Source: Hymenobacter psychrotolerans DSM 18569
GTDB taxonomy: Bacteria; Bacteroidota; Bacteroidia; Cytophagales; Hymenobacteraceae
Assembly (NCBI RefSeq): GCF_900142395.1
Contig: NZ_FRAS01000001.1
Coordinates: 1 to 64,000, forward strand
Reading direction: 5' to 3'
Length of the DNA: 64,000 bases
The position numbers and the translations under genes were made by a program. This document shows positions 1 through 64,000 of this stretch, in pieces. Each line of letters starts with the position of its first letter. Position 1 is the first letter of the stretch. Below the pieces are notes generated by a model. It was given only the letters and a program-made list of their open reading frames with translations. It was not told the DNA's origin and ran no database searches.

Positions 1-339
1 CGCTCTGCCTGCCGCCAGGCAGTGTACTGCGTCAGGACCTGGGTCTGGTGGGCCATACCCCGGCCGGCGTGGTGGTGGAGATGCCCCACAAGAAGCCGCC
101 GAAGCGGGAGTTGACCTTCGCTCAGCAGCTGTACAACCACTTGCTGAGCCCCTTACGCGTGGTCATCGAGCATGCCCACCGGAATGAAGCGCTTGCGCAT
201 GGTACAGGACACGCTGCGCTTGCGCGGCCAGTGGCGGCGCGACACGGTCATCGTGGTCGCCTGCGGGCTGCACAACCTACGCGTGCGCAGTCCCCTGCGC
301 CTCTACGCGCCCGATAAATTCCCCAAACTGTCCGAATAA
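1..339 (+). pseudogene. IS5-type DDE transposase, C-terminal fragment, frameshifted
   Basis: This is the end of an IS5-superfamily (HARBI1/DDE_Tnp_4-like) transposase, cut by the window edge. Bases 3-179 encode KKPPKRELTFAQQLYN and LSPLRVVIEHAH. The reading frame must then move by one base at about position 180 to continue with MKRLRMVQDTLRLRGQW and LHNLRVRSPLRLYAP, ending at TAA 337-339. The Glu of VIEHA sits where the family has its last catalytic acidic residue. The shift lies late in the gene, which fits decay better than programmed frameshifting. I could not find a convincing terminal inverted repeat between 340 and the next gene. The family call is secure; the exact IS name is not. Confidence 0.75.
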
Positions 340-382
340 GGTTTATTATATGCTTAGGCCAAGAAACGGCTCAGGAGGTTCC

Positions 383-931
383 TTACGCGGCTACTTCTTC
401 CTTCTGCTTGGCAAACTGCAGGCTCGCCGACAGCTTCACGTCTTCGCTCACCACAATGGAACCAGCCTCAGTCACGCCGTTCCAGGTCAGGCCGAAATCT
501 TTGCGGTTGATTTTGCCAGTCACTTCAAAGCCAGCTTTCTGGTTGCCGTAGAAGTCGCCGGCCTGTCCGCCATACTCCACGTCAAACGTCACGGATTTGG
601 TAACGCCGTGCAGCGTCAGGTCGCCGGTAACTTTATACTCACCTTCGCTCTGCTTCTCAAAGGAAGTCGAAACGAACGTCAGCTCCGGATACGTTGCGGC
701 ATCGAAGAACTCCGCGCTTTTCAGGTGCTCGTCGCGCTGGGCCTGGTTGGTGTCGATGCTGTCGATTTTGGCCGAGAAGCGCACCCGGGCGTTGTCGAAC
801 GACTCACCTTCAGTGGTGGCTTCGCCTTCAAACTGCTTGAACGAGCCCGTTACCGTCGAGATAACCAGGTGCTTCACTTTGAACTGTACTTCGGAGTGCG
901 TAGGGTCGAGAACCCAAGAGGTAGTAGCCAT
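383..931 (-). CDS. YceI family protein (lipocalin-like isoprenoid-binding fold)
   Basis: YceI proteins form an extended beta-barrel that binds long polyprenyl or amphipathic ligands. The 182 residues match the family: an N-terminal WVLDPTHSEVQFKVKHL, a central EFFDAATYPELTFVSTSFE block, then LTLHGVTKSVTFDVEY and GKINRKDFGLTWN. There is no signal peptide, so this copy is probably cytoplasmic, unlike periplasmic E. coli YceI. The ATG at 931 follows a promoter that overlaps a perfect inverted repeat at 1002-1036, which suggests repressor control. It is transcribed towards the transposase remnant and has no obvious operon partner. The ligand is unknown. Confidence 0.9.
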   Translation of the reverse strand: MATTSWVLDPTHSEVQFKVKHLVISTVTGSFKQFEGEATTEGESFDNARVRFSAKIDSIDTNQAQRDEHLKSAEFFDAATYPELTFVSTSFEKQSEGEYKVTGDLTLHGVTKSVTFDVEYGGQAGDFYGNQKAGFEVTGKINRKDFGLTWNGVTEAGSIVVSEDVKLSASLQFAKQKEEVAA

Positions 932-998
932 GTTGGTAAGCGGTTGAGGTTGGAGACACTGAACATATTGTCAAGCAGCTTCACTGCCGGAACTGAAA

Positions 999-1036
999 CA
1001 AATGTATGTACATTTTTTTAATCAGTGTACATACAT
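999..1036 (-). promoter_or_regulatory. yceI promoter overlapped by a palindromic operator
   Basis: On the minus strand TACATTTG (999-1006) is a perfect Bacteroidota -7 element for the YceI gene. It overlaps an 11-bp perfect inverted repeat, ATGTATGTACA (1002-1012) and TGTACATACAT (1026-1036), with a 13-base T/A-rich spacer. A palindrome lying on the -7 and spacer region is the usual place for a dimeric repressor. YceI genes are often controlled by MarR, HxlR or TetR regulators, but no such gene is next door. No clear -33 element was seen. Confidence 0.6.
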
Positions 1037-1098
1037 CAATAAATATTTTTTTGTTCCTCTCTGGCTATGGCCTCAGTATCAAAGGTTGCTGCCGCTTG

Positions 1099-1848
1099 CT
1101 ATTGCTTCACGGTGTAATCTACTGTTATATCATCGCACCCGCCCTGCTTCGAGCATCTGTAATCATACCACACCATGCCCTGGACGCCTCTGGCTTTAGA
1201 AATTTTAATTTTCAAAAGACTGGGCATGTGAGATACATGGCCGCTATAATTCACACTGAACAGGTACTGTGGCTCAGCCTGTCCTTTGATAATAATGTCC
1301 TCCAATTCTACCCGGTAGAAGGCATATTGCTGGCGGGTTTGCTGATAGCAGACCCATTTCTCACCTATCTGAGCATTGAAGCGCAGGAATGGCTCTTCCT
1401 CAAAGCCTGCTGGTATAGCAGCAAAAAACGCCGGATAACTGGCCTGCAACTGGCGCACATGCGCCTGTACGGCGGGCAAGCGCCGTGCTTCTGCAGCGGC
1501 ATCCCAATCGACCAGGTGTGTATTCATGGCCAGCCAAACAGTGTCTGCCCTTTGCCGAAGAGTAAACAGGACGCTGCTATTCTTGCCGTAACTGACAGCA
1601 AGTTGGCTGTACGACTTACCGTTCCGATGGAACGGTTTAGGCAATATCTTGGCTGTGCAGGTTGAAATTTTACTGTTACGCGGCAAATTTCCCTTAATCA
1701 CCTTTGGGGTGAAAGCAGTAACCGCAGGCATCAGCGGAAACAGCCCTCGTTCGGGCACCTGAGCCCATATACTTAGGCTAGTAGCCAGAGAAACAAAAGA
1801 GAGCACCAGCAATAGCCGATACTCTCTTTTTGTACTTTCGAAATTCAT
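1099..1848 (-). CDS. Hypothetical secreted protein
   Basis: I do not recognise this 249-residue protein. It has a basic N-terminus followed by a hydrophobic stretch (LLLVLSFVSLATSLSIWAQ), consistent with a signal peptide cleaved near residue 30. The rest is soluble and mixed alpha/beta, with four cysteines spread through the chain (two of them in a C-terminal RCSKQGGCDD motif) that could form disulfides. The ATG lies 5 bases after the dxs stop codon on the same strand, so it is probably cotranscribed with dxs, though nothing in the sequence ties it to isoprenoid synthesis. GC content appears lower than in its neighbours, which could mean recent acquisition. Confidence 0.6.
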   Translation of the reverse strand: MNFESTKREYRLLLVLSFVSLATSLSIWAQVPERGLFPLMPAVTAFTPKVIKGNLPRNSKISTCTAKILPKPFHRNGKSYSQLAVSYGKNSSVLFTLRQRADTVWLAMNTHLVDWDAAAEARRLPAVQAHVRQLQASYPAFFAAIPAGFEEEPFLRFNAQIGEKWVCYQQTRQQYAFYRVELEDIIIKGQAEPQYLFSVNYSGHVSHMPSLLKIKISKARGVQGMVWYDYRCSKQGGCDDITVDYTVKQ

Positions 1849-1853
1849 AAACT

Positions 1854-3797
1854 TTACAGCAGCACCGTTTCTACCGGCGCCTGGGCAGCTACTTTGCCGG
1901 CCATTTCACGCAGAGCCTGGGCAATACCATCGGCGTCGAAGCCGCACTCTCTATAGAGCTCATCCTGGGTGCCGTGCTCCACAACGCGGTCCGGAATGCC
2001 GAGGCGGCGCACCGGAACCGTATAGCCGTGGTCGGCGAGGAACTCCAGCACAGCGGTACCGAAGCCACCTTGCACGCAGCCATCTTCTACGGTTACAATA
2101 GCCTTGTAGTGCCGGGCAATGTTGTGCAGCATTTCCTCATCCAGCGGCTTGCAGAAGCGCATGTCGTAGTGGCCGGGGTTGAGGCCTTCGGCGCGCAGCT
2201 TTTCGGTGGCTTTCACGGCGTAGTTGCCGATGTGGCCGATGCTGAGCACCGCCACGCCTTCGCCCTCGCGCACCACGCGGCCCGTGCCCACGGTAATTTT
2301 TTTCATCGGCTTGCGCCACTCCGGCATCACACCTTCGCCGCGGGGGTAGCGGATGCTGAACGGACCGGCGTTTTCGGGCAGCGTGGCCGTGTACATCAGG
2401 TTGCGCAGCTCCTCCTCATCCATCGGGGCCGAAACCACCATGTTCGGGATGCAGCGCATATAAGCCAGGTCGTAGCAGCCGTGGTGGGTGGGGCCGTCGG
2501 CGCCGGCAAAACCGGCACGGTCAAGACAGAAAACCACGTGCAGGTTCTGCAGGGCCACATCATGCACTACCTGGTCGTAGGCGCGCTGCATGAACGAGGA
2601 GTAGATGTTGCAGAACGGTACCAGCCCCTGCGTGGCGAGGCCGGCCGAGAAAGTCACGGCGTGCTGCTCGGCAATGCCCACGTCGAAGGCGCGGTCGGGC
2701 ATGGCTTTCATCATAATGTTGAGCGAGCAGCCCGAAGGCATAGCCGGCGTCACGCCCATGATTTTGTCGTTCTGCTCGGCCAGCTCCACGATGGTTTCGC
2801 CGAACACGTCCTGGTACTTGGGCGGCTGTGGTTTCTCGTAGGTTTTCTTGTGTATTTCGCCCGTCACCTTATCAAACAGGCCGGGAGCGTGCCACAGCGT
2901 CTGGTCTTTCTCGGCCAGGGCGTAGCCTTTGCCCTTCACCGTCACGCAGTGCAGCAGCTTGGGGCCCGGAATGCTTTTGAGGTCGTGCAGGATGGTCGCG
3001 AGGTGCTGCACATCGTGGCCGTCCACGGGGCCGAAGTAGCGGAAGTTCAGCGCCTCAAACAGGTTGCTTTGCTTGAGCAGCGTGGCCTTCATGGCCGACT
3101 CCACCTTGCGGGCAATCTGCTGAGGGTTGGGGCCAAACTTGCTGAGCTTACCCAATACGTTCCACAGCTCGTCGCGCACTTTGTTATAGGTGCGGGAAGT
3201 GGTGATGTCGGTGAGGTACTCCTTGAGCGCGCCCACGTTGGGGTCGATGCTCATGCAGTTATCATTCAGGATAACCAGCAGGTTAGATTTCTCGACGCCC
3301 GCGTGGTTCAGCGCCTCGAAAGCCATACCGGCCGTCATGGCTCCGTCGCCGATTACGGCAATGTGCTGGCGGTCAAACTCTTTCTTGTAGTCGGAAGCCA
3401 CGGCCATGCCCAGCGCCGCCCCGATGCTGGTAGAGCTGTGCCCTACCCCGAAAGCGTCGTACTCACTTTCGCTGCGCTTGGGAAAGCCCGACATGCCCTT
3501 GTAGCGGCGGTTCGTCGGGAACCGGTCGCGGCGGCCCGTCAGGATTTTGTGGCCATATGCCTGGTGGCCAACATCCCAGACCAGCTGGTCGTGGGGCGTA
3601 TCGAAGACGTAATGCAGGGCCACCGTCAGCTCCACTACTCCCAGCGAAGCACCGAAATGCCCGCCGTAGATCGAAACCGAATCAATAATGAACTGACGGA
3701 GCTCCTGGCTGACCTGCACCAATTGGTCCGGGCTGAGCTTTTTCAGGTCGGCGGGCGAGTCTATAGCTGCCAGCAATTCACCGGGTTCGACGATCAT
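1854..3797 (-). CDS. dxs: 1-deoxy-D-xylulose-5-phosphate synthase
   Basis: Dxs condenses pyruvate and glyceraldehyde 3-phosphate, using thiamine diphosphate, in the first step of the MEP isoprenoid pathway. The 647 residues carry the family landmarks in order: VWDVGHQAYGHKILTGRR, GHSSTSIGAALGMA, the ThDP motif GDGAMTAGMAFEALNHAG with NDNCMSIDP, FGPVDGHD, the IAEQHAVTFSAGLA block and DRAGFAGADGPTHHG. The ATG at 3797 (MIVEPGELL) is preferred to a TTG 42 bases upstream because it gives the usual Dxs N-terminus. A TACCTTTG promoter lies about 100 bases upstream. The next gene downstream starts 5 bases after the stop. Confidence 0.97.
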   Translation of the reverse strand: MIVEPGELLAAIDSPADLKKLSPDQLVQVSQELRQFIIDSVSIYGGHFGASLGVVELTVALHYVFDTPHDQLVWDVGHQAYGHKILTGRRDRFPTNRRYKGMSGFPKRSESEYDAFGVGHSSTSIGAALGMAVASDYKKEFDRQHIAVIGDGAMTAGMAFEALNHAGVEKSNLLVILNDNCMSIDPNVGALKEYLTDITTSRTYNKVRDELWNVLGKLSKFGPNPQQIARKVESAMKATLLKQSNLFEALNFRYFGPVDGHDVQHLATILHDLKSIPGPKLLHCVTVKGKGYALAEKDQTLWHAPGLFDKVTGEIHKKTYEKPQPPKYQDVFGETIVELAEQNDKIMGVTPAMPSGCSLNIMMKAMPDRAFDVGIAEQHAVTFSAGLATQGLVPFCNIYSSFMQRAYDQVVHDVALQNLHVVFCLDRAGFAGADGPTHHGCYDLAYMRCIPNMVVSAPMDEEELRNLMYTATLPENAGPFSIRYPRGEGVMPEWRKPMKKITVGTGRVVREGEGVAVLSIGHIGNYAVKATEKLRAEGLNPGHYDMRFCKPLDEEMLHNIARHYKAIVTVEDGCVQGGFGTAVLEFLADHGYTVPVRRLGIPDRVVEHGTQDELYRECGFDADGIAQALREMAGKVAAQAPVETVLL

Positions 3798-3895
3798 ATA
3801 TAGAGAGGGGACGCGTGTGGGAATTAAGTAGCGAGGCAACAGGGAAATAGCCCAAAAGGTTAGGACTATCCGGATACGGCAAGCACGCTATACAG

Positions 3896-3903
3896 CAAAG
3901 GTA
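3896..3903 (-). promoter_or_regulatory. dxs -7 promoter element
   Basis: TACCTTTG on the minus strand is a perfect match to the Bacteroidota -7 consensus. It implies a leader of about 90 bases before the dxs ATG at 3797. No clear -33 TTG was seen. Confidence 0.55.
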
Positions 3904-4098
3904 CGATTTTTCCGGCCTGTAAGCGGGTGCGTAGCCCCCCTCAAACCAAGGGGTTTGCAGGCCTTAGACGGCTTTTTTGGTAACGCTCATGCCGCATACG
4001 GCCTTCTACTGCCGTGCGTTATTTTGCCACACGCCAGCCACCAACGCCCTGCACCCGGCCGCCACCAATACGGCAGGCCGCTGCCTTGGCAGAAACTG

Positions 4099-4106
4099 TA
4101 CCTTTG
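4099..4106 (+). promoter_or_regulatory. -7 promoter element of the flippase-like gene
   Basis: TACCTTTG ends 22 bases before the ATG at 4129. Its position supports that ATG rather than the upstream extension of the reading frame. Confidence 0.55.
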
Positions 4107-4128
4107 TCTCCTCACCTGCCCTCTGCCC

Positions 4129-5220
4129 ATGCCCCAGCCCATTCCCGCCGACGAACAAGCTCAGGACCAGCAACTACTCGACCGGCTTCGGCCTTCGCGC
4201 ATTGTGCTGCCGGTGCTGATCGGGCTGAGCGTGGTGGGCTTCATGTTCTGGCGCAGCTACAAGCCCGGCGACCTGGCCCCGCTGGCCAATGCCAAACCCC
4301 TGTGGCTGGTGCTCATGGTGCTGATTCTGCTGGCCCGCGACGCCGGCTACGTGTACCGCATCCGCTACCTGACCGAAAAAGTGCTGAGCTGGCGGGCTTC
4401 GCTGGACGTAATTATGCTCTGGGAGTTTTCGTCGTGCGTGCTTCCTTCAGCCGTTGGCGGCACGGCCGTGGCGCCCGTGCTGCTGCATAAGGAAGGCATT
4501 CCGCTGGGCAAATCGGTGGCCTACATCATGGCCACAGCCATGCTCGACAACTTGTATTATGTGCTGGCCGTGCCGCTGGTAGTCCTTATCGGGGGCGACG
4601 CGCTGTATCCGCACGAGGCGCTGCAGGGCGGCCTGATTGCCACCCTACGTATCGGCTTTGTTCTGAGCTATGTGTTCGTGACGGTGTACGCGGGCCTGAT
4701 GATGTATGCCATCTTCATCAATCCGCAGTCGGTGAAGCGGCTGCTGGTGCGCCTGTTTTCGGTGCGGGTACTACGGCGCTGGCGCAACAAGGCCTACAAG
4801 CTCGGCAACGAGCTGATTCTGGCTTCCGGGCAGCTGCGCGGCAATGGGCTGGTGTACTGGCTGCGCGCTTCTCTCAGCACGGCTTTCGTCTGGACGGCAC
4901 GCTACCTGGTTATCGGCTGCCTGATTGCAGCGTTTATTGATGTAACCTGGCCAGAGTTCTGGCTGATTTTCGGCCGCAACCTCACCTACAAAGTCATTCT
5001 GCTGATTGCCGTGACCCCCGGCGGCGCCGGCATTGCGGAAGGTGCTTTCCCCACTTTCTTCGGCAAATTCATCGGCACGCCCACCATGACCAACTTCATG
5101 GTGCTACTGTATCGTATCCTCACCTATTACCTCTACCTCGTGCTGGGCGCCATCTTCCTGCCACGCTGGGTAACGCGCATTTTCGGCAAGCGGGAGGCGC
5201 AAAAGGTCATGTCCTCCTGA
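4129..5220 (+). CDS. Lysylphosphatidylglycerol synthase transmembrane / UPF0104 family protein
   Basis: This is a 363-residue integral membrane protein of the UPF0104 family (flippase-like domain shared with MprF and AglD). There are about eight hydrophobic segments, starting with IVLPVLIGLSVVGFMF and WLVLMVLILLA. The diagnostic part is the conserved SAVGGTAVAPVLLHKEG loop near residue 105 and the late AVTPGGAGIAEGAFPTFF motif. Family members move or modify lipid-linked substrates; the substrate here cannot be deduced. The start at 4129 gives a short polar N-terminus (MPQPIPADEQ) and lies just downstream of a promoter. It converges on the next gene, with a shared terminator between. Confidence 0.85.
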   Translation: MPQPIPADEQAQDQQLLDRLRPSRIVLPVLIGLSVVGFMFWRSYKPGDLAPLANAKPLWLVLMVLILLARDAGYVYRIRYLTEKVLSWRASLDVIMLWEFSSCVLPSAVGGTAVAPVLLHKEGIPLGKSVAYIMATAMLDNLYYVLAVPLVVLIGGDALYPHEALQGGLIATLRIGFVLSYVFVTVYAGLMMYAIFINPQSVKRLLVRLFSVRVLRRWRNKAYKLGNELILASGQLRGNGLVYWLRASLSTAFVWTARYLVIGCLIAAFIDVTWPEFWLIFGRNLTYKVILLIAVTPGGAGIAEGAFPTFFGKFIGTPTMTNFMVLLYRILTYYLYLVLGAIFLPRWVTRIFGKREAQKVMSS

Positions 5221-5231
5221 AAAGCTGGCAC

Positions 5232-5274
5232 AACAAAAAGGCCCTCCTGCATTGTGCAGAAGGGCCTTTTTGTT
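5232..5274. terminator. Bidirectional intrinsic terminator
   Basis: A near-perfect inverted repeat, AACAAAAAGGCCCTCCTGCA and TGCAGAAGGGCCTTTTTGTT with one mismatch, has an A-tract on one side and a T-tract on the other. It sits between two convergent genes and should stop transcription from both. Confidence 0.9.
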
Positions 5275-5289
5275 GGCGCATTCTTAGCG

Positions 5290-5706
5290 CTATTCTTTCT
5301 CTAAGCGCAGTTCGGCGCCAGCAGCGCTTTTCAGCGTCAGCTTGTCGTCCGTGAGCGTTACTACATCAAAGGAGTTGCTCTGGGCTGCGCCATCGGGGGT
5401 CATCGTAATTTTCTTGCCGGCCTGGTCGAAGTCGTACTTACCGTTTACGGCGCCAGCGGGCGAGGTCATGTTGTACTGGCCGTTGGCAAAGAACGTGATA
5501 CGCTCGTCCTCCTGCGCGTCGGTCTGCTTCACTTTGTCGCCGGTGGCATCCAGTTCCTTGTCGGTTTTCCAGACTTTGCTGGTGGTGCCATACAGCATAT
5601 TTACGCCTTCAACTTTGCCTTCTTTGCTGCCGCAGGATGCCGTGAACAGAGCAACCAGCACGAGCAGGCTGGCCAGAAAGCGGAAGGGATGGGAGAGGGT
5701 TTTCAT
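5290..5706 (-). CDS. Small lipoprotein, lipocalin-like
   Basis: The 138-residue product starts with a classic lipoprotein signal (MKTLSHPFRFLASLLVLVAL then TASC|G), so it should be lipidated at Cys and anchored in the outer membrane. The mature part contains a beta-rich domain (VWKTDKELDATGD, ITFFANGQYNMTSPAGAVNG, KITMTPDG, DDKLTLKSAAGAELRLEKE) typical of lipocalin-like DUF4923/DUF5004-type proteins of Bacteroidota. The ATG at 5706 is chosen because it opens the signal peptide directly. No partner gene is evident and its exact role is unknown. Confidence 0.75.
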   Translation of the reverse strand: MKTLSHPFRFLASLLVLVALFTASCGSKEGKVEGVNMLYGTTSKVWKTDKELDATGDKVKQTDAQEDERITFFANGQYNMTSPAGAVNGKYDFDQAGKKITMTPDGAAQSNSFDVVTLTDDKLTLKSAAGAELRLEKE

Positions 5707-5953
5707 ACGTTGGTTGATGGTTGGTTGGGAGATGCAACAGCCTGTTTCCGGGCCAGCCGCAGAAGCCGATAGCCTGGTGGCCGCTGTTGCGCTTCTTACG
5801 GGAGCTACCTGTAAGTTGTTCAATACTTCGAAAAGTGTATACTCAACCGTGCATCCCATAACTTATTGTTGGCCTTGGCGTAAGAAGCCCTGACGAAGAG
5901 CCGCCGGGCTACTTCCCGCTGTTTCTCCCACTTCTCCTAAACCAACCACGACC

Positions 5954-6241
5954 ATGGGACTGTTTGATTTTCTCTCGAATGAAGGCGAAAAAAAGCCGGT
6001 CGAGCCTGCTAATAAACCCGCTGGTAGCGGCGCTACCGACTTTTTCGGCAATGCAAATGCGGCCGCTGACCAAGGCGAAACCTACACTGTTGTGAGCGGC
6101 GACTCCCTCTCTAAAATTGCCAAAAACCACTACGGTGATGCAGCCAAATGGCATCAGATTTATGACGCCAACAAAGGCGTTATCGGTTCCAACCCCGACC
6201 ACATCGAAGTGGGCCAGGTCCTGACACTGCCGAAGGCCTAG
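5954..6241 (+). CDS. LysM domain protein
   Basis: This 95-residue protein has a short N-terminal motif MGLFDFLSNEGEKK, a linker and a C-terminal LysM domain (ETYTVVSGDSLSKIAKNHYG to HIEVGQVLTLPKA). LysM domains bind peptidoglycan sugars. The layout matches the YgaU/Kbp-type small LysM proteins, which in E. coli lack a signal peptide, as here, although the BON domain of Kbp is absent. It is monocistronic, with a terminator directly downstream. Location, cytoplasmic or envelope, is uncertain. Confidence 0.85.
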   Translation: MGLFDFLSNEGEKKPVEPANKPAGSGATDFFGNANAAADQGETYTVVSGDSLSKIAKNHYGDAAKWHQIYDANKGVIGSNPDHIEVGQVLTLPKA

Positions 6242-6265
6242 CCGCACGCTCTATAAGAAATATCC

Positions 6266-6298
6266 AAAAAGCCGCCCCACCAGTGGAGCGGCTTTTTT
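6266..6298 (+). terminator. Intrinsic terminator of the LysM gene
   Basis: A GC-rich stem (AAAAAGCCGCCCC / GGAGCGGCTTTTTT with one mismatch and loop ACCAGT) is followed by a T-run. Confidence 0.85.
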
Positions 6299-6511
6299 GC
6301 TGTAGTATCAGGCTCTGACTGCCTTTGGCTAGTGACATAATCAGGTGCCTGCATAGCGGTGCTGTATAGCCGGAGCAAAGCAATGAGCTGTTTGAAAGCA
6401 CTGCTACAGGGCGTCTCAACATCGTTAATCATCTATTTATCAACTAGTTCATTATTGCCATTCCTGGCGGCAGCTGAAATTCACTTAAGAGCAAAATATT
6501 TGCGGCGACTA
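6299..6511. other. Intergenic stretch without recognisable features
   Basis: About 210 bases between the LysM terminator and the metY promoter. The sequence becomes AT-richer towards 6480. I see no gene, RNA or repeat in it. Confidence 0.5.
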
Positions 6512-6543
6512 TTGTGAATATGGAAACTGCGCTTATACCTTTG
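6512..6543 (+). promoter_or_regulatory. metY promoter
   Basis: TTG (6512-6514), a 21-base spacer and TACCTTTG (6536-6543) match the Bacteroidota -33/-7 promoter well. Transcription should begin near 6550, giving a leader of more than 500 bases before metY. Confidence 0.7.
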
Positions 6544-6558
6544 TATCACCAACACGGT

Positions 6559-6586
6559 ACTCCCCCGCTCGCGGCGGGGTAGTTTT
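6559..6586 (+). other. 5'-leader hairpin with T-run
   Basis: A stem of nine pairs out of ten, ACTCCCCCGC (6559-6568) with GCGGGGTAGT (6574-6583), is followed by T4. It begins about 10 bases after the predicted transcription start and just before the SAM riboswitch. It could be a weak terminator, a pause site or a 5'-end stabiliser. Confidence 0.5.
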
Positions 6587-6592
6587 CATAGG

Positions 6593-6702
6593 ATTTATAC
6601 AGAAGCGGCGAGAGAACAGGCTCCCTGACCCGCTGGCAACCTTCGACCGCGCGAAAGGTGCCAATTCCTGCCCGACCGGCTTTTGCCGACGGGGCATATA
6701 AC
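6593..6702 (+). ncRNA. SAM (S-box) riboswitch upstream of metY
   Basis: The SAM-I aptamer core is readable. P1 pairs TTATA (6595-6599) with TATAA (6697-6701). P2 pairs AGCGG with CCGCT around a GAGAGAAC kink-turn side and AGGCTCCCTGA. The invariant GGCAACC follows, then a P3 stem CCTTCG/CGAAAGG, then GGTGCCAATTCCTGCCC and a P4 hairpin with a TTTT loop. SAM-I riboswitches repress methionine genes when S-adenosylmethionine is abundant, which fits the downstream metY-metX genes. The expression platform is unclear: metY begins 370 bases further on, and the first start codon after the aptamer is that of the short frame at 6712. The aptamer call is firm; boundaries are within a few bases. Confidence 0.87.
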
Positions 6703-6711
6703 CCGAGTGCC

Positions 6712-6870
6712 ATGGAAAACACCCTCGCTTTCGTTCTGCCGTTTCCTGCCGCCCCGGTTGCTTTGCTGCACACCGCGCGGCCGCAGGTTTTTCGCGTTTC
6801 CGAAGTTGCTGCAGCCCATAGCCCTGCGCGGCGAATGCGCTGTTGGGACACGTGTTGTTGCTGTTGCTAA
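6712..6870 (+). CDS. Putative poly-cysteine leader peptide upstream of metY
   Basis: An ATG ten bases after the riboswitch opens a 52-codon frame whose product ends MRCWDTCCCCC before TAA (codons TGT TGT TGC TGT TGC at 6853-6867, stop 6868-6870). An internal ATG at 6835 could alternatively start an 11-residue peptide with the same end. Runs of cysteine codons upstream of sulfur genes are known from actinobacterial cysteine-responsive attenuators; here the link with cysteine is inferred. The frame lies inside the metY leader after a SAM riboswitch, so both signals may act on one transcript. A small hairpin begins at the last Cys codon and stop. I do not recognise the peptide from any named family. 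Confidence 0.55.
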   Translation: MENTLAFVLPFPAAPVALLHTARPQVFRVSEVAAAHSPARRMRCWDTCCCCC

Positions 6871-8463
<1,593 letters not shown>

Positions 8464-8476
8464 TGAGAGGGTTGGG

Positions 8477-8693
8477 AACCGGCCGTTTTGAGAGGGCGGC
8501 CGGCTTCACCTTCAGCCTGGCGGTATGCGGGCAGGGCGCTCCTTTTTTTGTGAGAGAGGGAAGTAGCGCTACCTGCCCGCCCATAGCCGGGGCTGAGTTG
8601 GCCAAGGCCGGCTCAGCCTGCGGGCTATGTTAGCAACAACGTGGCCCGGAGCAGTGCTCCGGCCGCATTCCGGGGTAGATACTGCCCCTTTTT
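8477..8693 (+). other. Hairpin-rich metY-metX spacer with terminator-like element
   Basis: The 243-base spacer holds no promoter match but many inverted repeats: CCGGCCG/CGGCCGG (8479-8503), GCGGGCAGG/CCTGCCCGC (8527-8535, 8572-8580), the palindrome GTAGCGCTAC (8563-8572), a nested stem CATAGCC...GGCTGAG / CTCAGCC...GGCTATG (8582-8629), CCGGAGC/GCTCCGG (8646-8662), and GGGGTA/TGCCCC followed by T5 (8672-8693). The last is shaped like an intrinsic terminator and ends 13 bases before the metX ATG, so metX expression may be attenuated or the RNA stabilised. Confidence 0.5.
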
Positions 8694-8706
8694 CATTCGA
8701 CAAGCT

Positions 8707-9738
8707 ATGAGCGACGAACCGCACATCTTTCGGCTACCGTGCGCTTTGCGGCTGGAAAGTGGCGCCGTGCTGCCACAAGTAGATATTGCCTACCAGACCT
8801 ACGGCCACCTCGCCCCCACCCGCAACAACGTGGTGTGGGTCTGCCACGCCCTTACTGCCAATGCCAACGTGCTGGACTGGTGGGCAGGCTTGTTTGGCAC
8901 CGGCTGCTATTTCGACCCGGCCGACTGGTTTATTGTCTGCGCCAACGTGGTAGGCTCCTGCTACGGCAGCACCGGCCCGCTTTCTGTGGACGAAACAACG
9001 GGCCTGGCTGCCTATCAGGAGTTTCCGCTCCTGACCGTCCGCGACTTGGTAGCGGTGCACGAGGCCCTGCGGGAGCATCTGGCGCTGCCCCGGATTCATA
9101 CCGTAATCGGGGGCTCGTTGGGTGGGCAGCAGGCCGTGGAGTGGGCTGTGCAGCGGCCGGCTCTGTTCGAAAACTTAGTGCTGCTGGCGACAAACGCGCG
9201 GCATTCGGCCTGGGGCATTGCGTTCAATGAGGCGCAGCGCCTGGCTATTCTGGCCGACCCTACCTATGCGGCGGCCGCGCCCGACGGTGGTGCAGCCGGC
9301 CTGCAGGCCGCCCGGGCCGTGGCGCTGCTCAGCTACCGCAGCTACGACGCGTACCAGCGCACGCAAACAGAGCCCGACGAAGAAGCGCTGCACGACTACC
9401 GCGCCAGTTCCTACCAACGCTACCAGGGCAGCAAGCTGGTAGCGCGCTTCAATGCCTACTCCTACGTGGCGCTTTCCCGGACCATGGACACGCACCATGT
9501 GGGGCGCGGCCGCAACGGTATTCGGGCGGCCCTGGCGCGGATACGGGCCCGCACGCTGGTGATTGGCATTACCTCCGATGTGCTGTTTCCGCCGGCGGAG
9601 CAGCAGCTGCTGGCGCGCTACATCCCCGGGGCGGTGTATGCCGAAATGGATTCCCAATTCGGTCACGACGGTTTCCTGATTGAAACCGCGCAAATCTCCC
9701 ATACCCTCGAACGATTTTACGTCCAGACGTATGCATAG
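8707..9738 (+). CDS. metX: Homoserine O-acetyltransferase
   Basis: MetX is an alpha/beta hydrolase-fold enzyme that acetylates homoserine with acetyl-CoA, giving the substrate of MetY. The 343-residue product has VCHALTANANVLDWWAGLFG, the nucleophile elbow GGSLGGQQAVEW (Ser137), and the late acid and base in ITSDVLFPPAEQ and FGHDGFLIE. The ATG at 8707 (MSDEPHIFRLP) is preferred to an upstream extension because the latter runs into a terminator-like hairpin. No promoter was found in the spacer, so it is probably read through from metY. Its stop overlaps the start of the next gene by 8 bases. Confidence 0.94.
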   Translation: MSDEPHIFRLPCALRLESGAVLPQVDIAYQTYGHLAPTRNNVVWVCHALTANANVLDWWAGLFGTGCYFDPADWFIVCANVVGSCYGSTGPLSVDETTGLAAYQEFPLLTVRDLVAVHEALREHLALPRIHTVIGGSLGGQQAVEWAVQRPALFENLVLLATNARHSAWGIAFNEAQRLAILADPTYAAAAPDGGAAGLQAARAVALLSYRSYDAYQRTQTEPDEEALHDYRASSYQRYQGSKLVARFNAYSYVALSRTMDTHHVGRGRNGIRAALARIRARTLVIGITSDVLFPPAEQQLLARYIPGAVYAEMDSQFGHDGFLIETAQISHTLERFYVQTYA

Positions 9739-10252
9739 TGAAGTTATATCAGCGGCCGAGCGGCCGGAATTTGCCCGCCCAGCCCATATTTTCCGCTTCG
9801 AAGCACAAGCCAGCAGTGCCGTAGACCGCGCTTTTGCAGCCAGCCGCGGGCAGGCCATCCGGCCGCAGAGCAGCCTGCAGCGCCTGCCCAACGGCCAGAC
9901 GGTGCAGCTGACCATGCCGCAGCTGGTGGGCACCGACAGTGCCCTTGGTCCTAGCTCTGAAGCCCCTACCGCCTCTGTCTTCTCAGATTTTCCTGATGCA
10001 GACCTGCTCGCCGACCTGGAGTTGGAAATCTATCTGCGCACGGATGAGGAGCGGATTATTGATCTGCTCGATTTCAGCGAAATTTCGGAAGAGGCGGATG
10101 AGGACGGCTACGTGGTGGGCTATGTGGCCCTAGCACACCTTATCCGCCACCACGATACGCTGCGCAAATACGGCGTGTTTCTGCTGCGTACCGGGCCACT
10201 CCGGATTGTAAGCGCCGAAATCCAGAGTATAAGTACAGCGTCTGCCGCGTAG
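9731..10252 (+). CDS. Hypothetical protein coupled to metX
   Basis: I do not recognise this 173-residue protein. Its ATG lies inside the end of metX (overlap ATGCATAG, 8 bases), so translation is probably coupled. The N-terminal 70 residues are polar and probably flexible; the C-terminal part is acidic and helical (DADLLADLELEIYLRTDEER, LLDFSEISEEADEDGYVVGY) and ends in a hydrophobic beta segment (YGVFLLRTGPLRIVSAEIQ). There is no signal peptide or membrane segment. Position suggests a role connected with methionine supply, but that is inference from context only. Confidence 0.65.
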   Translation: MHSEVISAAERPEFARPAHIFRFEAQASSAVDRAFAASRGQAIRPQSSLQRLPNGQTVQLTMPQLVGTDSALGPSSEAPTASVFSDFPDADLLADLELEIYLRTDEERIIDLLDFSEISEEADEDGYVVGYVALAHLIRHHDTLRKYGVFLLRTGPLRIVSAEIQSISTASAA

Positions 10253-10386
10253 TATCAGTTTTTGATATCACTCCTTGCTAAAAGCAGCGGCGCAAAAGGT
10301 GCTGTTTGGCTCACCCGAACGGCAAGCTTAGCATGACGTTCCAAGGGCTTTCTGTCAACACAGTCTAGTTAGCAGCTTCGGTTTGA

Positions 10387-11613
10387 TTACTCAAACAACA
10401 GCCGAACAGGAGGCAGTTGCTCGCCGCGCAGCAGATAGGTTCCGGCCTTCAGCCCTTCGCGCAGCAGCAATTGGTTGGCCTCTTCCCACCGAAAACGCCG
10501 TACTACCCGGCCGGTGGCATCCAGCATTTCCATTTCCTGCGGCCTGAACACCACTCCACCTGGCACCGACAGACGGATGTCGGTGGAAGCCGGCACCGGG
10601 TATGCGTTGGCGGTCTGGCCTTTGATATTGGTAGCGTTGGCAGCACTTAGTACCGTGCCCGGCTGCCGCAGCAAGGGGCGCAGAAAGTCCCGGATAGTGC
10701 GGAACGTGGTATCGGCGTAGGCCAGCCCGTTGGCGCTGGTGCTTTCGAAGGGAATGTGGCCGGCTCCGCGCAGGGTGCGCAGCGTGTTGGGCACGCCCAC
10801 CGCCGTGGCGCGCGGATTCAGCAGGCCGCTGCCCACCACATATTTGGGCGGCAGCGAAGAGCCAACCCGGCCTTTCAGATAAGGCACTACGTTGTCGGCG
10901 GTGCCGTGCACGCTGCACAGTGGCGGGTTGCCGGGCTCGATGTAGCTGGTACTTTCGGTGGCGCCGCTCAGGTTGAGCACGGCCAGCACTGCACTGCTGT
11001 AGCCAGGGTTGCCGCTTTGCCCCTCGATGCCGCCCAGACTGGCAAGCCCCACATAGGCCGGCACTTCCGCATCCCTATCGAGGTAGCCGACCTGCAGGGC
11101 GCAAAAGCCACCCGCCGAAGAGCCGCCCACCACTATGTAGCGCGGGTGAGCCCGGTAGGTGCGCGCGGTGGCCGCATCCTGCCGGAAAAAGCGCACGGCA
11201 GCCCGCATGTCCTGCATTCCGCGGATGGAAGCCTTGGCAATATTGACGGTATCAAACGGGAAGAACAGCAGCCGGTAGTCGATGCTGGCCGTGACGTAGC
11301 CGAGACGGGCCAACCGGGTGCACACGTCCACCATGTAGGCATCGGTGCGGCTGCCCGTCACGAAACCTCCCTGATGCGCGAAAATGATGACCGGCCGGCG
11401 GCTCACCGTGTCGCCGGTGGGCTGATAGATGTCCATGGCCAGCGGCTGCGTGGCGCCCAGAAAGTTGATGGCCGAGCCATACACCACGCCGCTGGTTACC
11501 GTCACGTTCGGAAAGATGGGCTGGTAGTAGCGGCCGCCGGTGGTATCAATCTGGGCCGAAGCGGCGGCCTGCAGGCCCAGCCAGGCCAGCAGCACGAGTA
11601 GGAATCTGTTCAT
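10387..11613 (-). CDS. Secreted alpha/beta hydrolase (esterase) with T9SS type A sorting domain
   Basis: A 408-residue exported esterase. It has a signal peptide (MNRFLLVLLAWLGLQAAASA), a carboxylesterase-like alpha/beta hydrolase domain with the oxyanion motif FAHQGGFVTGS and nucleophile elbow VVGGSSAGGF (about residue 168), then CSVHGTADNVVPY carrying the acid and RGAGHIPF the histidine. The last 75 residues (NAYPVPASTDIRLSVPGG, EMLDATGRVVRRF, LKAGTYLLRGEQ) are a type IX secretion C-terminal sorting domain, so the enzyme should be secreted or anchored on the cell surface. It resembles tannase/feruloyl-esterase or BD-FAE-type enzymes; the substrate is unknown. It stands alone on the minus strand. 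Confidence 0.85.
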   Translation of the reverse strand: MNRFLLVLLAWLGLQAAASAQIDTTGGRYYQPIFPNVTVTSGVVYGSAINFLGATQPLAMDIYQPTGDTVSRRPVIIFAHQGGFVTGSRTDAYMVDVCTRLARLGYVTASIDYRLLFFPFDTVNIAKASIRGMQDMRAAVRFFRQDAATARTYRAHPRYIVVGGSSAGGFCALQVGYLDRDAEVPAYVGLASLGGIEGQSGNPGYSSAVLAVLNLSGATESTSYIEPGNPPLCSVHGTADNVVPYLKGRVGSSLPPKYVVGSGLLNPRATAVGVPNTLRTLRGAGHIPFESTSANGLAYADTTFRTIRDFLRPLLRQPGTVLSAANATNIKGQTANAYPVPASTDIRLSVPGGVVFRPQEMEMLDATGRVVRRFRWEEANQLLLREGLKAGTYLLRGEQLPPVRLLFE

Positions 11614-11712
11614 AGCGAATGACTTACTGAATGAGGATGTATGCTGGTCAGGACGTGGAAATGCGAAGCAGGGTTCCGTAAGTTTACGGCTTCACTTGCA
11701 CTGGTTTCCTCT

Positions 11713-12618
11713 ATGCCCGCTACTGCTCCCGCTCCCCTCCGCCCCGGCGACCAGGTGGCCATCGTCTGTACTGCCCGCTCGGCCTCGCACGAAGAGCTGG
11801 CCGCCGCCGTTGCGGTGCTCGAAAGCTGGGGGCTGCGCGTCGTGCTGGGCGAGAGTACCAACATCCGTTACCACCAGTTTGGCGGCGAAGACGAGGTGCG
11901 TCGCCGCGACTTTCAGCAGCAACTCGACAACCCCGAAATCAGGGCCATCCTGAGCGCGCGCGGCGGCTACGGCACCACTCGCATCATCGACCAGATTGAC
12001 TTTTCGCGCTTCGCCGATACCCCCAAATGGGTGGCCGGCTTCTCGGATATTACCACGCTCAACTGCCATTTGCTGCGGCTGGGCCACCAGAGTATTCATG
12101 GCGTGATGCCGCTGCTCTTCACTCAGCCCGGCGGCGAAGCCTCATTGGAAAGCTTGCGGCGGGCGCTGTTTGGGGAGGCGGTGCGCTACGAAGTGCCCGC
12201 GCATCCGCTTAACCGCCTGGGCACGGCCACCGGCGAGCTGGTCGGCGGCAACCTCAGCCTGCTGCAGACTCTTACCGGCACGGCGTCGGAGGTGGCTACG
12301 GCCGGGCGCATTCTGTTTCTGGAGGATATTGACGAGTATCTGTATGCCATTGACCGGATGATGGTGCACCTAGACCGGACCGGCAAGCTGCGCGACCTGG
12401 CGGGCCTCGTGGTGGGGCACTTCACCAATCCGCAGGACAACACGGTGCCATACGGCCAGACGCCCAACGAAATCATCCAGCACTACGCCGACAAGTACCG
12501 GTTTCCGGTGGCGCACGGCTTCCCGGTAGGCCACGAGCCGCAGAATATGGCCCTCATCTGTGGCCGCCCGGCACGCCTGACCGTGGACGAAACGGGCGCT
12601 CAGCTCGAATACATCTAA
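11713..12618 (+). CDS. LD-carboxypeptidase (peptidase S66)
   Basis: S66 enzymes release the terminal D-Ala from L,D-linked muropeptide tetrapeptides during cell-wall recycling in the cytoplasm. The 301 residues contain LRPGDQVAIVCTARS, the SARGGYGTTRIID loop, the nucleophile in AGFSDITTLN (Ser111), the glutamate region FLEDIDEYLYAIDRM and the late histidine in GFPVGHEPQNMAL, giving the family's Ser-Glu-His triad. The ATG at 11713 gives the expected N-terminus with no signal peptide. It is followed after 11 bases by an acetyltransferase gene on the same strand. Confidence 0.92.
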   Translation: MPATAPAPLRPGDQVAIVCTARSASHEELAAAVAVLESWGLRVVLGESTNIRYHQFGGEDEVRRRDFQQQLDNPEIRAILSARGGYGTTRIIDQIDFSRFADTPKWVAGFSDITTLNCHLLRLGHQSIHGVMPLLFTQPGGEASLESLRRALFGEAVRYEVPAHPLNRLGTATGELVGGNLSLLQTLTGTASEVATAGRILFLEDIDEYLYAIDRMMVHLDRTGKLRDLAGLVVGHFTNPQDNTVPYGQTPNEIIQHYADKYRFPVAHGFPVGHEPQNMALICGRPARLTVDETGAQLEYI

Positions 12619-12629
12619 GCCCACCACAC

Positions 12630-13151
12630 ATGGCCCTCATGATTCGCCGGGTAGATGCCGCCGGAGCCTTGCCCTACCTTCCCGAGCTAACCGAGCTGCT
12701 ACAGGACGCCGTAGACACGGGCGCTTCCGTGGGATTTTTGCCGCCGCTGCCGGCCGTCGAGGCTACCTTTTTCTGGCAGAACGTATTCGATGCCGTACAA
12801 GCAGGCGCCCGGATTCTCCTGCTGGCCACCGACGGAACGCAGGTGCTCGGTTCCGTGCAGCTTGACCTGGTTGAGAAACCGAACGGCCTACACCGCGCGG
12901 AGGTGATGAAGCTACTGGTGCATTCCCGGGTTCGGCGCCAGGGCATTGGCCGCCAGCTCATGCACGCCCTTGAGCAGGAAGCGCGCCAGCACAAGCGCAC
13001 CACGCTGGTACTGGACACGCTCCAGGGTGAGCCCTCCGAGCTTTTGTACCAACGCCTGGGCTACGTGGCAGCCGGGTCAATTCCGCAGTTTGCCCGCGTA
13101 GGCAGCGGCGCGCTGGAGCCTACGGTTATCTACTATAAGCTGCTTGCTTAG
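12630..13151 (+). CDS. GNAT family N-acetyltransferase
   Basis: A 173-residue GNAT protein that should transfer an acetyl group from acetyl-CoA to an unknown amine. The acetyl-CoA-binding signature VRRQGIGRQLMHALEQEA lies near residues 105-122, preceded by HRAEVMKLLVHS and followed by TLVLDTLQGEPSELLYQRLG, the usual beta5-alpha5 pattern. It sits 11 bases after the LD-carboxypeptidase gene and shares its terminator, so the two probably form an operon. The substrate could be a wall-recycling product or an antibiotic, but nothing in the sequence decides this. Confidence 0.88.
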   Translation: MALMIRRVDAAGALPYLPELTELLQDAVDTGASVGFLPPLPAVEATFFWQNVFDAVQAGARILLLATDGTQVLGSVQLDLVEKPNGLHRAEVMKLLVHSRVRRQGIGRQLMHALEQEARQHKRTTLVLDTLQGEPSELLYQRLGYVAAGSIPQFARVGSGALEPTVIYYKLLA

Positions 13152-13168
13152 CGGCACATTCCTATCAC

Positions 13169-13206
13169 AAAAAAGCCTCAGCACTGGTGTTGCTGAGGCT
13201 TTTTTT
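13169..13206. terminator. Bidirectional intrinsic terminator
   Basis: A perfect 15-bp stem (AAAAAAGCCTCAGCA with TGCTGAGGCTTTTTT) and a 7-base loop lie between convergent genes, with A-runs and T-runs on both sides. Confidence 0.92.
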
Positions 13207-13225
13207 GATGAAAACAGATTAGTTT

Positions 13226-14248
13226 CTACTCGCCGTAAATCGTCTGGAGTACCGTCTGGCCAACGGCTTTGAGCGTGCGTTTGTCGATGACGCTCATGTT
13301 GTCGTCGGTGGTATGGTGGTAGGCCGGGAAGTAGTCGTCGCCGACGGGCAGGTGGTCGATGATGTCGATGGTACGCACACCGGCCTGGTTCGTGAAGACG
13401 TGGTCGTCGGTGATGCCGGGCGAGTCCTGAAACAGGAAGTAGTCGGAGTAGCCAATCTGGGCGGCAATGTTCCACACTTTGTCCACCACGTCGCGGGCCC
13501 GCTGCCGGGACAGGTCTTCGCGGCTGAACTTGCCGTTTTTCGCGCCCACCATGTCCAGCAGAATCCCATATTCGGGCTTGTAAGCGGCGGGCATCATGTT
13601 CTTGGCCCAATACTGTGAGCCCAGGCACCAGCTCGAACCACCCGACGACTCCAAGCCCGCCAGCTGGTTGGTCAGCTCACTTTGCGTGCTCGAATCGTAG
13701 CCATAGTCCTCAGCATCAAACAGAATAAAGTCGATGCCGACGGCGGGCGTGAGGCTGTCGGGCTGGGCCGCCAGAATGCGGGCCATTTCCAGCGCCACGC
13801 CTACGCCGCTGGCCCCATCGGAGGCGCCATCCAGCGGGGCATTCTTGTTCTTCTCGTCCTTATCGGCAAACGGGCGCGTGTCCCAGTGCGCGAAGATGGC
13901 AATGCGGCGGGCAGCCTGGGGCTGATACTGCGCGACGATATTGCGCGCTTTCAGCATCTTACCATCAAACGCCATAGCCTGAAACGGCTGTTCCCGCACG
14001 GTCAGGCCGTAGCTCTGAAACTTGCTGATCAGCCAGTCGCCGGTTTTGACGTGCGGCGCCGTGTTGGGCACCCGCGGCCCAAACGCCACCTGCTTCGCCA
14101 CGAAGGCATACGCCGAATCGGGATTGAAAACGGGCGCAACCGGCAGCTTGTCCGGCGTTTCTACCTCGGTAGTGGTTTTCTTGTCGGGGCAGCCGGTGAG
14201 CACCAGCAGAGCAGCCAGCGCCAGCGGTGCAAGACGGAAGAGTTTCAT
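13226..14248 (-). CDS. M28-family glutaminyl-peptide cyclotransferase-like lipoprotein
   Basis: This 340-residue lipoprotein (signal ending LVLTGC) has an M28 metallopeptidase fold. The zinc-site motifs are AHWDTRPFADKD, DGASDGASGVGVALEMAR, FDAEDYGYD, LDMVGAKN and AYHHTTDD. Together with WCLGSQYWAKN and SDYFLFQDSPGITDDHVF, they follow the bacterial glutaminyl cyclase pattern seen in Porphyromonas and other Bacteroidota rather than a true aminopeptidase. Such enzymes convert N-terminal Gln of exported proteins to pyroglutamate, which suits a periplasm where signal peptidase often exposes Gln. The distinction from a peptidase is an inference from motif similarity. Confidence 0.85.
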   Translation of the reverse strand: MKLFRLAPLALAALLVLTGCPDKKTTTEVETPDKLPVAPVFNPDSAYAFVAKQVAFGPRVPNTAPHVKTGDWLISKFQSYGLTVREQPFQAMAFDGKMLKARNIVAQYQPQAARRIAIFAHWDTRPFADKDEKNKNAPLDGASDGASGVGVALEMARILAAQPDSLTPAVGIDFILFDAEDYGYDSSTQSELTNQLAGLESSGGSSWCLGSQYWAKNMMPAAYKPEYGILLDMVGAKNGKFSREDLSRQRARDVVDKVWNIAAQIGYSDYFLFQDSPGITDDHVFTNQAGVRTIDIIDHLPVGDDYFPAYHHTTDDNMSVIDKRTLKAVGQTVLQTIYGE

Positions 14249-14311
14249 CTAACTAAATGTGCTTTTCTTGAATAGAACGCCCTGCCGGAAGCCCGTGGGC
14301 ATACCGCAGAC

Positions 14312-15859
14312 CTACTCTTCGCTGTAGGCCCAGTCGATGCCCGCTTTGGTGTCCTTCACCACGATTCCCTGCGCTTTGAGGGCCGCCCGGATCTGGTCTA
14401 CCTTGTCGTAGGCTTTGGTGGCTTTGGCTTCCTGATAAAACTCCAGCGTGAGGCTCAGCAGGTCTTCGGCGCTGGCGCGGGGCTCGTCTACGAGGCCCAA
14501 CACGTCCTGCACCAAGGTCTGATAGGCCTCTGTGGCTTCCTGCACGGCGGCAGCGCTTACCGTAGCCAGCGTGGCCGGGTTGGCCTGGAAACCGTTGAGC
14601 TTGCGCAGCAGATTGAACAGGCTGGCAATGGTGCGCGCCGTGTTCAAATCGTCGTTCAGGCCCACGAAGCAGTCCGCCACCAGCTTACGCAGCTCGGCAT
14701 CGGCGGCCGTGGTATCGGGGGTCTTGCCTTCGACCACGGGCTCCACGGTGCGGGCCTTTATTACATCCGGCGACAGGCTGGCTTCGCGCAACTTATCGAG
14801 CAGGCGCAGGCCGTTCATCAGCTTGCGGTAGCCTTTGCGGGCGGCCTGCAGGCCTTCATCGGTGATGTCTACGGTGCTCCGGTAGTGGGCCTGCAGCAGG
14901 AAGAACCGCACCGTCATGGGCGAGTAGGCCTGTGCCAGCGTGGCGTTGGTGCCCTCGAACAGCTCCGAAATAGTGATGAAGTTGCCGAGCGACTTGCTCA
15001 TTTTGGCTCCGTTCACCGTAATCATGTTGTTGTGCATCCACACCTGCGCCTCGTTGGTGGGATGGTTGCAGGCCTGGCTCTGGGCTATTTCGCACTCGTG
15101 GTGCGGGAACATCAGGTCCAGCCCGCCGCCATGAATGTCGAACTCGGCGCCGAGGTACTTGCGGCTCATGGCCGAGCACTCCAGGTGCCAGCCCGGAAAT
15201 CCGTCGCCCCAGGGCGAGTTCCAGCGCATGAGGTGGCGCTCATCAGCCTTTTTCCAAAGGGCGAAATCCAGGGGGCTGCGCTTTTCGTCCTGCCCGGCGA
15301 GGTTGTCGCGGGAGCCGGCCAGCAGCTCTTCCACCACGCGGTTGGACAGCTTGCCGTAGCCGCGCCCGGCGGCGTTGTAAGCCGGCACATCAAAATACAC
15401 GGAGCCGTTTACCTGGTAGCCGAAGCCGTTGTCGATAATCTGCTGCACCATCTCAATCTGCTCGATGATGTGGCCGCTGGCGCGGGGCGTGATGTCGGGC
15501 GGCAGGCAGCCCAGGGCCTCCATGTGACTCTGGTAGAGGTTGGTATACTGCTCGGCTACCTGCATAGGCTCCAGCTTCTGGGCCCGGGCGCGCTTGCTGA
15601 TTTTGTCTTCTCCTTCGTCGGCGTCGCCTTCCAGGTGGCCCACGTCGGTGATGTTGCGCACGTAGCGGACGGTGTAGCCGAGGTGGCGCAGGTAGCGGGT
15701 CAGCACGTCAAACACCACCGGACCGCGGGCATTGCCCACGTGGGCTTCGCTGTACACGGTCGGGCCGCAGAGGTACACACCCACGAAGGGCGCGTTCAGG
15801 GGTTCGAAAGTGGCTTTGCGGCGGGTAAGCGTATTATAAAGCGAAAGAGGGTGCTGCAT
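14312..15859 (-). CDS. cysS: Cysteinyl-tRNA synthetase
   Basis: CysS charges tRNA(Cys). The 515-residue class I synthetase has the HIGH-like motif [17 protein letters not shown], the zinc-ligand region around LCGPT and HLECSAMS, the [19 protein letters not shown] block and the KMSK loop in [17 protein letters not shown] domain follows, and the C-terminus is short. The ATG at 15859 ([10 protein letters not shown]) is chosen because 70 upstream in-frame residues have no family match and a -7 promoter element lies only 5 bases before this ATG, so the mRNA may be leaderless. Confidence 0.96.
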
Positions 15860-15864
15860 GGCCG

Positions 15865-15872
15865 CAAAGGTA
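15865..15872 (-). promoter_or_regulatory. cysS -7 element next to the start codon
   Basis: TACCTTTG on the minus strand ends 5 bases before the cysS ATG. With the usual 5-8 base distance from -7 element to transcription start, the mRNA would begin at or next to the ATG. No clear -33 TTG was found. Confidence 0.5.
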
Positions 15873-15969
15873 ATCAGGTTGGTGGGGTGAGGAAGTGTAA
15901 AGTAACGGGGGTGATACGGCGCCGGGCCGGGAATCGGTGCAGGAAACTGCTGTACCTTTCCCTTCGCCT

Positions 15970-17133
15970 CTATTCGGTTGGCGCCGGTTTCCGCAGCCGG
16001 TAAGTGGCCATGGTCGGAAAGTGGTCGGAGTACGGAATTTCGTAGTGCACCCAGAAGTCGTCTATCTGCCACTGCGGGCCGGCAAACTGGTTGTCGATGC
16101 GCACGAAGGGCAGGCGGCCGTTGTAGGTGGCTCCCACGCCGTTGCCTACGGCGGCCCAGGCGTTCTGGAAACGGTCGGCGAGTTGGTCGTAGCTGTAGCT
16201 GTAGGGCAGGTCGTTGAGGTCGGCGCAGAGCAGCAGCGGATACGGGCTGGCCTCGAAGCGCCGCACCAGCGTGTCTATCTGCCAGCTGCGGACCACCATG
16301 CCGCGCTTGAAGCGGCGCATCAGGCCCATGCCCTGGCGCTTCAGGCCGGCCTTGCTGGAATAGCTGTCTACGATGTCGCGCTCATCCATGCTCATGCTCT
16401 GCAAATGGAAGTTGAACACCCGGATGGTGTCGCCGGTGGGCAGGCGCAGGTCGGCCCACATGGCGTGGTTCTGGGTGAGCTTGCCGAAGTTCACGGTGCC
16501 GCGGTGCACAATAGGATAGCGTGAGAAGATGGCCATGCCGAACTCGGAGCCTGCCCCGTTGGTGAACGTCCGGGACAGGAAGCTCTGCCGTCCGCTCTGC
16601 GCCCCGATGCGCTCTACGGAGTTGAACACGTTTTTTTCCTTGCTGGTAGACGTGCGCGGCTCGTTGTAGAACTCCTGCAGGCACAGCACCTCGGCCGGAC
16701 TGTCGGCCAGCCACTGAATCATCTTCTTGGAAGAAGCCAGCTCTTTGTCGCGCAGCTGCGGATACACGTTGAAGATGCGCACGTTGGAGCTGAGCACCCG
16801 CACGCGTGGCCCGGCTATGCTGTCGGCTGCCGCCGAAGGCAGGGGCGCAATCCGTAGCGGATGCACGGCCAGCCCGCGCTGGAAATGGGGCCACGTGAGC
16901 ACCGCTACCAGCAGGGGCAGCGCCGCTACCCGCCAGTTGCGCAGCAACCAGTAAAACACTGCCAGCAGGTTCAGGGCCAGCGCTACGGGCAAAGTGAGGG
17001 CGCCAAATGCCGCCGGCCAGAAGGTGTAGGCAGGCACCTGCACGCAGGCAATAGCCACAAGGAGCCAGCCAATAATGAGCAAGGTGCAGGTGAAGGCAAA
17101 CGAACGGCGCACAGCAGAAATAGGGCAGCCCAA
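15970..17133 (-). CDS. Membrane-anchored endonuclease/exonuclease/phosphatase family protein
   Basis: The 387 residues begin with three hydrophobic segments (about 10-30, 38-60 and 68-84), followed by a periplasmic endonuclease/exonuclease/phosphatase domain. Catalytic motifs are RVLSSNVRIFN, EVLCLQEFYN (metal-binding Glu), FGMAIFSRYPI, LLLCADLNDLPYS and the final PYSDHFPTMATY with the Asp-His pair. This fold acts on phosphodiesters in nucleic acids, lipids or inositol phosphates. Members with three N-terminal membrane segments are common in Bacteroidota and their substrate is unknown. A TACCTTTG promoter lies 17 bases upstream of the ATG. Confidence 0.85.
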   Translation of the reverse strand: MGCPISAVRRSFAFTCTLLIIGWLLVAIACVQVPAYTFWPAAFGALTLPVALALNLLAVFYWLLRNWRVAALPLLVAVLTWPHFQRGLAVHPLRIAPLPSAAADSIAGPRVRVLSSNVRIFNVYPQLRDKELASSKKMIQWLADSPAEVLCLQEFYNEPRTSTSKEKNVFNSVERIGAQSGRQSFLSRTFTNGAGSEFGMAIFSRYPIVHRGTVNFGKLTQNHAMWADLRLPTGDTIRVFNFHLQSMSMDERDIVDSYSSKAGLKRQGMGLMRRFKRGMVVRSWQIDTLVRRFEASPYPLLLCADLNDLPYSYSYDQLADRFQNAWAAVGNGVGATYNGRLPFVRIDNQFAGPQWQIDDFWVHYEIPYSDHFPTMATYRLRKPAPTE

Positions 17134-17150
17134 GGGCCGACGGTGATACG

Positions 17151-17158
17151 CAAAGGTA
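17151..17158 (-). promoter_or_regulatory. -7 promoter element of the EEP-domain gene
   Basis: TACCTTTG on the minus strand lies 17 bases before the ATG at 17133. Confidence 0.55.
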
Positions 17159-17251
17159 AGCGGAAGCCTGCTAGGCTCCGGGCCTGATTATTGCGCAAGA
17201 ATCAAGACCTGTTTTCGTTGTACTTTTAGTTTCTCAGTCTACTTTTTATCT

Positions 17252-20200
17252 ATGTCTGTTTCTACTGTACGCATCTTTTGCTCCGGCTTACTGCTGGCGG
17301 CAGTTTCTATGCAAAAAGTCTTTGCCGGGCCTCTGCCGGCCGGGCCGGTTGCCCCCGAAAAGGCCTCGCTGGAGTTTATTGAAAACAAGGGCCAGTGGGA
17401 CGCCCCCGTCCGGTACGCGGCGGCGCTGCCCGGCGGCCGGCTGTTCATGGGGCCGGCTGGCTTCACCTATAGTTTCCTAGACCCTAAAGCCCTGAGCCGG
17501 CACGCCCGCCATGGCACTCCGGCCACGGGCCAGCCCAGCTCCGATGAGGTGCGCGGCCATGCGTACACCGTGACGTTTGAGGGCGCCAACTCTGCCCCCA
17601 CTCTGGCCGGCGAGGCCGCTACCCCGGCGCCCTACAACTATTTCCGGGGCAACGACCCCAAGCGCTGGGCCAGCAACGCCCGCGGCTTCCGGCGCCTGCG
17701 CTACACCAGTCTGTATCCAAAGATTGAAGCCGTACTCTACGAAAACGCCGACCAAAAGCTGGAATACGATTTTCTGGTGGCGCCGGGCGGACGGCCCGCC
17801 GCCATCCGGCTTCGCTATACCGGCCTCGACAAGCTCAGTCTCTCCGCCGATGGCAGCCTGCTGGTGCAGACTAGTGTGGGCCACGTAACGGAGCAGGCCC
17901 CTAAGGCCTGGCAGGAAATCGGAGGGCAGCGGGTGGCCGTAGCCTGCGCCTTCGAGCTGCAGGGCACTACCGTGAGCTTCCGGCTGGGCAAATACGACCG
18001 GCGCCACCCGCTCACCATCGACCCAACGGTTATCTTTTCTTCGTTTACGAACTCCACTGCCGACAACTGGGGCTTCACGGCTACTTACGACGCGCAGGGC
18101 AACATGTACGCGGGCGGAGCAGTATTCGACAACGGCTATCCGGTTTCGCCGGGCGCGTTTCGCACCTCCTTCAGCGGTGCCACCGATGTAGGCATCATTA
18201 AGTACAACACGGCCGCAAACGGCTCGACAGCTCGCCTGTACGCTACCTACCTTGGGGGCAACGATATGGAAGTGCCGCACAGCATGGTGGTGAACCCGCG
18301 GGGCGAGCTGGTGATAATGGGCTCTACGGGCTCAGGCAACTTCCCTACCACCGCCGGCGCCTACGACAACTCCCACAACGGCGGCCCCCAGATTACGCCC
18401 GATGACGAGTACGCCCCGTTCCGCTACGGCAACGGCGCCGACCTGTTCATTGCCAAGCTTTCGGCCAACGGCGCCTCCTTGCTCGGCAGCACCTATCTGG
18501 GCGGCTCCGGCACCGACGGTGTGGTTTCCCGGCTAAGCGGCACCCAACCCAACGGCGACCCCGCCACCGTGGACGGCATGCCCGGCTCCCCGGTCTTCAA
18601 CTACGGCGACCAGTTCCGGGGAGACGTCACGACCGACGGCGACGGCAACATCTATATTGCTTCCGTTACGGCCAGCCTCAATTTCCCTACCCCCAATGGC
18701 TACCGTACCAGCTTTCAGGGCGGCACCTTCGATGCGGTGGTTGTGAAGCTGGCGGCGGACCTGCGCAGCCTGGTCTGGTCTACCTATCTGGGCGGTTCCA
18801 GCTCCGATGCAGCGTACTCACTGCAGGTAGATGGCACGCGTGGGGTATATGTAGCGGGCGGCACGCTTAGCTCCAACTTCCCTACCACCACCGGCAGCCT
18901 GCAGTCTGGTTTTCAGGGGGTGCTCGACGGCTTCGTTACGCACCTGAGCAATACGGGCTCAGCGGTGCTGCAGTCGTCGTACATAGGTACCGGGGCCTAC
19001 GACCAGGTTTTTTTCGTGCAGCTGGATGCGGTCAGCAATGTATATCTGCTGGGCCAGACGCAGGGCGCTATGCCTATCAGCCCGGGCCTCTACGGAATAG
19101 CAAACGGCCGCCAGTTTATTCAGAAGCTCGACCCTTTGCTGAGCACCAGCCTCTACAGCACCCGGTTCGGCAGCGGCCGCACGCTATTTCCCGACATTTC
19201 CCTTTCCGCGTTTCTGGTCGATGATTGTGAGCGGATCTATATCAGCGGCTGGGGCGGCACCGTCAACGACCCTACGGGCAGCAACGGCAGCAGCACCAAC
19301 GGCCTGCCCGTCACGGCCAACGCTATTCAGGCCCTCACCGATGGCTCCGACTTCTATCTGGCCCAGTTCAGCCCCGGCATGCGGGCGCTGGAATACGGCA
19401 GCTTTTTCGGGGAGCGGGGCGGCCGCGGCGAGCATGTGGACGGCGGCACTTCGCGCTTCGATAAGAAAGGCGTAGTCTACCAATCGGTATGTGGAGGCTG
19501 CGGCGGCACTTCGGCCTTCCCGATACCGCCGGGCGCCAGCACCTACTCGGCCACCAACAGCTCCAGAAACTGCAACAACGCCGCCTTCAAGATTGACTTC
19601 GGCAACGTCCTTGCCGACCCGGGTCCCAACCGTTACGTCTGCGTCGGCAGTGCACCGGTGGTACTGGGTGGTGCCCCGGCCGGCGGCATCTGGAGCGGGC
19701 CGGGCGTTACGGCGCTGCCGGGCGGCGGCTACCAGTTTACACCTGCCCCTGCCCGCCTGGGAGTCAATATCCTCACCTATTCGGTGGCTTCCACCGGTGT
19801 CTGCGTCAGCACCCGCCCCCTCAAAATCACCGTCACGCCGGAGCGGCCCGTTGCTATCACCCCGGTTCCACCCAAGTGCATCAACTCGGGCAACGTCCCG
19901 ATGACAGCCACTCCGGCCGGTGGCGTATTCAGCGGCCCGGGCATGACCGGCAATATCTTCAACCCCGTTACGGCAGGTGTCGGCACGCACACACTCACGT
20001 ATTCTATTTCCGATACGCTGGGCTGTGGCGTGGGCACGCAAACGGTGGTGGTCAGCCTGCTGCCCGAAGTACGGCCCGGCCGCGACACCACGCTCTGCGC
20101 CGACCAGACTGCTCCGTTTCAGCTGCGCGGCATGAGCCCGGCCGGCGGCACCTGGAGTGGCACGGGCGTTTCGCCAGGTGGGTTGTTTACGCCGCCTAAT

Positions 20201-20797
20201 ACCAACAACCGGGGCGGTATTTTCCCGCTCGTCTACACCTACGCATCCAATGGCTGTACCAACGCGGCCACACGCACCGTCGTGCTGGCGCCTACCTCGG
20301 CGGCCAACGTCTCCCTGAACCTGCCCGAGTGCTCCGCCTCACCGCGCTACACCGGCCTGGCTCCTTTCAACTGTCAGTTTGAGCCCGTGCTGCCCGGCGG
20401 CGTCTACGACTGGGACTTCGGCGACGGCACCCCGCATTCCACCGAAGCCAACCCGCTGCACTTATACGAGTACCCTGGCACCTACAGCGTGAAGCTGGTG
20501 GCGCGCTATGCCGGCTGCGTGGTCGAAACGGCTTTTGCGCCTGTGGTGGTGGGCGAAGTGCTGGTGCCCAACATCATCACGCCCAACGGCGACTCGCTCA
20601 ACGACTCGTTCAAGCCCCGCTTCAGCTGCAAGCCCACGCTGCTGCAGGTGTTCAACCGCTGGGGCACGCTGGTATTCGAAACCAAAGACTACCACAACAA
20701 CTGGAGTGGGCAGGGCCTGCCCAATGGCACCTATTACTATCTGCTCCGCGACACCGACAACCGCCGGGCCAAAGGCTGGGTGGAAATAACGCGCTAA
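17252..20797 (+). CDS. Large secreted protein with SBBP repeats, PKD domain and T9SS type B (gliding motility-associated) C-terminus
   Basis: An 1181-residue exported protein. After a signal peptide comes the FIENKGQWDAPVRYAA domain (DUF7948), then a beta-propeller of SBBP-type repeats marked by TYLGG and the spaced GNFPTTAGAY and SNFPTTTGSL units (about 280-720). A cysteine-bearing stretch and two or three Ig-like segments around GGIWSGPG, GGVFSGPG and GGTWSGTG follow, then a PKD domain (YDWDFGDGTPHST). The last 90 residues (VPNIITPNGDSLNDSF, VFNRWGTLVFETKDY, NGTYYYLLRD) are the CHU_C or type B sorting domain. It should leave through the type IX system as an adhesin or surface protein. No SprF/PorP partner gene is adjacent. 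Confidence 0.9.
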   Translation: MSVSTVRIFCSGLLLAAVSMQKVFAGPLPAGPVAPEKASLEFIENKGQWDAPVRYAAALPGGRLFMGPAGFTYSFLDPKALSRHARHGTPATGQPSSDEVRGHAYTVTFEGANSAPTLAGEAATPAPYNYFRGNDPKRWASNARGFRRLRYTSLYPKIEAVLYENADQKLEYDFLVAPGGRPAAIRLRYTGLDKLSLSADGSLLVQTSVGHVTEQAPKAWQEIGGQRVAVACAFELQGTTVSFRLGKYDRRHPLTIDPTVIFSSFTNSTADNWGFTATYDAQGNMYAGGAVFDNGYPVSPGAFRTSFSGATDVGIIKYNTAANGSTARLYATYLGGNDMEVPHSMVVNPRGELVIMGSTGSGNFPTTAGAYDNSHNGGPQITPDDEYAPFRYGNGADLFIAKLSANGASLLGSTYLGGSGTDGVVSRLSGTQPNGDPATVDGMPGSPVFNYGDQFRGDVTTDGDGNIYIASVTASLNFPTPNGYRTSFQGGTFDAVVVKLAADLRSLVWSTYLGGSSSDAAYSLQVDGTRGVYVAGGTLSSNFPTTTGSLQSGFQGVLDGFVTHLSNTGSAVLQSSYIGTGAYDQVFFVQLDAVSNVYLLGQTQGAMPISPGLYGIANGRQFIQKLDPLLSTSLYSTRFGSGRTLFPDISLSAFLVDDCERIYISGWGGTVNDPTGSNGSSTNGLPVTANAIQALTDGSDFYLAQFSPGMRALEYGSFFGERGGRGEHVDGGTSRFDKKGVVYQSVCGGCGGTSAFPIPPGASTYSATNSSRNCNNAAFKIDFGNVLADPGPNRYVCVGSAPVVLGGAPAGGIWSGPGVTALPGGGYQFTPAPARLGVNILTYSVASTGVCVSTRPLKITVTPERPVAITPVPPKCINSGNVPMTATPAGGVFSGPGMTGNIFNPVTAGVGTHTLTYSISDTLGCGVGTQTVVVSLLPEVRPGRDTTLCADQTAPFQLRGMSPAGGTWSGTGVSPGGLFTPPNTNNRGGIFPLVYTYASNGCTNAATRTVVLAPTSAANVSLNLPECSASPRYTGLAPFNCQFEPVLPGGVYDWDFGDGTPHSTEANPLHLYEYPGTYSVKLVARYAGCVVETAFAPVVVGEVLVPNIITPNGDSLNDSFKPRFSCKPTLLQVFNRWGTLVFETKDYHNNWSGQGLPNGTYYYLLRDTDNRRAKGWVEITR

Positions 20798-20829
20798 CTA
20801 CGGCACGGCCGCGGGCCTGGGCGCAGCTC

Positions 20830-20860
20830 TTGCGTTTGGCGGTTTTTTGCCCTATATTTG
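20830..20860 (+). promoter_or_regulatory. rimP-nusA promoter
   Basis: TTG (20830-20832), a 20-base spacer and TATATTTG (20853-20860) match the Bacteroidota promoter. Transcription should start near 20867. Confidence 0.65.
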
Positions 20861-20878
20861 CGCAGTATTCTGATTGTG

Positions 20879-20909
20879 AAGAGGGGACGTAGCGTCCCCT
20901 CTTTCTTTT
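20879..20909 (+). terminator. Terminator-like hairpin in the rimP leader
   Basis: A perfect stem, GAGGGGACG (20881-20889) with CGTCCCCTC (20893-20901), extended by AA/TT and with loop TAG, is followed by TTTCTTTTA. It has the form of an intrinsic terminator. It lies about 15 bases after the predicted rimP transcription start and 20 bases before the rimP ATG. It may attenuate the nusA operon, or simply terminate the upstream T9SS gene, which has no other terminator. Confidence 0.7.
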
Positions 20910-20929
20910 ATCACCCGGTTCAAGTCCAG

Positions 20930-21400
20930 ATGAATTTCGATCAAAACCGCATTGCGGAGATGCTCCAGGATAGCCTTGCCGGCTTCGATCTGTTTGTCGT
21001 AGACCTGAGCGTTTCCGACGCCATCCGGCCCAAAATCACGGTCACGCTCGACAGTGAGCAGGGCCTGGGCATTGATGAGTGCGCCAAGGTGAGCCGCCGG
21101 CTGGCCAAGCGCATTGATGAAGCCTATGGCGAAGATGCGACGTACTCGCTGGAAGTAACCTCGCCCGGCGCCGACCAGCCCCTCACCGACCCGCGCCAGT
21201 ACACCCGGCACGTGGGCCGCACCTTCAGCCTGAAACTGCAGGACGGCACCGAGAAAACCGGCAAGCTGGAAGCCATCGAAGCAGAAGGCATTCAGCTGGC
21301 CGAGGTTATCAAAGACAAAAGCAAAACCAAGACCCTCCCCGCCGTGCTGGTGCCGTTCACCGACATTCAGGAAGCCCGGATTGTCATTTCGTTTAAATAG
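20930..21400 (+). CDS. rimP: Ribosome maturation factor RimP
   Basis: RimP helps assemble the 30S subunit. The 156 residues have the N-terminal alpha/beta domain with LSVSDAIRPKITVTLDSEQG and GIDECAKVSRRLAKRIDE, the family hallmark LEVTSPGADQPLTDPRQYTRHVGR, and a C-terminal SH3-like domain with a KTGKLEAIEAEGIQL segment. The ATG at 20930 gives the normal N-terminus (MNFDQNRIAEML). It is first in the conserved rimP-nusA-infB order, with nusA 121 bases downstream. Confidence 0.95.
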   Translation: MNFDQNRIAEMLQDSLAGFDLFVVDLSVSDAIRPKITVTLDSEQGLGIDECAKVSRRLAKRIDEAYGEDATYSLEVTSPGADQPLTDPRQYTRHVGRTFSLKLQDGTEKTGKLEAIEAEGIQLAEVIKDKSKTKTLPAVLVPFTDIQEARIVISFK

Positions 21401-21442
21401 AATGTTTGCCTGCTAGAAACTGTTTGCCCGTAGTAAACACCC

Positions 21443-21457
21443 CGTAGCGCCGCTACG
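21443..21457 (+). repeat. Short palindrome between rimP and nusA
   Basis: CGTAGCG and CGCTACG are separated by one base. The GTAGCG/CGCTAC motif recurs in other spacers of this window (for example 8563-8572), so it may be a small dispersed palindromic element. Confidence 0.4.
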
Positions 21458-21521
21458 TTACCACGGGCTTTCACCCAACAGCCTGCCAGCCAACACCTCA
21501 ATACCTAACAATTTAAATCAG

Positions 21522-22817
21522 ATGAACAGCAACGTCCTGATTGAATCGTTTGCCGAATTCGCCCGGAGCAAAAACATCGACCGCCCCACGATGATGAGCA
21601 TCCTGGAAGACGTGTTTCGCACCATGATTCGCAAAAAGTACACCGATGACGCCAACTTCGACGTCATCCTCAACGTGGACAAGGGCGACCTGGAAATCTA
21701 CCGCAACCGCGAAATCGTGGACGACAACTCGGAAGATATCTGGGACCATGATAAAATTCCGCTGGCCGAGGCGCAGAAGATTGAGCCCGACTTTGAGGTA
21801 GGCGAACAGGTGACGGAAGAAGTGAAGCTGGAAGATTTCGGCCGCCGTGCCGTGCTGATGGCCCGCCAGACCCTGATTCAGCGCGTGAAAGACCTGGAGC
21901 GTGACAACCTCTACCAGACCTATAAGGATCAGGTAGGCGAAATCATTGCCGGCGAAGTATACCAGGTGTGGAGCCGCGAGGCCCTCATCCTCGACAAAGA
22001 CGAGAACGAGCTGGTGCTGCCCAAAGGCGAGCAGATTCCGAAGGACCGCTACCGCAAAGGCGACTCCGTACGGGCGGTGGTGCACAAGGTGGAAATCATT
22101 AACGGCACGCCTAAAATCATTCTGTCGCGCGCCGCGCCGGCTTTCCTGGAGCGTCTGTTCGAGCAGGAAGTACCCGAAATCTACGACGGCCTCATCACCA
22201 TCAAGAACATTGTGCGTGAACCGGGCGAGCGGGCCAAAGTAGCCGTAGAAAGCTACGACGACCGGATTGACCCCGTAGGTGCTTGCGTGGGCATGAAAGG
22301 CTCCCGTATCCATGCCGTGGTGCGCGAGCTGGAAAACGAGAACATTGACGTGATTAACTACACCGACAACCTGGAGCTCTACATTGCGCGGGCTCTGTCG
22401 CCGGCCAAGCTCACGTCGATGAAGATAAACGAACAAACCGGCCGGGTTTCGGTGTTCCTCAAGCCAGACCAGGTTTCGCTGGCCATCGGACGGGGCGGTG
22501 CCAATATTAAATTGGCCAGCCGTCTCGTAGGCATGGAAATCGACGTGTTCCGGGATGCCGGCGACTACGAAGAGGACATTGCCCTCGACGAATTCTCGGA
22601 CGAGATGGAAGCCTGGATTATTGATGAGCTCAAGAAAATCGGCTTGGATACTGGCCGGTCGGTATTGGCGGTCAGCAAAGAAGACATCGTACGCCGTACG
22701 GAGCTGGAAGAGGAAACTGTAGAAGATGTTTTCCGCATCATCCGCAACGAATTTGAAGGCGAAGAAGAGAGCACCGACGAAGCAGAAACCTCCACTGCCA
22801 GCGACAACGCGCAATGA
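21522..22817 (+). CDS. nusA: Transcription termination/antitermination factor NusA
   Basis: NusA binds RNA polymerase and modulates pausing, termination and antitermination. The 431 residues show the N-terminal polymerase-binding domain (MNSNVLIESFAEFARSKNID), an S1 domain (GEIIAGEVYQVWSREALILD), then two KH domains with REPGERAKVAVESYDD, DPVGACVGMKGSRIHAVVRE and SLAIGRGGANIKLASRLVG. It ends in an acidic tail (EGEEESTDEAETS) and lacks the two C-terminal acidic repeat domains of E. coli NusA, as is usual in Bacteroidota. It could autoregulate its own leader through the hairpin at 20879-20909. Confidence 0.96.
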   Translation: MNSNVLIESFAEFARSKNIDRPTMMSILEDVFRTMIRKKYTDDANFDVILNVDKGDLEIYRNREIVDDNSEDIWDHDKIPLAEAQKIEPDFEVGEQVTEEVKLEDFGRRAVLMARQTLIQRVKDLERDNLYQTYKDQVGEIIAGEVYQVWSREALILDKDENELVLPKGEQIPKDRYRKGDSVRAVVHKVEIINGTPKIILSRAAPAFLERLFEQEVPEIYDGLITIKNIVREPGERAKVAVESYDDRIDPVGACVGMKGSRIHAVVRELENENIDVINYTDNLELYIARALSPAKLTSMKINEQTGRVSVFLKPDQVSLAIGRGGANIKLASRLVGMEIDVFRDAGDYEEDIALDEFSDEMEAWIIDELKKIGLDTGRSVLAVSKEDIVRRTELEEETVEDVFRIIRNEFEGEEESTDEAETSTASDNAQ

Positions 22818-22852
22818 GCGCGCGGGCTTCGGCCCGGCAAAGGCGTTAGATC

Positions 22853-22886
22853 GAGCCAGCCGGCTTGATTTAACACCGGCTGGCTC
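22853..22886 (+). terminator. Hairpin between nusA and infB
   Basis: A perfect 11-bp inverted repeat, GAGCCAGCCGG (22853-22863) with CCGGCTGGCTC (22876-22886), has a 12-base loop. It is followed by CATTTAAAA rather than a clean T-run, so termination may be partial. An infB promoter lies just downstream. Confidence 0.5.
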
Positions 22887-22898
22887 CATTTAAAATAG

Positions 22899-22906
22899 TA
22901 CCTTTG
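22899..22906 (+). promoter_or_regulatory. infB -7 promoter element
   Basis: TACCTTTG ends 33 bases before the infB ATG, directly after the nusA-infB hairpin. It would let infB be expressed apart from nusA. Confidence 0.55.
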
Positions 22907-22939
22907 CACCAAGATAAGAGTATCGTTCGCGAGCATAGA

Positions 22940-25900
22940 ATGGCGGAAGCAGCAACCAAACGGCTTAGTCAGGCAGCCAAAGACCTGAACGTTGGGATGA
23001 GCACTATCGTGGAAACCCTGACGAAAAAGGGATTTCCGGTAGAAAACAAGCCTACAACCAAGCTGACTTCCGAGCAGGTGGCGTTGTTGGACAAGGAATT
23101 TGCGTCCTCAGCTCAAGACAAGCTGGAAGCCGCCAAGCTCAGCCAGGCCAAGCGCCAGAGTGAGCTGGAGGCGGCGGCCAACGCCCGTCCGGCAGAGCCT
23201 GCAGCCCCGAAAGCTCCGGCCCCCAAACTAGTAGAAACGCCGGCACCAGCTCCAGCCCCTGTGGCGCAGGCTGCGCCAGCTCCGGCCCCGGTGGTTCCTA
23301 CCCCAGCTCCGGCTCCCGAAGCGCCAAAAGCGCCGGGCCTCAAGGTGCTGGGCAAGATTGAACTCGACGCTAAAGGGCGTCCGGTGCCTCCCAAAGCTGC
23401 CCCGGCTCCCACGCCTGCCCCGGCAGCAGAGCCGCAGCCAAAAGCCGCCGCTGCTCCGGTAGCAGAAGAGAAACCAGCGCCAGCCCCGGCTCCTGAAGCG
23501 GCTCCGGCACCTACTCCTGCCCCGGCAGCTCCGGCTGCTCCGGTAGCAACTGCTCCAGAGCCTAAGCCGGCTCCGGCCGCGCCTGTTGCCCCGGCAGCCG
23601 AGAAGCCTGCCCCAGCTGCAGCTCCCGAAGCCGCTCCAGTAGCTGCAGCTCCGGCTGCGGAAGCACCAGCAGCCCCGGTTACCGATGCCGCCAGCGAAGA
23701 AGCCGGTACCATCGTAGCCAAAGCCGATCAGCTGAAAGGCCTGACGGTACTGGGCAAGATTGAGCTGCCCATGGATTCGTCGCGGCGCGGTGGCCGTGGA
23801 GCGCGCCCGGTTGCTTCTTCCGATGTACGCAAAAGCGGCCTGGCCGCTGATAAGAAGAAACGCCAGCGCCTGCCTGGCCCAGGCGGCGCTACGCAGCCGG
23901 GTTCGGCCAGCCAAGGCTCTCAGCAGGGCGGCGGTTATCAGGGCAACCGTCCGGTTACGCCGGCTGGCCAGCGCCCAGGTGGCCCCGGCCAACGGTCTGG
24001 TGGTCCGGGCCAGCGTCCCGGTGGCCCCGGCCAGCGCACCCAGCCTACGGTTCCGCTCACCCCCGAGCAGAACGACAAGCAGATCCAGGAGCAGATCAAG
24101 GCTACGCTGGCAAAACTCAGCGGTGGCCGTGGTGGCAACAGTAACAACCGCGCTAAATACCGCCGCGACAAGCGTGCCGGTGTAGCGGAAGACCGTGAAG
24201 CCCAGCGTGCTCAAAACGAGCTGGACGCCAAAACCCTCAAAGTAACCGAGTTCATCTCCGCCAACGACCTGGCCTCGCTGATGGACGTTTCGGTGAACGA
24301 GATTATCAAGGTCTGCCTGAACATGGGCATGTTCGTGTCCATCAACCAGCGCCTCGATGCTGAAGCCATTACCGTCATTGCCGACGAGTTTGGCTACGAT
24401 GTGGAGTTCCTGTCCGCTGAGGAAGAGGATACCGTTATCGAAGTTACCGACAGCGAGGAAGACCTGCAGCCACGTGCCCCGGTTGTCACCATCATGGGCC
24501 ACGTCGACCACGGTAAAACGTCGTTGCTTGACTACATCCGCAGCGCCACGGTGGCTAAGGGTGAAGCCGGTGGTATCACGCAGCACATTGGTGCCTACGA
24601 CGTGATGACCAAATCGGGTAAGCGTGTGACGTTCCTGGATACACCGGGTCACGAAGCGTTTACCGCTATGCGTGCCCGTGGTGCCAAGGTGACGGACATT
24701 GCCATCATTGTGGTAGCGGCCGACGACTCGGTGATGCCACAGACCAAGGAAGCCATCAATCACGCGCAGGCCGCTGGTGTTCCGATTGTAATTGCTCTCA
24801 ACAAGATTGATAAGCCCGGTGCCAATCCTGACAAAGTCCGCGAGGAGCTGTCGGTGATTAACATCCTGGTGGAAGAATGGGGCGGCAAATACCAGAGCCA
24901 GGAAGTTTCGGCTAAAACCGGCCTGGGCATCGACGACCTGCTGGAAAAAGTCCTGCTGGAAGCCGAGATTCTGGAACTGAAAGCCAACCCAGACCGCAAC
25001 GCCATTGGTAGCGTTATTGAAGCCTCGCTGGACAAAGGCCGCGGCTACGTAACCACCATCCTGGTACAGACGGGCACCATGAAAGTGGGCGACATCGTGC
25101 TGGCTGGTCCGCACTATGGTCGCGTGAAGGCCATGACCGACCACCGCGGCAAGAAGATGAAGCAGGCTGGCCCCTCCACTCCGGTGCAGGTGCTGGGTCT
25201 GACTGGCGCTCCACAGGCCGGCGACAAGATTCAGGTGATGGAATCGGAACGCGAAGCCCGCGAACTGGCCACGCAGCGTCAGCAGCTGGCCCGTGAGCAG
25301 AGCATGCGCACCAAGAAGCACATCACACTGGATGAGATTGGTCGTCGTCTGGCTATCGGCTCGTTCAAAGAGCTCAACGTTATTGTGAAAGGTGACGTGG
25401 ACGGCTCGGTGGAAGCACTGGCCGACTCCCTGCTCAAACTGAGCACGCCGGAAGTGGCCGTGAACATCCTCAGCAAGAGCGTGGGCGCCATTTCGGAATC
25501 CGACGTACTGCTGGCTTCGGCTTCCGACGCCATCATCATTGGCTTCCAGGTGCGGCCCTCGCAGAGTGCCCGCAAGCTGGCGGAGCAGGAGCAGATTGAT
25601 ATCCGCCTCTACTCTATCATCTACAACGCCATCAACGAGGTGAAGGATGCCATGGAAGGCATGCTGGCCCCGACGGTGAAAGAAGTGGTGGTAGCCAACG
25701 CCGAGGTTCGTCAGGTATTCAACATCACCAAAGTAGGCACCATTGGTGGCTGCATGGTGACGGACGGTACCTTCACCCGCAAAACCAAAGTCCGCCTTGT
25801 GCGCGACGGTATTGTGGTGTACTCCGGCGAAATTCAGGACCTCAAGCGCTACAAAGACGACGTGTCGGAAGTGCGCCAGGGCTACGAATGCGGTATTTCG

Positions 25901-25978
25901 ATTAAGGGCTTCAATGACCTGCGCGAAGGCGACAACATTGAGGGCTTCGAAGAACAGGAAGTGAAACGGACGCTCTAA
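22940..25978 (+). CDS. infB: Translation initiation factor IF-2
   Basis: IF-2 is the GTPase that brings initiator tRNA to the ribosome. The 1012 residues split into an unusually long N-terminal part of about 515 residues and a conserved GTPase core. The N-terminus starts with an IF2_N module ([20 protein letters not shown]), then a Pro/Ala-rich stretch and four GGPGQR-like repeats. A second IF2_N-like helix ([20 protein letters not shown]) precedes the core. The core has [47 protein letters not shown], domain II and the C-terminal tRNA-binding domain ([20 protein letters not shown]). The ATG at 22940 follows a promoter; the upstream frame has no family match. Confidence 0.97.
23966..24037 (+). 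repeat. GGPGQR tandem repeat in infB
   Basis: Four copies of an 18-base unit encode GQRP/S-GGPGQR repeats in the flexible N-terminal region of IF-2. The unit is Gly/Arg-rich and may contact RNA. Copy number could vary between strains. Confidence 0.6.
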
Positions 25979-26000
25979 GCGTAGTTCACCTGATACTGGC

Positions 26001-26041
26001 AACGGCCCCTACTGCTTCGGCAGTAGGGGCCGTTTTGTTTT
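26001..26041 (+). terminator. Intrinsic terminator of infB
   Basis: A perfect 15-bp stem (AACGGCCCCTACTGC with GCAGTAGGGGCCGTT) is capped by a stable TTCG tetraloop and followed by TTGTTTTG. Confidence 0.92.
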
Positions 26042-26214
26042 GTGGCTGGCTGTCACATCATTATGTTATTGACCTCCGAGAGCCAGAAAGGTACTTTTAT
26101 ATAAAATCATGGATGATTTAAACGTCGCACTAGCGTCTTCTACCGACGTCGGGCCGGGCGTCAGTACCTGAGGGCCAGGCGCAAGGTTTCCTGCTCTCAC
26201 CTACCTATTCAGCT

Positions 26215-26847
26215 ATGAACAACTCTTGCATTCTGTTGGTACTCACGGAAATCTTTCTGTTGGCGGCCTGCGGCCAGGTAGAGGAAGCTCGCAACTCCTA
26301 CACTGCCATTAGCAGCAGCGCCAAGGCCGCCAAACAGATAGGCCAAGCCCTGGAAGCAGCCGAAAAGAGGCGCACGATGCGCGCTGAGCGTGGCGACACA
26401 GCATCACTCAACTACAAAGAGCTGCAACGCTACCTGCCCGGCAGCATTGGCGGCTTTTTGCCCGTAGGCAAGCCTGAGGGCGAATCCATTAACATGGGCG
26501 GCATCAGCTACTCCACCTGCGAGCAGACCTACCAGAAAGGCAACCAGCACCTGAAGGTGCAGCTGGTGGACTACAACGGGGCCAATGCGCTGTACGCCGG
26601 CGCTACCGCCATGATGTCGGCGGGGTTTTCGCAGGAAAACGACGAGGAACTGATGCGGGGGTGCGACCTGGGAGTGGCGCACGTGAAGGGCTGGGAAACG
26701 CTGCAGAAGAAAGACCACAAAGCCAGCGTAGCACTGGGAGTGGGCGACAGGTTCTTTGTGGCAGTAGAATCTGATGGGCAGCAAGACACAGAGTTCGTGA
26801 AGCAGGTAGCCCGCAACATCGACCTGCAGGCTTTGGCGAAGCTCTAG
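26215..26847 (+). CDS. Hypothetical lipoprotein
   Basis: This 210-residue protein begins with a signal peptide ending in LLAAC|G, so it should be lipidated. An early helical segment (SSSAKAAKQIGQALEAAEK) is followed by a compact domain with LQRYLPGSIGGFLPVGKPEG and ALYAGATAMMSAGFSQEND, and a last helix (VKQVARNIDLQALAKL). I do not recognise the family. The gene stands alone between two terminators; the upstream 175 bases are AT-richer and contain TACTTTTA near 26088, a weak promoter candidate. Confidence 0.7.
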   Translation: MNNSCILLVLTEIFLLAACGQVEEARNSYTAISSSAKAAKQIGQALEAAEKRRTMRAERGDTASLNYKELQRYLPGSIGGFLPVGKPEGESINMGGISYSTCEQTYQKGNQHLKVQLVDYNGANALYAGATAMMSAGFSQENDEELMRGCDLGVAHVKGWETLQKKDHKASVALGVGDRFFVAVESDGQQDTEFVKQVARNIDLQALAKL

Positions 26848-27183
26848 TACCGGCTTTTGCGGTGGCAGCCAGACCACCCGGATGCGGCCATTTCCCCTAG
26901 CGAAACCTTACTATGATACCTACTCGCTCTGCTGTTTTGGGTACATCTTCGTCGCGGCCCGCGGCATCGGGTTGCCATCTGCCGGCTCCCGTATGCTACC
27001 TCTCGCTGAACGCCAGCGCCCGCCTACCTACCACGCACGCTGCTTCGGCTGATACACCGCTGGCTCTGCCGGGGCCCGGCTGGGACCCTACCAAACGGCA
27101 ATTGTCCTGACAAACACACACCTATACGTTCTTCTTTAGCAGCCTCGGGGGCGAACGGTGGCCTCGAACCTGCTTAAGATGCG
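26848..27183. other. Intergenic stretch with one doubtful small ORF
   Basis: About 340 bases between a lipoprotein gene and a terminator. It holds a possible 65-codon frame (26913-27110) and a segment near 27158-27172 that resembles the T-loop of a tRNA on the minus strand but has no acceptor stem. Nothing else was seen. Confidence 0.4.
26913..27110 (+). CDS. Possible small protein, doubtful
   Basis: A 65-codon frame opens with ATG after a purine-containing stretch (GAAACCTTACT) and ends GWDPTKRQLS. Codon use is plausible for this genome and it is the only frame in the gap that ends before the terminator at 27184. It is rich in Ala, Pro and Ser with no recognisable domain, signal peptide or membrane helix. 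It may be spurious. Confidence 0.25.
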   Translation: MIPTRSAVLGTSSSRPAASGCHLPAPVCYLSLNASARLPTTHAASADTPLALPGPGWDPTKRQLS

Positions 27184-27217
27184 AAAAGCCCCGGAGCGCT
27201 GCGCCGGGGCTTTTTTT
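27184..27217. terminator. Bidirectional intrinsic terminator
   Basis: An 11-bp stem (AAAAGCCCCGG with CCGGGGCTTTT) is followed by T7 on the plus strand and T4 on the minus strand. It serves the minus-strand gene at 27237 and any plus-strand transcript. Confidence 0.85.
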
Positions 27218-27236
27218 GTATTGCAAGCAGGTTTCC

Positions 27237-27695
27237 TTAGAAAGGCAGGAATCCGCTTTTTCTCTTTTTGTGCTTGAGCGGCTTGCCTTTGGGGTCGATA
27301 CCGGGAGCCGCACGGCTCTGGCCCTTTTTCATCATGGCATTGCGGCTGTGCTTGCTGGCCTTGAACTTACGCACCGTAAAGCCGCCCGAGCTTTTTTCGT
27401 ACTGGCGGGCTGGCCCCGAAGCACGCCCGAAGCTGGTATTGGCGGACCCACCGCCGGCCCGGGCTTCCAGCACTTCAATCTGCTGGTCGCGCTTGGCCTC
27501 GTCAGGGTTCATGTTCATGCGCCGCTGCATGTTGGCAATATCGGCTGATGAAGCCTTGCGCTTATTTTTGCGTGGCCCCTGCTCATTCGCTTTACGCACC
27601 TGCTCCTCGGAAGTGGAGAGCGGTACCTGGGCCTGAACAGGCTTGCTGAGCAGGCCTGCGGAGGCCAGCAGTGTGGTTGCAATCAGTTTTTTCAT
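27237..27695 (-). CDS. Hypothetical exported basic protein
   Basis: The 152-residue product has a signal peptide (MKKLIATTLLASAGLLSKPV then QAQ) and a strongly basic mature chain with clusters such as RKNKRKASS, VRKFKASKHSRN and KHKKRKSGF. There is no recognisable domain and much of it is probably disordered. The ATG at 27695 opens the signal peptide directly. It lies 108 bases downstream of the DUF3078 gene on the same strand and may be cotranscribed. A role in binding nucleic acid or acidic polysaccharide at the surface is possible but only inferred from charge. Confidence 0.65.
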   Translation of the reverse strand: MKKLIATTLLASAGLLSKPVQAQVPLSTSEEQVRKANEQGPRKNKRKASSADIANMQRRMNMNPDEAKRDQQIEVLEARAGGGSANTSFGRASGPARQYEKSSGGFTVRKFKASKHSRNAMMKKGQSRAAPGIDPKGKPLKHKKRKSGFLPF

Positions 27696-27803
27696 GCGCT
27701 GAAGCGGGTGGAAAAGCAATGAATACCAGCCAAAGAAAGACAAGCGGGTGGCTTCTGTTCCTTGGCGCGGCAACGGGTGGGCTCCCAAGTTAGTTCAAAT
27801 TCT

Positions 27804-28817
27804 TTAAAACTTGTAGGTCAGCCCGATACCTAACGTTTCTTTAAACTGTATGCGCCGGCCACGGGCCGTAGGGTCGCCATTCTGCTCGTCCACGTTTAAC
27901 GGCACCAGAATGTCGTCGTCGTATACGAGGGTGGTAGCTACGCTGGCGCTGAAAAACCGGTTGATTTTAAAATCCAGCAGATTTTCCCAGTTTACGTCAA
28001 TGTTCTGCGGATTGTGACCATAATTGCTGAACAGCTCCAGCCGGGTCTGGTAGGTAACGTTGGTCATCAGAGGCCGGCGGTAGCGGGCATTGAGGTAGGC
28101 GCCCAACTCTTCGCGCAGCCTTTCGCCGGTGCCGGCTATGGGCCGTCCGTCTGGGCCGCGGCGCGCCTCCCGCACTCCAAAAGCTCCTGCATCGGCCAAG
28201 GCCTGGTCGGCGACAACCGTGAACTTGCCCGTAGCCGGCGACAGGAACAGCGAAAAGTCGTCGTTGGGCTTATACTCGAAACCCAGTGAGGCCAGAATGT
28301 AAGCGGGAGCAAAAAACTTCGACAAGAGCGAATCGGTCCGAATGATGTCGTTGGTGGGCGTGAGCTGGGTTTTGAGGTTGAGTTGGCCGGCGTAAGACCA
28401 CTTCGGGGCGAAGCTGCGCGCATAGCGCGCATTCAACTCCAGCCGGTCGTCGTTTTTGCGCACTTTGGCTTTGCCGGCTTTCAGCAACCCGTACACCAGG
28501 TTGCCCGCCAGATCCAGCGAATGTTTGTCTTCGCGGTAGTGAGCGTAGATGTTGCCCAGCCCAAGCAGCGACAGAGAGCTTTGCCCGCCCGGAGCCCAGT
28601 TGCTCAGGCTCACCTGGCTGAAATTGAGCGTGCCGGCCCCACCCCGCCGCCAGCCGCGGGCGGTGTCAACCTCGGCCGATATTTTGTAGGCTGCCTGTGG
28701 CGCAGGCGCCCGGTTCGGAATCGGGTCCTGGGCTATAGCCACCCCAGCAGACCACCCGATGAGGCCCGGCAGCAGAAGCAGGCAGCGCATTGAAAGTAGA
28801 TAAAAAGTTGGTTTCAT
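27804..28817 (-). CDS. DUF3078 domain protein, outer-membrane beta-barrel type
   Basis: DUF3078 proteins are Bacteroidota-specific, beta-rich envelope proteins of unknown function. The 337 residues start with a signal peptide and show the family signature near residue 55: WRRGGAGTLNFSQVSLSNWA then PGGQSSLSLLGLGN. Repeated amphipathic strands follow (LNARYARSFAPKWSYAGQLN, FAPAYILASLGFEYK, VTYQTRLELFSNYG), and the chain ends in an aromatic-terminated strand (KETLGIGLTYKF) as outer-membrane barrels do. The ATG at 28817 (MKPTFYLLS) is chosen as the start of the signal peptide. It lies downstream of mscL on the same strand. Confidence 0.88.
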   Translation of the reverse strand: MKPTFYLLSMRCLLLLPGLIGWSAGVAIAQDPIPNRAPAPQAAYKISAEVDTARGWRRGGAGTLNFSQVSLSNWAPGGQSSLSLLGLGNIYAHYREDKHSLDLAGNLVYGLLKAGKAKVRKNDDRLELNARYARSFAPKWSYAGQLNLKTQLTPTNDIIRTDSLLSKFFAPAYILASLGFEYKPNDDFSLFLSPATGKFTVVADQALADAGAFGVREARRGPDGRPIAGTGERLREELGAYLNARYRRPLMTNVTYQTRLELFSNYGHNPQNIDVNWENLLDFKINRFFSASVATTLVYDDDILVPLNVDEQNGDPTARGRRIQFKETLGIGLTYKF

Positions 28818-28848
28818 AAGGCGAAGAAGCTGGTGAATACCCAAAAGC

Positions 28849-28892
28849 AAAGCCGGCCCCTACCCTGCCAGGTAGCAGAGAAAGGCCGGCTT
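28849..28892 (-). terminator. Probable terminator of mscL
   Basis: AAAGCCGGCC (28849-28858) pairs with GGCCGGCTT (28884-28892), with an inner CTACC/GGTAG stem. Read on the minus strand it is followed by TTTGCTTTTGG, giving a moderate T-rich tail before the DUF3078 start. Confidence 0.6.
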
Positions 28893-28923
28893 GGCATAAG
28901 CGGCAGCTGGCAACGGCTGCGTG

Positions 28924-29346
28924 TTAGTTGCGGGTGCGCAGTGCGTCCCGGATTTCCATCAGCAGCACCTGGTCCTTGGTTGGGCCGGGGTCGGCTACCA
29001 CTACTTCCTGCGGCTTCTTGAAGCGGTTGGCCAGCTTCACAATCCAGAAAATAGCAAACGCCATGAGCAGGAAGGCCAGCACGGCATTCAGAAATAACCC
29101 GTAGTTGACAGTAGCGGCGCCAGCCTTTTTGGCTTCTTCCAGTGTTTTGTAGGTGCTGCCGTCCAGGGCCAGAAACCAATCCTTGAAGTCCATACCACCC
29201 GTCAGCAGGCTAAGCACCGGCATCAGAATATCATCGGTCAGTGACTTTACGATTTGGCCGAAAGCTCCGCCAATAATGACACCGACTGCCAGATCAAGCA
29301 CATTTCCTTTAGAAATGAACTCCTTGAACTCAGAAACGAAACCCAT
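28924..29346 (-). CDS. mscL: Large-conductance mechanosensitive channel
   Basis: MscL opens under membrane tension to release solutes during osmotic downshock. The 140 residues have the N-terminal helix MGFVSEFKEFISKG, the pore-lining TM1 (VLDLAVGVIIGGAFGQIVKS), a periplasmic loop, TM2 (FLNAVLAFLLMAFAIFWIVK) and a cytoplasmic helix ending EIRDALRTR. The ATG at 29346 is where family members start. The gene is probably monocistronic, with a hairpin terminator downstream. Confidence 0.96.
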   Translation of the reverse strand: MGFVSEFKEFISKGNVLDLAVGVIIGGAFGQIVKSLTDDILMPVLSLLTGGMDFKDWFLALDGSTYKTLEEAKKAGAATVNYGLFLNAVLAFLLMAFAIFWIVKLANRFKKPQEVVVADPGPTKDQVLLMEIRDALRTRN

Positions 29347-29503
29347 GTGTGTGATTGATTTTTGGTGGATGAAAGAGAATTTTTTTTCAATATAAGACTT
29401 TTCTAATTTACCTACTGCGCAGCTTTGCCCCAGGCCTGCGGCACGGCATACTGGTCGGCTACCTGGCCGGCAGGCGGGCACTATCAGGGCTAACGATTTG
29501 CGC

Positions 29504-29511
29504 TATCTTTG
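29504..29511 (+). promoter_or_regulatory. -7 promoter element of the crotonase gene
   Basis: TATCTTTG ends 33 bases before the ATG at 29545. No clear -33 element was seen. Confidence 0.5.
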
Positions 29512-29544
29512 CCCGCATCCGCTTTTCACTTCCTCCTGCTCTAT

Positions 29545-30336
29545 ATGGCTTCTTTCGATAATCTGCTTTATGACCTTGATGCCGCCTCCGGCATCCTGAC
29601 CATCACCCTGAACCGCCCGGCCAAGCTCAATGCCCTGAATGCCGCTACCATCATGGAAATCGGCCAGGCTATGCAGGCCGCACTCGACGATGCCGCCGTG
29701 CGTGGCATCATCCTAACGGGCAGCGGTGAAAAAGCCTTTGTAGCCGGCGCCGACATTGCCGAGCTGGCCGCCATCGAAACGGAGCCGCTGGCCCGCCGCG
29801 CCTCCGAGCAGGGGCAGGAAGTGTTTTGCATGATCGAGGAAAGCCCCAAGCCGGTTATTGCCGCCGTCAACGGCTTTGCGCTGGGTGGCGGCTGCGAGCT
29901 GGCTATGGCCTGCCACCTACGCATTGCCGCCGAAAACGCCCGCTTCGGGCAGCCTGAAGTAAACCTGGGCCTGATTCCGGGCTACGGCGGCACGCAGCGG
30001 CTGGCCCAGCTCATTGGCAAGGGCAAGGCGCTGGAGCTGCTGCTCACCGCTGATATGGTGAAGGCCGACGAAGCCCTGCGCCTCGGCCTCGTCAACCATG
30101 TGGTGCCCGCCGCCGAGCTGCTGAGCTTCACGCGGGACCTGCTGAGCCGCATCCTGACCAAAGCCCCGCTGGCCGTGGGCCTGGTTATCGACAGCGTGAA
30201 TGCCCTCTACGCCGATGAGCGCCACGGCTACCAGGTAGAGGCCAATGCTTTCGGGCAGTGCTTCGCCTCCAACGATTTTAAAGAGGGTACGCAAGCCTTC
30301 CTCGAAAAGCGCCCGGCCGCCTTCAAAGGCCACTAA
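29545..30336 (+). CDS. Enoyl-CoA hydratase/isomerase family protein
   Basis: A 263-residue crotonase-fold enzyme. Oxyanion-hole motifs are GSGEKAFVAGADIAELAA and AAVNGFALGGGCELAMACHL, and the catalytic Glu region is ARFGQPEVNLGLIPGYGGTQ followed by RLAQLIGKGKALELLL. Both glutamate positions of true hydratases appear to be present (GCELAMA and GQPEVNLG), which favours hydration of 2-enoyl-CoA in beta-oxidation or related CoA pathways. The ATG at 29545 fits the family start and lies downstream of a promoter. The flippase gene follows after 54 bases. Confidence 0.93.
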   Translation: MASFDNLLYDLDAASGILTITLNRPAKLNALNAATIMEIGQAMQAALDDAAVRGIILTGSGEKAFVAGADIAELAAIETEPLARRASEQGQEVFCMIEESPKPVIAAVNGFALGGGCELAMACHLRIAAENARFGQPEVNLGLIPGYGGTQRLAQLIGKGKALELLLTADMVKADEALRLGLVNHVVPAAELLSFTRDLLSRILTKAPLAVGLVIDSVNALYADERHGYQVEANAFGQCFASNDFKEGTQAFLEKRPAAFKGH

Positions 30337-30390
30337 GAAGGCAGGGCGCGGTGCCCCGTGCCCCTGCCTTCTTCATCCCTCATTCTCTTT

Positions 30391-31896
30391 ATGAGTGTAG
30401 CGAAGAAGCTGGCCTCGCAAACGGCCGTGTATGGTATCAGCAGCATAGTGGGGCGCGTGCTCACCTATCTGCTGGTGCCGGTGTACACGGCCCGGTTTGC
30501 GGCGGCCGAATACGGTATTGTCACGGGCCTGTATGCCTACGTGTCGTTTCTGAACGTGGTGTTTACCTACGGGTTGGAAACCACATTTTTCCGCTTTGCC
30601 AACCGCCCCGGCACCGACCGACAGCTGCTGTACGACCGGGTACTGAGCTTACTGCTGGTGAGCAGCGTGGTGCTGAGCGGGCTACTGGCGTGGCAGGCCG
30701 GGCCGTTGCTGGAGCTGCTGGGGCTGCCGCCCGGCCACGAGCGGTACGCCGTGTGGCTGGCTCTTATTCTGGGCCTCGATGCGGTGGCCGCCATTCCGTT
30801 TGCGCGGCTGCGGCTGGAAAATAAGGCCAGGAAGTTTGCCGGAATCCGCATGGCCAACATCCTGCTGAATGTGGGCCTGAACCTGTTTTTTATCGTGCTG
30901 TGCCCCGATGTGCTGGCCGGCAAGTACCTGAGCAGCCTGCAGCCACTAGCCGCCCGCCTCTACGACCCCAGCATTGGGGTGGGCTATGTATTTCTGGCTA
31001 ACCTGGCGGCCAGCGCCTTCACGCTGCTGCTGCTGGGCCGTGAGCTGGCCGCCTTCCGGTTCGGCCTGAGCCTAGAACCACTGCGGCCGCTGCTGACCTA
31101 CGCCTACCCGATCATGCTCATGGGCCTGGCCGGCATGGTAAACGAAACGCTGGACCGGATTCTGCTGCCCACCTGGCTGCCCGACAACTTCTACCCGGGC
31201 AAGAGCAGCCTCACGGCCGTGGGCATCTATGGCGCCTGCTACAAGCTCAGCATCTTCATGAGCCTCGTGATTCAGGCGTTCCGCTACGCCGCTGAACCGT
31301 TCTTTTTCGCGCAAAGCACCGAGAAGAACTCGCCGGCCACCTTCGCAATGGTTCTGAAGTGGTTTACGATCTGCTGCGCCGTTATTTTCGTGGGGGTGAG
31401 CCTGAACCTGGAGCTGCTGGCCGAGCTGTTTCTGAAGCGGGCCGAATACCGCGAAGGCATAGCCGTGGTGCCGGTGCTGCTGCTGGCCAACCTGTTTCTG
31501 GGCGTCTACTGGAACCTGTCGGTGTGGTTTAAGCTCACCGACAAAACGTATTACGGCACCTATATCGGGGCGGCCGGCGCGGTTGTCACCATTGCGCTGA
31601 ATATCCTGCTGATTCCGGTGCTGGGCTACATGGGTTCGGCGCTGGCCACGCTGGTCTGCTACTTCCTGATGGCCGCTATCTGCTGGTGGCTGGGCGAGCG
31701 GCACTTTCCGGTGCCTTATCCGGTGGGCCGGTTGCTTCTGTGGCTACTGGTGGCGGCGGGCATTGTGGCACTCGGCTGGTTTGTGGCGCCCGAAAACTAT
31801 TGGGTGCGCCATGCGTGGCATCTGGGGCTGTGTGCTGCTTTCGTGGGCCTGCTGGTGCTGGTAGAGAAGCCCCAGCGCGTGCTGGCCCGCCGATAA
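30391..31896 (+). CDS. Oligosaccharide/polysaccharide flippase (Wzx-like, MATE superfamily)
   Basis: The 501-residue protein has about 12-14 membrane segments and the N-terminal Wzx/MurJ-like signature KLASQTAVYGISSIVGRVLT followed by AAEYGIVTGLYAYVSFLNVV. Such proteins flip lipid-linked sugar units across the inner membrane for O-antigen, exopolysaccharide or peptidoglycan. The start MSVAKKLAS at 30391 is chosen over an upstream in-frame codon because it gives the normal short cytoplasmic N-terminus. It heads a conserved Bacteroidota envelope cluster (flippase, dut, nucleotidyltransferase, TPR, DUF4292, EnvC-like). Confidence 0.9.
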   Translation: MSVAKKLASQTAVYGISSIVGRVLTYLLVPVYTARFAAAEYGIVTGLYAYVSFLNVVFTYGLETTFFRFANRPGTDRQLLYDRVLSLLLVSSVVLSGLLAWQAGPLLELLGLPPGHERYAVWLALILGLDAVAAIPFARLRLENKARKFAGIRMANILLNVGLNLFFIVLCPDVLAGKYLSSLQPLAARLYDPSIGVGYVFLANLAASAFTLLLLGRELAAFRFGLSLEPLRPLLTYAYPIMLMGLAGMVNETLDRILLPTWLPDNFYPGKSSLTAVGIYGACYKLSIFMSLVIQAFRYAAEPFFFAQSTEKNSPATFAMVLKWFTICCAVIFVGVSLNLELLAELFLKRAEYREGIAVVPVLLLANLFLGVYWNLSVWFKLTDKTYYGTYIGAAGAVVTIALNILLIPVLGYMGSALATLVCYFLMAAICWWLGERHFPVPYPVGRLLLWLLVAAGIVALGWFVAPENYWVRHAWHLGLCAAFVGLLVLVEKPQRVLARR

Positions 31897-31952
31897 GCCA
31901 GCCGAACCGCTTCAGCCTGAAATTCAGCACGTAGCGCCGCATTTTGATTGGA

Positions 31953-31984
31953 TTGGGCGCACCATCTTCCACCCGCTACCTTTG
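31953..31984 (+). promoter_or_regulatory. dut promoter next to the start codon
   Basis: TTG (31953-31955), a 21-base spacer and TACCTTTG (31977-31984) form a good promoter. The dut ATG begins only 4 bases later, so the transcript is probably leaderless or has a leader of a few bases. Confidence 0.6.
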
Positions 31985-31988
31985 CTCC

Positions 31989-32423
31989 ATGCAGATTCCT
32001 GTTATCAACCGTTCCCGCCACCCGCTGCCCGAGTACCAGACGGCCCACGCCGCTGGCCTCGATGTGCGGGCCAACCTGCCCGAGCCGATTACGTTGAAGC
32101 CTCTGCAACGCGCCCTCGTACCGACCGGCTTATTTATGGAAATACCGGTAGGCTATGAAATGCAGGTGCGGCCCCGTAGCGGCCTGGCATACAAGCACGG
32201 CATCGGTATCGTCAATAGTCCGGGTACCATCGATGCCGATTACCGGGGCGAGCTGAAAGTGCTGCTGGTAAACCTTTCTGATACCGAGTTCGTGGTACAG
32301 GATGGCGAGCGTATCGCGCAGCTGGTAGTGGCCCGGCACGAGGTAGTAGCCTGGCAGCCAGCCGAAGCGCTAAGCGAAACCCAGCGCGGCACGGGCGGCT
32401 ACGGCAGCACCGGCGTGCAGTAA
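31989..32423 (+). CDS. dut: dUTP diphosphatase
   Basis: Dut hydrolyses dUTP to dUMP, keeping uracil out of DNA and supplying thymidylate synthesis. The 144-residue protein has the five trimeric dUTPase motifs: [59 protein letters not shown] and the C-terminal [10 protein letters not shown] that closes over the substrate. The ATG at 31989 is supported by the promoter only 4 bases upstream. The nucleotidyltransferase gene follows after 51 bases. Confidence 0.97.
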
Positions 32424-32474
32424 CCGCCACTTATTCTTACACTTCACCTCCACCTTACAACAACCAACCTCCCG

Positions 32475-33485
32475 ATGAGAATTATTGTCCCGATGGCAGG
32501 CATGGGCAAACGCATGCGCCCACATACGCTCACCGTTCCCAAACCGCTCATCCCGATTGCCGGCAAGCCTATTGTGCAGCGCCTAGTGGAGGATATTGCC
32601 AAAGTATGCGGCGAGCCGGTGCAGGAAGTAGCCTTCATCATTGGCCGCTTCGGGGCGGAGGTGGAAAAGAGCCTGCTGCAGATTGCCGAATCGGTAGGTG
32701 CCAAGGGCACGATTCACTACCAGGACGAGCCGCTGGGCACGGCGCACGCTATTCTGTGTGCCCAAAGCGCCCTGACCGGCCCGGTGGTAGTGGCCTTCGC
32801 CGATACGCTGTTCAAGGCCGACTTCACGCTGGACTCCAGCGTGCCGGGCACCATCTGGGTGCAGAAAGTAGACGACCCCAAGCCGTTCGGCGTGGTGAAG
32901 CTCAACGAGCAGGGCCAGATTACGGACTTCGTGGAAAAGCCGCAGGAGTTTGTGTCGGACCTGGCTATCATCGGCATCTACTACTTCCAGGACGGCGAGT
33001 ATCTACGCAGCGAGCTGCAATACCTGCTCGACAATAACATCATGGACAAAGGCGAGTATCAGCTCACCAACGCCCTCGAAAACATGAAGAACAAGGGCAC
33101 CACGTTCGTGCCCGGCCGCGTGACGGAATGGCTCGACTGCGGCAACAAGGACGCTACGGTGTTCACCAACCAGCGCTACCTGGAATACCTGCAGGAGCGC
33201 GGCGAAAACCTGGTATCGGACTCGGCCAAAGTGACGAACTCCGTGCTGATTCCGCCGGTGTACATCGGGGAAGGCGCCGTCATCACCGATTCGGTGGTAG
33301 GGCCCCACGTGTCGCTGGGCAACCAAAGCAACGTGCGCGGCTCGGTGGTGTCTAATTCCATTGTGCAGCAGTCGGCTACGGTGCAGCACGCCAACGTAAC
33401 CAACTCCATGATTGGCAACTTCGCCACGGTAACCGGCACCCCCGACGACCTGAGCCTGGGGGACTACAATACGCTGCGCGTATGA
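32475..33485 (+). CDS. Sugar-1-phosphate nucleotidyltransferase with left-handed beta-helix
   Basis: The 336-residue enzyme has the nucleotidyltransferase signature IVPMAGMGKRMRPHTLTVPK followed by PLIPIAGKPIVQ, then GTAHAILCAQ, FADTLFK, KPFGVVKLNE and EWLDCGNKDATV, which bind nucleotide and sugar phosphate. The C-terminal third has hexapeptide-like repeats (IGEGAVITDSVVGPHVSLGN). It resembles long RmlA-type glucose-1-phosphate thymidylyltransferases. The product is probably dTDP- or UDP-sugar for surface polysaccharide, in keeping with the flippase upstream. The exact sugar and nucleotide are not decided by the sequence. Confidence 0.9.
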   Translation: MRIIVPMAGMGKRMRPHTLTVPKPLIPIAGKPIVQRLVEDIAKVCGEPVQEVAFIIGRFGAEVEKSLLQIAESVGAKGTIHYQDEPLGTAHAILCAQSALTGPVVVAFADTLFKADFTLDSSVPGTIWVQKVDDPKPFGVVKLNEQGQITDFVEKPQEFVSDLAIIGIYYFQDGEYLRSELQYLLDNNIMDKGEYQLTNALENMKNKGTTFVPGRVTEWLDCGNKDATVFTNQRYLEYLQERGENLVSDSAKVTNSVLIPPVYIGEGAVITDSVVGPHVSLGNQSNVRGSVVSNSIVQQSATVQHANVTNSMIGNFATVTGTPDDLSLGDYNTLRV

Positions 33486-33598
33486 TAATTTTGTAGCCGC
33501 TTACGTTACGCAGAGGCGCGGGGCCATTCCGCCGTTTTGGGTATCTTAACCTTCTTCTGTCCTTTCTGACCGGCGGCTTTGTTCCCGCTCCTGCCTTC

Positions 33599-35416
33599 AT
33601 GCGTCGCGTTTTCCCTTCGATTATTGTTCTGCTGGCTTTGCTGCACCTGCCCGAAACCGGCTGGGCGCAGCAAAGCCAGTCTGGTTCTGTCCCTCCGCCA
33701 GCTAAAGCGGCCAAGCCCCGCAAGCTCAGCCGCAAAGAGCGCAAGGAGCTGGCCCGGCGGGCGGAGCTGGAAGCCGCCGGCCGCCAGCGCCAGCTTTCGG
33801 AGAAAGACCGCGAAGCCAGTGAGGCTTTCTTCGTGGAAGGCGTGAAGTATGTGATTCTGGAGGACTACAACAAGGCGCTGGAACGGCTGCTGAAGGCGTA
33901 TGCCCTCAACCCTACCAATGCGGCCATCAGCTACAAGATTGCCGAAACCAACCTGCTCAGCGGCAACCTCAAAGATGCCGGCAACTTCGCGCAGTCGGCG
34001 GTAAAGCTCGACCCCAAGAACCCCTACTACTACCTGCTGCTGGCCCAGACCTTCGCCTCGCAGAAGCAGTACGACCAGGCGGCCAAGGTCTACGCGCAGT
34101 TGATTCAGGATGTACCTGATTCGGGCTACTACCTCTTCAACCTGGCCGATCTGTATCTGGCGCAGGGCAAGCTGAATGAGGCGCTGGCCACCCTGGAACG
34201 CGCCGAAAAGCAGTTTGGGCCGCTGGATGAGGTGTCGTTCAAGAAGCAGCAGATCTACCTCAAGCAAAACAACCTCGACAAAGCGCTTCTGGAAGGCGAA
34301 GCTCTGATCAAGGCCAACCCCGACGAGATACGCTACGTGCTGGCCCAGGCCGAAATGTATGCCGCCAACAACCGCCTGCCCGATGCCGTGCGCGTAGCCG
34401 AGCAGGCGCTACGCCGCGACCCGGACAGCCCGCAGGCCCGCATGATTCTGGCCGATGTGTACCGGCAGCAGGGCAACGCGGCCGAGTCGGAAAAGCAGAT
34501 TAAGCTGGCCTTCGAAAGCCCCGGGCTCGACATCGACGACAAGGTGCGCGTGCTGGTGGATTTCATCAAGCAGCTGCCCAACCCCAAAATCGAGAAAACG
34601 GCGCTGGACCTGGCCGCTATTACGGTGCGCGTGCACCCCAAAGAAGCCAAAGCCTACTCCGTGGCTGGCGACATCCAGACCCTGACCAACCGAAAGGAAG
34701 ATGCCCGCAACACCTACCTGCAGGCCATCAAGCTCGACAACTCGCGCTACCAGATCTGGCAGCAGGTGGTGCTGATTGACGCCGAGCTGAACCAGACCGA
34801 CTCGCTGCTGCGGCATACGGAGCGCGCCCTGGAGCTGTTCCCCAACCAGTCTCCGCTGTGGTTCTACAACGGCGTGGCATATGTGCTGAACAAACAGGCT
34901 GCCAAAGGGGTGAAAGCGCTGGAATATGGCCGCAAGCTGGCCACCGACAACCCGGAGCTGCTGGCCCAGTTTGATACGCAGCTCGGCGACGCCTACCACG
35001 AACTGAAGGAGCACGCCAAGTCGGATGCCGCCTACGAAGCGGCCCTTACCTTCGATGCCAACAACGCGCAGGCCCTCAACAACTACAGCTACTTCCTCTC
35101 GGTGCGGGGCGAAAAGCTGGACCGCGCCAAGGAAATGTCGGGCAAGCTGGTGAAGCAGTTTCCGGACAACGACACCTACCTCGACACGTACGCCTGGGTG
35201 CTCTACAAGCAAAAAGACTACGCTGGTGCCCGGCAATACCTGGAAAAAGCGCTGCAGACCAGCAAAGACGCCACCGTCATTGAGCACTACGGCGACGTGC
35301 TGTTTCAGCTTGGCGAAAAGGACAAAGCCCACGCCGAATGGCTGCGGGCCAAGAAAATCGGTGGGGCTTCCAGCCTGATTGACCGCAAAATCAAAGACAA
35401 AAAGCTATATGAGTAA
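33599..35416 (+). CDS. Exported tetratricopeptide repeat protein
   Basis: The 605-residue protein has a signal peptide (MRRVFPSIIVLLALLHLP), a basic linker (KLSRKERKELARRAELEAAG) and about a dozen TPR units across the rest, e.g. YNKALERLLKAYALNPTNAA, NPYYYLLLAQTFASQKQYDQ and YAWVLYKQKDYAGARQYLEK. TPR arrays act as protein-binding scaffolds; in this envelope cluster a role in assembling outer-membrane or wall components is likely but not proven. Its stop overlaps the next start by 8 bases (ATGAGTAA), pointing to coupled translation with the DUF4292 gene. Confidence 0.88.
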   Translation: MRRVFPSIIVLLALLHLPETGWAQQSQSGSVPPPAKAAKPRKLSRKERKELARRAELEAAGRQRQLSEKDREASEAFFVEGVKYVILEDYNKALERLLKAYALNPTNAAISYKIAETNLLSGNLKDAGNFAQSAVKLDPKNPYYYLLLAQTFASQKQYDQAAKVYAQLIQDVPDSGYYLFNLADLYLAQGKLNEALATLERAEKQFGPLDEVSFKKQQIYLKQNNLDKALLEGEALIKANPDEIRYVLAQAEMYAANNRLPDAVRVAEQALRRDPDSPQARMILADVYRQQGNAAESEKQIKLAFESPGLDIDDKVRVLVDFIKQLPNPKIEKTALDLAAITVRVHPKEAKAYSVAGDIQTLTNRKEDARNTYLQAIKLDNSRYQIWQQVVLIDAELNQTDSLLRHTERALELFPNQSPLWFYNGVAYVLNKQAAKGVKALEYGRKLATDNPELLAQFDTQLGDAYHELKEHAKSDAAYEAALTFDANNAQALNNYSYFLSVRGEKLDRAKEMSGKLVKQFPDNDTYLDTYAWVLYKQKDYAGARQYLEKALQTSKDATVIEHYGDVLFQLGEKDKAHAEWLRAKKIGGASSLIDRKIKDKKLYE

Positions 35417-36179
35417 ACGCATTGCGTTAAGCCTGCTGCTGGCCGCTACCGTGTTCGGCAGTTGCGCCAGAAAGTCCGTCCCCACCAAATCGGAGGTTTC
35501 CAAGCGGCCCGTCCCGGAGGCTGTGCGCGCAACCAACGTGGAGTTCCGCTTTCTGTCGGCCAAGGGCAAAGCGCAGTTCGACTACCAGGGCAACCAGCAG
35601 GGTGCCAACATCAACGTGCGCATCCGCAAAGACAGCGTTATCTGGATTTCGGCCTCGCTCATCGGGCTGGAAGGCGTGCGTGCCTACATCACCCGCGACT
35701 CGGTGCAGGTACTCGATAAGCTGCACCGCGAATACTACGCCGGCGACTACGCCTATCTGAGCAAGCGCCTGAACGTGCCCGTTAACTTTGATATGCTGCA
35801 GGCCCTGCTGCTCGGCAACTACCTTCCCCCCATCGACGCGGCCACGGAGCCCAAAGTAGTGACCGAAGGCGACATGCAGCGCGTGAATTACGAGCAGGCC
35901 AACCTGCTGGTGCAGCAGCTTATTGAGCTAGGCAAAGCGCGCGTGCAGCAGCTTACCGTGGAAGACCCGGCCTCACAGAACAAGGTAACCGTGGACTACT
36001 CTGATTTCCGGGTGCTGGAGCGCATGCCGCAGTCATTTGCCCACAACACGCTGCTTCAGATTCAGCAGGGCCAGGCTAAGCCTACCACCGTCACGCTGAG
36101 CTACCGCTCCGTTGACGTAGACAAAGAGCGGCTTCAATTCCCTTTCTCCATCCCGAAAGGCTATGCCCGGAAGAAGTAA
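35409..36179 (+). CDS. DUF4292 lipoprotein
   Basis: This 256-residue lipoprotein has a signal peptide ending GSC|A and the DUF4292 domain (PF14125), confined to Bacteroidota. Typical pieces are LSAKGKAQFDYQGNQQGANI, RKDSVIWISASLIGLEGVRA, RDSVQVLDKLHREYY and the PVNFDMLQALLLGNYLP helix. The predicted curved beta-sheet is reminiscent of LolA/LolB-type lipoprotein carriers, which is an inference. It overlaps the TPR gene by 8 bases and the EnvC-like gene by 17 bases, so the three are translated as a unit and probably work together in the envelope. Confidence 0.9.
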   Translation: MSKRIALSLLLAATVFGSCARKSVPTKSEVSKRPVPEAVRATNVEFRFLSAKGKAQFDYQGNQQGANINVRIRKDSVIWISASLIGLEGVRAYITRDSVQVLDKLHREYYAGDYAYLSKRLNVPVNFDMLQALLLGNYLPPIDAATEPKVVTEGDMQRVNYEQANLLVQQLIELGKARVQQLTVEDPASQNKVTVDYSDFRVLERMPQSFAHNTLLQIQQGQAKPTTVTLSYRSVDVDKERLQFPFSIPKGYARKK

Positions 36180-37554
36180 GCGCTGGCTGTCGGCACTTTT
36201 ACTGGCGGGGCAACTGGGCACAGTGGGGCTGCACAGCACCCTGCTGGCGCAGCGCGCCCAACCCACCAAGCGCACTACCACTACTAAAAAATCGAAGGCG
36301 CAGCTGGAGCGCGAGCGGCTTGCCACCTTGCGCCGCATCCGGGAAACCAGCCGCATTCTGGAGCAGACCCAGCGGCAAAAGGAAGCGTCGCTCGGCCAGC
36401 TCAACGCGCTGAAAGAGAAGCTGACGGTGCAGCAGGGCGTTATCCGCAATATTTCCTCGGAGCTGCGCTACATCGAAACCGATGTGCAGCAAACCGAAAC
36501 GCAGGTTCAGAAAACCCGCCAGAACCTGGAGCAGCTCAAAGCCGAATACGGCCGCCTGATTTATGCCGGCTCCAAAACGGCCAATAGCTACAACCGCATC
36601 ATGTTTCTGTTTGCGGCCGAGTCGTTCAACCAGTTCATGCTGCGGCTGCGCTACATCCGGCAATACTCGGAAGTGCGCAAAGCCCAGGCCGCCCAGATTA
36701 CGGGCACGCAGCAGCGCCTGACCCAGCAGCTAACCGGCCTGAAAGCCAAGCAGGAGCAGAAAGGCCAGCTGCTGAACACGCAGGTAGCCGAGAAAAACAA
36801 CCTGGTAACGCTCAAAACGCAGCAAGACCAGGTAGTGACCAAGCTCAGCAAGCAGGAAGAAGGGCTGCGGCAGGAACTGGCCGACCGTCAGCGGGCCATC
36901 AGCCGCCTCGACAACCTGATTGCCGAGCGGGTACGAGAAGAAATTGCCCGGGCCGCCCGGGTAGCCCGGGCCAAAGCCGCCGCGCAGGCCGCCGCCCGCG
37001 AACGGGCCGAGCGGGCCAATGCCTCGGCACCGGGCCGCGCCTCCGCCGATGCGCCGGCCCGCACCTACTCCGAACCCGCCGAGCCGGCCGCGCCCGTCCG
37101 CACCGACCGGGTGACCCTGACGCCCGAAACGGCTGTGCTGTCGTCGTCGTTTGCGGATAACCGGGGGCGTCTGCTTTGGCCGGTGGCGAAGGGCTTTATC
37201 TCCCAACGCTTCGGCCGCCACAACCATCCGGTGTTGAAAAACGTGGTGGTGGAAAACCGGGGCATCGATATCCAGACGGGCAGCGGCGAGGCCGTGCGCG
37301 CCATTTTTGATGGCAAGGTGCTGACCGTGGCCAGCGTACCGGGCATGAACACCATCGTCATGATTCAGCACGGCGAGTATTTCACGGTGTATGCCAAGCT
37401 ACGCAATGTAAGCGTCACTGAAGGCCAGACCGTTAAGATGCGGGAGTCCATCGGCACCGTGTACACTTCGCCCGAAGGCACTTCGGAAGTGCAGTTTCAG
37501 GTGTGGCGCAACAGCTCCAACCTGAACCCGGAGAACTGGCTGGGGCGTCGCTAA
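36163..37554 (+). CDS. EnvC-like murein hydrolase activator with degenerate LytM domain
   Basis: The 463-residue protein has a signal peptide, a long coiled coil (about 45-250), an Ala/Arg-rich linker and a C-terminal LytM/M23 domain starting at LLWPVAKGFISQRFG. The zinc and catalytic histidines of true M23 peptidases are missing: the usual HxGID reads NRGID (about residue 365), YAHL reads YAKL, and HLHFE reads EVQFQ. E. coli EnvC is degenerate in the same way and activates amidases instead of cutting wall itself. By analogy this protein should control septal peptidoglycan amidases. It is last in its operon. Confidence 0.9.
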   Translation: MPGRSKRWLSALLLAGQLGTVGLHSTLLAQRAQPTKRTTTTKKSKAQLERERLATLRRIRETSRILEQTQRQKEASLGQLNALKEKLTVQQGVIRNISSELRYIETDVQQTETQVQKTRQNLEQLKAEYGRLIYAGSKTANSYNRIMFLFAAESFNQFMLRLRYIRQYSEVRKAQAAQITGTQQRLTQQLTGLKAKQEQKGQLLNTQVAEKNNLVTLKTQQDQVVTKLSKQEEGLRQELADRQRAISRLDNLIAERVREEIARAARVARAKAAAQAAARERAERANASAPGRASADAPARTYSEPAEPAAPVRTDRVTLTPETAVLSSSFADNRGRLLWPVAKGFISQRFGRHNHPVLKNVVVENRGIDIQTGSGEAVRAIFDGKVLTVASVPGMNTIVMIQHGEYFTVYAKLRNVSVTEGQTVKMRESIGTVYTSPEGTSEVQFQVWRNSSNLNPENWLGRR

Positions 37555-37561
37555 CAGCGCA

Positions 37562-37594
37562 TAAAAAAACACCGCACACGGTACGGTGTCTTTC
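37562..37594 (+). terminator. Weak terminator of the envelope operon
   Basis: An A7 tract and a stem ACACCG (37569-37574) with CGGTGT (37584-37589) are followed by CTTTCT. The short stem makes this a moderate candidate. The remaining spacer to 37787 shows nothing further. Confidence 0.5.
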
Positions 37595-37787
37595 TGAGCT
37601 ATGAAAACAAACTTGGTTACTGGTTTCGCCTGCCAGCAGCCATAAACTACGGCTACCCGGCAGGTGCCTACTAATAACACGCCGAAATATAGCGGGTTGT
37701 CCCGGGCCCCGGGCGCTGTATTCGGTGAAGGTGTTTTTTGCCGCGCCAAACAGCGCCGTTCGGTGCCTGAAAAGGCCGCCTATTCTG

Positions 37788-38759
37788 CTAGATAAGGTTC
37801 AGGCGGCTTAGCAAAGTGGCTTTGTAGGAGTTGCCAATTGGAATAAGGGTTGGCACGTTGCGGTCCTGCACCCGCCCTACATCCACCTGCACCGAGTCGC
37901 CCTCAATGGCCGTAATACGGTCCAGGCACACAATGTATTTGCGGTGAATCCGGGCAAACTCCCGGCTGGGCAGCTTGGCCTCCAGCTCCTTCATGGTGCT
38001 GTAGACGGTGTACCGCTCCCGCGAGGTATAGATGTTCACATAGTCGCCGAGGGCTTCTACGTAGCGGATGTCTTCGGTGTGTACGCGCACAAGCCGGCTG
38101 TCCTGCTTCACGAATATCTCGCTGCGGCTGACCATGAACATCGACTGGGCTCTGTCGTTGGCGAGGCGCAGCAGCCCTTCCAGTTTCTGGGTTTCCTGCT
38201 CCAGCTGCAACCGGGCGCGCCGCAGCTCCAGGTGCGCCACCACTTCTTTGGCCAGAATGCGCAAAGCGTCGCGCTGCTGCACCGTCAGGTGCCGGGGTTC
38301 GGTATCGATGGCGCAGATGGTGCCCAAGGGCAGACCTTCCGGCGTTATGAGGGCCGCCCCGGCATAGAACCGAATGTTGGGGTCGTTGGTGACGAGCGGA
38401 TTTTGGCGGAACAGAGGGTCGAGCTGTGCATCGTGTACCTCAAACACATCTTCCGCCATCATAGCATATTGGCAGAAGGCAATATCCCGGTGGGTTTCGG
38501 CAATGTCCATATCGCCGGCTTTCGCCTTGAACCACTGCCGCTCGGCATCAATCAACGACATCAGGGACACCGGAGTCCCGCAGATGTAGGCGGCCAGCCG
38601 CACCAGGTCGTCGAAGGCAGCTTCCGGCGGTGTATCCAGAATCTGGTAGTTGCGCAGAGCTTCCAGCCGGTCTGCCTCAGCAGACTGCACAGAGGAGCTC
38701 GAAAAGCCCGAAGGACTGCCTGTTTCCGTTGATAGTTTACTGGATGTCAGCTTAGGCAT
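37788..38759 (-). CDS. GAF-LytTR transcription regulator
   Basis: A 323-residue one-component regulator. Residues 28-190 form a GAF domain with a typical N-terminus (RLEALRNYQILDTPPEAAFD), then FCQYAMMAEDVFEVHDAQLD and GAALITPEGLPLGTICAID. A coiled-coil linker (LELRRARLQLEQETQKLEGL) leads to a C-terminal LytTR DNA-binding domain (FVKQDSRLVRVHTEDIRYVE to RIHRKYIVCLDRI). GAF domains bind small ligands or sense redox state, so the protein probably couples a direct signal to transcription, without a receiver domain. It is transcribed away from the tat genes; its target is unknown. Confidence 0.88.
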   Translation of the reverse strand: MPKLTSSKLSTETGSPSGFSSSSVQSAEADRLEALRNYQILDTPPEAAFDDLVRLAAYICGTPVSLMSLIDAERQWFKAKAGDMDIAETHRDIAFCQYAMMAEDVFEVHDAQLDPLFRQNPLVTNDPNIRFYAGAALITPEGLPLGTICAIDTEPRHLTVQQRDALRILAKEVVAHLELRRARLQLEQETQKLEGLLRLANDRAQSMFMVSRSEIFVKQDSRLVRVHTEDIRYVEALGDYVNIYTSRERYTVYSTMKELEAKLPSREFARIHRKYIVCLDRITAIEGDSVQVDVGRVQDRNVPTLIPIGNSYKATLLSRLNLI

Positions 38760-39073
38760 AAAGCGGCGGGTTGCGTGAAGTCAGGAAGGGGAAATATATA
38801 GCAGGGGGCGTGCTAAGACAAGGAAGCGTAAACAGGTGTAAGGCTGCTTTACCCGTTAAACAGGTATAAAAATCAGATGAACATAGCGTTTTTTCCGATA
38901 AACGGATTGAGACAAAGATAATACCCACGGCGCTTTTCCACGGCGCCCACGAGAAGTACTACCGAGGCCTGTGGGCACTTTTTTTAAAATTATGGGGTAC
39001 CTTTACCAATCCTATACTACGTTGTTATGCGTAGTATAGGATTTCACCCCAACCGGGCTTCTGCCTCCCGTGT
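38760..39073. promoter_or_regulatory. Divergent intergenic region with weak terminator-like hairpin
   Basis: A 314-base gap between the LytTR gene and tatA. A plus-strand hairpin GCCCAC/GTGGGC (38945-38950, 38971-38976) is followed shortly by T7 although no plus-strand gene lies upstream. TACCTTTA at 38998-39005 is a near-consensus -7 element for tatA, and a 14-bp inverted repeat follows at 39008-39043. The segment 38830-38930 is AT-richer and holds no recognisable RNA gene. Confidence 0.4.
39008..39043 (+). repeat. 14-bp perfect inverted repeat in the tatA leader
   Basis: AATCCTATACTACG (39008-39021) and CGTAGTATAGGATT (39030-39043) are perfect complements with an 8-base loop, TTGTTATG. It begins 2 bases after the tatA -7 element and ends 30 bases before the tatA ATG. 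It could be an operator, or an mRNA hairpin formed at the 5' end. Confidence 0.75.
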
Positions 39074-39292
39074 ATGTCACTTTCCTCGCTTTTCCTGATT
39101 GGCAACTTCGGCACCACCGAAATCCTGCTGATTCTGTTTGTTATTATTTTGCTGTTTGGTGCCAAGCGTATTCCGGAGCTGTTCCGGGGCATGGGCCAGG
39201 GCATCCGCGAGTTCAAGGACGCCTCCAAAGAGGAAAAGCCGGAATTCCGCGACCGTCCGGCAAACCCCAACGATACCAACCAGCCCCGCTAA
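39074..39292 (+). CDS. tatA: Sec-independent protein translocase TatA
   Basis: TatA forms the pore-like assembly that exports folded proteins. The 72 residues have the canonical layout: a short N-terminus, one membrane helix with a Gly-Thr-Glu start ([20 protein letters not shown]), the [20 protein letters not shown] amphipathic helix and a polar tail. It lies 11 bases before a second tatA-like gene. tatC is not in the window. Confidence 0.93.
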
Positions 39293-39303
39293 CCCCGTCT
39301 GAC

Positions 39304-39711
39304 ATGTATATGCCACTTCTTTTTCTTGGCGACATTGGGGGTAGTGAGCTGATGCTCATCTTGGTTGTCATTCTGATTTTCTTCGGCGCCAACAAGATTC
39401 CTGAGCTGGCCCGTGGGCTCGGCAAAGGCATCCGTGAGTTCAAGGACGCCTCCCGCGAGATTCGCAGCGAGTTCGAAAACGCCGGCCAGCCCCAGCAGCC
39501 GTATCAGCAGCAGTTCAACCAGAACTATGCTGCCCCGGCAGCCCCGCAGACTCCCGATCAGCCCTTGCCCGATGCAGCGTATACCGCCGCTCCCGAAACC
39601 ACACCAGAGTCGCCCGGCACTACATATGTTGCCCCACTAGCGCCTTCCGCTACGGGCTCAGCTTCGCCGGAAGCTCCCGCTACGCGGCCCCGTCTTGACC
39701 AAATGTCCTAA
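39304..39711 (+). CDS. Second TatA/TatB-family protein
   Basis: A 135-residue paralogue of the preceding protein: GDIGGSELMLILVVILIFFG is the membrane helix, followed by ANKIPELARGLGKGIREFKD. It then has a long Pro/Ala/Gln-rich tail (about 75 residues, QPQQPYQQQFNQNY and so on) absent from the first copy. The Glu early in the membrane helix, the FGANKIPELARGLGKG hinge and the long tail allow a TatB-like or specialised TatA role; sequence alone does not decide. It is followed after 14 bases by gatA. Confidence 0.88.
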   Translation: MYMPLLFLGDIGGSELMLILVVILIFFGANKIPELARGLGKGIREFKDASREIRSEFENAGQPQQPYQQQFNQNYAAPAAPQTPDQPLPDAAYTAAPETTPESPGTTYVAPLAPSATGSASPEAPATRPRLDQMS

Positions 39712-39725
39712 CTGATTTCTTCAAT

Positions 39726-41162
39726 TTGAGACGCTTTCATTCTCTCACGGAAGTTCGCCACGAGCTGACGGCAGGCACCACGACCTGCCGTCAGCTCGTG
39801 GAGTATTATCTGGATAACATTGAGCGGCACAACGGCCGCCTGAATGCTTTTCTGGAAGTATGGCCCGACGAAGCGCGCGCGCAGGCCGATGCAGTAGATG
39901 CCAAGCTGGCGGCCGGTACGGCCGGCAAGCTGGCCGGTATGGTTATCGGGCTGAAAGACGTGCTGGCCTACAAAGACCACGCCCTGCAAAGCAGCAGCCA
40001 CATTCTCGACGGGTTTAAGTCGTTGTTTACCGCCTCGGCGGTGCAGCGCCTGCTCGATGAGGACGCCATCTTTATCGGGCGGCAAAACTGCGACGAGTTT
40101 GCCATGGGTGCTTCCAACGAAACGTCTTATTTCGGCCCGGTGCGCAATGCCTTGGACGAAGAGCGGGTATCGGGTGGCTCTTCGGGCGGCTCGGCCGTAG
40201 CCGTGCAGGCCGACATGTGCCTGGCCTCAATTGGATCCGATACCGGCGGCTCGGTGCGTCAGCCGGCGGCGTTTTGCGGCATCGTTGGCTTCAAGCCCAC
40301 GTACTCGCGCATTTCGCGCTATGGGCTGGTGGCCTACGCTTCCTCATTCGACCAGATTGGTACACTCACTCGGTCCGTGGACGATGCGGCGTTGCTACTG
40401 GAGGTAATGGCCGGCGCCGACGACTTCGACAGCACCGTGAGCCAGCGCGAGGTACCCGCTTACAGCCAGCTGCTGGAGCCGGCGCCGCACTACCGCATCG
40501 GGTACATCCGCGACGCAGTAGAACGGCCAGGGCTCAACCCCGAAATCAAAGGCGCACTGGAGCGCACGCTGGACGAGCTGCGCGGCCAGGGCCACGTAGT
40601 AGACGCGGTGGATTTCCCCTACCTCGACTACATGGTGCCCACGTACTATATTCTGACCACGGCCGAGGCCAGCTCCAACCTGAGCCGCTTCGACGGGGTC
40701 AAGTACGGCTACCGCGCCCCCGATGCCACCGACCTGGCTTCGCTCTACAAAAAAACCCGCTCACAGGGCTTCGGACCGGAAGTGCAGCGCCGGATTCTGC
40801 TGGGCACCTTCGTGCTGTCGGCTGATTACTACGACGCGTACTACACCAAAGCCCAGCAGGTGCGCCGGCTCATCAAGGAAAAAACCGACGAGCTGCTGCG
40901 CCAGTACGATTTCCTGGTGCTGCCTACTACGCCTACCACGGCCTTCCGCCTCGGGGAAAACAAAAAGGACACGCTGGCCATGTATCTGGCCGATATTTTC
41001 ACGGTGCAGGCCTCGCTGGCTGGCGTACCGGCCGTGTCGGTACCGGCCGGCAACGACTCGCAAGGGCTGCCTATCGGCCTGCAGATTGTGAGCGGTGCTT
41101 TCCGCGAGGAACACCTGCTGGCCTTCGCCAAATCTTTGACTGAGACGCTTACGCCAGCCTAA
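39726..41162 (+). CDS. gatA: Asp-tRNA(Asn)/Glu-tRNA(Gln) amidotransferase subunit A
   Basis: GatA releases ammonia from glutamine for the tRNA-dependent amidation of Glu-tRNA(Gln) or Asp-tRNA(Asn). The 478 residues show the amidase signature triad: Lys in MVIGLKDVLAYKD, the Gly-Ser loop RVSGGSSGGSAVAVQAD and SIGSDTGGSVRQPAAFCGIV. PTYSRISRYGLVAYASSFDQ also matches GatA. I take the TTG at 39726 (LRRFHSLTEVRHEL) as start because no in-frame ATG exists after the tatA-like stop and the residues fit the family N-terminus. The first codons contain a perfect 18-bp inverted repeat. Confidence 0.94.
   Translation: MRRFHSLTEVRHELTAGTTTCRQLVEYYLDNIERHNGRLNAFLEVWPDEARAQADAVDAKLAAGTAGKLAGMVIGLKDVLAYKDHALQSSSHILDGFKSLFTASAVQRLLDEDAIFIGRQNCDEFAMGASNETSYFGPVRNALDEERVSGGSSGGSAVAVQADMCLASIGSDTGGSVRQPAAFCGIVGFKPTYSRISRYGLVAYASSFDQIGTLTRSVDDAALLLEVMAGADDFDSTVSQREVPAYSQLLEPAPHYRIGYIRDAVERPGLNPEIKGALERTLDELRGQGHVVDAVDFPYLDYMVPTYYILTTAEASSNLSRFDGVKYGYRAPDATDLASLYKKTRSQGFGPEVQRRILLGTFVLSADYYDAYYTKAQQVRRLIKEKTDELLRQYDFLVLPTTPTTAFRLGENKKDTLAMYLADIFTVQASLAGVPAVSVPAGNDSQGLPIGLQIVSGAFREEHLLAFAKSLTETLTPA
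39758..39801 (+). repeat. 18-bp perfect inverted repeat inside gatA
   Basis: CCACGAGCTGACGGCAGG (39758-39775) and CCTGCCGTCAGCTCGTGG (39784-39801) are perfect complements around an 8-base loop. It spans codons 11-26 of gatA, about 30 bases after the TTG start, and would form a very stable mRNA hairpin. Confidence 0.85.
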
Positions 41163-41181
41163 ACCGGCGACTAGCTAAGGT

Positions 41182-41241
41182 AAGGCAGAAAGCCAAAACG
41201 TCGAGACACGGCCGTGTCTCGACGTTTTGGCTTTCTGCCTT
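41182..41241. repeat. 60-bp perfect palindrome, probable bidirectional terminator
   Basis: Bases 41182-41211 and 41212-41241 are exact reverse complements with no spacer. The outer arm begins AAGGCAGAAAGCC, and the core is AAAACGTCGAGACACGG followed by its complement and TTTTGGC. As RNA it forms one long stem with T4 and TTT tracts inside the distal arm. It lies 20 bases after the gatA stop, so termination of gatA is the simplest role. Its right end overlaps the -33 element of the next promoter. Confidence 0.85.
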
Positions 41242-41269
41242 GGAGTTGCACTTGCAGTGAGTATATTTA
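41240..41269 (+). promoter_or_regulatory. Promoter of the lytic transglycosylase gene
   Basis: TTG (41240-41242), a 19-base spacer and TATATTTA (41262-41269, one mismatch to TAnnTTTG) lie 54 bases before the ATG at 41324. Confidence 0.5.
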
Positions 41270-41323
41270 ACCCGATTTGAATCAGGGATTTTCGTTTTAT
41301 CGCGCGACAGCCCGGACCAGGAG

Positions 41324-43330
41324 ATGAAGAAAAAATTGTTGCGTTTTATAGTGGGCGGCAGCTTGTTGGGCGCCGCTCTGGCACCCGCCGCCCAGGCCCA
41401 GGCGCTGCCCGAGCGGCTGCCGGAAGCCCCCCGCCTCTCTGGCCCCGATGACTCCACGCAGGTGGCCGATCTGCCACTGCTGCTGCCCGACTCCCTGGCG
41501 GCCCTACCTGCTCCTCTCGATTCGGCAAAGCTGGCATGGATGCAGACCTCCCCGGAACTGCGCGACCTGTATGCCGACCGTATCGGCTGCTTTGAAACCG
41601 ACGCGCCGCACTCCTTCAACTCCTCGGTGCTGCCGTTCGTGACGTATTTTACGGAGCGCAACCGCAAGTACATGCAGCGGGTGCTGGAACGCGAAAACCT
41701 GTATTTCCCGCTTTTCGAGAAGTACCTCGCCAAGTACAACCTTCCCATCGACCTGAAGTATCTGGCCGTGGTAGAATCGGCGCTGATTCCGACTGCCAAG
41801 TCGCACGCAGGTGCTACGGGGCTGTGGCAGTTTATGGGCCCGACGGCCGGCGACCTGCGCCTGCGCCGTGACGACTGGGTGGATGAGCGGATGCACCCCG
41901 AAAAATCGACGGAAGCAGCCTGCAGGCACCTGCGCTACCTCTACGGCGTATTCAACGACTGGGAGCTGGTGCTGGCGGCCTACAACTGGGGGGCGGGCAA
42001 TATGCAGCGTGTGATGCGCCGCACCGGCAAAAAGACCTTCTGGGACCTGTATCCGCACCTGCCGAAGGAAACGCGCAACTACGTGCCTACTTTCACGGCT
42101 ATCATGTACTCGATGCAGTATGCGCAGGCCCATAAGCTGCATGCGCCGGACCTGAACTACCGCTACGCAGAAGCCATGGATACGCTCCACGTAGGCGGCC
42201 GGGCCCTCGACCTGCATCGGCTCAGCCAGGCCTGCGGCTTCACCGACTCCTTAGCGCTGCTCCGCTATAATCCGGAGCTGAAGCGCAGCTGGCTGCCCGA
42301 GGGCTACCGCAGCTATACTGTGCTGATACCAGCCGCGTCGCGGCCTCAGCTGGCCGTAGTGGACCGCCCCACTCTGTTCGACTACTGTCGGCCCCGCAGC
42401 AATCAGCCCACCCCGCTCACGCCCCTGATGGCCCGCCTACAGGGTGTGGAGGCCTTCCCGGCCCGCACGCTGGCTGCCAGCGGGGCCCCGCGTGAGGAAG
42501 AGGCCGCACCGGCTCCGCGCTTTCGGCGCGTGCGCCACACGGTGCGCCGCGGCGAAACGGCGGCCTCCATTGCCGGGCGCTATGATGTGAGCACCGCGCA
42601 ACTCACCCGCTGGAACGAGTTGCGTAAAGGCCGGCCCCTGACGGCAGGCAAGCAGTTGGTGGTATTTGTACCAGTCGCGACGCCGGCCGCCTCTCCCACG
42701 GTTGCTGCCGCGCGTACTCTCACTACTCCGGCCCGCCTGCCGGTACCAGCCGCCACACCAGCGGCCCCCGCCCGCGCCCAGCCGGACAAGCCAGCCCGAG
42801 CGGCTATGGTAAAAACCGTGGCCGCAGCGGAACCGGTGAAAGCCGCCATCCTGAGCCGCAATCCGCAGGCCATTCAGCAGGAAGCTGCCGCCACTGCTGC
42901 TGCTGCTTCCACCGCCATCCTGGCTGCTTCCGACGACAGCCTGCCGACCGAATACACGGTACGCCGCGGCGACAATCTGGCGAAGATTGCCGAGAAGCGC
43001 GGCCTGACGGCAACTCAGCTGATGGTCTGGAACCAGTTAGAATCGGAAAAGGTGGTGCCAGGCCAGAAACTTACTCTGGCTGCGCCTACTCAGGAGGCTG
43101 AGGAGCGCGCGGTGGCGGTAGTGGCGCCCTCGAAGGCCCGCCCGGCAGTTTCCAGAGCCAAACCTGTGCCCCAGCCCGCTGCCGACAAGGTACATCTGGT
43201 GCAGAAAGGCGACACGCTCTATAACATCTCGCGCCGCTACCAGGGAGTGACAGTAGAACAACTACGCCGCCTCAACAACCTCACCTCCGATGAGGTGAAA
43301 CCCGGCCAAAAGCTGATTGTGGCCCGCTAG
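41324..43330 (+). CDS. MltD-like lytic transglycosylase with three LysM domains
   Basis: This 668-residue periplasmic enzyme should cleave peptidoglycan glycan strands. A signal peptide is followed by an SLT/MltD domain (about 95-290) with the catalytic Glu in LAVVESALIPTAKSHAGATG (about residue 151), LWQFMGPTA, NWGAGNMQRVMRR and YVPTFTAIMY. The C-terminal half has three LysM modules: HTVRRGETAASIAGRYDVST, YTVRRGDNLAKIAEKRGLTA and HLVQKGDTLYNISRRYQGVT, separated by Ala/Pro-rich linkers. It has its own promoter and terminator. Confidence 0.95.
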   Translation: MKKKLLRFIVGGSLLGAALAPAAQAQALPERLPEAPRLSGPDDSTQVADLPLLLPDSLAALPAPLDSAKLAWMQTSPELRDLYADRIGCFETDAPHSFNSSVLPFVTYFTERNRKYMQRVLERENLYFPLFEKYLAKYNLPIDLKYLAVVESALIPTAKSHAGATGLWQFMGPTAGDLRLRRDDWVDERMHPEKSTEAACRHLRYLYGVFNDWELVLAAYNWGAGNMQRVMRRTGKKTFWDLYPHLPKETRNYVPTFTAIMYSMQYAQAHKLHAPDLNYRYAEAMDTLHVGGRALDLHRLSQACGFTDSLALLRYNPELKRSWLPEGYRSYTVLIPAASRPQLAVVDRPTLFDYCRPRSNQPTPLTPLMARLQGVEAFPARTLAASGAPREEEAAPAPRFRRVRHTVRRGETAASIAGRYDVSTAQLTRWNELRKGRPLTAGKQLVVFVPVATPAASPTVAAARTLTTPARLPVPAATPAAPARAQPDKPARAAMVKTVAAAEPVKAAILSRNPQAIQQEAAATAAAASTAILAASDDSLPTEYTVRRGDNLAKIAEKRGLTATQLMVWNQLESEKVVPGQKLTLAAPTQEAEERAVAVVAPSKARPAVSRAKPVPQPAADKVHLVQKGDTLYNISRRYQGVTVEQLRRLNNLTSDEVKPGQKLIVAR

Positions 43331-43354
43331 CCGCTGCTTTTAGCACAAGGCCCC

Positions 43355-43391
43355 AGCCGGGTCCGAATGCGTTTCGGGCCCGGCTTTTTTT
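43355..43391 (+). terminator. Intrinsic terminator of the transglycosylase gene
   Basis: AGCCGGG pairs with CCCGGCT, extended by CCGA/TCGG inside, and is followed by T7. Confidence 0.85.
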
Positions 43392-43464
43392 GCCCGCAGA
43401 AACCGTAGCGCCAAGCCGATGGTTAGTACTGCCGGAGCTTACAGCTTCGCCAAAACAGTTTCCT

Positions 43465-44175
43465 ATGAAAAAGATACCCGTAGAAATCTGGTCTGATATT
43501 GTCTGCCCGTTCTGCTACATCGGCAAACGGCGCCTGGAGAAGGCACTGGCCAGCTTCCCCCATGCCGATGCCCTGGAAATTACGTGGCGTAGCTTCGAGC
43601 TGGACCCGGAAGCCAACCCTGTGCCCGGCGAAAACCAGTACCGCCGCCTGGCTGCCAAGTATGGCAACACCGAAGAATGGGCCCGGCAGATGAGCGCAAA
43701 CATGACCCAGTCCGCCGCCGAAGAAGGCCTGGCCTTCGACTTCGACCATGCCGTGCCGGCCAATACGTTCCGGGCCCACCGCCTCGTGCACCTGGCCGCT
43801 CAACATGGCCTACAGGATGCCGCCAAGGAGCGCCTGTTCAAAGCCTATCTGGAGCAGGGCCTCGACATCAACGACGTGCCGACTCTGACCCGGCTGGCCC
43901 AGGAGCTCGGCCTGCCCGCCGACCGCACCGAGCAGGTACTGACGTCCGATGAGTTTGCTCAGGAGGTCCGCCACGACGAATACCAGGCCCGGCAGATTGG
44001 CGTGCGCGGTGTGCCGTACTTCGTATTTGATGATAAATACGCCGTGTCGGGTGCTCAGCCAGCCGAGCTGTTTGCCGAAGTGCTGGCACGCGTGTGGGAA
44101 GAATCTCGCCCACAACCTGTGGAGCTTACCGGCTCCGCTTCAGGTGCCGCCTGCGACATCGACGGCAACTGCTAA
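43465..44175 (+). CDS. DsbA family oxidoreductase (FrnE-like)
   Basis: The 236-residue protein has a thioredoxin fold with an inserted helical domain, as in FrnE and 2-hydroxychromene-2-carboxylate isomerases. The redox pair is SDIVCPFCYIGKRRLEKAL (Cys14 and Cys17) and the cis-proline loop is IGVRGVPYFVFDDKYAVSGA. There is no signal peptide, so it acts in the cytoplasm. It ends with a cysteine pair (AACDIDGNC) that may be a second redox site. The ATG at 43465 is chosen because it starts the fold directly. A terminator follows. Confidence 0.92.
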   Translation: MKKIPVEIWSDIVCPFCYIGKRRLEKALASFPHADALEITWRSFELDPEANPVPGENQYRRLAAKYGNTEEWARQMSANMTQSAAEEGLAFDFDHAVPANTFRAHRLVHLAAQHGLQDAAKERLFKAYLEQGLDINDVPTLTRLAQELGLPADRTEQVLTSDEFAQEVRHDEYQARQIGVRGVPYFVFDDKYAVSGAQPAELFAEVLARVWEESRPQPVELTGSASGAACDIDGNC

Positions 44176-44190
44176 CCTGCCTTTTCGAAT

Positions 44191-44230
44191 ACAAAAAAGC
44201 CCGCCTCATTGCGAAGGCGGGCTTTTTTGT
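44191..44230. terminator. Bidirectional intrinsic terminator
   Basis: ACAAAAAAGCCCGCCT and AGGCGGGCTTTTTTGT form a 16-bp stem between convergent genes. Confidence 0.92.
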
Positions 44231-44255
44231 GGTCAACAGAGCTTACTGCCTGATC

Positions 44256-45248
44256 TTAGGCGGTCTGCATCTGGTCTAGCTGCTGGCTGATGAAGTTCAC
44301 TTCCTGCGGTGAGAGCTGCACGTCTATGGCGCGGGCGTTTTGCACGGCCTGCTCGGGGTTGCGGGCACCCACCAGCGCCACCGAAATGCCAGGCTGTGCC
44401 AGGGTCCAGCGTAGCACCAGCTGGCCCAGCGTTGCGCTTTTGCTCTCCGCCATCGGGCGGATTTTGTCCAGAAACGCATTCACGCGCTTCACGTTTTCCG
44501 GCGCAAACAGCGGGTGTCTGGCCCGTAGGTCACTTTCATCAAAAGCTTGGCCGGGCTTGATTTTGCCAGTCAGCAAACCGAGTTGCATAGGGCTGTACGC
44601 CAGAATAGCCTTGCCCTGCTCCAGGCAATACGGCACCAGATCCTGCTCAATATCGCGGCGCACCATGCTGTAGGGCACTTGGTTGGAGGCCAGCGGCAGC
44701 ACCTTCTCAGCTTCCTGCATCTGGGCCACCGAGTAGTTGCTGACACCGGCCGCACGTACTTTGCCCTGCTCAATCAGCCGCTGCACGGCTTCCATGGTTT
44801 CCGGAATGGGCGTGGTCTTATCGGGCCAATGAATCTGGTACAGGTCGATGTAGTCGGTGCCCAGGCGGCGCAGGCTGTCCTCGCATTCCTGGATGATGCT
44901 GGCAGGAGCCGCGTACTTGTACACGTCAAGGTCCTGGCCCGCATTGTCTTTGGTTTTCATGGCAAAGTCGCCTTGGGCCAGGTCCCAGCGCATCCCAAAC
45001 TTGGTCAGGATCTGCACCTTGTCGCGGGGCAGGCTTTTGATGGCCTCGCCCACTATCTGCTCGCTCAGGCCCTGCCCGTAAATGGGTGCCGTGTCGATGC
45101 TGGTGACGCCCAGGTCGTAGGAGGCATGGATAGCCCCTACCGCGTCGTTCTGCTCGGTACCGCCCCACATCCAGCCACCAGCTGCCCAGCTCCCAAACGC
45201 GATGCGCGACACCTGCACACCGGAATTTCCTAATTCTATGTACTCCAT
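44256..45248 (-). CDS. Aldo/keto reductase
   Basis: A 330-residue NADPH-dependent oxidoreductase of the AKR superfamily. It shows [19 protein letters not shown], the catalytic Tyr in [18 protein letters not shown], the Lys in [10 protein letters not shown], the His in [35 protein letters not shown] and the cofactor-binding [17 protein letters not shown]. The pattern resembles the IolS/YhdN group of general stress reductases. The substrate is unknown. The ATG at 45248 matches family starts; upstream TACGTTTC (45253-45260) is only a partial -7 match. Confidence 0.92.
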
Positions 45249-45645
45249 AACTGAAACGTAAGCCTTAGCCGCCGGCTTCGTTGCCGGCGGGCGTGAAGAG
45301 TATAAGTCGAATATTGGCATAAGGTTCGGGGGCGCTTAAGTAAAACGGCTGTCCGGTTCCGACTACGGCCGAGTTCAAGGCGTCTTGGGTGCGGGTAGCC
45401 CTATGCCAGCGCGGACCAGCGGCAGCCTTCGGAAAAATGCCGGACGACGCGGTTTTTCTTTTTCGACCAATAGAGCGTGCCAGCTATGCAAACTCAGCAC
45501 TTCAGCGCCCGCACCACCCTCCCAGCAAGGCAGTACGGCAAGCTGAACAAAAGAAAAAATAATCCGTTGCAGTACCTTTGTTTTTGACACTTTCCGGGCC
45601 TTTCTCGTAAGTAGGCGTTATTAGAGGCTTTTTATTTTTCACTTT
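45249..45645. promoter_or_regulatory. Divergent intergenic region with one clear promoter
   Basis: A gap of almost 400 bases. TACCTTTG at 45573-45580 is a perfect -7 element for the hydrolase gene, giving a leader of about 60 bases. No RNA gene, repeat or convincing small ORF was found in the rest. Confidence 0.5.
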
Positions 45646-47127
45646 ATGAAGAAAAGTTTATACGCTTTCTTTTTGATCTGTGCTCTGTTTTTCGCTGCTC
45701 AGGCTTCTGCTGCCGATGGCCCCGTACTCAACGGCCAGTGGCGCGGCCCACTGAAGGTTCCTGGCGGGCAGCTGGAGCTGATTATTACCATCATTCCACT
45801 TACCAACGGCGGCTACTATGCGGCCCTCGATGTGCCGCAGCAGCGCATCTACCGCATGCCGGTAGAGGTGACGGTGAAGGGCAACGAGCTAAGCCTGCAG
45901 ATTGAGCAGGCGGGCAGCAGTTTCAGCGGCAAAATTCAAAGCAACGGGGCCCTGCTGGTCGGCAACTGGAAGCAACCGGGCCTCAGCGGGCTGCTGCAGC
46001 TGCAGCGCGCCAAGTCGTCGGAGATGGTAGCAGGCAAAGTGCGCCTCACTCCTCCGTACCGCGAAGACGAAGTCACTTTCACGAATGCGGCCGCCAAGCT
46101 GCGCCTGAGCGGTATCCTGACCGTGCCGGCGGGCCCCGGCCCATTTCCGGCCGTTGTGCTGATTTCTGACTCGGGCCCGCAGGACCGCGACGCCGGCGAG
46201 CAGGAATACCGCATGTTCAGCATTCTGGGCGACTACCTCACGCGCCGCGGCATTGCCGTACTCCGCTTCGACGACCGGGGCACCGGCAAGTCGCAGGGCC
46301 TCTACCTGACGGCCACCACCCAGGACTTAGTAGGCGATGCACTAGCCGCCATGGCGTTTATGCGGGGCCGCGGACTTATCAATCCGCAGCAGATTGGCTT
46401 TATCGGGCACGGTGAGGGCGCCAACGTGGCACTGCTGGCCGCTGCTGACCCAGGCCCCGCCAAGCCGGCCTTTGTAGTCTCGATGGCGGGCTACGGCCTG
46501 CCGGGCCGCCACGTGCTGACGCGGCAGCAGCTGGAAATCATGCGTCTTATTGGGGCCAGCCCCGCGCAGGTGAAAGCCTCCATGGCGCTGCACGCCGAAA
46601 TGATTGATATTATCCGGCAAACTCCCAACGATGCCCAGGCCCGCGGCAAAGTGGCCGCCACGCTGCGCATGAGCAACACCGACCTCGACCCGCACATGGC
46701 CCGTGCCCGCGCCGTGCAGCTCACCTCGCCCTGGTCGCGGTATTTCATCGACTTCGAGCCTACCCGCAAGCTGCCCGAAGTGAAGTGCCCCGTGCTGGCT
46801 ATTAACGGAGCCGACGACCTGCAGGTAGAAGCCGTCAACAACCTGGCAATGCTGCGCAAAGGGCTGCGCTCCAACCGCGACGTGACCACGCACCGGCTGA
46901 CGGGCGTAAACCACTGGCTGCAACCCAAAATGGAGGACTGGGCCATTGTGAACGGGGTGCAGCAGCCTACTTTTTCGCCGAAGGCGCTGGACATTATGCG
47001 CGAATGGATTGCCAAGCGCACCACCCAGCCTACTGCGGTTCCGGTTACGGTGAAGCGGCCTGCTCCCGACAAAACGCCCAAGCCCGCCCGCAAGCCCCGG
47101 GCCGCAACCCAGCAGGCCAGCCGCTAG
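45646..47127 (+). CDS. Exported alpha/beta hydrolase lacking the nucleophile serine
   Basis: The 493-residue protein has a signal peptide (MKKSLYAFFLICALFFAAQA), an N-terminal beta-rich domain (about 30-130) and an S9-like alpha/beta hydrolase domain. In the nucleophile elbow the usual GxSxG reads GFIGHGEGANVAL: the Ser codon is GGT (Gly256). The acid (VLAINGADDLQV) and histidine (LTGVNHWLQP) positions remain. The neighbouring paralogue keeps Ser (GHSEG). The protein is therefore probably catalytically inactive or altered. It ends in a basic Pro/Lys-rich tail (KRPAPDKTPKPARKPRAAT). Confidence 0.88.
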   Translation: MKKSLYAFFLICALFFAAQASAADGPVLNGQWRGPLKVPGGQLELIITIIPLTNGGYYAALDVPQQRIYRMPVEVTVKGNELSLQIEQAGSSFSGKIQSNGALLVGNWKQPGLSGLLQLQRAKSSEMVAGKVRLTPPYREDEVTFTNAAAKLRLSGILTVPAGPGPFPAVVLISDSGPQDRDAGEQEYRMFSILGDYLTRRGIAVLRFDDRGTGKSQGLYLTATTQDLVGDALAAMAFMRGRGLINPQQIGFIGHGEGANVALLAAADPGPAKPAFVVSMAGYGLPGRHVLTRQQLEIMRLIGASPAQVKASMALHAEMIDIIRQTPNDAQARGKVAATLRMSNTDLDPHMARARAVQLTSPWSRYFIDFEPTRKLPEVKCPVLAINGADDLQVEAVNNLAMLRKGLRSNRDVTTHRLTGVNHWLQPKMEDWAIVNGVQQPTFSPKALDIMREWIAKRTTQPTAVPVTVKRPAPDKTPKPARKPRAATQQASR

Positions 47128-47189
47128 CCAAGACTGCACTGGTTGCTGTATACTTGCGTTTCTGATTGCTGATTCTTTATTCTGAGCAG

Positions 47190-48599
47190 ATGAAACGTAT
47201 ATATTCGGGAGGGCGGCTTCTGTTGCTGGGTGTTCTGGTGGGGTGCAGTGTTCCGGCAGTTGCCCAGAAAGCGCCTTCGCTGGATGGCCCCTGGAACGGC
47301 ACCCTACAGGTTCCGACCAATCCTACCCAGCTTATCATCAGCATCAGGGAGCCAGCCCAGGCCTCTCGCACCGCCAGCCTGAGCGTACCGAAGCAGAAGG
47401 TAAACGGCCTGACCTTTTCCGGCGTGGAAATGCAAGGCGACAGCCTGATCCTGCGGTCTGATTTTCTGGGAGTGCGCTACGCTGCCCGGCTTTCGGCGGA
47501 CGGGCGGCAGCTAAGCGGCACCTGGAAACAGAACGCCGACAAATGGCCGCTCACCCTGGACCGTGGCCTTCCTGCCGCGGGTCCGCCGCCCAAACGCCCC
47601 CAGGACCCGGTAGCCCCGCTCCCCTACCGCGAGCAGGAAGTCAGCTTCCAGAATCCCCGCTCCACCCAAACGCTGGCCGGCACGCTCACGCTCCCGGCCG
47701 GCAAAGGCCCGTTTCCGGCCGTGGTGCTGGTATCGGGTTCCGGCCCGCAGGACCGCGACGGCACCATTCTGGACCATCACCCATTCCGGGTACTGGCCGA
47801 CTACCTCACCCGGCGCGGCATTGCCGTGCTTCGCTTCGATGACCGGGGCACCGGCAAGTCGCAGGGCAGCTTCCCGACGGCTACTACCACCGATTTCCTG
47901 ACCGATGCGCAGGCCGCACTGGCTTTTCTGCGGACTCAGCCCGGCATTCAGCCGAAGCGGGTTGGGATGATTGGGCACAGTGAAGGCGGCACTATTGCGT
48001 TGCTGGCCGGCGCGCAGCCGCAGCCACCCGCCTTTATCGTGTCGTTGGCGGGTGTAGGCGTCAGTGGCTCCGAGCTGCTGGTGCGCCAGCAGTCAGACCT
48101 GCTCCGCACGGCCGGCCTCGATACGGTGCACCTCAACCAGGTGCGCCGCACGCAGCAGCAGATTCTGCAGATTATTGCCACCACCCCCGACAACCCACCG
48201 GCCATAGCCCGCATGGTGCCGTTGCTGAAGCAGGTGAGCCCCGGCGTCACGGAATCGGCTCTGACGGCCATGGCAACCCAGATGACCGGGCCCTGGTACC
48301 GGCATTTCCTGACCCTGAACCCGCAGCCTGCGCTGGCCAAGGTGAAAGCGCCGGTACTGGCCCTCAACGGCACCAAAGACCTGCAGGTAGCCGCCGACCT
48401 CAACCTAGCGGCCATTGAGCAAGGACTGAAAGCCGGCGGCAACCGCGACGTAACGGTTCAGCAGCTTGAGGGCCTGAACCACCTGCTGCAAACCGCCAAA
48501 ACCGGCTTACCCTCGGAATACGGACAGCTCGATGAAACCATGTCGCCTTCCGCGCTGCAGATTATCGGGAACTGGATAGCGGCGCGCGTAAAGCGCTGA
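47190..48599 (+). CDS. Exported alpha/beta hydrolase, active-site complete
   Basis: A 469-residue paralogue of the preceding protein. It has a signal peptide (possible lipobox VLVGC), the same beta-rich N-terminal domain (APSLDGPWNGTLQV) and a hydrolase domain with VVLVSGSGPQDRDGTI, FDDRGTGKSQGSFP, the complete nucleophile elbow GMIGHSEGGTIALLAG (Ser264), the acid in VLALNGTKDLQV and the His in LEGLNHLLQ. Related proteins act as esterases or peptidases; the substrate is unknown. It lies 62 bases after its paralogue and shares the downstream terminator. TATACTTG near 47151 could be its own weak promoter. Confidence 0.9.
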   Translation: MKRIYSGGRLLLLGVLVGCSVPAVAQKAPSLDGPWNGTLQVPTNPTQLIISIREPAQASRTASLSVPKQKVNGLTFSGVEMQGDSLILRSDFLGVRYAARLSADGRQLSGTWKQNADKWPLTLDRGLPAAGPPPKRPQDPVAPLPYREQEVSFQNPRSTQTLAGTLTLPAGKGPFPAVVLVSGSGPQDRDGTILDHHPFRVLADYLTRRGIAVLRFDDRGTGKSQGSFPTATTTDFLTDAQAALAFLRTQPGIQPKRVGMIGHSEGGTIALLAGAQPQPPAFIVSLAGVGVSGSELLVRQQSDLLRTAGLDTVHLNQVRRTQQQILQIIATTPDNPPAIARMVPLLKQVSPGVTESALTAMATQMTGPWYRHFLTLNPQPALAKVKAPVLALNGTKDLQVAADLNLAAIEQGLKAGGNRDVTVQQLEGLNHLLQTAKTGLPSEYGQLDETMSPSALQIIGNWIAARVKR

Positions 48600-48618
48600 G
48601 ATAAAAGCATAGTATCAG

Positions 48619-48656
48619 AACGGCCCCACCAGACTTGCTGCTGATGGGGCCGTTTT
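48619..48656 (+). terminator. Intrinsic terminator
   Basis: AACGGCCCC (48619-48627) pairs with GGGGCCGTT (48646-48654), with an inner CAG/CTG, followed by TTC. It ends the hydrolase pair. Confidence 0.8.
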
Positions 48657-48696
48657 CAGTGTAAGGCGGCTGATTAGCTATAGCTGTATAGAAGGG

Positions 48697-49977
48697 CTAT
48701 GCCTTCACATCTTCCGGGGTCATGTCGAGGCGGCGCAGCTTGTCGGCGCGCCAAGCCGTAATCCCGACCACCAGCACCGTCATGGCGCCGCCAAATATCA
48801 CGGAGCGCACCACTCCCAGCAGCCGCGCCGCCACCCCCGACTCGAACGAGCCGATTTCGTTGCTGGAGCCGATGAAAATGTTGTTTACCGCCGACACCCG
48901 GCCTTTCATGTATTCGGGCGTGTAGGTGTGCAGCAGCGTAGAGCGCACAATCACGGAAACCGAATCGAAAACTCCCGTCAGGAACAGCAGGAAGAGCGAA
49001 AGCCAGAAGCTGGTAGACAGCGCAAACAGGATGGTAGCCACCCCGAAGCCGGCCACAGCCCACAGCAGTTTGCGGCCCGCGTGGCGCTTGAGGGGGAAAT
49101 AGGTCAGCAGCACGGCCATCAGCACCGAGCCCACGGCCGGCGCCGACTCCAGGTGCCCCAGGCCCGCCGCGCCTACTTTCAGAATATCCACGGCAAAGAC
49201 GGGCAGTAGCGCCACCGCTCCGCCAAAGAGCACCGCAAACAAATCCAGCGACAGGGCGGCCAGCACCAGTTGGTTCTGGAAAATAAACTGCATGCCGCTC
49301 AGCACGCTGTCTTTCAGGCCCAGCTTTTCACCTTCCAGAGGTGGCAGCGGCCGCGAAGCAATCAGTAGAAACTGCAGCAGCGCCAGGCCCAGCAGCACCG
49401 TAGCCACACTATAGGAGCTGGCGACGCCCAAATGCGCAATCAGGTAGCCCCCAATGGCCGGCCCCATTACGGAAGCCGCCTGATACGTGGTACTGTTCCA
49501 GGTGACAGCATTGGCCAGCTTGTCGCGCGAGGGCAGCAGCTGCGGCATAAAGGAAAATAGCGCCGGCCCCAGAAAGCCGCGGGCAATACCGCTGAGAAAA
49601 ATTACGCTGTAGAGCGGCAGCGTATACAGCGAGTCTTTGGCCAGCAGCCCAATGCCGGCCGGCGAGGCGAACCCCCACAGGGCGGCGGCGCAGAACACCA
49701 GCACCGCCACGGCCGCCACAATAATATTTTTGCGCCGCACTGAGTCGGCCACGTGCCCGGCGTAGAGCGACACCGTAATGCTGGGAATAGCCTCGGCCAG
49801 CCCAATCAGCCCCAGAGCCAGCGGGTCGTTTGTCAGCTTGAATATCTGCCAGCTCACCACCAAACCCTGAATACGGGTGGCAATGGTCAGGAAAATTCGG
49901 GCGGAAATCAGACGGCGGAAATCGGGCAGCCGCAGGGCCGCGTAAGAATCATGGCGTGGTAACGAAGAATCGGGCAT
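48697..49977 (-). CDS. MFS exporter, EntS-like
   Basis: A 426-residue major facilitator with 12 predicted membrane segments. The N-terminus is like the enterobactin exporter (EntS/DUF894) group: ALRLPDFRRLISARIFLTIA, then GLIGLAEAIPSITVSLYAGH and VADSVRRKNIIV, the MFS loop. PALFSFMPQLLPSRDKLANA and NSTTYQAASVMGPAIGGYLI also match. The substrate is unknown; siderophores or drugs are plausible from the family. The ATG at 49977 is chosen because it lies 23 bases after a -7 promoter element and the upstream frame is low-complexity. Confidence 0.9.
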   Translation of the reverse strand: MPDSSLPRHDSYAALRLPDFRRLISARIFLTIATRIQGLVVSWQIFKLTNDPLALGLIGLAEAIPSITVSLYAGHVADSVRRKNIIVAAVAVLVFCAAALWGFASPAGIGLLAKDSLYTLPLYSVIFLSGIARGFLGPALFSFMPQLLPSRDKLANAVTWNSTTYQAASVMGPAIGGYLIAHLGVASSYSVATVLLGLALLQFLLIASRPLPPLEGEKLGLKDSVLSGMQFIFQNQLVLAALSLDLFAVLFGGAVALLPVFAVDILKVGAAGLGHLESAPAVGSVLMAVLLTYFPLKRHAGRKLLWAVAGFGVATILFALSTSFWLSLFLLFLTGVFDSVSVIVRSTLLHTYTPEYMKGRVSAVNNIFIGSSNEIGSFESGVAARLLGVVRSVIFGGAMTVLVVGITAWRADKLRRLDMTPEDVKA

Positions 49978-50000
49978 AGGGCGTAGCAGGATAGGCCCCG

Positions 50001-50008
50001 CAAAGGTA
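50001..50008 (-). promoter_or_regulatory. -7 promoter element of the MFS gene
   Basis: TACCTTTG on the minus strand ends 23 bases before the ATG at 49977. Confidence 0.55.
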
Positions 50009-50124
50009 GCCCGGCCAGTTGCCCGCCTCCTAGCTTCGGGCCGCTTCTCTTGCTTGCCGGTTGCTTCTTCGTAAAATTGATAGTCAGGAGCCTCTTCCCG
50101 CCGTCTTCTCTTGCTTTCCAGCCT

Positions 50125-50547
50125 ATGCCTACCTCCGTTCAAGTTGCTGATTTTGCCGAGCTGACTTTCCGCGAAGACCTGCGCGTGCTGGTTGCACGCT
50201 GGCTGCGTCCCATTTCTTCCGCCGAGCTGCACCAGAGCTACGAAGCAGTACTAACGGCAGCCAGCCCGCAGCGGTGCCGCTTCTGGCTGCTGGACCTGCG
50301 CCGCCGCGGCACCAGCACCGAAGACGACACGCACTGGGTGCTGGAAACCTTTCTGCCGCAGCTTGTGGGGCGTCTTGGGGGCCGGGTATATCTGGCGTTT
50401 CTCGTGTCGCCGAGTCACTTGGCCGTCATCGATCAGGAAGGCGGAGCGCCACTGGTCAGCGGGGCGCACTGCCACGCCCGGATCTTTACGGATGAAGGTG
50501 CCGCGTTTGCCTGGCTGGCTAGGCGTCATCAGCACGAAAGTGTGTAG
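50125..50547 (+). CDS. Hypothetical protein, SpoIIAA/STAS-like
   Basis: The 140-residue protein has no signal or membrane segment. Its pattern (ELTFREDLRVLVARWLRPIS, a helix ELHQSYEAVLTAA, then RFWLLDLRRRGTSTEDDTHW and a strand GGRVYLAFLVSP) resembles the SpoIIAA-like STAS fold seen in small Bacteroidota proteins. The assignment rests on this layout and not on a clear motif. It stands alone between a divergent MFS gene and a sigma factor operon. Function unknown. Confidence 0.6.
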   Translation: MPTSVQVADFAELTFREDLRVLVARWLRPISSAELHQSYEAVLTAASPQRCRFWLLDLRRRGTSTEDDTHWVLETFLPQLVGRLGGRVYLAFLVSPSHLAVIDQEGGAPLVSGAHCHARIFTDEGAAFAWLARRHQHESV

Positions 50548-50708
50548 CAGGGTAGATTTTTGCGCAGCACACTTCTTTTTTCAGCCCCGCAATCAGATAC
50601 TTACCGAAAAAAACAGGACAACGCGCAATAAAAAACCTCTCATTATCAATGTTCTATGGAAAGGTTTTGAGAAATGAGAAAAAAGTTTCGTCTCAGGCGT
50701 GTAAGGCA
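50548..50708. other. AT-richer intergenic stretch
   Basis: This segment is distinctly AT-richer than its surroundings. AAAACCT near 50632 and AAGGTTTT near 50661 could form a weak terminator for the STAS-like gene. Nothing else was seen. Confidence 0.35.
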
Positions 50709-50739
50709 TTGTGTTTAGCCCGGCAGTTCTCTACATTTG
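50709..50739 (+). promoter_or_regulatory. ECF sigma factor promoter
   Basis: TTG (50709-50711), a 20-base spacer and TACATTTG (50732-50739) form a strong housekeeping-type promoter, about 90 bases upstream of the sigma factor ATG. Confidence 0.7.
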
Positions 50740-50837
50740 GTTCAAGGGGTTCTTCACCATTCGCTCATCTTCGGATTTTTTCACGGCAACTGCACAATAT
50801 GGCCTAAAGCTCTACGTTCCTTAACCTGTAGTTCTTT

Positions 50838-51473
50838 ATGGAAACCATGCAGCCGAGCGACTCCGCTCTCATATCCCTTTACATTGCCGGCAATGAAGAG
50901 GCCTTCGCGCAGTTGCTCGAACGGCATAAAGCCCGCGTTTTCACCACAGTCATGCTGATTGTGCGCGACGAAGACGTGGCGGAAGATCTGCTGCAGGACA
51001 CGTTCATCAAGGCGATTCATACCATGAAGGGTGGCCGGTACAACGAGGAGGGAAAATTCTCTTCCTGGATCTGCCGCATCGCCCACAACCTGGCCATCGA
51101 CTTTTTCCGGAGGGAGAAGCGCAGCCCCCTGCTCAACCTCGACACGGCCAGCCACGCCTTCAACTCTCTCTCGCATGCCGAGGAAGGAGTTGAGGCGGCT
51201 CTCACGCGCGAGGAAACATATGCGCGACTTCGTGAGTTAATACAGGACTTGCCCGCGGCACAAAAGGAAGTGCTTGTGATGCGCCATTACGGCGACATGA
51301 GCTTCCAGGAAATTGCGGATGCCACAGGGGTAAGCATCAACACGGCTTTGGGGCGGATGCGCTACGCCCTGATCAACCTGCGGAAGAAGATGGCCGCACA
51401 ATCCGTTTTCTATGATCAAAACCTTTACCCACGAGAAGCTGCTCCAGTACGTATACAACGAATTGCCAGCTAA
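50838..51473 (+). CDS. ECF-type RNA polymerase sigma factor
   Basis: A 211-residue sigma-70 family factor with region 2 (LLERHKARVFTTVMLIVRDE, DVAEDLLQDTFIKAIHTM, SSWICRIAHNLAIDFFRREK) and region 4 (DLPAAQKEVLVMRHYGDMSF, QEIADATGVSINTALGRMRY), joined by a variable linker. Its last 62 bases overlap the next gene in another frame, so the C-terminal tail (VFYDQNLYPREAAPVRIQRI) is constrained by that overlap. The promoter has the housekeeping consensus, so it is probably not solely self-driven. The regulon is unknown. Confidence 0.93.
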   Translation: METMQPSDSALISLYIAGNEEAFAQLLERHKARVFTTVMLIVRDEDVAEDLLQDTFIKAIHTMKGGRYNEEGKFSSWICRIAHNLAIDFFRREKRSPLLNLDTASHAFNSLSHAEEGVEAALTREETYARLRELIQDLPAAQKEVLVMRHYGDMSFQEIADATGVSINTALGRMRYALINLRKKMAAQSVFYDQNLYPREAAPVRIQRIAS

Positions 51474-51642
51474 CGAGCAGCAAGAAATAGAGCAGGCCCT
51501 GCAGCACGACGCCGAACTGGCGGCCACCTGCGCTGATTTGCTTCTGGCCCAACGAACCCTCGACAGCCTGCGCCACAAGCCTGGCAAGCGCAGCACCGAG
51601 GCCATTCTGCAATACTCCCGTACGTTCCTGCACTCAGCCTAA
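51412..51642 (+). CDS. Putative small anti-sigma factor
   Basis: The 76-residue protein starts inside the sigma factor gene (62-base overlap) and is all-helical: HEKLLQYVYNELPANEQQEI, EQALQHDAELAATCADLLLA and a C-terminal KRSTEAILQYSRTFLHSA. The N-terminal pattern of helix, short turn and ELPxxEQxEIEQAL resembles the sigma-binding domain at the start of zinc-less anti-sigma factors. It lacks the membrane helix of usual anti-sigma proteins, so it would act in the cytoplasm. The role is inferred from position and this pattern. Confidence 0.65.
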   Translation: MIKTFTHEKLLQYVYNELPANEQQEIEQALQHDAELAATCADLLLAQRTLDSLRHKPGKRSTEAILQYSRTFLHSA

Positions 51643-51695
51643 ACTTTAGTCCGGGTAGCCAAGCAGCTGCCGGCATTTTTACTACTTGTTTTGAG

Positions 51696-51745
51696 CGGCA
51701 TGCCGCGAAGTCTGCCAACTGGTAACTTCGCGGCATGCCGTTTTT
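51696..51745 (+). terminator. Long-stem intrinsic terminator of the sigma operon
   Basis: CGGCATGCCGCGAAGT (51696-51711) and ACTTCGCGGCATGCCG (51725-51740) form a perfect 16-bp stem with a 13-base loop, followed by T5. Each arm also contains the small palindrome CGGCATGCCG. Confidence 0.9.
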
Positions 51746-51802
51746 CTGTGGCTACACCTGCCACAGCATCACGGAAGATTTACCTACCGGCTCTGCCCCA
51801 TC

Positions 51803-52513
51803 ATGCGCAAAACTGAGCGTTACCGTCACTTTCTGGAGTACTTCACCACCAACTTTCCGCAGCCTGAAACGGAGCTTCTTTACCGCAACCCCTACGAGCT
51901 GATTGTGGCGGTGGTGCTGAGCGCCCAGTGCACCGACAAGCGCGTAAACCAGGTGATGCCGGCGCTACTGGAGCAGTTTCCGACGGCGGCCGAACTGGGC
52001 GCGGCGTCAGTGGAGGACATTTTTCCTTTCATCCGCAGCGTTTCCTATCCCAACAACAAGGCTAAGCATCTGGCGGGCCTGGGCCGCATGCTGATGGCAG
52101 ATTTCGGCGGCGAAGTACCCAGCAGCATAGAGGAGCTACAACGCCTGCCGGGAGTTGGCCGCAAAACGGCCAACGTAGTGGTATCGGTTATCTACAACCA
52201 GCCCGCCATGGCCGTGGACACGCACGTATTCCGCGTTTCGCACAGGTTGGGACTAGTGGCCCGCACGGCCAGCACGCCGCTGGCCGTGGAAAAGGAATTG
52301 GTACAATACATCCCGCAGGACCTTATTCCGAAGGCACACCACTGGCTGATTCTGCACGGCCGCTATATCTGCGTGGCCCGCCAGCCCAAATGCGCGGTCT
52401 GTCCGCTTACTGCCTGGTGCAAATATTACGCTGAAGTGGTATCCAAACCCACGAAAGCGCCCACCAAAAACAGCCCTAGAAACGCCACAGCAGGGTTACC
52501 AAAAACCGAGTAG
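51803..52513 (+). CDS. nth: Endonuclease III
   Basis: Nth removes oxidised pyrimidines and nicks the abasic site in base-excision repair. The 236-residue protein has ELIVAVVLSAQCTDKRVNQV, the helix-hairpin-helix LQRLPGVGRKTANVVVSVIY with the catalytic Lys, the catalytic Asp in AVDTHVFRVSHRLGL, and the iron-sulfur loop CVARQPKCAVCPLTAWC with the C-X6-C-X2-C-X5-C spacing. A short basic tail follows (KPTKAPTKNSPRN). A glycosyltransferase gene converges on it. Confidence 0.96.
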   Translation: MRKTERYRHFLEYFTTNFPQPETELLYRNPYELIVAVVLSAQCTDKRVNQVMPALLEQFPTAAELGAASVEDIFPFIRSVSYPNNKAKHLAGLGRMLMADFGGEVPSSIEELQRLPGVGRKTANVVVSVIYNQPAMAVDTHVFRVSHRLGLVARTASTPLAVEKELVQYIPQDLIPKAHHWLILHGRYICVARQPKCAVCPLTAWCKYYAEVVSKPTKAPTKNSPRNATAGLPKTE

Positions 52514-52557
52514 TATAACTTGGTATAAAACCAGCTTATGGAAGCACAAATACCGGC

Positions 52558-53775
52558 TTAGTGTCCGCGGGCTTGCTCCAGTATAGCCGTTACTTCGGTT
52601 GCCAGCGTTGTCCTGTCGAAAGAAGTAGCTGCCAGCATACGGCCGGCCTGGCCGGCCGCAGCCAGTTGGTCAGGCTGCTCCAGCAGGCGGCCAAGCAGTG
52701 CTGCCAGCGCCGGGGCATCGGAAGCCGGCGAGTACCAGCCGCAGCCGTGCTTTTCTACCAACTGCCGCGTCCAGCCGCAATTAGTCACGACTACGGGAGT
52801 GCCCACGGCCAGACTGTCGTAAAACTTGGCTGGCGAATTGGTATCCAGCACCGGCATGCCCAGAAACGACACTACGGACACTTCTGCCAGCCGGAACCAG
52901 TTGAAAACCGCGTGGCGGGGCTGGGGCGGCACCAGCCGGATGGCCGGGCACCGCGCCGCCGCTTCCCGCACCCGTGGCTCATCGTATCCGAGGCCCAGAA
53001 ACAGCCAGATCAGCTTGGGCACCCGAGCCGATAGTAGCTCGGCGGCGGCTAGCAGAGTAGGAATATCGTTGGCCCGGCCCAGCGTACCGGCGTACAGCAC
53101 CACACGGCACCCTTCCAGCCCCTGTTCCTGGCGCAAAGCTTCTACGGCAGCATCGGTGGCGGTGGCAGCCAGTTCCAGATCAGTGCCGTTAAGCACGGTG
53201 GTTGTTTTGGATGAGGCATCCGGCGCTGAGCCCTCCAGCACGTTCTCTACATAGCTCGTCATGTCCGGCGAAAGGGCCATGATGTGCTGCGCCCGGCAGT
53301 ACAAGCTTTTTTCCAGCGCAAATAGCTGCCGCTGCGCCCAGCGGCTGGGCACCGCGCCCATAGAAATGGGGAATGACGGCCACAGATCCTGCACCTCAAA
53401 CACCCACGGCACCTTGCGCCAGGCGGCTACCTGTGCCGCCGCCCAGGCCGCAGTCAGCGGGGTGCTGATGCCCCAGATAACGTCGGGCCTGTCTATGCGC
53501 AGGCCTTCGCGCAGCGCATAGGCCGCGTATTGCCCGAATGCCAGCCCGCGCCGGGCCACGCCCATCCGGTTTTCATAGGGCACATCGGCCGCCCGTAGCT
53601 CTACTCCTTCCGGCACCCACGGAAACTGCTGGGTCAGGCGCTGCCGCTCCCAGGTGCGCGTCGTGATAAGCGTGACGCGGTGCTTACGGGCCAGATGCGC
53701 CAGCAACGAGTAATGCCGGCTGGTAGCCGGACAATCGGGGTTGGTGTGGTACTGGCTGAAAACGGCAACGTGCAT
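52558..53775 (-). CDS. Glycosyltransferase family 4 protein
   Basis: A 405-residue GT-B glycosyltransferase of the WbuB/GT4 type. The acceptor-side domain starts MHVAVFSQYHTNPDCPATSR and contains WVFEVQDLWPSFPISMGAVP. The donor-binding domain has VVLYAGTLGRANDIPTLLAA, LIWLFLGLGYDEPRVRE and the nucleotide-sugar contact GTPVVVTNCGWTRQLVEKHG. Such enzymes add a sugar to lipid-linked or polysaccharide precursors. It lies 11 bases downstream of gldB on the same strand, which suggests cotranscription. Donor and acceptor are unknown. Confidence 0.9.
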   Translation of the reverse strand: MHVAVFSQYHTNPDCPATSRHYSLLAHLARKHRVTLITTRTWERQRLTQQFPWVPEGVELRAADVPYENRMGVARRGLAFGQYAAYALREGLRIDRPDVIWGISTPLTAAWAAAQVAAWRKVPWVFEVQDLWPSFPISMGAVPSRWAQRQLFALEKSLYCRAQHIMALSPDMTSYVENVLEGSAPDASSKTTTVLNGTDLELAATATDAAVEALRQEQGLEGCRVVLYAGTLGRANDIPTLLAAAELLSARVPKLIWLFLGLGYDEPRVREAAARCPAIRLVPPQPRHAVFNWFRLAEVSVVSFLGMPVLDTNSPAKFYDSLAVGTPVVVTNCGWTRQLVEKHGCGWYSPASDAPALAALLGRLLEQPDQLAAAGQAGRMLAATSFDRTTLATEVTAILEQARGH

Positions 53776-53786
53776 AGCTCCCGTTT

Positions 53787-54803
53787 CTACCGCTCGGCAC
53801 GGCGCGGCCGCGGCCGGTAGCGCGACTCGTTCAGGATATGCTGCGGGTTCTTATCGGCCATCAGCTGGGCCAGCGTCACGTTGGGGTGCTCGGCCATGTA
53901 CTTGCGCACAATCTGCCAGCCCACCCAGGCCCCGATGCGGCCAGGACAGGTTTTATCGATTTCAGGAATATTCGGCCGCTCCCCCACGTATTTCTGCACC
54001 GTAAACGGGGCCGTGCTGTAGAGCAGCTTTTTTTCGAGCATGTGCGCCCAGATCTTCCCCTCATTAAAATGGACTCCGACCAGCTCTTTATCGGTATAGC
54101 CAATCAGGAGCGAGTCGGGCGTGCAGGGCAGCACCCGCTCGGCGAAATACAACGACTTGCCATACTGCACCATTTCGCTCAGCATGGTCTGGTTGGTCAG
54201 CTCCTTCTTGTTGTACTTGCTGCTGATGGCCAGCGCAGCGGTAGGCAGCATATATTCGGGCCGGTAGCGCCGCAGGATATATTCGGGCACATTGGGGCGG
54301 TAGCGCGCCTTCGGCCCCACAAAGAAGTCCAGGCCCAGCACCATCAGGCTATCATTCACGAACATATCCTGGCTCAGGCCCGACACGAACGTCTGCACGG
54401 GCGGCACCCGAAAGTCCGGGAAATAGTAGCGGATGTGCTTGAACATGCCCTCCAGCCCACCTTTCAGCTTCTCAGAATCCTGAAAAGTGCTGTCGGTCTG
54501 GCGGCCGAGCTGCTGCAGGCCGGGGTTGGTGGCCAGGCGCGTGAGCGTAGCGGCCAGCACATCGTCTGACGGAAACTGGCGCCGCTGCAGAAACTGCGTG
54601 GCAAACAGCGGATGCTCCGCGAGGAAACGCTTGGCATCCGCGTCCGTTCTGATCTGGAAAAACGATTTTTCCAGCCGTTTCAGCTGTACCGTCGCCGACA
54701 CTTTCGCTACGGCCGGGTCCAGCGTACAGGCCTTTTCTTCGCGGCCACAGCCATCCAGCAACGTAATACAGCAACCAAGTACAGCGGCTAGAACGGGACG
54801 CAT
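53787..54803 (-). CDS. gldB: Gliding motility lipoprotein GldB
   Basis: GldB is required for gliding and T9SS function in Flavobacterium. The 338-residue lipoprotein has a signal ending LLDGC|G and family motifs FKHIRYYFPDFRVPPVQTFV, DSLMVLGLDFFVG, PEYILRRYRPEYMLP, LSEMVQYGKSLYFAERVLP, IGYTDKELVGVHFNEGKIWA, LLYST and the hallmark PGRIGAWVGWQIVRKYM. The ATG at 54803 opens the signal peptide. With gldD further right and two T9SS cargo proteins in the window, the genome is expected to encode a full type IX system. Confidence 0.92.
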   Translation of the reverse strand: MRPVLAAVLGCCITLLDGCGREEKACTLDPAVAKVSATVQLKRLEKSFFQIRTDADAKRFLAEHPLFATQFLQRRQFPSDDVLAATLTRLATNPGLQQLGRQTDSTFQDSEKLKGGLEGMFKHIRYYFPDFRVPPVQTFVSGLSQDMFVNDSLMVLGLDFFVGPKARYRPNVPEYILRRYRPEYMLPTAALAISSKYNKKELTNQTMLSEMVQYGKSLYFAERVLPCTPDSLLIGYTDKELVGVHFNEGKIWAHMLEKKLLYSTAPFTVQKYVGERPNIPEIDKTCPGRIGAWVGWQIVRKYMAEHPNVTLAQLMADKNPQHILNESRYRPRPRRAER

Positions 54804-54829
54804 AATCGGGGGAAAGTGGTGCACGCTTC

Positions 54830-54837
54830 TATCTTTG
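54830..54837 (+). promoter_or_regulatory. -7 promoter element of the beta-barrel gene
   Basis: TATCTTTG lies about 75 bases before the ATG at 54912, in the space divergent from gldB. Confidence 0.5.
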
Positions 54838-54911
54838 AGGCGAAAATAGCCAAAACCAAACGCCGGACGACGTAGCTTCGTATCCAACGCCTACTCTAGC
54901 CTGCTTCTGCC

Positions 54912-55586
54912 ATGAAAAAAATGATTCTCGCCGCCCTGCTCGTCGGAGCATCGGCCGCCACGGCTTCGGCCCAGGTTGAAATCGGGCTGAAACTGTCGCC
55001 TTCCATCACCAGCCTGCGCACTGAGTCGCCGAACACACTGGGTTTCCAGCGCGAAGGCAGTAAGCTCACCATCGGGGGCGGTATTCTGGTAGACTACTTC
55101 TTCGGGCAAAACTACGCGTTCAGCACCGGCCTCATGCTCACGGGCAAAGGCGGCAAGTTCAGCTACTTCGACCCGGCCACCAGCCAGCGCTACGAGCAAA
55201 AGCTGGGCCTGCAGTACATTGAAGTGCCCGTTACGGTGAAGCTCTTTACCAACGATATTGCCACTGATACCAAGCTGTATTTCCAGCTGGGCGGCTCCCT
55301 GAACGCGGCTATTGCCGGCAAAATCAACGGCAATAAGCGCTACACCGACCCCGGCAAGAACAACCTCGAAACCAAAGCCTCCGACCACGCCATTATACCG
55401 GACGCGGCCGTGCTGGTGGGCACCGGCGTAGAATACCAGGTGGGCCAGAGCACCAAAGTGTTTGCCGGCATCAGCTACCACCGCGGCCTGCTCAACATCG
55501 AAAAGTACTTCGAAGATGAGCGCGGCTTCTCAGACGTTTCGCTCAAGAACAGCGAGTTCCGGCTTGACCTGGGCCTGAAATTCTAG
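54912..55586 (+). CDS. Outer-membrane beta-barrel protein (PorT-like fold)
   Basis: The 224-residue protein has a signal peptide (MKKMILAALLVGASAATASA) and alternating strands typical of eight-stranded Bacteroidota barrels of the PorT/OMP_b-brl_2 group: IGGGILVDYFFGQNYAFSTG, LQYIEVPVTVKLFTN, KLYFQLGGSLNAAIAG and a C-terminal strand ending LDLGLKF with the terminal aromatic residue. Most such proteins have no assigned function. It is divergent from gldB and followed by a strong terminator. Confidence 0.88.
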   Translation: MKKMILAALLVGASAATASAQVEIGLKLSPSITSLRTESPNTLGFQREGSKLTIGGGILVDYFFGQNYAFSTGLMLTGKGGKFSYFDPATSQRYEQKLGLQYIEVPVTVKLFTNDIATDTKLYFQLGGSLNAAIAGKINGNKRYTDPGKNNLETKASDHAIIPDAAVLVGTGVEYQVGQSTKVFAGISYHRGLLNIEKYFEDERGFSDVSLKNSEFRLDLGLKF

Positions 55587-55605
55587 CCGCTGCCTCAACC
55601 CCGAT

Positions 55606-55643
55606 AAAAAGCCCGCGCTGCAAGCTGCAGCGCGGGCTTTTCT
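55606..55643. terminator. Bidirectional intrinsic terminator
   Basis: AAAAGCCCGCGCTGCA (55607-55622) and TGCAGCGCGGGCTTTT (55626-55641) form a perfect 16-bp stem with a 3-base loop between convergent genes. Confidence 0.93.
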
Positions 55644-55682
55644 TCTTTCAGGAGGAGTTGTCGCAGACAACTACGCTTTACT

Positions 55683-57296
55683 TTAATCGGTGATTTCAAT
55701 CTCGATTTCGCGGTCCTGCAGGCGGGCCATGGCCGCTGCTGCCGAGTGCAGCTCAATTTCCTCGCCGTGCTCGTCCTCAATGCGGTAGTCCGTCAGGCCC
55801 AGGCTGGTATCCTTCGTGACTTTGATCCACTTGTAGTATTTGAGGTACCACTTCATCTGCCGGCTCACCAGGCCTTTGGTGTAGTACGCATGCAGGAACG
55901 GATGCACGTGCAGCGTAATACCCGACTGGTTTTGCGTCACCAGCAAATCTTCGATGCTGTTGTCGATTTCGTCGGTAACCTGGATGGAAGCCGATATTTT
56001 GCCGGTTCCGCCGCAGGTGGGGCACACCTCGCCGGTCACGATTTTCTCGGCCGGCCGCACGCGCTGCCGCGTAATCTGCAGCAGTCCGAACTTGGTGATG
56101 GGCAGGATGGTGAAGCGCGCCTTGTCGTGTTTCATAATCTGATACACCACGTCCTCGACCTTCTTGCGGCTTTCGCCCGACTTCATATCAATGAAGTCGA
56201 CGACGATAATACCGCCCATGTCGCGCAGCCGAAGCTGACGCGCTACCTCCTTGGCAGCCAGCATATTCACCATCAGAGCCGTAGCTTCCTGGTCGCTTTC
56301 CTGGTTGCTCTTGTTACCGGAGTTCACGTCGATGACGTGCAGGGCTTCGGTGTGCTCGATTACCAGGTAGCCACCGCCGGGCACCGTCACGGTTTTGCCA
56401 AACAGCGTTTTCAGCTGCTTTTCAATGCCCAGATGCTCAAACACTTTCACCTTGCCGGTGTAGTGCTTCAGCAGGCCCAGCTTATCGGGCGCAATCTGCT
56501 CCAGGTAGCCCCGGATTTCCTCGTAGCGGGCCGTTGTATCCACCGTAATGGCATCAAACGACTCGTTGAGCATGTCGCGCAGCATGGAGCTCGTGCGTCC
56601 CAGCTCTCCCAGCACTTTGTCGCGCTCCTTGGCGATACGCAACGCCTGGAAGAGTTGCTCCCACTTACCCACCATGCTTTGCATGTCCCGGTCGAGTTCC
56701 GCTACTTCGCGGCCCTCCGCCACGGTCCGGATGATGACGCCAAAATTGTCGGGCTTGATGGAAGCAATGAGCCGCTTGAGCCGCTCGCGCTCCGTCTTGC
56801 TGACAATCTTCTTCGAGACGCTGATGGTGTTTGAAAACGGCACCAGTACCAAATAGCGGCCCGCCATCGAAATATCGGTGGACAGGCGGGGCCCTTTGGT
56901 CGAAATCGGCTCTTTTACTATCTGAACCAGCACCTGCTGGCTCTTTTTAAGCGTGTCGGCTACTTTGCCCACTTTGTCCAGTGGCTTTTCCAGGCCAAAG
57001 GTTTTGAGCGCGGCTACCGACGTTTTCTGCGACTGTACGCCCCGCACCCACTTGCTGAGCGAGGGAAATTGCTCGCCCAGGTCGCCGTAGTGCAGAAACG
57101 CATCTTTTTCGTACCCGATGTCAATGAACGCAGCGTTCAGACCGGGCATAACTTTCTTGACCGTGCCCAGGAAGATGTCGCCCACCGAATAATTGGTGTC
57201 GTTGCGGTCGAAATGATATTCGATGAGCCGCTTGTCCTGTAGCAGGGCAATCCGTTCTCCTTCCTGAGTAGAATTAATGATTAATTCGTTACTCAA
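55683..57296 (-). CDS. rng: Ribonuclease E/G family protein
   Basis: RNase G-type endonucleases process rRNA and start mRNA decay. The 537 residues carry an S1 domain with GDIFLGTVKKVMPGLNAAFI and DIGYEKDAFLHYGDLG, a 5'-sensor region, the catalytic aspartates in HVIDVNSGNKSNQESDQEAT and MGGIIVVDFIDMKSGESRKK, and the zinc-link motif GEVCPTCGGTGKI. The length and the absence of a long C-terminal scaffold point to RNase G rather than E. The ATG at 57296 follows a leader with a perfect 15-bp hairpin. Confidence 0.94.
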   Translation of the reverse strand: MSNELIINSTQEGERIALLQDKRLIEYHFDRNDTNYSVGDIFLGTVKKVMPGLNAAFIDIGYEKDAFLHYGDLGEQFPSLSKWVRGVQSQKTSVAALKTFGLEKPLDKVGKVADTLKKSQQVLVQIVKEPISTKGPRLSTDISMAGRYLVLVPFSNTISVSKKIVSKTERERLKRLIASIKPDNFGVIIRTVAEGREVAELDRDMQSMVGKWEQLFQALRIAKERDKVLGELGRTSSMLRDMLNESFDAITVDTTARYEEIRGYLEQIAPDKLGLLKHYTGKVKVFEHLGIEKQLKTLFGKTVTVPGGGYLVIEHTEALHVIDVNSGNKSNQESDQEATALMVNMLAAKEVARQLRLRDMGGIIVVDFIDMKSGESRKKVEDVVYQIMKHDKARFTILPITKFGLLQITRQRVRPAEKIVTGEVCPTCGGTGKISASIQVTDEIDNSIEDLLVTQNQSGITLHVHPFLHAYYTKGLVSRQMKWYLKYYKWIKVTKDTSLGLTDYRIEDEHGEEIELHSAAAAMARLQDREIEIEITD

Positions 57297-57349
57297 TGGA
57301 TTGGGTTGTTAGGTAGTCCCGGGCGGTAGTGTCCGCCCCGAAACCGGCA

Positions 57350-57385
57350 AAGGGAAGCCGGTACGCACAGGTACCGGCTTCCCTT
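57350..57385 (-). promoter_or_regulatory. 15-bp hairpin in the rng leader
   Basis: AAGGGAAGCCGGTAC (57350-57364) and GTACCGGCTTCCCTT (57371-57385) are perfect complements with a 6-base loop. It lies 54 bases upstream of the rng ATG and 110 bases after the upstream small gene. With only TTTG after the stem on the minus strand it is a poor terminator, so an RNA-level regulatory or processing role is possible. Confidence 0.7.
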
Positions 57386-57494
57386 GCAAGCCTCGGGGAA
57401 AGCGAACAATCAGCCACTCTCGGGGATACAAGATGAGAGATAGACAGGCAGTATTTCTTAGGCGAAACACCCTGCCAGCAGACCCCGAAAGGGA

Positions 57495-57584
57495 TTACTT
57501 CTTCTTGTGACGGTTTTTGCGCAGGCGCTTCTTCCGCTTGTGGGTAGCAATCTTATGGCGCTTTCTTTTTTTACCGCAGGGCAT
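57495..57584 (-). CDS. COX24/AURKAIP1-domain microprotein (probable ribosomal protein)
   Basis: A 29-codon gene, read from ATG at 57584 to TAA at 57495: MPCGKKRKRHKIATHKRKKR followed by LRKNRHKKK. Almost two thirds of the residues are Lys or Arg. It matches the short COX24/AURKAIP1 (mS38-like) proteins annotated in many Bacteroidota; relatives are small-subunit ribosomal proteins in mitochondria and actinobacteria. It lies between a TPR protein and rng on the same strand, 33 bases after the TPR stop. The call rests on the whole sequence, since 29 residues give little else. Confidence 0.85.
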   Translation of the reverse strand: MPCGKKRKRHKIATHKRKKRLRKNRHKKK

Positions 57585-57617
57585 GTTTGATGAGGTTAAG
57601 GGTTAGTTGAAAAGTTT

Positions 57618-58532
57618 TTACTTCAGTTTCTGCAGCTGCTCATCCACCGAGGCCGTCAGGCCAGGGTCGGTGCTCAGGCTTTTCGCTTTCTGAAAGGCTT
57701 TGCGGGCCTCTTCTTTGGCGCCGGTTTCGGCTAAAGCGACGCCAAGATAGAACTGTCCGTTGACGTTTTCAGGATTAACCTTGGTCAATTCCTGAAAACG
57801 CTCTACTGCTTTGTCGAATTGGCTGCTCTGCATGGACAGCACCCCCATGTTGTAGATGGCCTTTTCGTTCTTCGGATCGACGGCCAGCACTTCGCGCAGC
57901 AGCACAACGCCCTGCACCGGATTTTCGCCGGCCATGAACGCCATACCGAGGTTGGTTTTGGCATCCAGGTTTTCCGGATTGTTTTTCAACACTTTTCCGT
58001 AGAGCTCCTGGCACTTGGCTCCCAGCATTTTCTGCCGCTCCTGCGTGGTCGCAAAGCTGAACGCTTCGAAGTAGGCATCAGCGGCCCGCTTCCAGGCTTG
58101 TTCGCCGGGGCGGGCCTGCGCCAGCTGCTCAAAGTAATAGCCGGCACTGTCGTGCTTCTCTATTGCTTTGTACTTGATTGCCAGATCAGAGGCAACCCGC
58201 AGTTTGGCCATCGGCTCTTTCTCAGCCGCATACTTGGCCAGCAACCCATTGATTTCCTGGCGCTGCGCCGGAGCTACCGTCATGTGCGGCTGCTCGGGCG
58301 TAGCACCGGGCTCATCGTGGCTGCCGGCCGGGTGGCCGTGCTCGTCGAGTTCGGCGCCCGCAGCAGCGGTAGCACCTTTGTCGCGGTTGGCGCCGCCAGT
58401 GGCCGTCTGCGCCAGGTCGCCTTTGCCGTCCTTGGGCTTAACAATCACCTTGGGCAGCAAAAATAGCCCGGCTACCAGCGCCAGAGCGACGGCGAGCAGA
58501 ATAAGTTGATGCGAGGAGGTGCGTGTAGTCAT
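57618..58532 (-). CDS. Membrane-anchored TPR protein
   Basis: The 304 residues start with a single membrane helix (LILLAVALALVAGLFLLPKV), followed by a polar linker with a His-rich piece (ELDEHGHPAGSHDEPG). A TPR domain follows (about 100-290): EKEPMAKLRVASDLAIKYKA, NLDAKTNLGMAFMAGENPVQ, EKAIYNMGVLSMQSSQFDKA and GQFYLGVALAETGAKEEARK. It probably faces the periplasm and binds a partner protein. The gene lies between HU and the COX24-like gene on the same strand, an arrangement I believe recurs in Cytophagales. Function unknown. Confidence 0.85.
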   Translation of the reverse strand: MTTRTSSHQLILLAVALALVAGLFLLPKVIVKPKDGKGDLAQTATGGANRDKGATAAAGAELDEHGHPAGSHDEPGATPEQPHMTVAPAQRQEINGLLAKYAAEKEPMAKLRVASDLAIKYKAIEKHDSAGYYFEQLAQARPGEQAWKRAADAYFEAFSFATTQERQKMLGAKCQELYGKVLKNNPENLDAKTNLGMAFMAGENPVQGVVLLREVLAVDPKNEKAIYNMGVLSMQSSQFDKAVERFQELTKVNPENVNGQFYLGVALAETGAKEEARKAFQKAKSLSTDPGLTASVDEQLQKLK

Positions 58533-58614
58533 CCGAAAAAAGCAGGCCGCCGGGCATCCGGGAGCAGGATACCCAGCGGCGCCGCCAGCAGTACGTTATA
58601 TCTGAACCAGACGC

Positions 58615-58920
58615 TTAGGCGTTGGCCAGTTCTTTGATTTTCTTGCTGTTCTTGATCTTGCCGATGAACGTTTTCGACGGCTTGAAGCTCGGGATGAAAT
58701 GCTCGTCAATGATGATTGACGTATTTTTCGAGATGTTGCGAGCGACTTTCTTCGCGCGTTTCTTGTTTACGAAGCTGCCGAAGCCGCGTACGTAGATGTT
58801 GTTGCCTTCGGCCATCGAATCCTTCACGACTTTGAAGAAGGCTTCCACGGTAGCCGAAACGTCTGCTTTCTCAATGCCGGTCTTGTCGGCAATTTCGGCG
58901 ATTACTTCTGCTTTAGTCAC
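58615..58920 (-). CDS. HU family DNA-binding protein
   Basis: HU bends and compacts DNA as a dimer. The 101-residue product reads VTKAEVIAEIADKTGIEKAD, VSATVEAFFKVVKDSMAEG, NNIYVRGFGSFVNKKRAKK (the arm with its GFGSF motif) and ends in a basic tail. I choose the GTG at 58920 as start because it gives the conserved HU N-terminus; the longer upstream frame overlaps the promoter and has no match. The promoter at 59022-59051 is close to consensus, as expected for an abundant protein. Confidence 0.93.
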   Translation of the reverse strand: MTKAEVIAEIADKTGIEKADVSATVEAFFKVVKDSMAEGNNIYVRGFGSFVNKKRAKKVARNISKNTSIIIDEHFIPSFKPSKTFIGKIKNSKKIKELANA

Positions 58921-59021
58921 GCTGGTAGGTACTATGGGGTGAAAAATGAATGCTGGGCAAAAAGTCCAATTCAAGACGTAAGCCCTTGCCCGGTAAGCTG
59001 TTCGCTTGCGAATTGGGGCCA

Positions 59022-59051
59022 CAAAGGTAGCCCCCTTTTTTGGTTTTGCAA
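59022..59051 (-). promoter_or_regulatory. HU promoter
   Basis: On the minus strand TTG (59049-59051), a 19-base spacer and TACCTTTG (59022-59029) match the Bacteroidota consensus exactly. The leader to the GTG start is about 95 bases. Confidence 0.75.
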
Positions 59052-59113
59052 TAGTTTTCGCCGCAATAGAAACGGGCTTCTTAAATCCATACAACTTATT
59101 CTTTTCCAAAGAC

Positions 59114-60205
59114 TTGAACGATTCTCTTTCGTCTTCTGCCCACCCCTATTTTGCGCAGGCACTCTTGGATTGGTACCCACGCCACCGCCGCGACCTGCCC
59201 TGGCGCCACACCCGCGACCCATATGCTATCTGGTTATCGGAAGTAATCCTGCAGCAGACCCGCGTGAAGCAGGGCCTCCCCTACTACCTCACCTTCATCA
59301 ATTCCTATCCAACGGTGCAGGATCTGGCCGCCGCACCTCAGGATGAAGTGCTGCGCCACTGGCAGGGCCTGGGCTACTACAGCCGGGCCCGAAACATGCA
59401 CCATACCGCCCAGCAGGTGGTTAGCGAGTACGGTGGCCGGTTCCCGGACAGTTACGCCGGGCTGCTTCAGCTGCGGGGCGTGGGCCAGTATACTGCCGCC
59501 GCTATTGCCTCCTTTGCTTACGACGAGCGAGTGGCAGTGCTCGATGGCAACGTGTTCCGGGTGCTGGCCCGGGTGTTTGGCCTCGCGCAGGATATTGCCG
59601 TGCCGGCCAGCCGCAAAGTATTTCAGCAACTAGCCGACACGCTGATTCCGGCCGACCAACCAGCTGAGTTCAATCAGGCCATCATGGAGTTTGGTGCTAT
59701 CCAATGCACGCCGCTGAAACCCGACTGCCTGTTTTGCCCGCTGCAGAGCCAGTGCTACGCTTTTCAGCACGGCTTGGTAAGCGAGCTGCCTGTAAAGAGC
59801 AAAGCCAAAGCCGCCCGCACCCGCTACTTCCACTATCTGGTGCTTCGCTATGCCAACACGGTGTATATGCGCAAGCGGGGGCCGAAAGACATCTGGGAAG
59901 GGCTCTACGACTTTCACCTGCAGGAAACCGACTCGGGCGAACTGCCAGCTGTTACGCTGCTGTCGGCCGTGGAAGCATTGGGCGGGCAACTTGATACCAG
60001 CCGGGCCGAGGAGCCGGTTCAGGCGCTGCGGCACATTCTCAGCCATCAGAAGGTAGAGGCGAAGTTTCATCCGGTCTGGCTGCAGGAGCCGCTGCCGGAA
60101 GCCAGCCGGCTGCAGGCAGGCTTAAGTGCTTTTTCTGCCGGCCAGATCGAAGAATTACCGAAGCCAATCATGATTGCCAACTACATTAGCAATAAGATGA
60201 AATAA
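59114..60205 (+). CDS. mutY: A/G-specific adenine glycosylase
   Basis: MutY removes adenine mispaired with 8-oxoguanine. The protein has DLPWRHTRDPYAIWLSEVIL then QQTRV with the catalytic Glu, the helix-hairpin-helix LRGVGQYTAAAIASFAYDE, the catalytic Asp in VLDGNVFRVLARVFG, the iron-sulfur loop CTPLKPDCLFCPLQSQC and a C-terminal NUDIX-like recognition domain from RYFHYLVLRYANTVY onward. No ATG precedes the conserved region, so I place the start at TTG 59114 (LNDSLSSSAHPYF; 363 residues). The true start is uncertain. Confidence 0.94.
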   Translation: MNDSLSSSAHPYFAQALLDWYPRHRRDLPWRHTRDPYAIWLSEVILQQTRVKQGLPYYLTFINSYPTVQDLAAAPQDEVLRHWQGLGYYSRARNMHHTAQQVVSEYGGRFPDSYAGLLQLRGVGQYTAAAIASFAYDERVAVLDGNVFRVLARVFGLAQDIAVPASRKVFQQLADTLIPADQPAEFNQAIMEFGAIQCTPLKPDCLFCPLQSQCYAFQHGLVSELPVKSKAKAARTRYFHYLVLRYANTVYMRKRGPKDIWEGLYDFHLQETDSGELPAVTLLSAVEALGGQLDTSRAEEPVQALRHILSHQKVEAKFHPVWLQEPLPEASRLQAGLSAFSAGQIEELPKPIMIANYISNKMK

Positions 60206-60213
60206 CCAGCTAA

Positions 60214-60249
60214 TATATTTGGTTTTTAGGGTTAATATTAATATCTTTA
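60214..60249 (+). promoter_or_regulatory. ssb promoter region
   Basis: Two overlapping candidates are present: TATATTTG (60214-60221) as a perfect -7 element, and TTTG (60218-60221), a 20-base spacer and TATCTTTA (60242-60249) as a -33/-7 pair. The surrounding 90 bases are AT-rich. Confidence 0.5.
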
Positions 60250-60294
60250 AAGCAAGATAAAGCTGTTTTACTTCTCCATTTTCTTATTCTACTC

Positions 60295-60732
60295 ATGGCA
60301 GGAATCAACAAAGTAATTTTGGTAGGCAACCTCGGCAAAGACCCGGAGGTGCGCCACCTGGAAGGCGGTGCGAGTGTGGCAAACTTCACGCTGGCGACCA
60401 ACGAGTATTTCCGCGACAAGCAGGGCACCCGCATCGAGCGCACGGAATGGCACAACATATCTGCCTGGCGCGGCCTGGCCGAAATGGCGGAGAAATACCT
60501 CAAGAAGGGCCAGCAGGTGTACGTTGAAGGCAAAATCAGGACCCGGCAGTACCAGGACAAGGACAACCAGACCCGTTACATCACCGAAATTGTGGCCGAC
60601 GAAATCACCATGCTCGGCGGCCGGCCCCATAGCGGCGAAGCTTCAGCTACCGGCGCAACTGGCGCTTCGGGTGCGGCCGAAGCCCCTCAGACGTTCCGGC
60701 AGGAGCCTGAGCTGGACCAGCTGCCGTTTTAG
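60295..60732 (+). CDS. ssb: Single-stranded DNA-binding protein
   Basis: SSB coats single-stranded DNA and recruits repair and replication proteins. The 145 residues have the OB fold (INKVILVGNLGKDPEVRHLE, ANFTLATNEYFRDKQG, ERTEWHNISAWRGLAEMAEK, YLKKGQQVYVEGKIRTRQYQ), a flexible linker and the acidic tip ELDQLPF that binds partners. It lies between mutY and gldD, a Bacteroidota arrangement, but gldE, often present here, is absent. Confidence 0.96.
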   Translation: MAGINKVILVGNLGKDPEVRHLEGGASVANFTLATNEYFRDKQGTRIERTEWHNISAWRGLAEMAEKYLKKGQQVYVEGKIRTRQYQDKDNQTRYITEIVADEITMLGGRPHSGEASATGATGASGAAEAPQTFRQEPELDQLPF

Positions 60733-60751
60733 GAAGCCGCCTACTTACGCT

Positions 60752-60779
60752 AAGCCCTGGCACATTGCCGGGGCTTTTT
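60752..60779 (+). terminator. Intrinsic terminator of ssb
   Basis: AGCCCTGGC (60753-60761) pairs with GCCGGGGCT (one mismatch), followed by TTTTTG. Confidence 0.8.
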
Positions 60780-60827
60780 GCGTTACGCCCTCAGAACTAT
60801 CTGCTGCCGCTACGTGTGGTTTCGCGT

Positions 60828-60835
60828 TACCTTTG
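60828..60835 (+). promoter_or_regulatory. gldD -7 promoter element
   Basis: TACCTTTG ends 24 bases before the gldD ATG at 60860. Confidence 0.55.
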
Positions 60836-60859
60836 AGTTGTACTTCTGTATTGCTGCCA

Positions 60860-61456
60860 ATGCCTTCCTCCCGATTTTTGTTGGCCCTGCCAGCTTTAGG
60901 CCTTCTTGCTACGGCCTGTTCTTCTTCCGGTTCTGAGGGCGACTATACGCCCAAGCCCAAGGGCTACAACCGCATTGACCTGCCGCCGCACGCTTATCAG
61001 CAGCTGGCGCCGGGCCATCCGTACACGTTCGAGTATTCGCGGCACGCGAAAGTGCTGCGCGACTCTTCCTATCTGGCCCAGCCACACTGGATCAACGTGT
61101 ATTATCCGAAGCTGCAGGCCAATGTGCAGATTACGTACTCCAACATTGCCGGCAAGCCGCAGCTCTACACCAAGCTGCTGGAAGACGCCCGCAAGCTCAC
61201 GAGCAAGCACGAAATCAAGGCGACGGCTATTGATGAAAACGTCCTCAAAACGCCCAACGGCATGCGCGTAGCCGTATTTGAGTTGCAGGGCGAAGTGCCG
61301 AGCCAGTTCCAGTTTTTCACCACCGACAGCACGAAGCACTTTTTCCGCGGCGCGCTGTATTTCCGCACTGCTACCGCCAACGACTCGTTGGCTCCGGTGA
61401 TTGACTACGTTAAAAAGGACATTGTGCAGCTGCTGAATACGCTGAAATATCAATAG
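60860..61456 (+). CDS. gldD: Gliding motility lipoprotein GldD
   Basis: GldD is needed for gliding and type IX secretion in Flavobacterium. The 198-residue lipoprotein has a signal ending LLATAC|S and the family motifs YTPKPKGYNRIDLPPHAYQQ, HPYTFEYSRHAKVLRDS, PHWINVYYPKLQANVQITYS, KHEIKATAIDENVL, then QFQFFTTDSTKHFFRGALYF and NDSLAPVIDYVKKDIVQLL. The ATG at 60860 opens the signal peptide and follows a promoter. It sits between ssb and recG; a gldE gene is not found. Confidence 0.95.
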   Translation: MPSSRFLLALPALGLLATACSSSGSEGDYTPKPKGYNRIDLPPHAYQQLAPGHPYTFEYSRHAKVLRDSSYLAQPHWINVYYPKLQANVQITYSNIAGKPQLYTKLLEDARKLTSKHEIKATAIDENVLKTPNGMRVAVFELQGEVPSQFQFFTTDSTKHFFRGALYFRTATANDSLAPVIDYVKKDIVQLLNTLKYQ

Positions 61457-61547
61457 TTACAGCTGGTAATCGGCAGCTAATAACTGCCACCTACCGCCCG
61501 GAGTGCTTTTGATTCACAGCGTGCAGCCAATAGCGAACAGCTATTAA

Positions 61548-63647
61548 ATGAGTAATTTCTTTCAGACCAAAATCGAGTATCTGCGCGGGGTAGGCCTGCA
61601 GCGGGCACAGTTGCTGCAGAAGGAGCTGAACCTGTTCACCTACGGCGACCTGATTCAGCGCTACCCGTTCCGCTACCTCGACCGTACGCAGTTCTACAAC
61701 ATCTGCGACCTGCACGACGACCTGCCCTACGTGCAGGTGAAGGGCATTCTGCGCAACCGCGAAGTAGTGGGCGAAGGCCCGAAAAAGCGCATGGTAGCCA
61801 AGCTCGCCGATGCCAGCGGCGAGCTGGAGCTGGTGTGGTTCAAGGGCGTGAATTACCTGGAGAAAATCATCAAGAACCACCAGGAGTACATCGTGTTTGG
61901 CAAGCCCACGATGTTCAACAGCCGGCCCCAGATGGCGCACCCGGAACTGGAGGAAGTAACCGAGGCCAAGCCGGGCCAGAGCTACCTGCAGCCGGTATAC
62001 AACACCACAGAGAAGCTCAAGAACTACCACCGCGTCGATAGCAAAGCCATTGCGCGCATGGTTTCCGACCTGCTCAAGATTGCGCTGCCGCAGGTGCAGG
62101 AAACCCTTTCCGATGACTTGGTGCGGCAATACGGGCTGATGGACAAAGCCACCGCCTACCAGCAGATCCACTTTCCGCAAAGCACCGAATTGCTACAGGC
62201 AGCGCGGTTTCGGCTCAAGTTTGAAGAGCTGTTCTACGTGCAGCTCAAGCTGCTGCGCCAGCGCGACCAGCGCAAGGTGGAGTTGGCCGGCCAGATATTC
62301 AAGGAAGTGCCTTCGCTGGTGCACTTCTATAAAAACGTAATGCCCTTCGACCTGACCGGGGCCCAGAAGCGTGTTATCCACGACATCTACAAGGATTTTT
62401 GCTCCGGCAAGCAGATGAACCGGCTGCTGCAGGGCGACGTAGGCTCGGGCAAAACAATCGTGGCCTTCATCAGCATGCTGATGGCGGCCGACAACGGTGC
62501 GCAAAGCTGCCTGATGGCGCCCACCGAAATCCTGGCCGACCAGCACTACGTGGGCCTTAAACAATACGCCGATCTGCTGGGCCTGAAAATCGGGAAGCTG
62601 ACGGGCAGTACCCGTACTGCCGAGCGGCGCGTACTGCACGAGCAGCTGCGCTCCGGCGAAATGCACATGCTGGTGGGCACCCATGCGCTGCTCGAAGACG
62701 TGGTGCAGTTCCGCAACCTGGGCCTCACCATCATGGACGAGCAGCACCGGTTTGGCGTGGCGCAACGCTCTAAGCTCTGGCAGAAAAACCCCCACGTGAT
62801 ACCGCACGTGCTGGTGATGACGGCCACACCCATTCCGCGTACGCTGGCCATGACGCTGTACGGCGACCTGGACGTGTCCGTAATTGACGAGTTGCCGGCG
62901 GGGCGTAAGCCCATCGTAACGGTACACCGCTTCGACTCGAACCGCCTGAAGGTATTCGGCTTTCTGCGCGACCAGATCAACCTGGGCCGGCAAGTGTACA
63001 TCGTGTACCCGCTGATTGAGGAGAGCGAGGCTATGGCCGACTACAAGGACCTCATGGACGGCTACGAAAGCATAGCGCGGGCCTTCCCGGAGTTTCAGAT
63101 CAGCATTGTGCACGGGCGCATGTCGGCGGCGGAGAAAGATGCCGAGATGCAGCGCTTCGTGGAGCGCAAAACCCAGATTATGGTGGCTACCACCGTAATT
63201 GAGGTAGGCGTGAACGTGCCCAACGCGTCCGTAATGGTGATTGAAAGCACCGAGCGGTTTGGCCTCTCGCAGCTGCACCAGCTGCGCGGCCGCGTGGGCC
63301 GGGGCGCCGAGCAGAGCTACTGCATCCTGATGAGCGGCTACAAGCTGAGCAAGGATTCGCGCACGCGCATCGAGACGATGGTGCGCACCAACAACGGCTT
63401 CGAAATTGCCGACATCGACCTGAAGCTGCGCGGCCCCGGCGACCTGATGGGCACCCAGCAGAGCGGCGTGCTGGACCTGCTCATTGCCGATCTGGCCAAG
63501 GACGGCCGAATCCTGACGGAAAGCCGCGCCGCCGCGCAAGCCCTGCTCAACGATGACCCTGGCCTGGCCAAACCAGACAACCAGCCAATTCGGCGGCACA
63601 TCGAGAGCCTGCCGGCCACGGCTGTCAACTGGAGCCGGATCAGCTAG
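61548..63647 (+). CDS. recG: ATP-dependent DNA helicase RecG
   Basis: RecG remodels stalled replication forks and Holliday junctions. The 699 residues include the N-terminal wedge (OB) domain (LHDDLPYVQVKGILRNREVV), the Walker A motif LLQGDVGSGKTIVAFISMLM, the Walker B-type DEQHRFGVAQRSKLW, MTATPIPRTLAMTLYGDLDV, and helicase motifs VHGRMSAAEKDAEM, ATTVIEVGVNVPNASVMVIE and HQLRGRVGRG. The C-terminal KLRGPGDLMGTQQSG is also typical. The ATG at 61548 matches family starts. It is followed by a convergent small gene. Confidence 0.97.
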   Translation: MSNFFQTKIEYLRGVGLQRAQLLQKELNLFTYGDLIQRYPFRYLDRTQFYNICDLHDDLPYVQVKGILRNREVVGEGPKKRMVAKLADASGELELVWFKGVNYLEKIIKNHQEYIVFGKPTMFNSRPQMAHPELEEVTEAKPGQSYLQPVYNTTEKLKNYHRVDSKAIARMVSDLLKIALPQVQETLSDDLVRQYGLMDKATAYQQIHFPQSTELLQAARFRLKFEELFYVQLKLLRQRDQRKVELAGQIFKEVPSLVHFYKNVMPFDLTGAQKRVIHDIYKDFCSGKQMNRLLQGDVGSGKTIVAFISMLMAADNGAQSCLMAPTEILADQHYVGLKQYADLLGLKIGKLTGSTRTAERRVLHEQLRSGEMHMLVGTHALLEDVVQFRNLGLTIMDEQHRFGVAQRSKLWQKNPHVIPHVLVMTATPIPRTLAMTLYGDLDVSVIDELPAGRKPIVTVHRFDSNRLKVFGFLRDQINLGRQVYIVYPLIEESEAMADYKDLMDGYESIARAFPEFQISIVHGRMSAAEKDAEMQRFVERKTQIMVATTVIEVGVNVPNASVMVIESTERFGLSQLHQLRGRVGRGAEQSYCILMSGYKLSKDSRTRIETMVRTNNGFEIADIDLKLRGPGDLMGTQQSGVLDLLIADLAKDGRILTESRAAAQALLNDDPGLAKPDNQPIRRHIESLPATAVNWSRIS

Positions 63648-63679
63648 CACCCAGCCAGCAGTTGCTGCAGACTGGGCAT

Positions 63680-63706
63680 AAAAAAAGCAACCCTCTACGG
63701 TTGCTT
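63680..63706 (-). terminator. Intrinsic terminator, minus strand
   Basis: AAGCAACC (63685-63692) pairs with GGTTGCTT (63699-63706). Read on the minus strand the stem is followed by T7, so it terminates the small gene at 63715. It may also weakly stop recG. Confidence 0.75.
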
Positions 63707-63714
63707 ACCGGAAA

Positions 63715-63948
63715 CTATTGAAAGCTGGTCGCCGAATTGCCGACTGGCTCCGTGGCACGCCACTGGAAATCCCCCGCCGGGGCGCCGGACTGGACGTTGA
63801 GATGCTGCAGCAGCGACACCGGCTGCACAGGAGTCAGCTGCACCGAGCGCACGGCCTTGGCCATGTCGGAGAATCCGGTTGGCTCCTTGGCAACCTTACC
63901 AATGATGATGAGAGCGAAAAGAAGAATGAAGCGAAGTAAAGATTTCAT
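63715..63948 (-). CDS. Hypothetical small exported protein
   Basis: The 77-residue product begins with a signal-like or anchoring helix (MKSLLRFILLFALIIIGKVA) and has a short mature part (EPTGFSDMAKAVRSVQLTPV, ending TEPVGNSATSFQ) with no recognisable domain. The ATG at 63948 opens the hydrophobic helix. A terminator follows on the same strand. I do not recognise it. Confidence 0.55.
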   Translation of the reverse strand: MKSLLRFILLFALIIIGKVAKEPTGFSDMAKAVRSVQLTPVQPVSLLQHLNVQSGAPAGDFQWRATEPVGNSATSFQ

Positions 63949-64000
63949 ATTGAGTAGGTAATTGCCCCGTCTTGCGAAAGCGCGGCGGAACAAAGTTAAG

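Follow-up and report, generated by a model that had tools for sequence, protein, structure and literature searches.

A candidate two-signal leader, pairing a SAM-I aptamer with a cysteine codon run, before sulfur-assimilation operons of Bacteroidota

A run of cysteine codons just ahead of a stop codon is a classic sign of a codon-based sensor. In mycobacteria, the Cys-run region of such leaders pairs with the downstream ribosome-binding region, and in Salmonella the mgtA leader joins a Mg2+ switch to the proline codons of mgtL. The mycobacterial polycysteine ORFs are reportedly cysteine-responsive, to judge by the title of work by Canestrari et al. from 2020. As represented in the accessible parts of the sources, several neighboring systems have been described. 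Polycysteine leader ORFs of mycobacteria were proposed to be cysteine-responsive (Shell et al., 2015; PMC4633059), and a 2026 paper terms their mechanism translation attenuation. In Mycobacterium tuberculosis, the Mbox controls an upstream ORF (uORF) with Rho termination (D'Halluin et al., 2026; PMC12810186), and B12 riboswitches occur with uORFs (Kipkorir et al., 2024; PMC11260477). In some SAM-I switches, the 3' side of P1 contains the ribosome-binding site (Barrick and Breaker, 2007; PMC2258182), and a tandem SAM-I plus AdoCbl riboswitch acts as a NOR gate (review PMC9481103). Within the Bacteroidota, a flavobacterial transcriptome gave clues for leader-peptide attenuation before amino-acid operons generally (PMC9723704), and small ORFs lie in long 5' UTRs of Bacteroides thetaiotaomicron (PMC7366714). 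Among the matches listed in the open-access literature, we found no description of a SAM riboswitch with a Cys-run ORF, nor of Cys attenuation in Bacteroidota, in agreement with a preliminary description of the present DNA that knew of no such case in this phylum.

The window analyzed here is a stretch of 64,000 nucleotides from Hymenobacter psychrotolerans DSM 18569, and all features described in it lie on the + strand. It contains metY, encoding O-acetylhomoserine (OAH) sulfhydrylase (7075..8463; TIGR01326, 676 bits), followed by ORF 8641-9738, which we take to be metX, homoserine O-acetyltransferase, in its ATG-started form at 8707..9738. Upstream of the leader lies TACCTTTG (6536..6543), which fits the Bacteroidota sigma-A -7 box consensus TAnnTTTG (PMC9723704), and transcription probably starts a few bases 3' of it. 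Since TAnnTTTG was present no more than 75 nt upstream of P1 in 92/92 genus leaders with a located P1 5' strand (of 94), the aptamer and the leader ORF very probably lie on the metY transcript. Between the box and the aptamer is a 5' hairpin (CCCCGC/GCGGGG, then TAGTTTT; 6562..6586) whose arms co-vary across 12 example genus leaders; this hairpin may stabilize the 5' end or serve as an early terminator. In 92/92 genus leaders, the fold of the 45 nt ahead of P1 was below −6 kcal/mol, a count taken with no shuffle control.

The SAM-I riboswitch aptamer, with an AU-rich P1, spans 6592..6704 (113 nt) and scored 65.8 bits against RF00162 (cut-off 44.4), covering positions 1-108 of the 108 in the model; besides RF00162, no family reached its own cut-off in an Rfam search of the whole window. 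Behind it lies the leader ORF MENTLAFVLPFPAAPVALLHTARPQVFRVSEVAAAHSPARRMRCWDTCCCCC (6712..6870), with 52 codons, an ATG at 6712 and a TAA stop at 6868-6870. Its terminal MRCWDTCCCCC segment (6835..6867) holds six Cys codons and is the proposed pause site, and the last five sense codons read TGT TGT TGC TGT TGC (6853-6867). ORF reading and the RF00162 match together confirmed the 52-codon frame with five terminal Cys that the preliminary description had placed behind a SAM aptamer; the ATG is indeed close to the aptamer end, at a spacing of 7 bases and not the ten first given. A short stem-loop, GCTAACCTG / CAGGTAGC with one bulge (6866..6887), to which the genus lends weak support, extends its 5' arm over the final Cys codon and the stop, and is followed by a pyrimidine-rich stretch 20 to 40 nt past the stop (6890..6910), a candidate Rho-loading region.

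Like the mgtA leader, this arrangement brings together a signal read by RNA folding and codons for a single amino acid, although RNA, codons, genes and phylum are all unrelated. With the mycobacterial polycysteine ORFs it shares a short ORF, end-clustered Cys codons, a place before sulfur or cysteine genes and a conserved position. The mycobacterial ORF is leaderless, with no riboswitch mentioned in the accessible text (PMC4633059), whereas the Bacteroidota ORF stands behind a SAM-I aptamer and, given the start site placed above, is not leaderless, being preceded by a conserved promoter box and the 113-nt aptamer. As with the Mbox, the aptamer lies directly at a conserved small ORF; the Mbox, which works by translational control and Rho-dependent termination, answers to one signal (Mg2+), has no amino-acid-sensing codon run mentioned in the available part of its description, and belongs to another aptamer class and phylum (PMC12810186). 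In the B12 case, too, a riboswitch and a translated uORF serve the same operon, but the accessible account has those uORFs acting by suppression or termination-reinitiation and not as amino-acid sensors (PMC11260477). The NOR gate resembles the logic proposed below in that either of two metabolic signals shuts the operon and the SAM-I aptamer comes first, but both of its sensors are aptamers, and the terms uORF, leader peptide and attenuation are absent from the accessible text of the review (PMC9481103). Finally, closure of P1 would hide a start region, as in the SAM-I switches described by Barrick and Breaker (PMC2258182), but the start hidden here would be that of the small sensor ORF and not that of the enzyme.

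Within the genus, metY was found in 113/120 genomes, and 110 leaders were examined after omission of one partial match and two low-completeness genomes. An automatic count gave an aptamer-core match in 95 of the 110, and 94 of these 95 had an ATG frame of 40-63 codons, 53-68 bases past the core start and directly before metY; at least four of the last 12 codons were Cys in 89 of the 94 frames. In the other 16 leaders (15 without a core match, plus G053, whose match lies inside a gene), metY is preceded by another gene, presumably peroxiredoxin-like. Core and frame were located 1.1-1.2 kb upstream of metY, ahead of this gene, in 15 of the 16, with at least four Cys in 14 of those 15 frames; for the remaining genome (G165) no aptamer core was found in extended upstream sequence. 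The module thus keeps to the front of the operon in 109/110 cases, and at least four terminal Cys codons are present in 103/109 genus frames. Many runs are interrupted by one to a few residues (e.g., CCCSACCCCC), and six of the 109 are down to 2-3 Cys: three species have only the 2 Cys of a terminal CWGC(R/W)M, two species have 3 Cys, and one frame ends in DCCRRR (2 Cys). The preliminary description had proposed aligning the leaders of relatives and would have given up its claim had the run been absent, interrupted or out of frame in them; the Cys run, the aptamer distance and the frame are conserved among the 110 leaders, the run being mostly present despite its interruptions, and the claim stands.

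Other SAM leaders of the genus bear related frames. The H. psychrotolerans genome has a second one before an amino-acid permease gene (L002; C43:13741-13834, minus strand), in which the frame starts with GTG and ends CSCCSTGCCCC, and frames resembling it precede permease genes in G016 and G011 (L148 and L150). Three genus leaders located before a TonB receptor gene or cysH (L247, L249, L252) all contain GCTGTACAGCATGGGTGTTG and mix Cys and Met codons, e.g., HGCCCMARPATCMAAASMGC.

Sequence divergence among 44 non-overlapping genus pairs indicates that the leader frame is under purifying selection. The whole frame had a pN/pS ratio of 0.56; upstream of the RMRM segment the ratio was 0.62, and within the Cys block it fell to 0.38, whereas reading one and two bases out of frame gave 0.94 and 0.98 for the body and 0.79 and 0.75 for the Cys block; from the 0.56 against 0.94 and 0.98 we conclude that the frame behaves as translated. 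Among Cys-block position pairs with Cys on either side, 232 were identical, 18 synonymous and 33 changed. Codon choice was also distinctive, with TGT outnumbering TGC (323 to 248) in the last 12 codons of 94 genus frames, as compared with 26 TGT and 122 TGC in metY plus the next long frame at 30 loci. At the 79 loci of the wide scan described below, TGT:TGC was 254 to 157 in the runs vs. 174 to 263 in downstream frames of more than 150 residues.

The RMRM segment (6829-6840 and its equivalents in genus leaders) had a pS of 0.066 vs. 0.26 upstream, a low value that could reflect an RNA element or an internal start. We considered the internal ATG at 6835 (MRCWDTCCCCC) as the sole true ORF and set this reading aside, because both the position and the reading frame of the ORF that opens at 6712 are conserved, and selection acts on it upstream of 6835; internal starts within the leader ORF may exist all the same.

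How specific such a run is was judged from pattern counts. The pattern (TGY)5TAR has one match in the 4.76-Mb assembly, at the metY leader, and its backward-read control also has one. Among dinucleotide-shuffled leaders, 0.05% had at least four Cys within the last 12 codons, compared with 89/95 real leaders with an aptamer-core match, which share ancestry and so are not independent. Across 59 genomes of the order, (TGY)5TAR matched 32 times, comprising 13 SAM leaders (the same ones found by RF00162), seven copies in one tandem repeat and 12 places elsewhere; the backward control matched four times in these genomes. Ten of the 12 lack an in-frame ATG, and the other two are frames of 8 (L364) and 33 residues (L358). 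Given that only 2/12 non-SAM, non-repeat matches have an in-frame ATG, SAM leaders are almost the only places in the 59 genomes where a frame ends in five Cys. The L358 frame (G207:C1:544308) ends in six Cys before a TonB receptor gene, with no recognizable SAM core in the 160 nt upstream, and is possibly a stand-alone cysteine leader. The tandem array (G217:C5:11211-14270; spacing 234 bases or multiples), with its seven copies of the pattern, is unrelated to SAM leaders. A direct DNA pattern for CWD.CC, run on 150 family genomes, hit the metY leader and nine apparently unrelated places and was dropped, being too narrow because the middle residues vary.

To compare aptamers outside the genus, RF00162 was searched in 59 order genomes (46 with a match) and 90 class genomes (66 with a match). 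The resulting comparison set of 142 oriented aptamers from 78 genomes is a selection and not every match: it includes four from the H. psychrotolerans genome, the best-scoring new loci of the order (29) and class (29) searches, 60/64 further order places outside the genus (four near repeats of one genus were omitted), 10 non-metY genus places, and 10 of ∼50 further class places hand-picked mostly from genomes with several aptamers. A Cys frame was counted when ATG, GTG or TTG lay within 20 nt of the aptamer end and opened a frame of 12 or more residues, of which the last 12 included 3 or more Cys. P1 classes were set by a text rule (P1 begins TTTATA, or other), and the comparative tests treat loci as independent, ignoring kinship.

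By these rules, a Cys frame follows 40 of the 142 aptamers, in 28 genomes, with ten families represented in the order and three at class level. It is found at 35/61 aptamers with a TTTATA-type P1 vs. 5/81 with another P1, and four of the latter five have ATAAA on the 3' side. By downstream gene, the split is 0/53 metH leaders vs. 40/89 other loci; one metH candidate (L232), a 17-residue GTG frame overlapping P1 with scattered Cys, was dropped as spurious, and its inclusion would bring metH to 1/53. An ATG lies 6-14 nt past the aptamer at 44/61 TTTATA-type loci vs. 12/81 of the other type, while six control positions gave counts of 1-13 and 10-19, respectively. The AU-rich P1 ends 7-14 bases before the start codon at 38/40 loci, a spacing that fits the earlier suggestion that the aptamer may act on initiation of the small frame.

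The Cys bias is concentrated at the frame ends. Outside the genus, TTTATA-type aptamers are followed by 39 short ATG frames, counted whether or not they contain Cys; in these, Cys accounts for 43.6% of the final 8 residues vs. 1.9% of the body, followed by Met at 0.064 vs. 0.017, and Cys is the only residue to reach 4 of the last 10, which it does in 20/39 frames. Compared by eye, peptide bodies show no evident relation, either from genus to genus or among the leaders of a single genome. Eleven of the 30 TTTATA-type metY loci lack a Cys frame by the rules above, some of them having a short ATG frame without a Cys run; two desulfurase loci (L211 and L221) are weak members with 16 residues and 3 Cys near the end, and none of nine cystathionine-synthase-type loci has such a frame. 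At three loci with a canonical GATAAG P1 (L136, L188, L128), a hairpin and T tract (GCTCTTC..GAAGAGC-TTTTT) were seen by eye soon past the aptamer, with no leader ORF.

A wider scan covered 84,980 species with a pattern of SAM core, TATAA and (TGY)4TAR at fixed gap ranges. Because the pattern requires the Cys run, only the ATG, spacing, genes and lineages count as evidence, and because it requires TATAA, leaders with other P1 helices would be missed. It returned 79 matching stretches, 77 of them from Bacteroidota by record titles (only Agaribacillus was looked up) and two from one bin titled "bacterium." An in-frame ATG is present in 79/79, lying 8-16 bases past TATAA in 63 and 2-5 or 18-20 bases past it in eight, with the outermost ATG before TATAA in the remaining eight. 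A gene is in reach at 74 loci and absent from the stretch at five. The first downstream gene is metY-like at 37 loci, an ATP-grasp (RimK-like) gene at eight, cysH, sulfite reductase, metX and a TonB receptor gene at three each, and NhaC-like at one; metH is first at 0/74, and 16 are unlabeled, among which five ferredoxins (one checked = Fer4) and four OsmC-like genes (one checked, below the family cut-off) were recognized by eye. Most labeled downstream genes make or use reduced sulfur. Outside the genus the peptide bodies look unrelated, and what recurs is position and a terminal run of 4-8 Cys. Cys and Met alternate in nine leader tails from Mucilaginibacter and from two loci with no title beyond Bacteroidetes (e.g., CICMCCCCC, CMCMCCCCC), and such tails may read methionine too in some lineages, for instance Mucilaginibacter.

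Given that aptamer and Cys-run frame recur as a pair before sulfur genes in many Bacteroidota, we regard the metY leader as probably a two-signal leader of a sulfur-assimilation operon, reading SAM and cysteine; the preliminary description had put forward the same pairing, and sequence comparison speaks for it. With SAM plentiful, the aptamer would close its AU-rich P1, the 3' strand of which lies in the ORF start region, inside the stretch held by a starting ribosome, and the ORF would go untranslated; SAM would in this way shut the leader ORF. With SAM low, the ORF would be translated and the Cys run before its stop would gauge charged Cys-tRNA: ribosomes would pass and leave when cysteine is sufficient and pause at the Cys codons when it is scarce. 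An untranslated leader and a passed leader would both mean off, only a ribosome held at the run would turn the operon on, and full metY-metX expression would require that both SAM and cysteine be low. We infer SAM binding, start occlusion, ribosome pausing under cysteine shortage and the effect on metY expression from sequence features. On a broader scale, we lean, with somewhat less assurance, toward a sulfur-regulon leader of the Bacteroidota in which a SAM-I aptamer gates translation of a cysteine codon-run sensor and so places SAM-and-cysteine logic on one RNA. The proposed regulon would include metY, APS/PAPS reductase, sulfite reductase, ferredoxin, amino-acid permease, ATP-grasp ligase and TonB receptors.

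Several routes from a held ribosome to the operon were compared. Measured against leader shuffles, base pairing between the Cys run and the leader downstream of it had a mean z of −0.31 (n = 38; four loci below −2) and, in the genus, −0.69 (n = 94). Such pairing is thus not general, with a weak signal in places, and lends no support to the mycobacterial route. Considering also their different peptide bodies and the aptamer next to them, the Bacteroidota cases, which belong to another phylum, may have a separate origin. The aptamer and start region folded without ligand gave a z of −1.23, an uninformative value, and no consistent start-site pairing was found in the leaders compared. The stem overlapping the stop codon had a mean score of 14.4 in the genus vs. 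11.1 in shuffles, with 22% of leaders above the shuffle 95th percentile, and was not general among leaders outside the genus; C-rich RNA follows it, with no U tract. Terminator-like sites were detected in 12/94 frame-bearing genus leaders (shuffles 3.1%) and 3/31 elsewhere (shuffles 2.1%), compared with 29/75 other-P1 leaders without a frame (shuffles 1.9%). In the 94 genus and 31 other leaders, an intrinsic terminator with U tract had no consistent place after the leader ORF, the sites being scattered from +10 to +170.

A remaining candidate is Rho. A vacated or untranslated leader, C-rich and G-poor past the stop, would offer a Rho termination site that a paused ribosome would shield, and such a site placed past the stop could account for repression by SAM and by cysteine alike. 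Composition 20 to 40 nt after the stop was C 0.49 and G 0.11 in the genus; in other genera C over G was 1.4 to 2.8, but 0.96 at +40 to +60, and in the other leader class it was 0.8 to 1.7. We take this ratio as suggestive, and no more, of a Rho site. Rho as the last step is the weakest part of the explanation, a tentative choice to which we would assign the smaller share of the weight.

Other explanations can be built on the same features. The riboswitch alone might regulate, with the small frame serving as its translational expression platform, by shielding the leader or bringing ribosomes to metY, and with a Cys run that is no gauge of cysteine at all. Riboswitch-controlled uORFs are reported in M. 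tuberculosis, in the accessible parts of the two descriptions (PMC12810186, PMC11260477), and here P1 adjoins the start codon, as this account would have it. It does not, however, anticipate the enrichment of Cys at the frame ends, with Met next, nor a run that is kept when the rest of the peptide is not, nor a pN/pS lower in the Cys block than in the body, and we consider it unlikely. The latter value, 0.62 before the RMRM segment, shows purifying selection in the genus beyond the tail, as expected if the frame encoded a functional Cys-rich small protein (binding thiols, metals or persulfides) co-expressed with the sulfur genes. Against such a protein stand bodies that look unrelated to the eye even within one genome, a run that abuts or nearly abuts the stop, and a Pfam match for 0/3 peptides tested, and we judge it very improbable.

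Terminal runs of 4-8 Cys would equally suit an arrest peptide or redox sensor, in which the nascent chain is read rather than the charging of Cys-tRNA. However, the bodies, which would occupy the exit tunnel, show no apparent conservation from one genus to another, and the enrichment of TGT over genes of the same loci suggests that decoding matters, which makes this the least probable of the explanations weighed here. A classical attenuator, in which ribosome position selects a terminator or antiterminator through the stop-codon stem, could draw on the presence of that stem in many genus leaders and on terminator-like sites in the genus at a rate above shuffles. Such sites are, however, scattered and are absent in 82/94 and 28/31 leaders, and the stem leads into C-rich RNA instead of a U tract, so that we hold a classical attenuator to be very doubtful.

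By sequence comparison, then, the leader joins two known devices in a new way, and it is widespread within a single phylum. Riboswitches and leader-peptide attenuators have usually been seen as alternatives to each other; in this case the one appears to gate access to the other, and the cell would consult SAM, the end product, before cysteine, the sulfur donor. A natural control exists within one riboswitch family, with metH leaders lacking the frame and sulfur-assimilation leaders often carrying it, and TTTATA-type SAM-I switches are best studied together with their leader ORF. Many Bacteroidota sulfur operons may carry small ORFs of this kind that gene finders miss.
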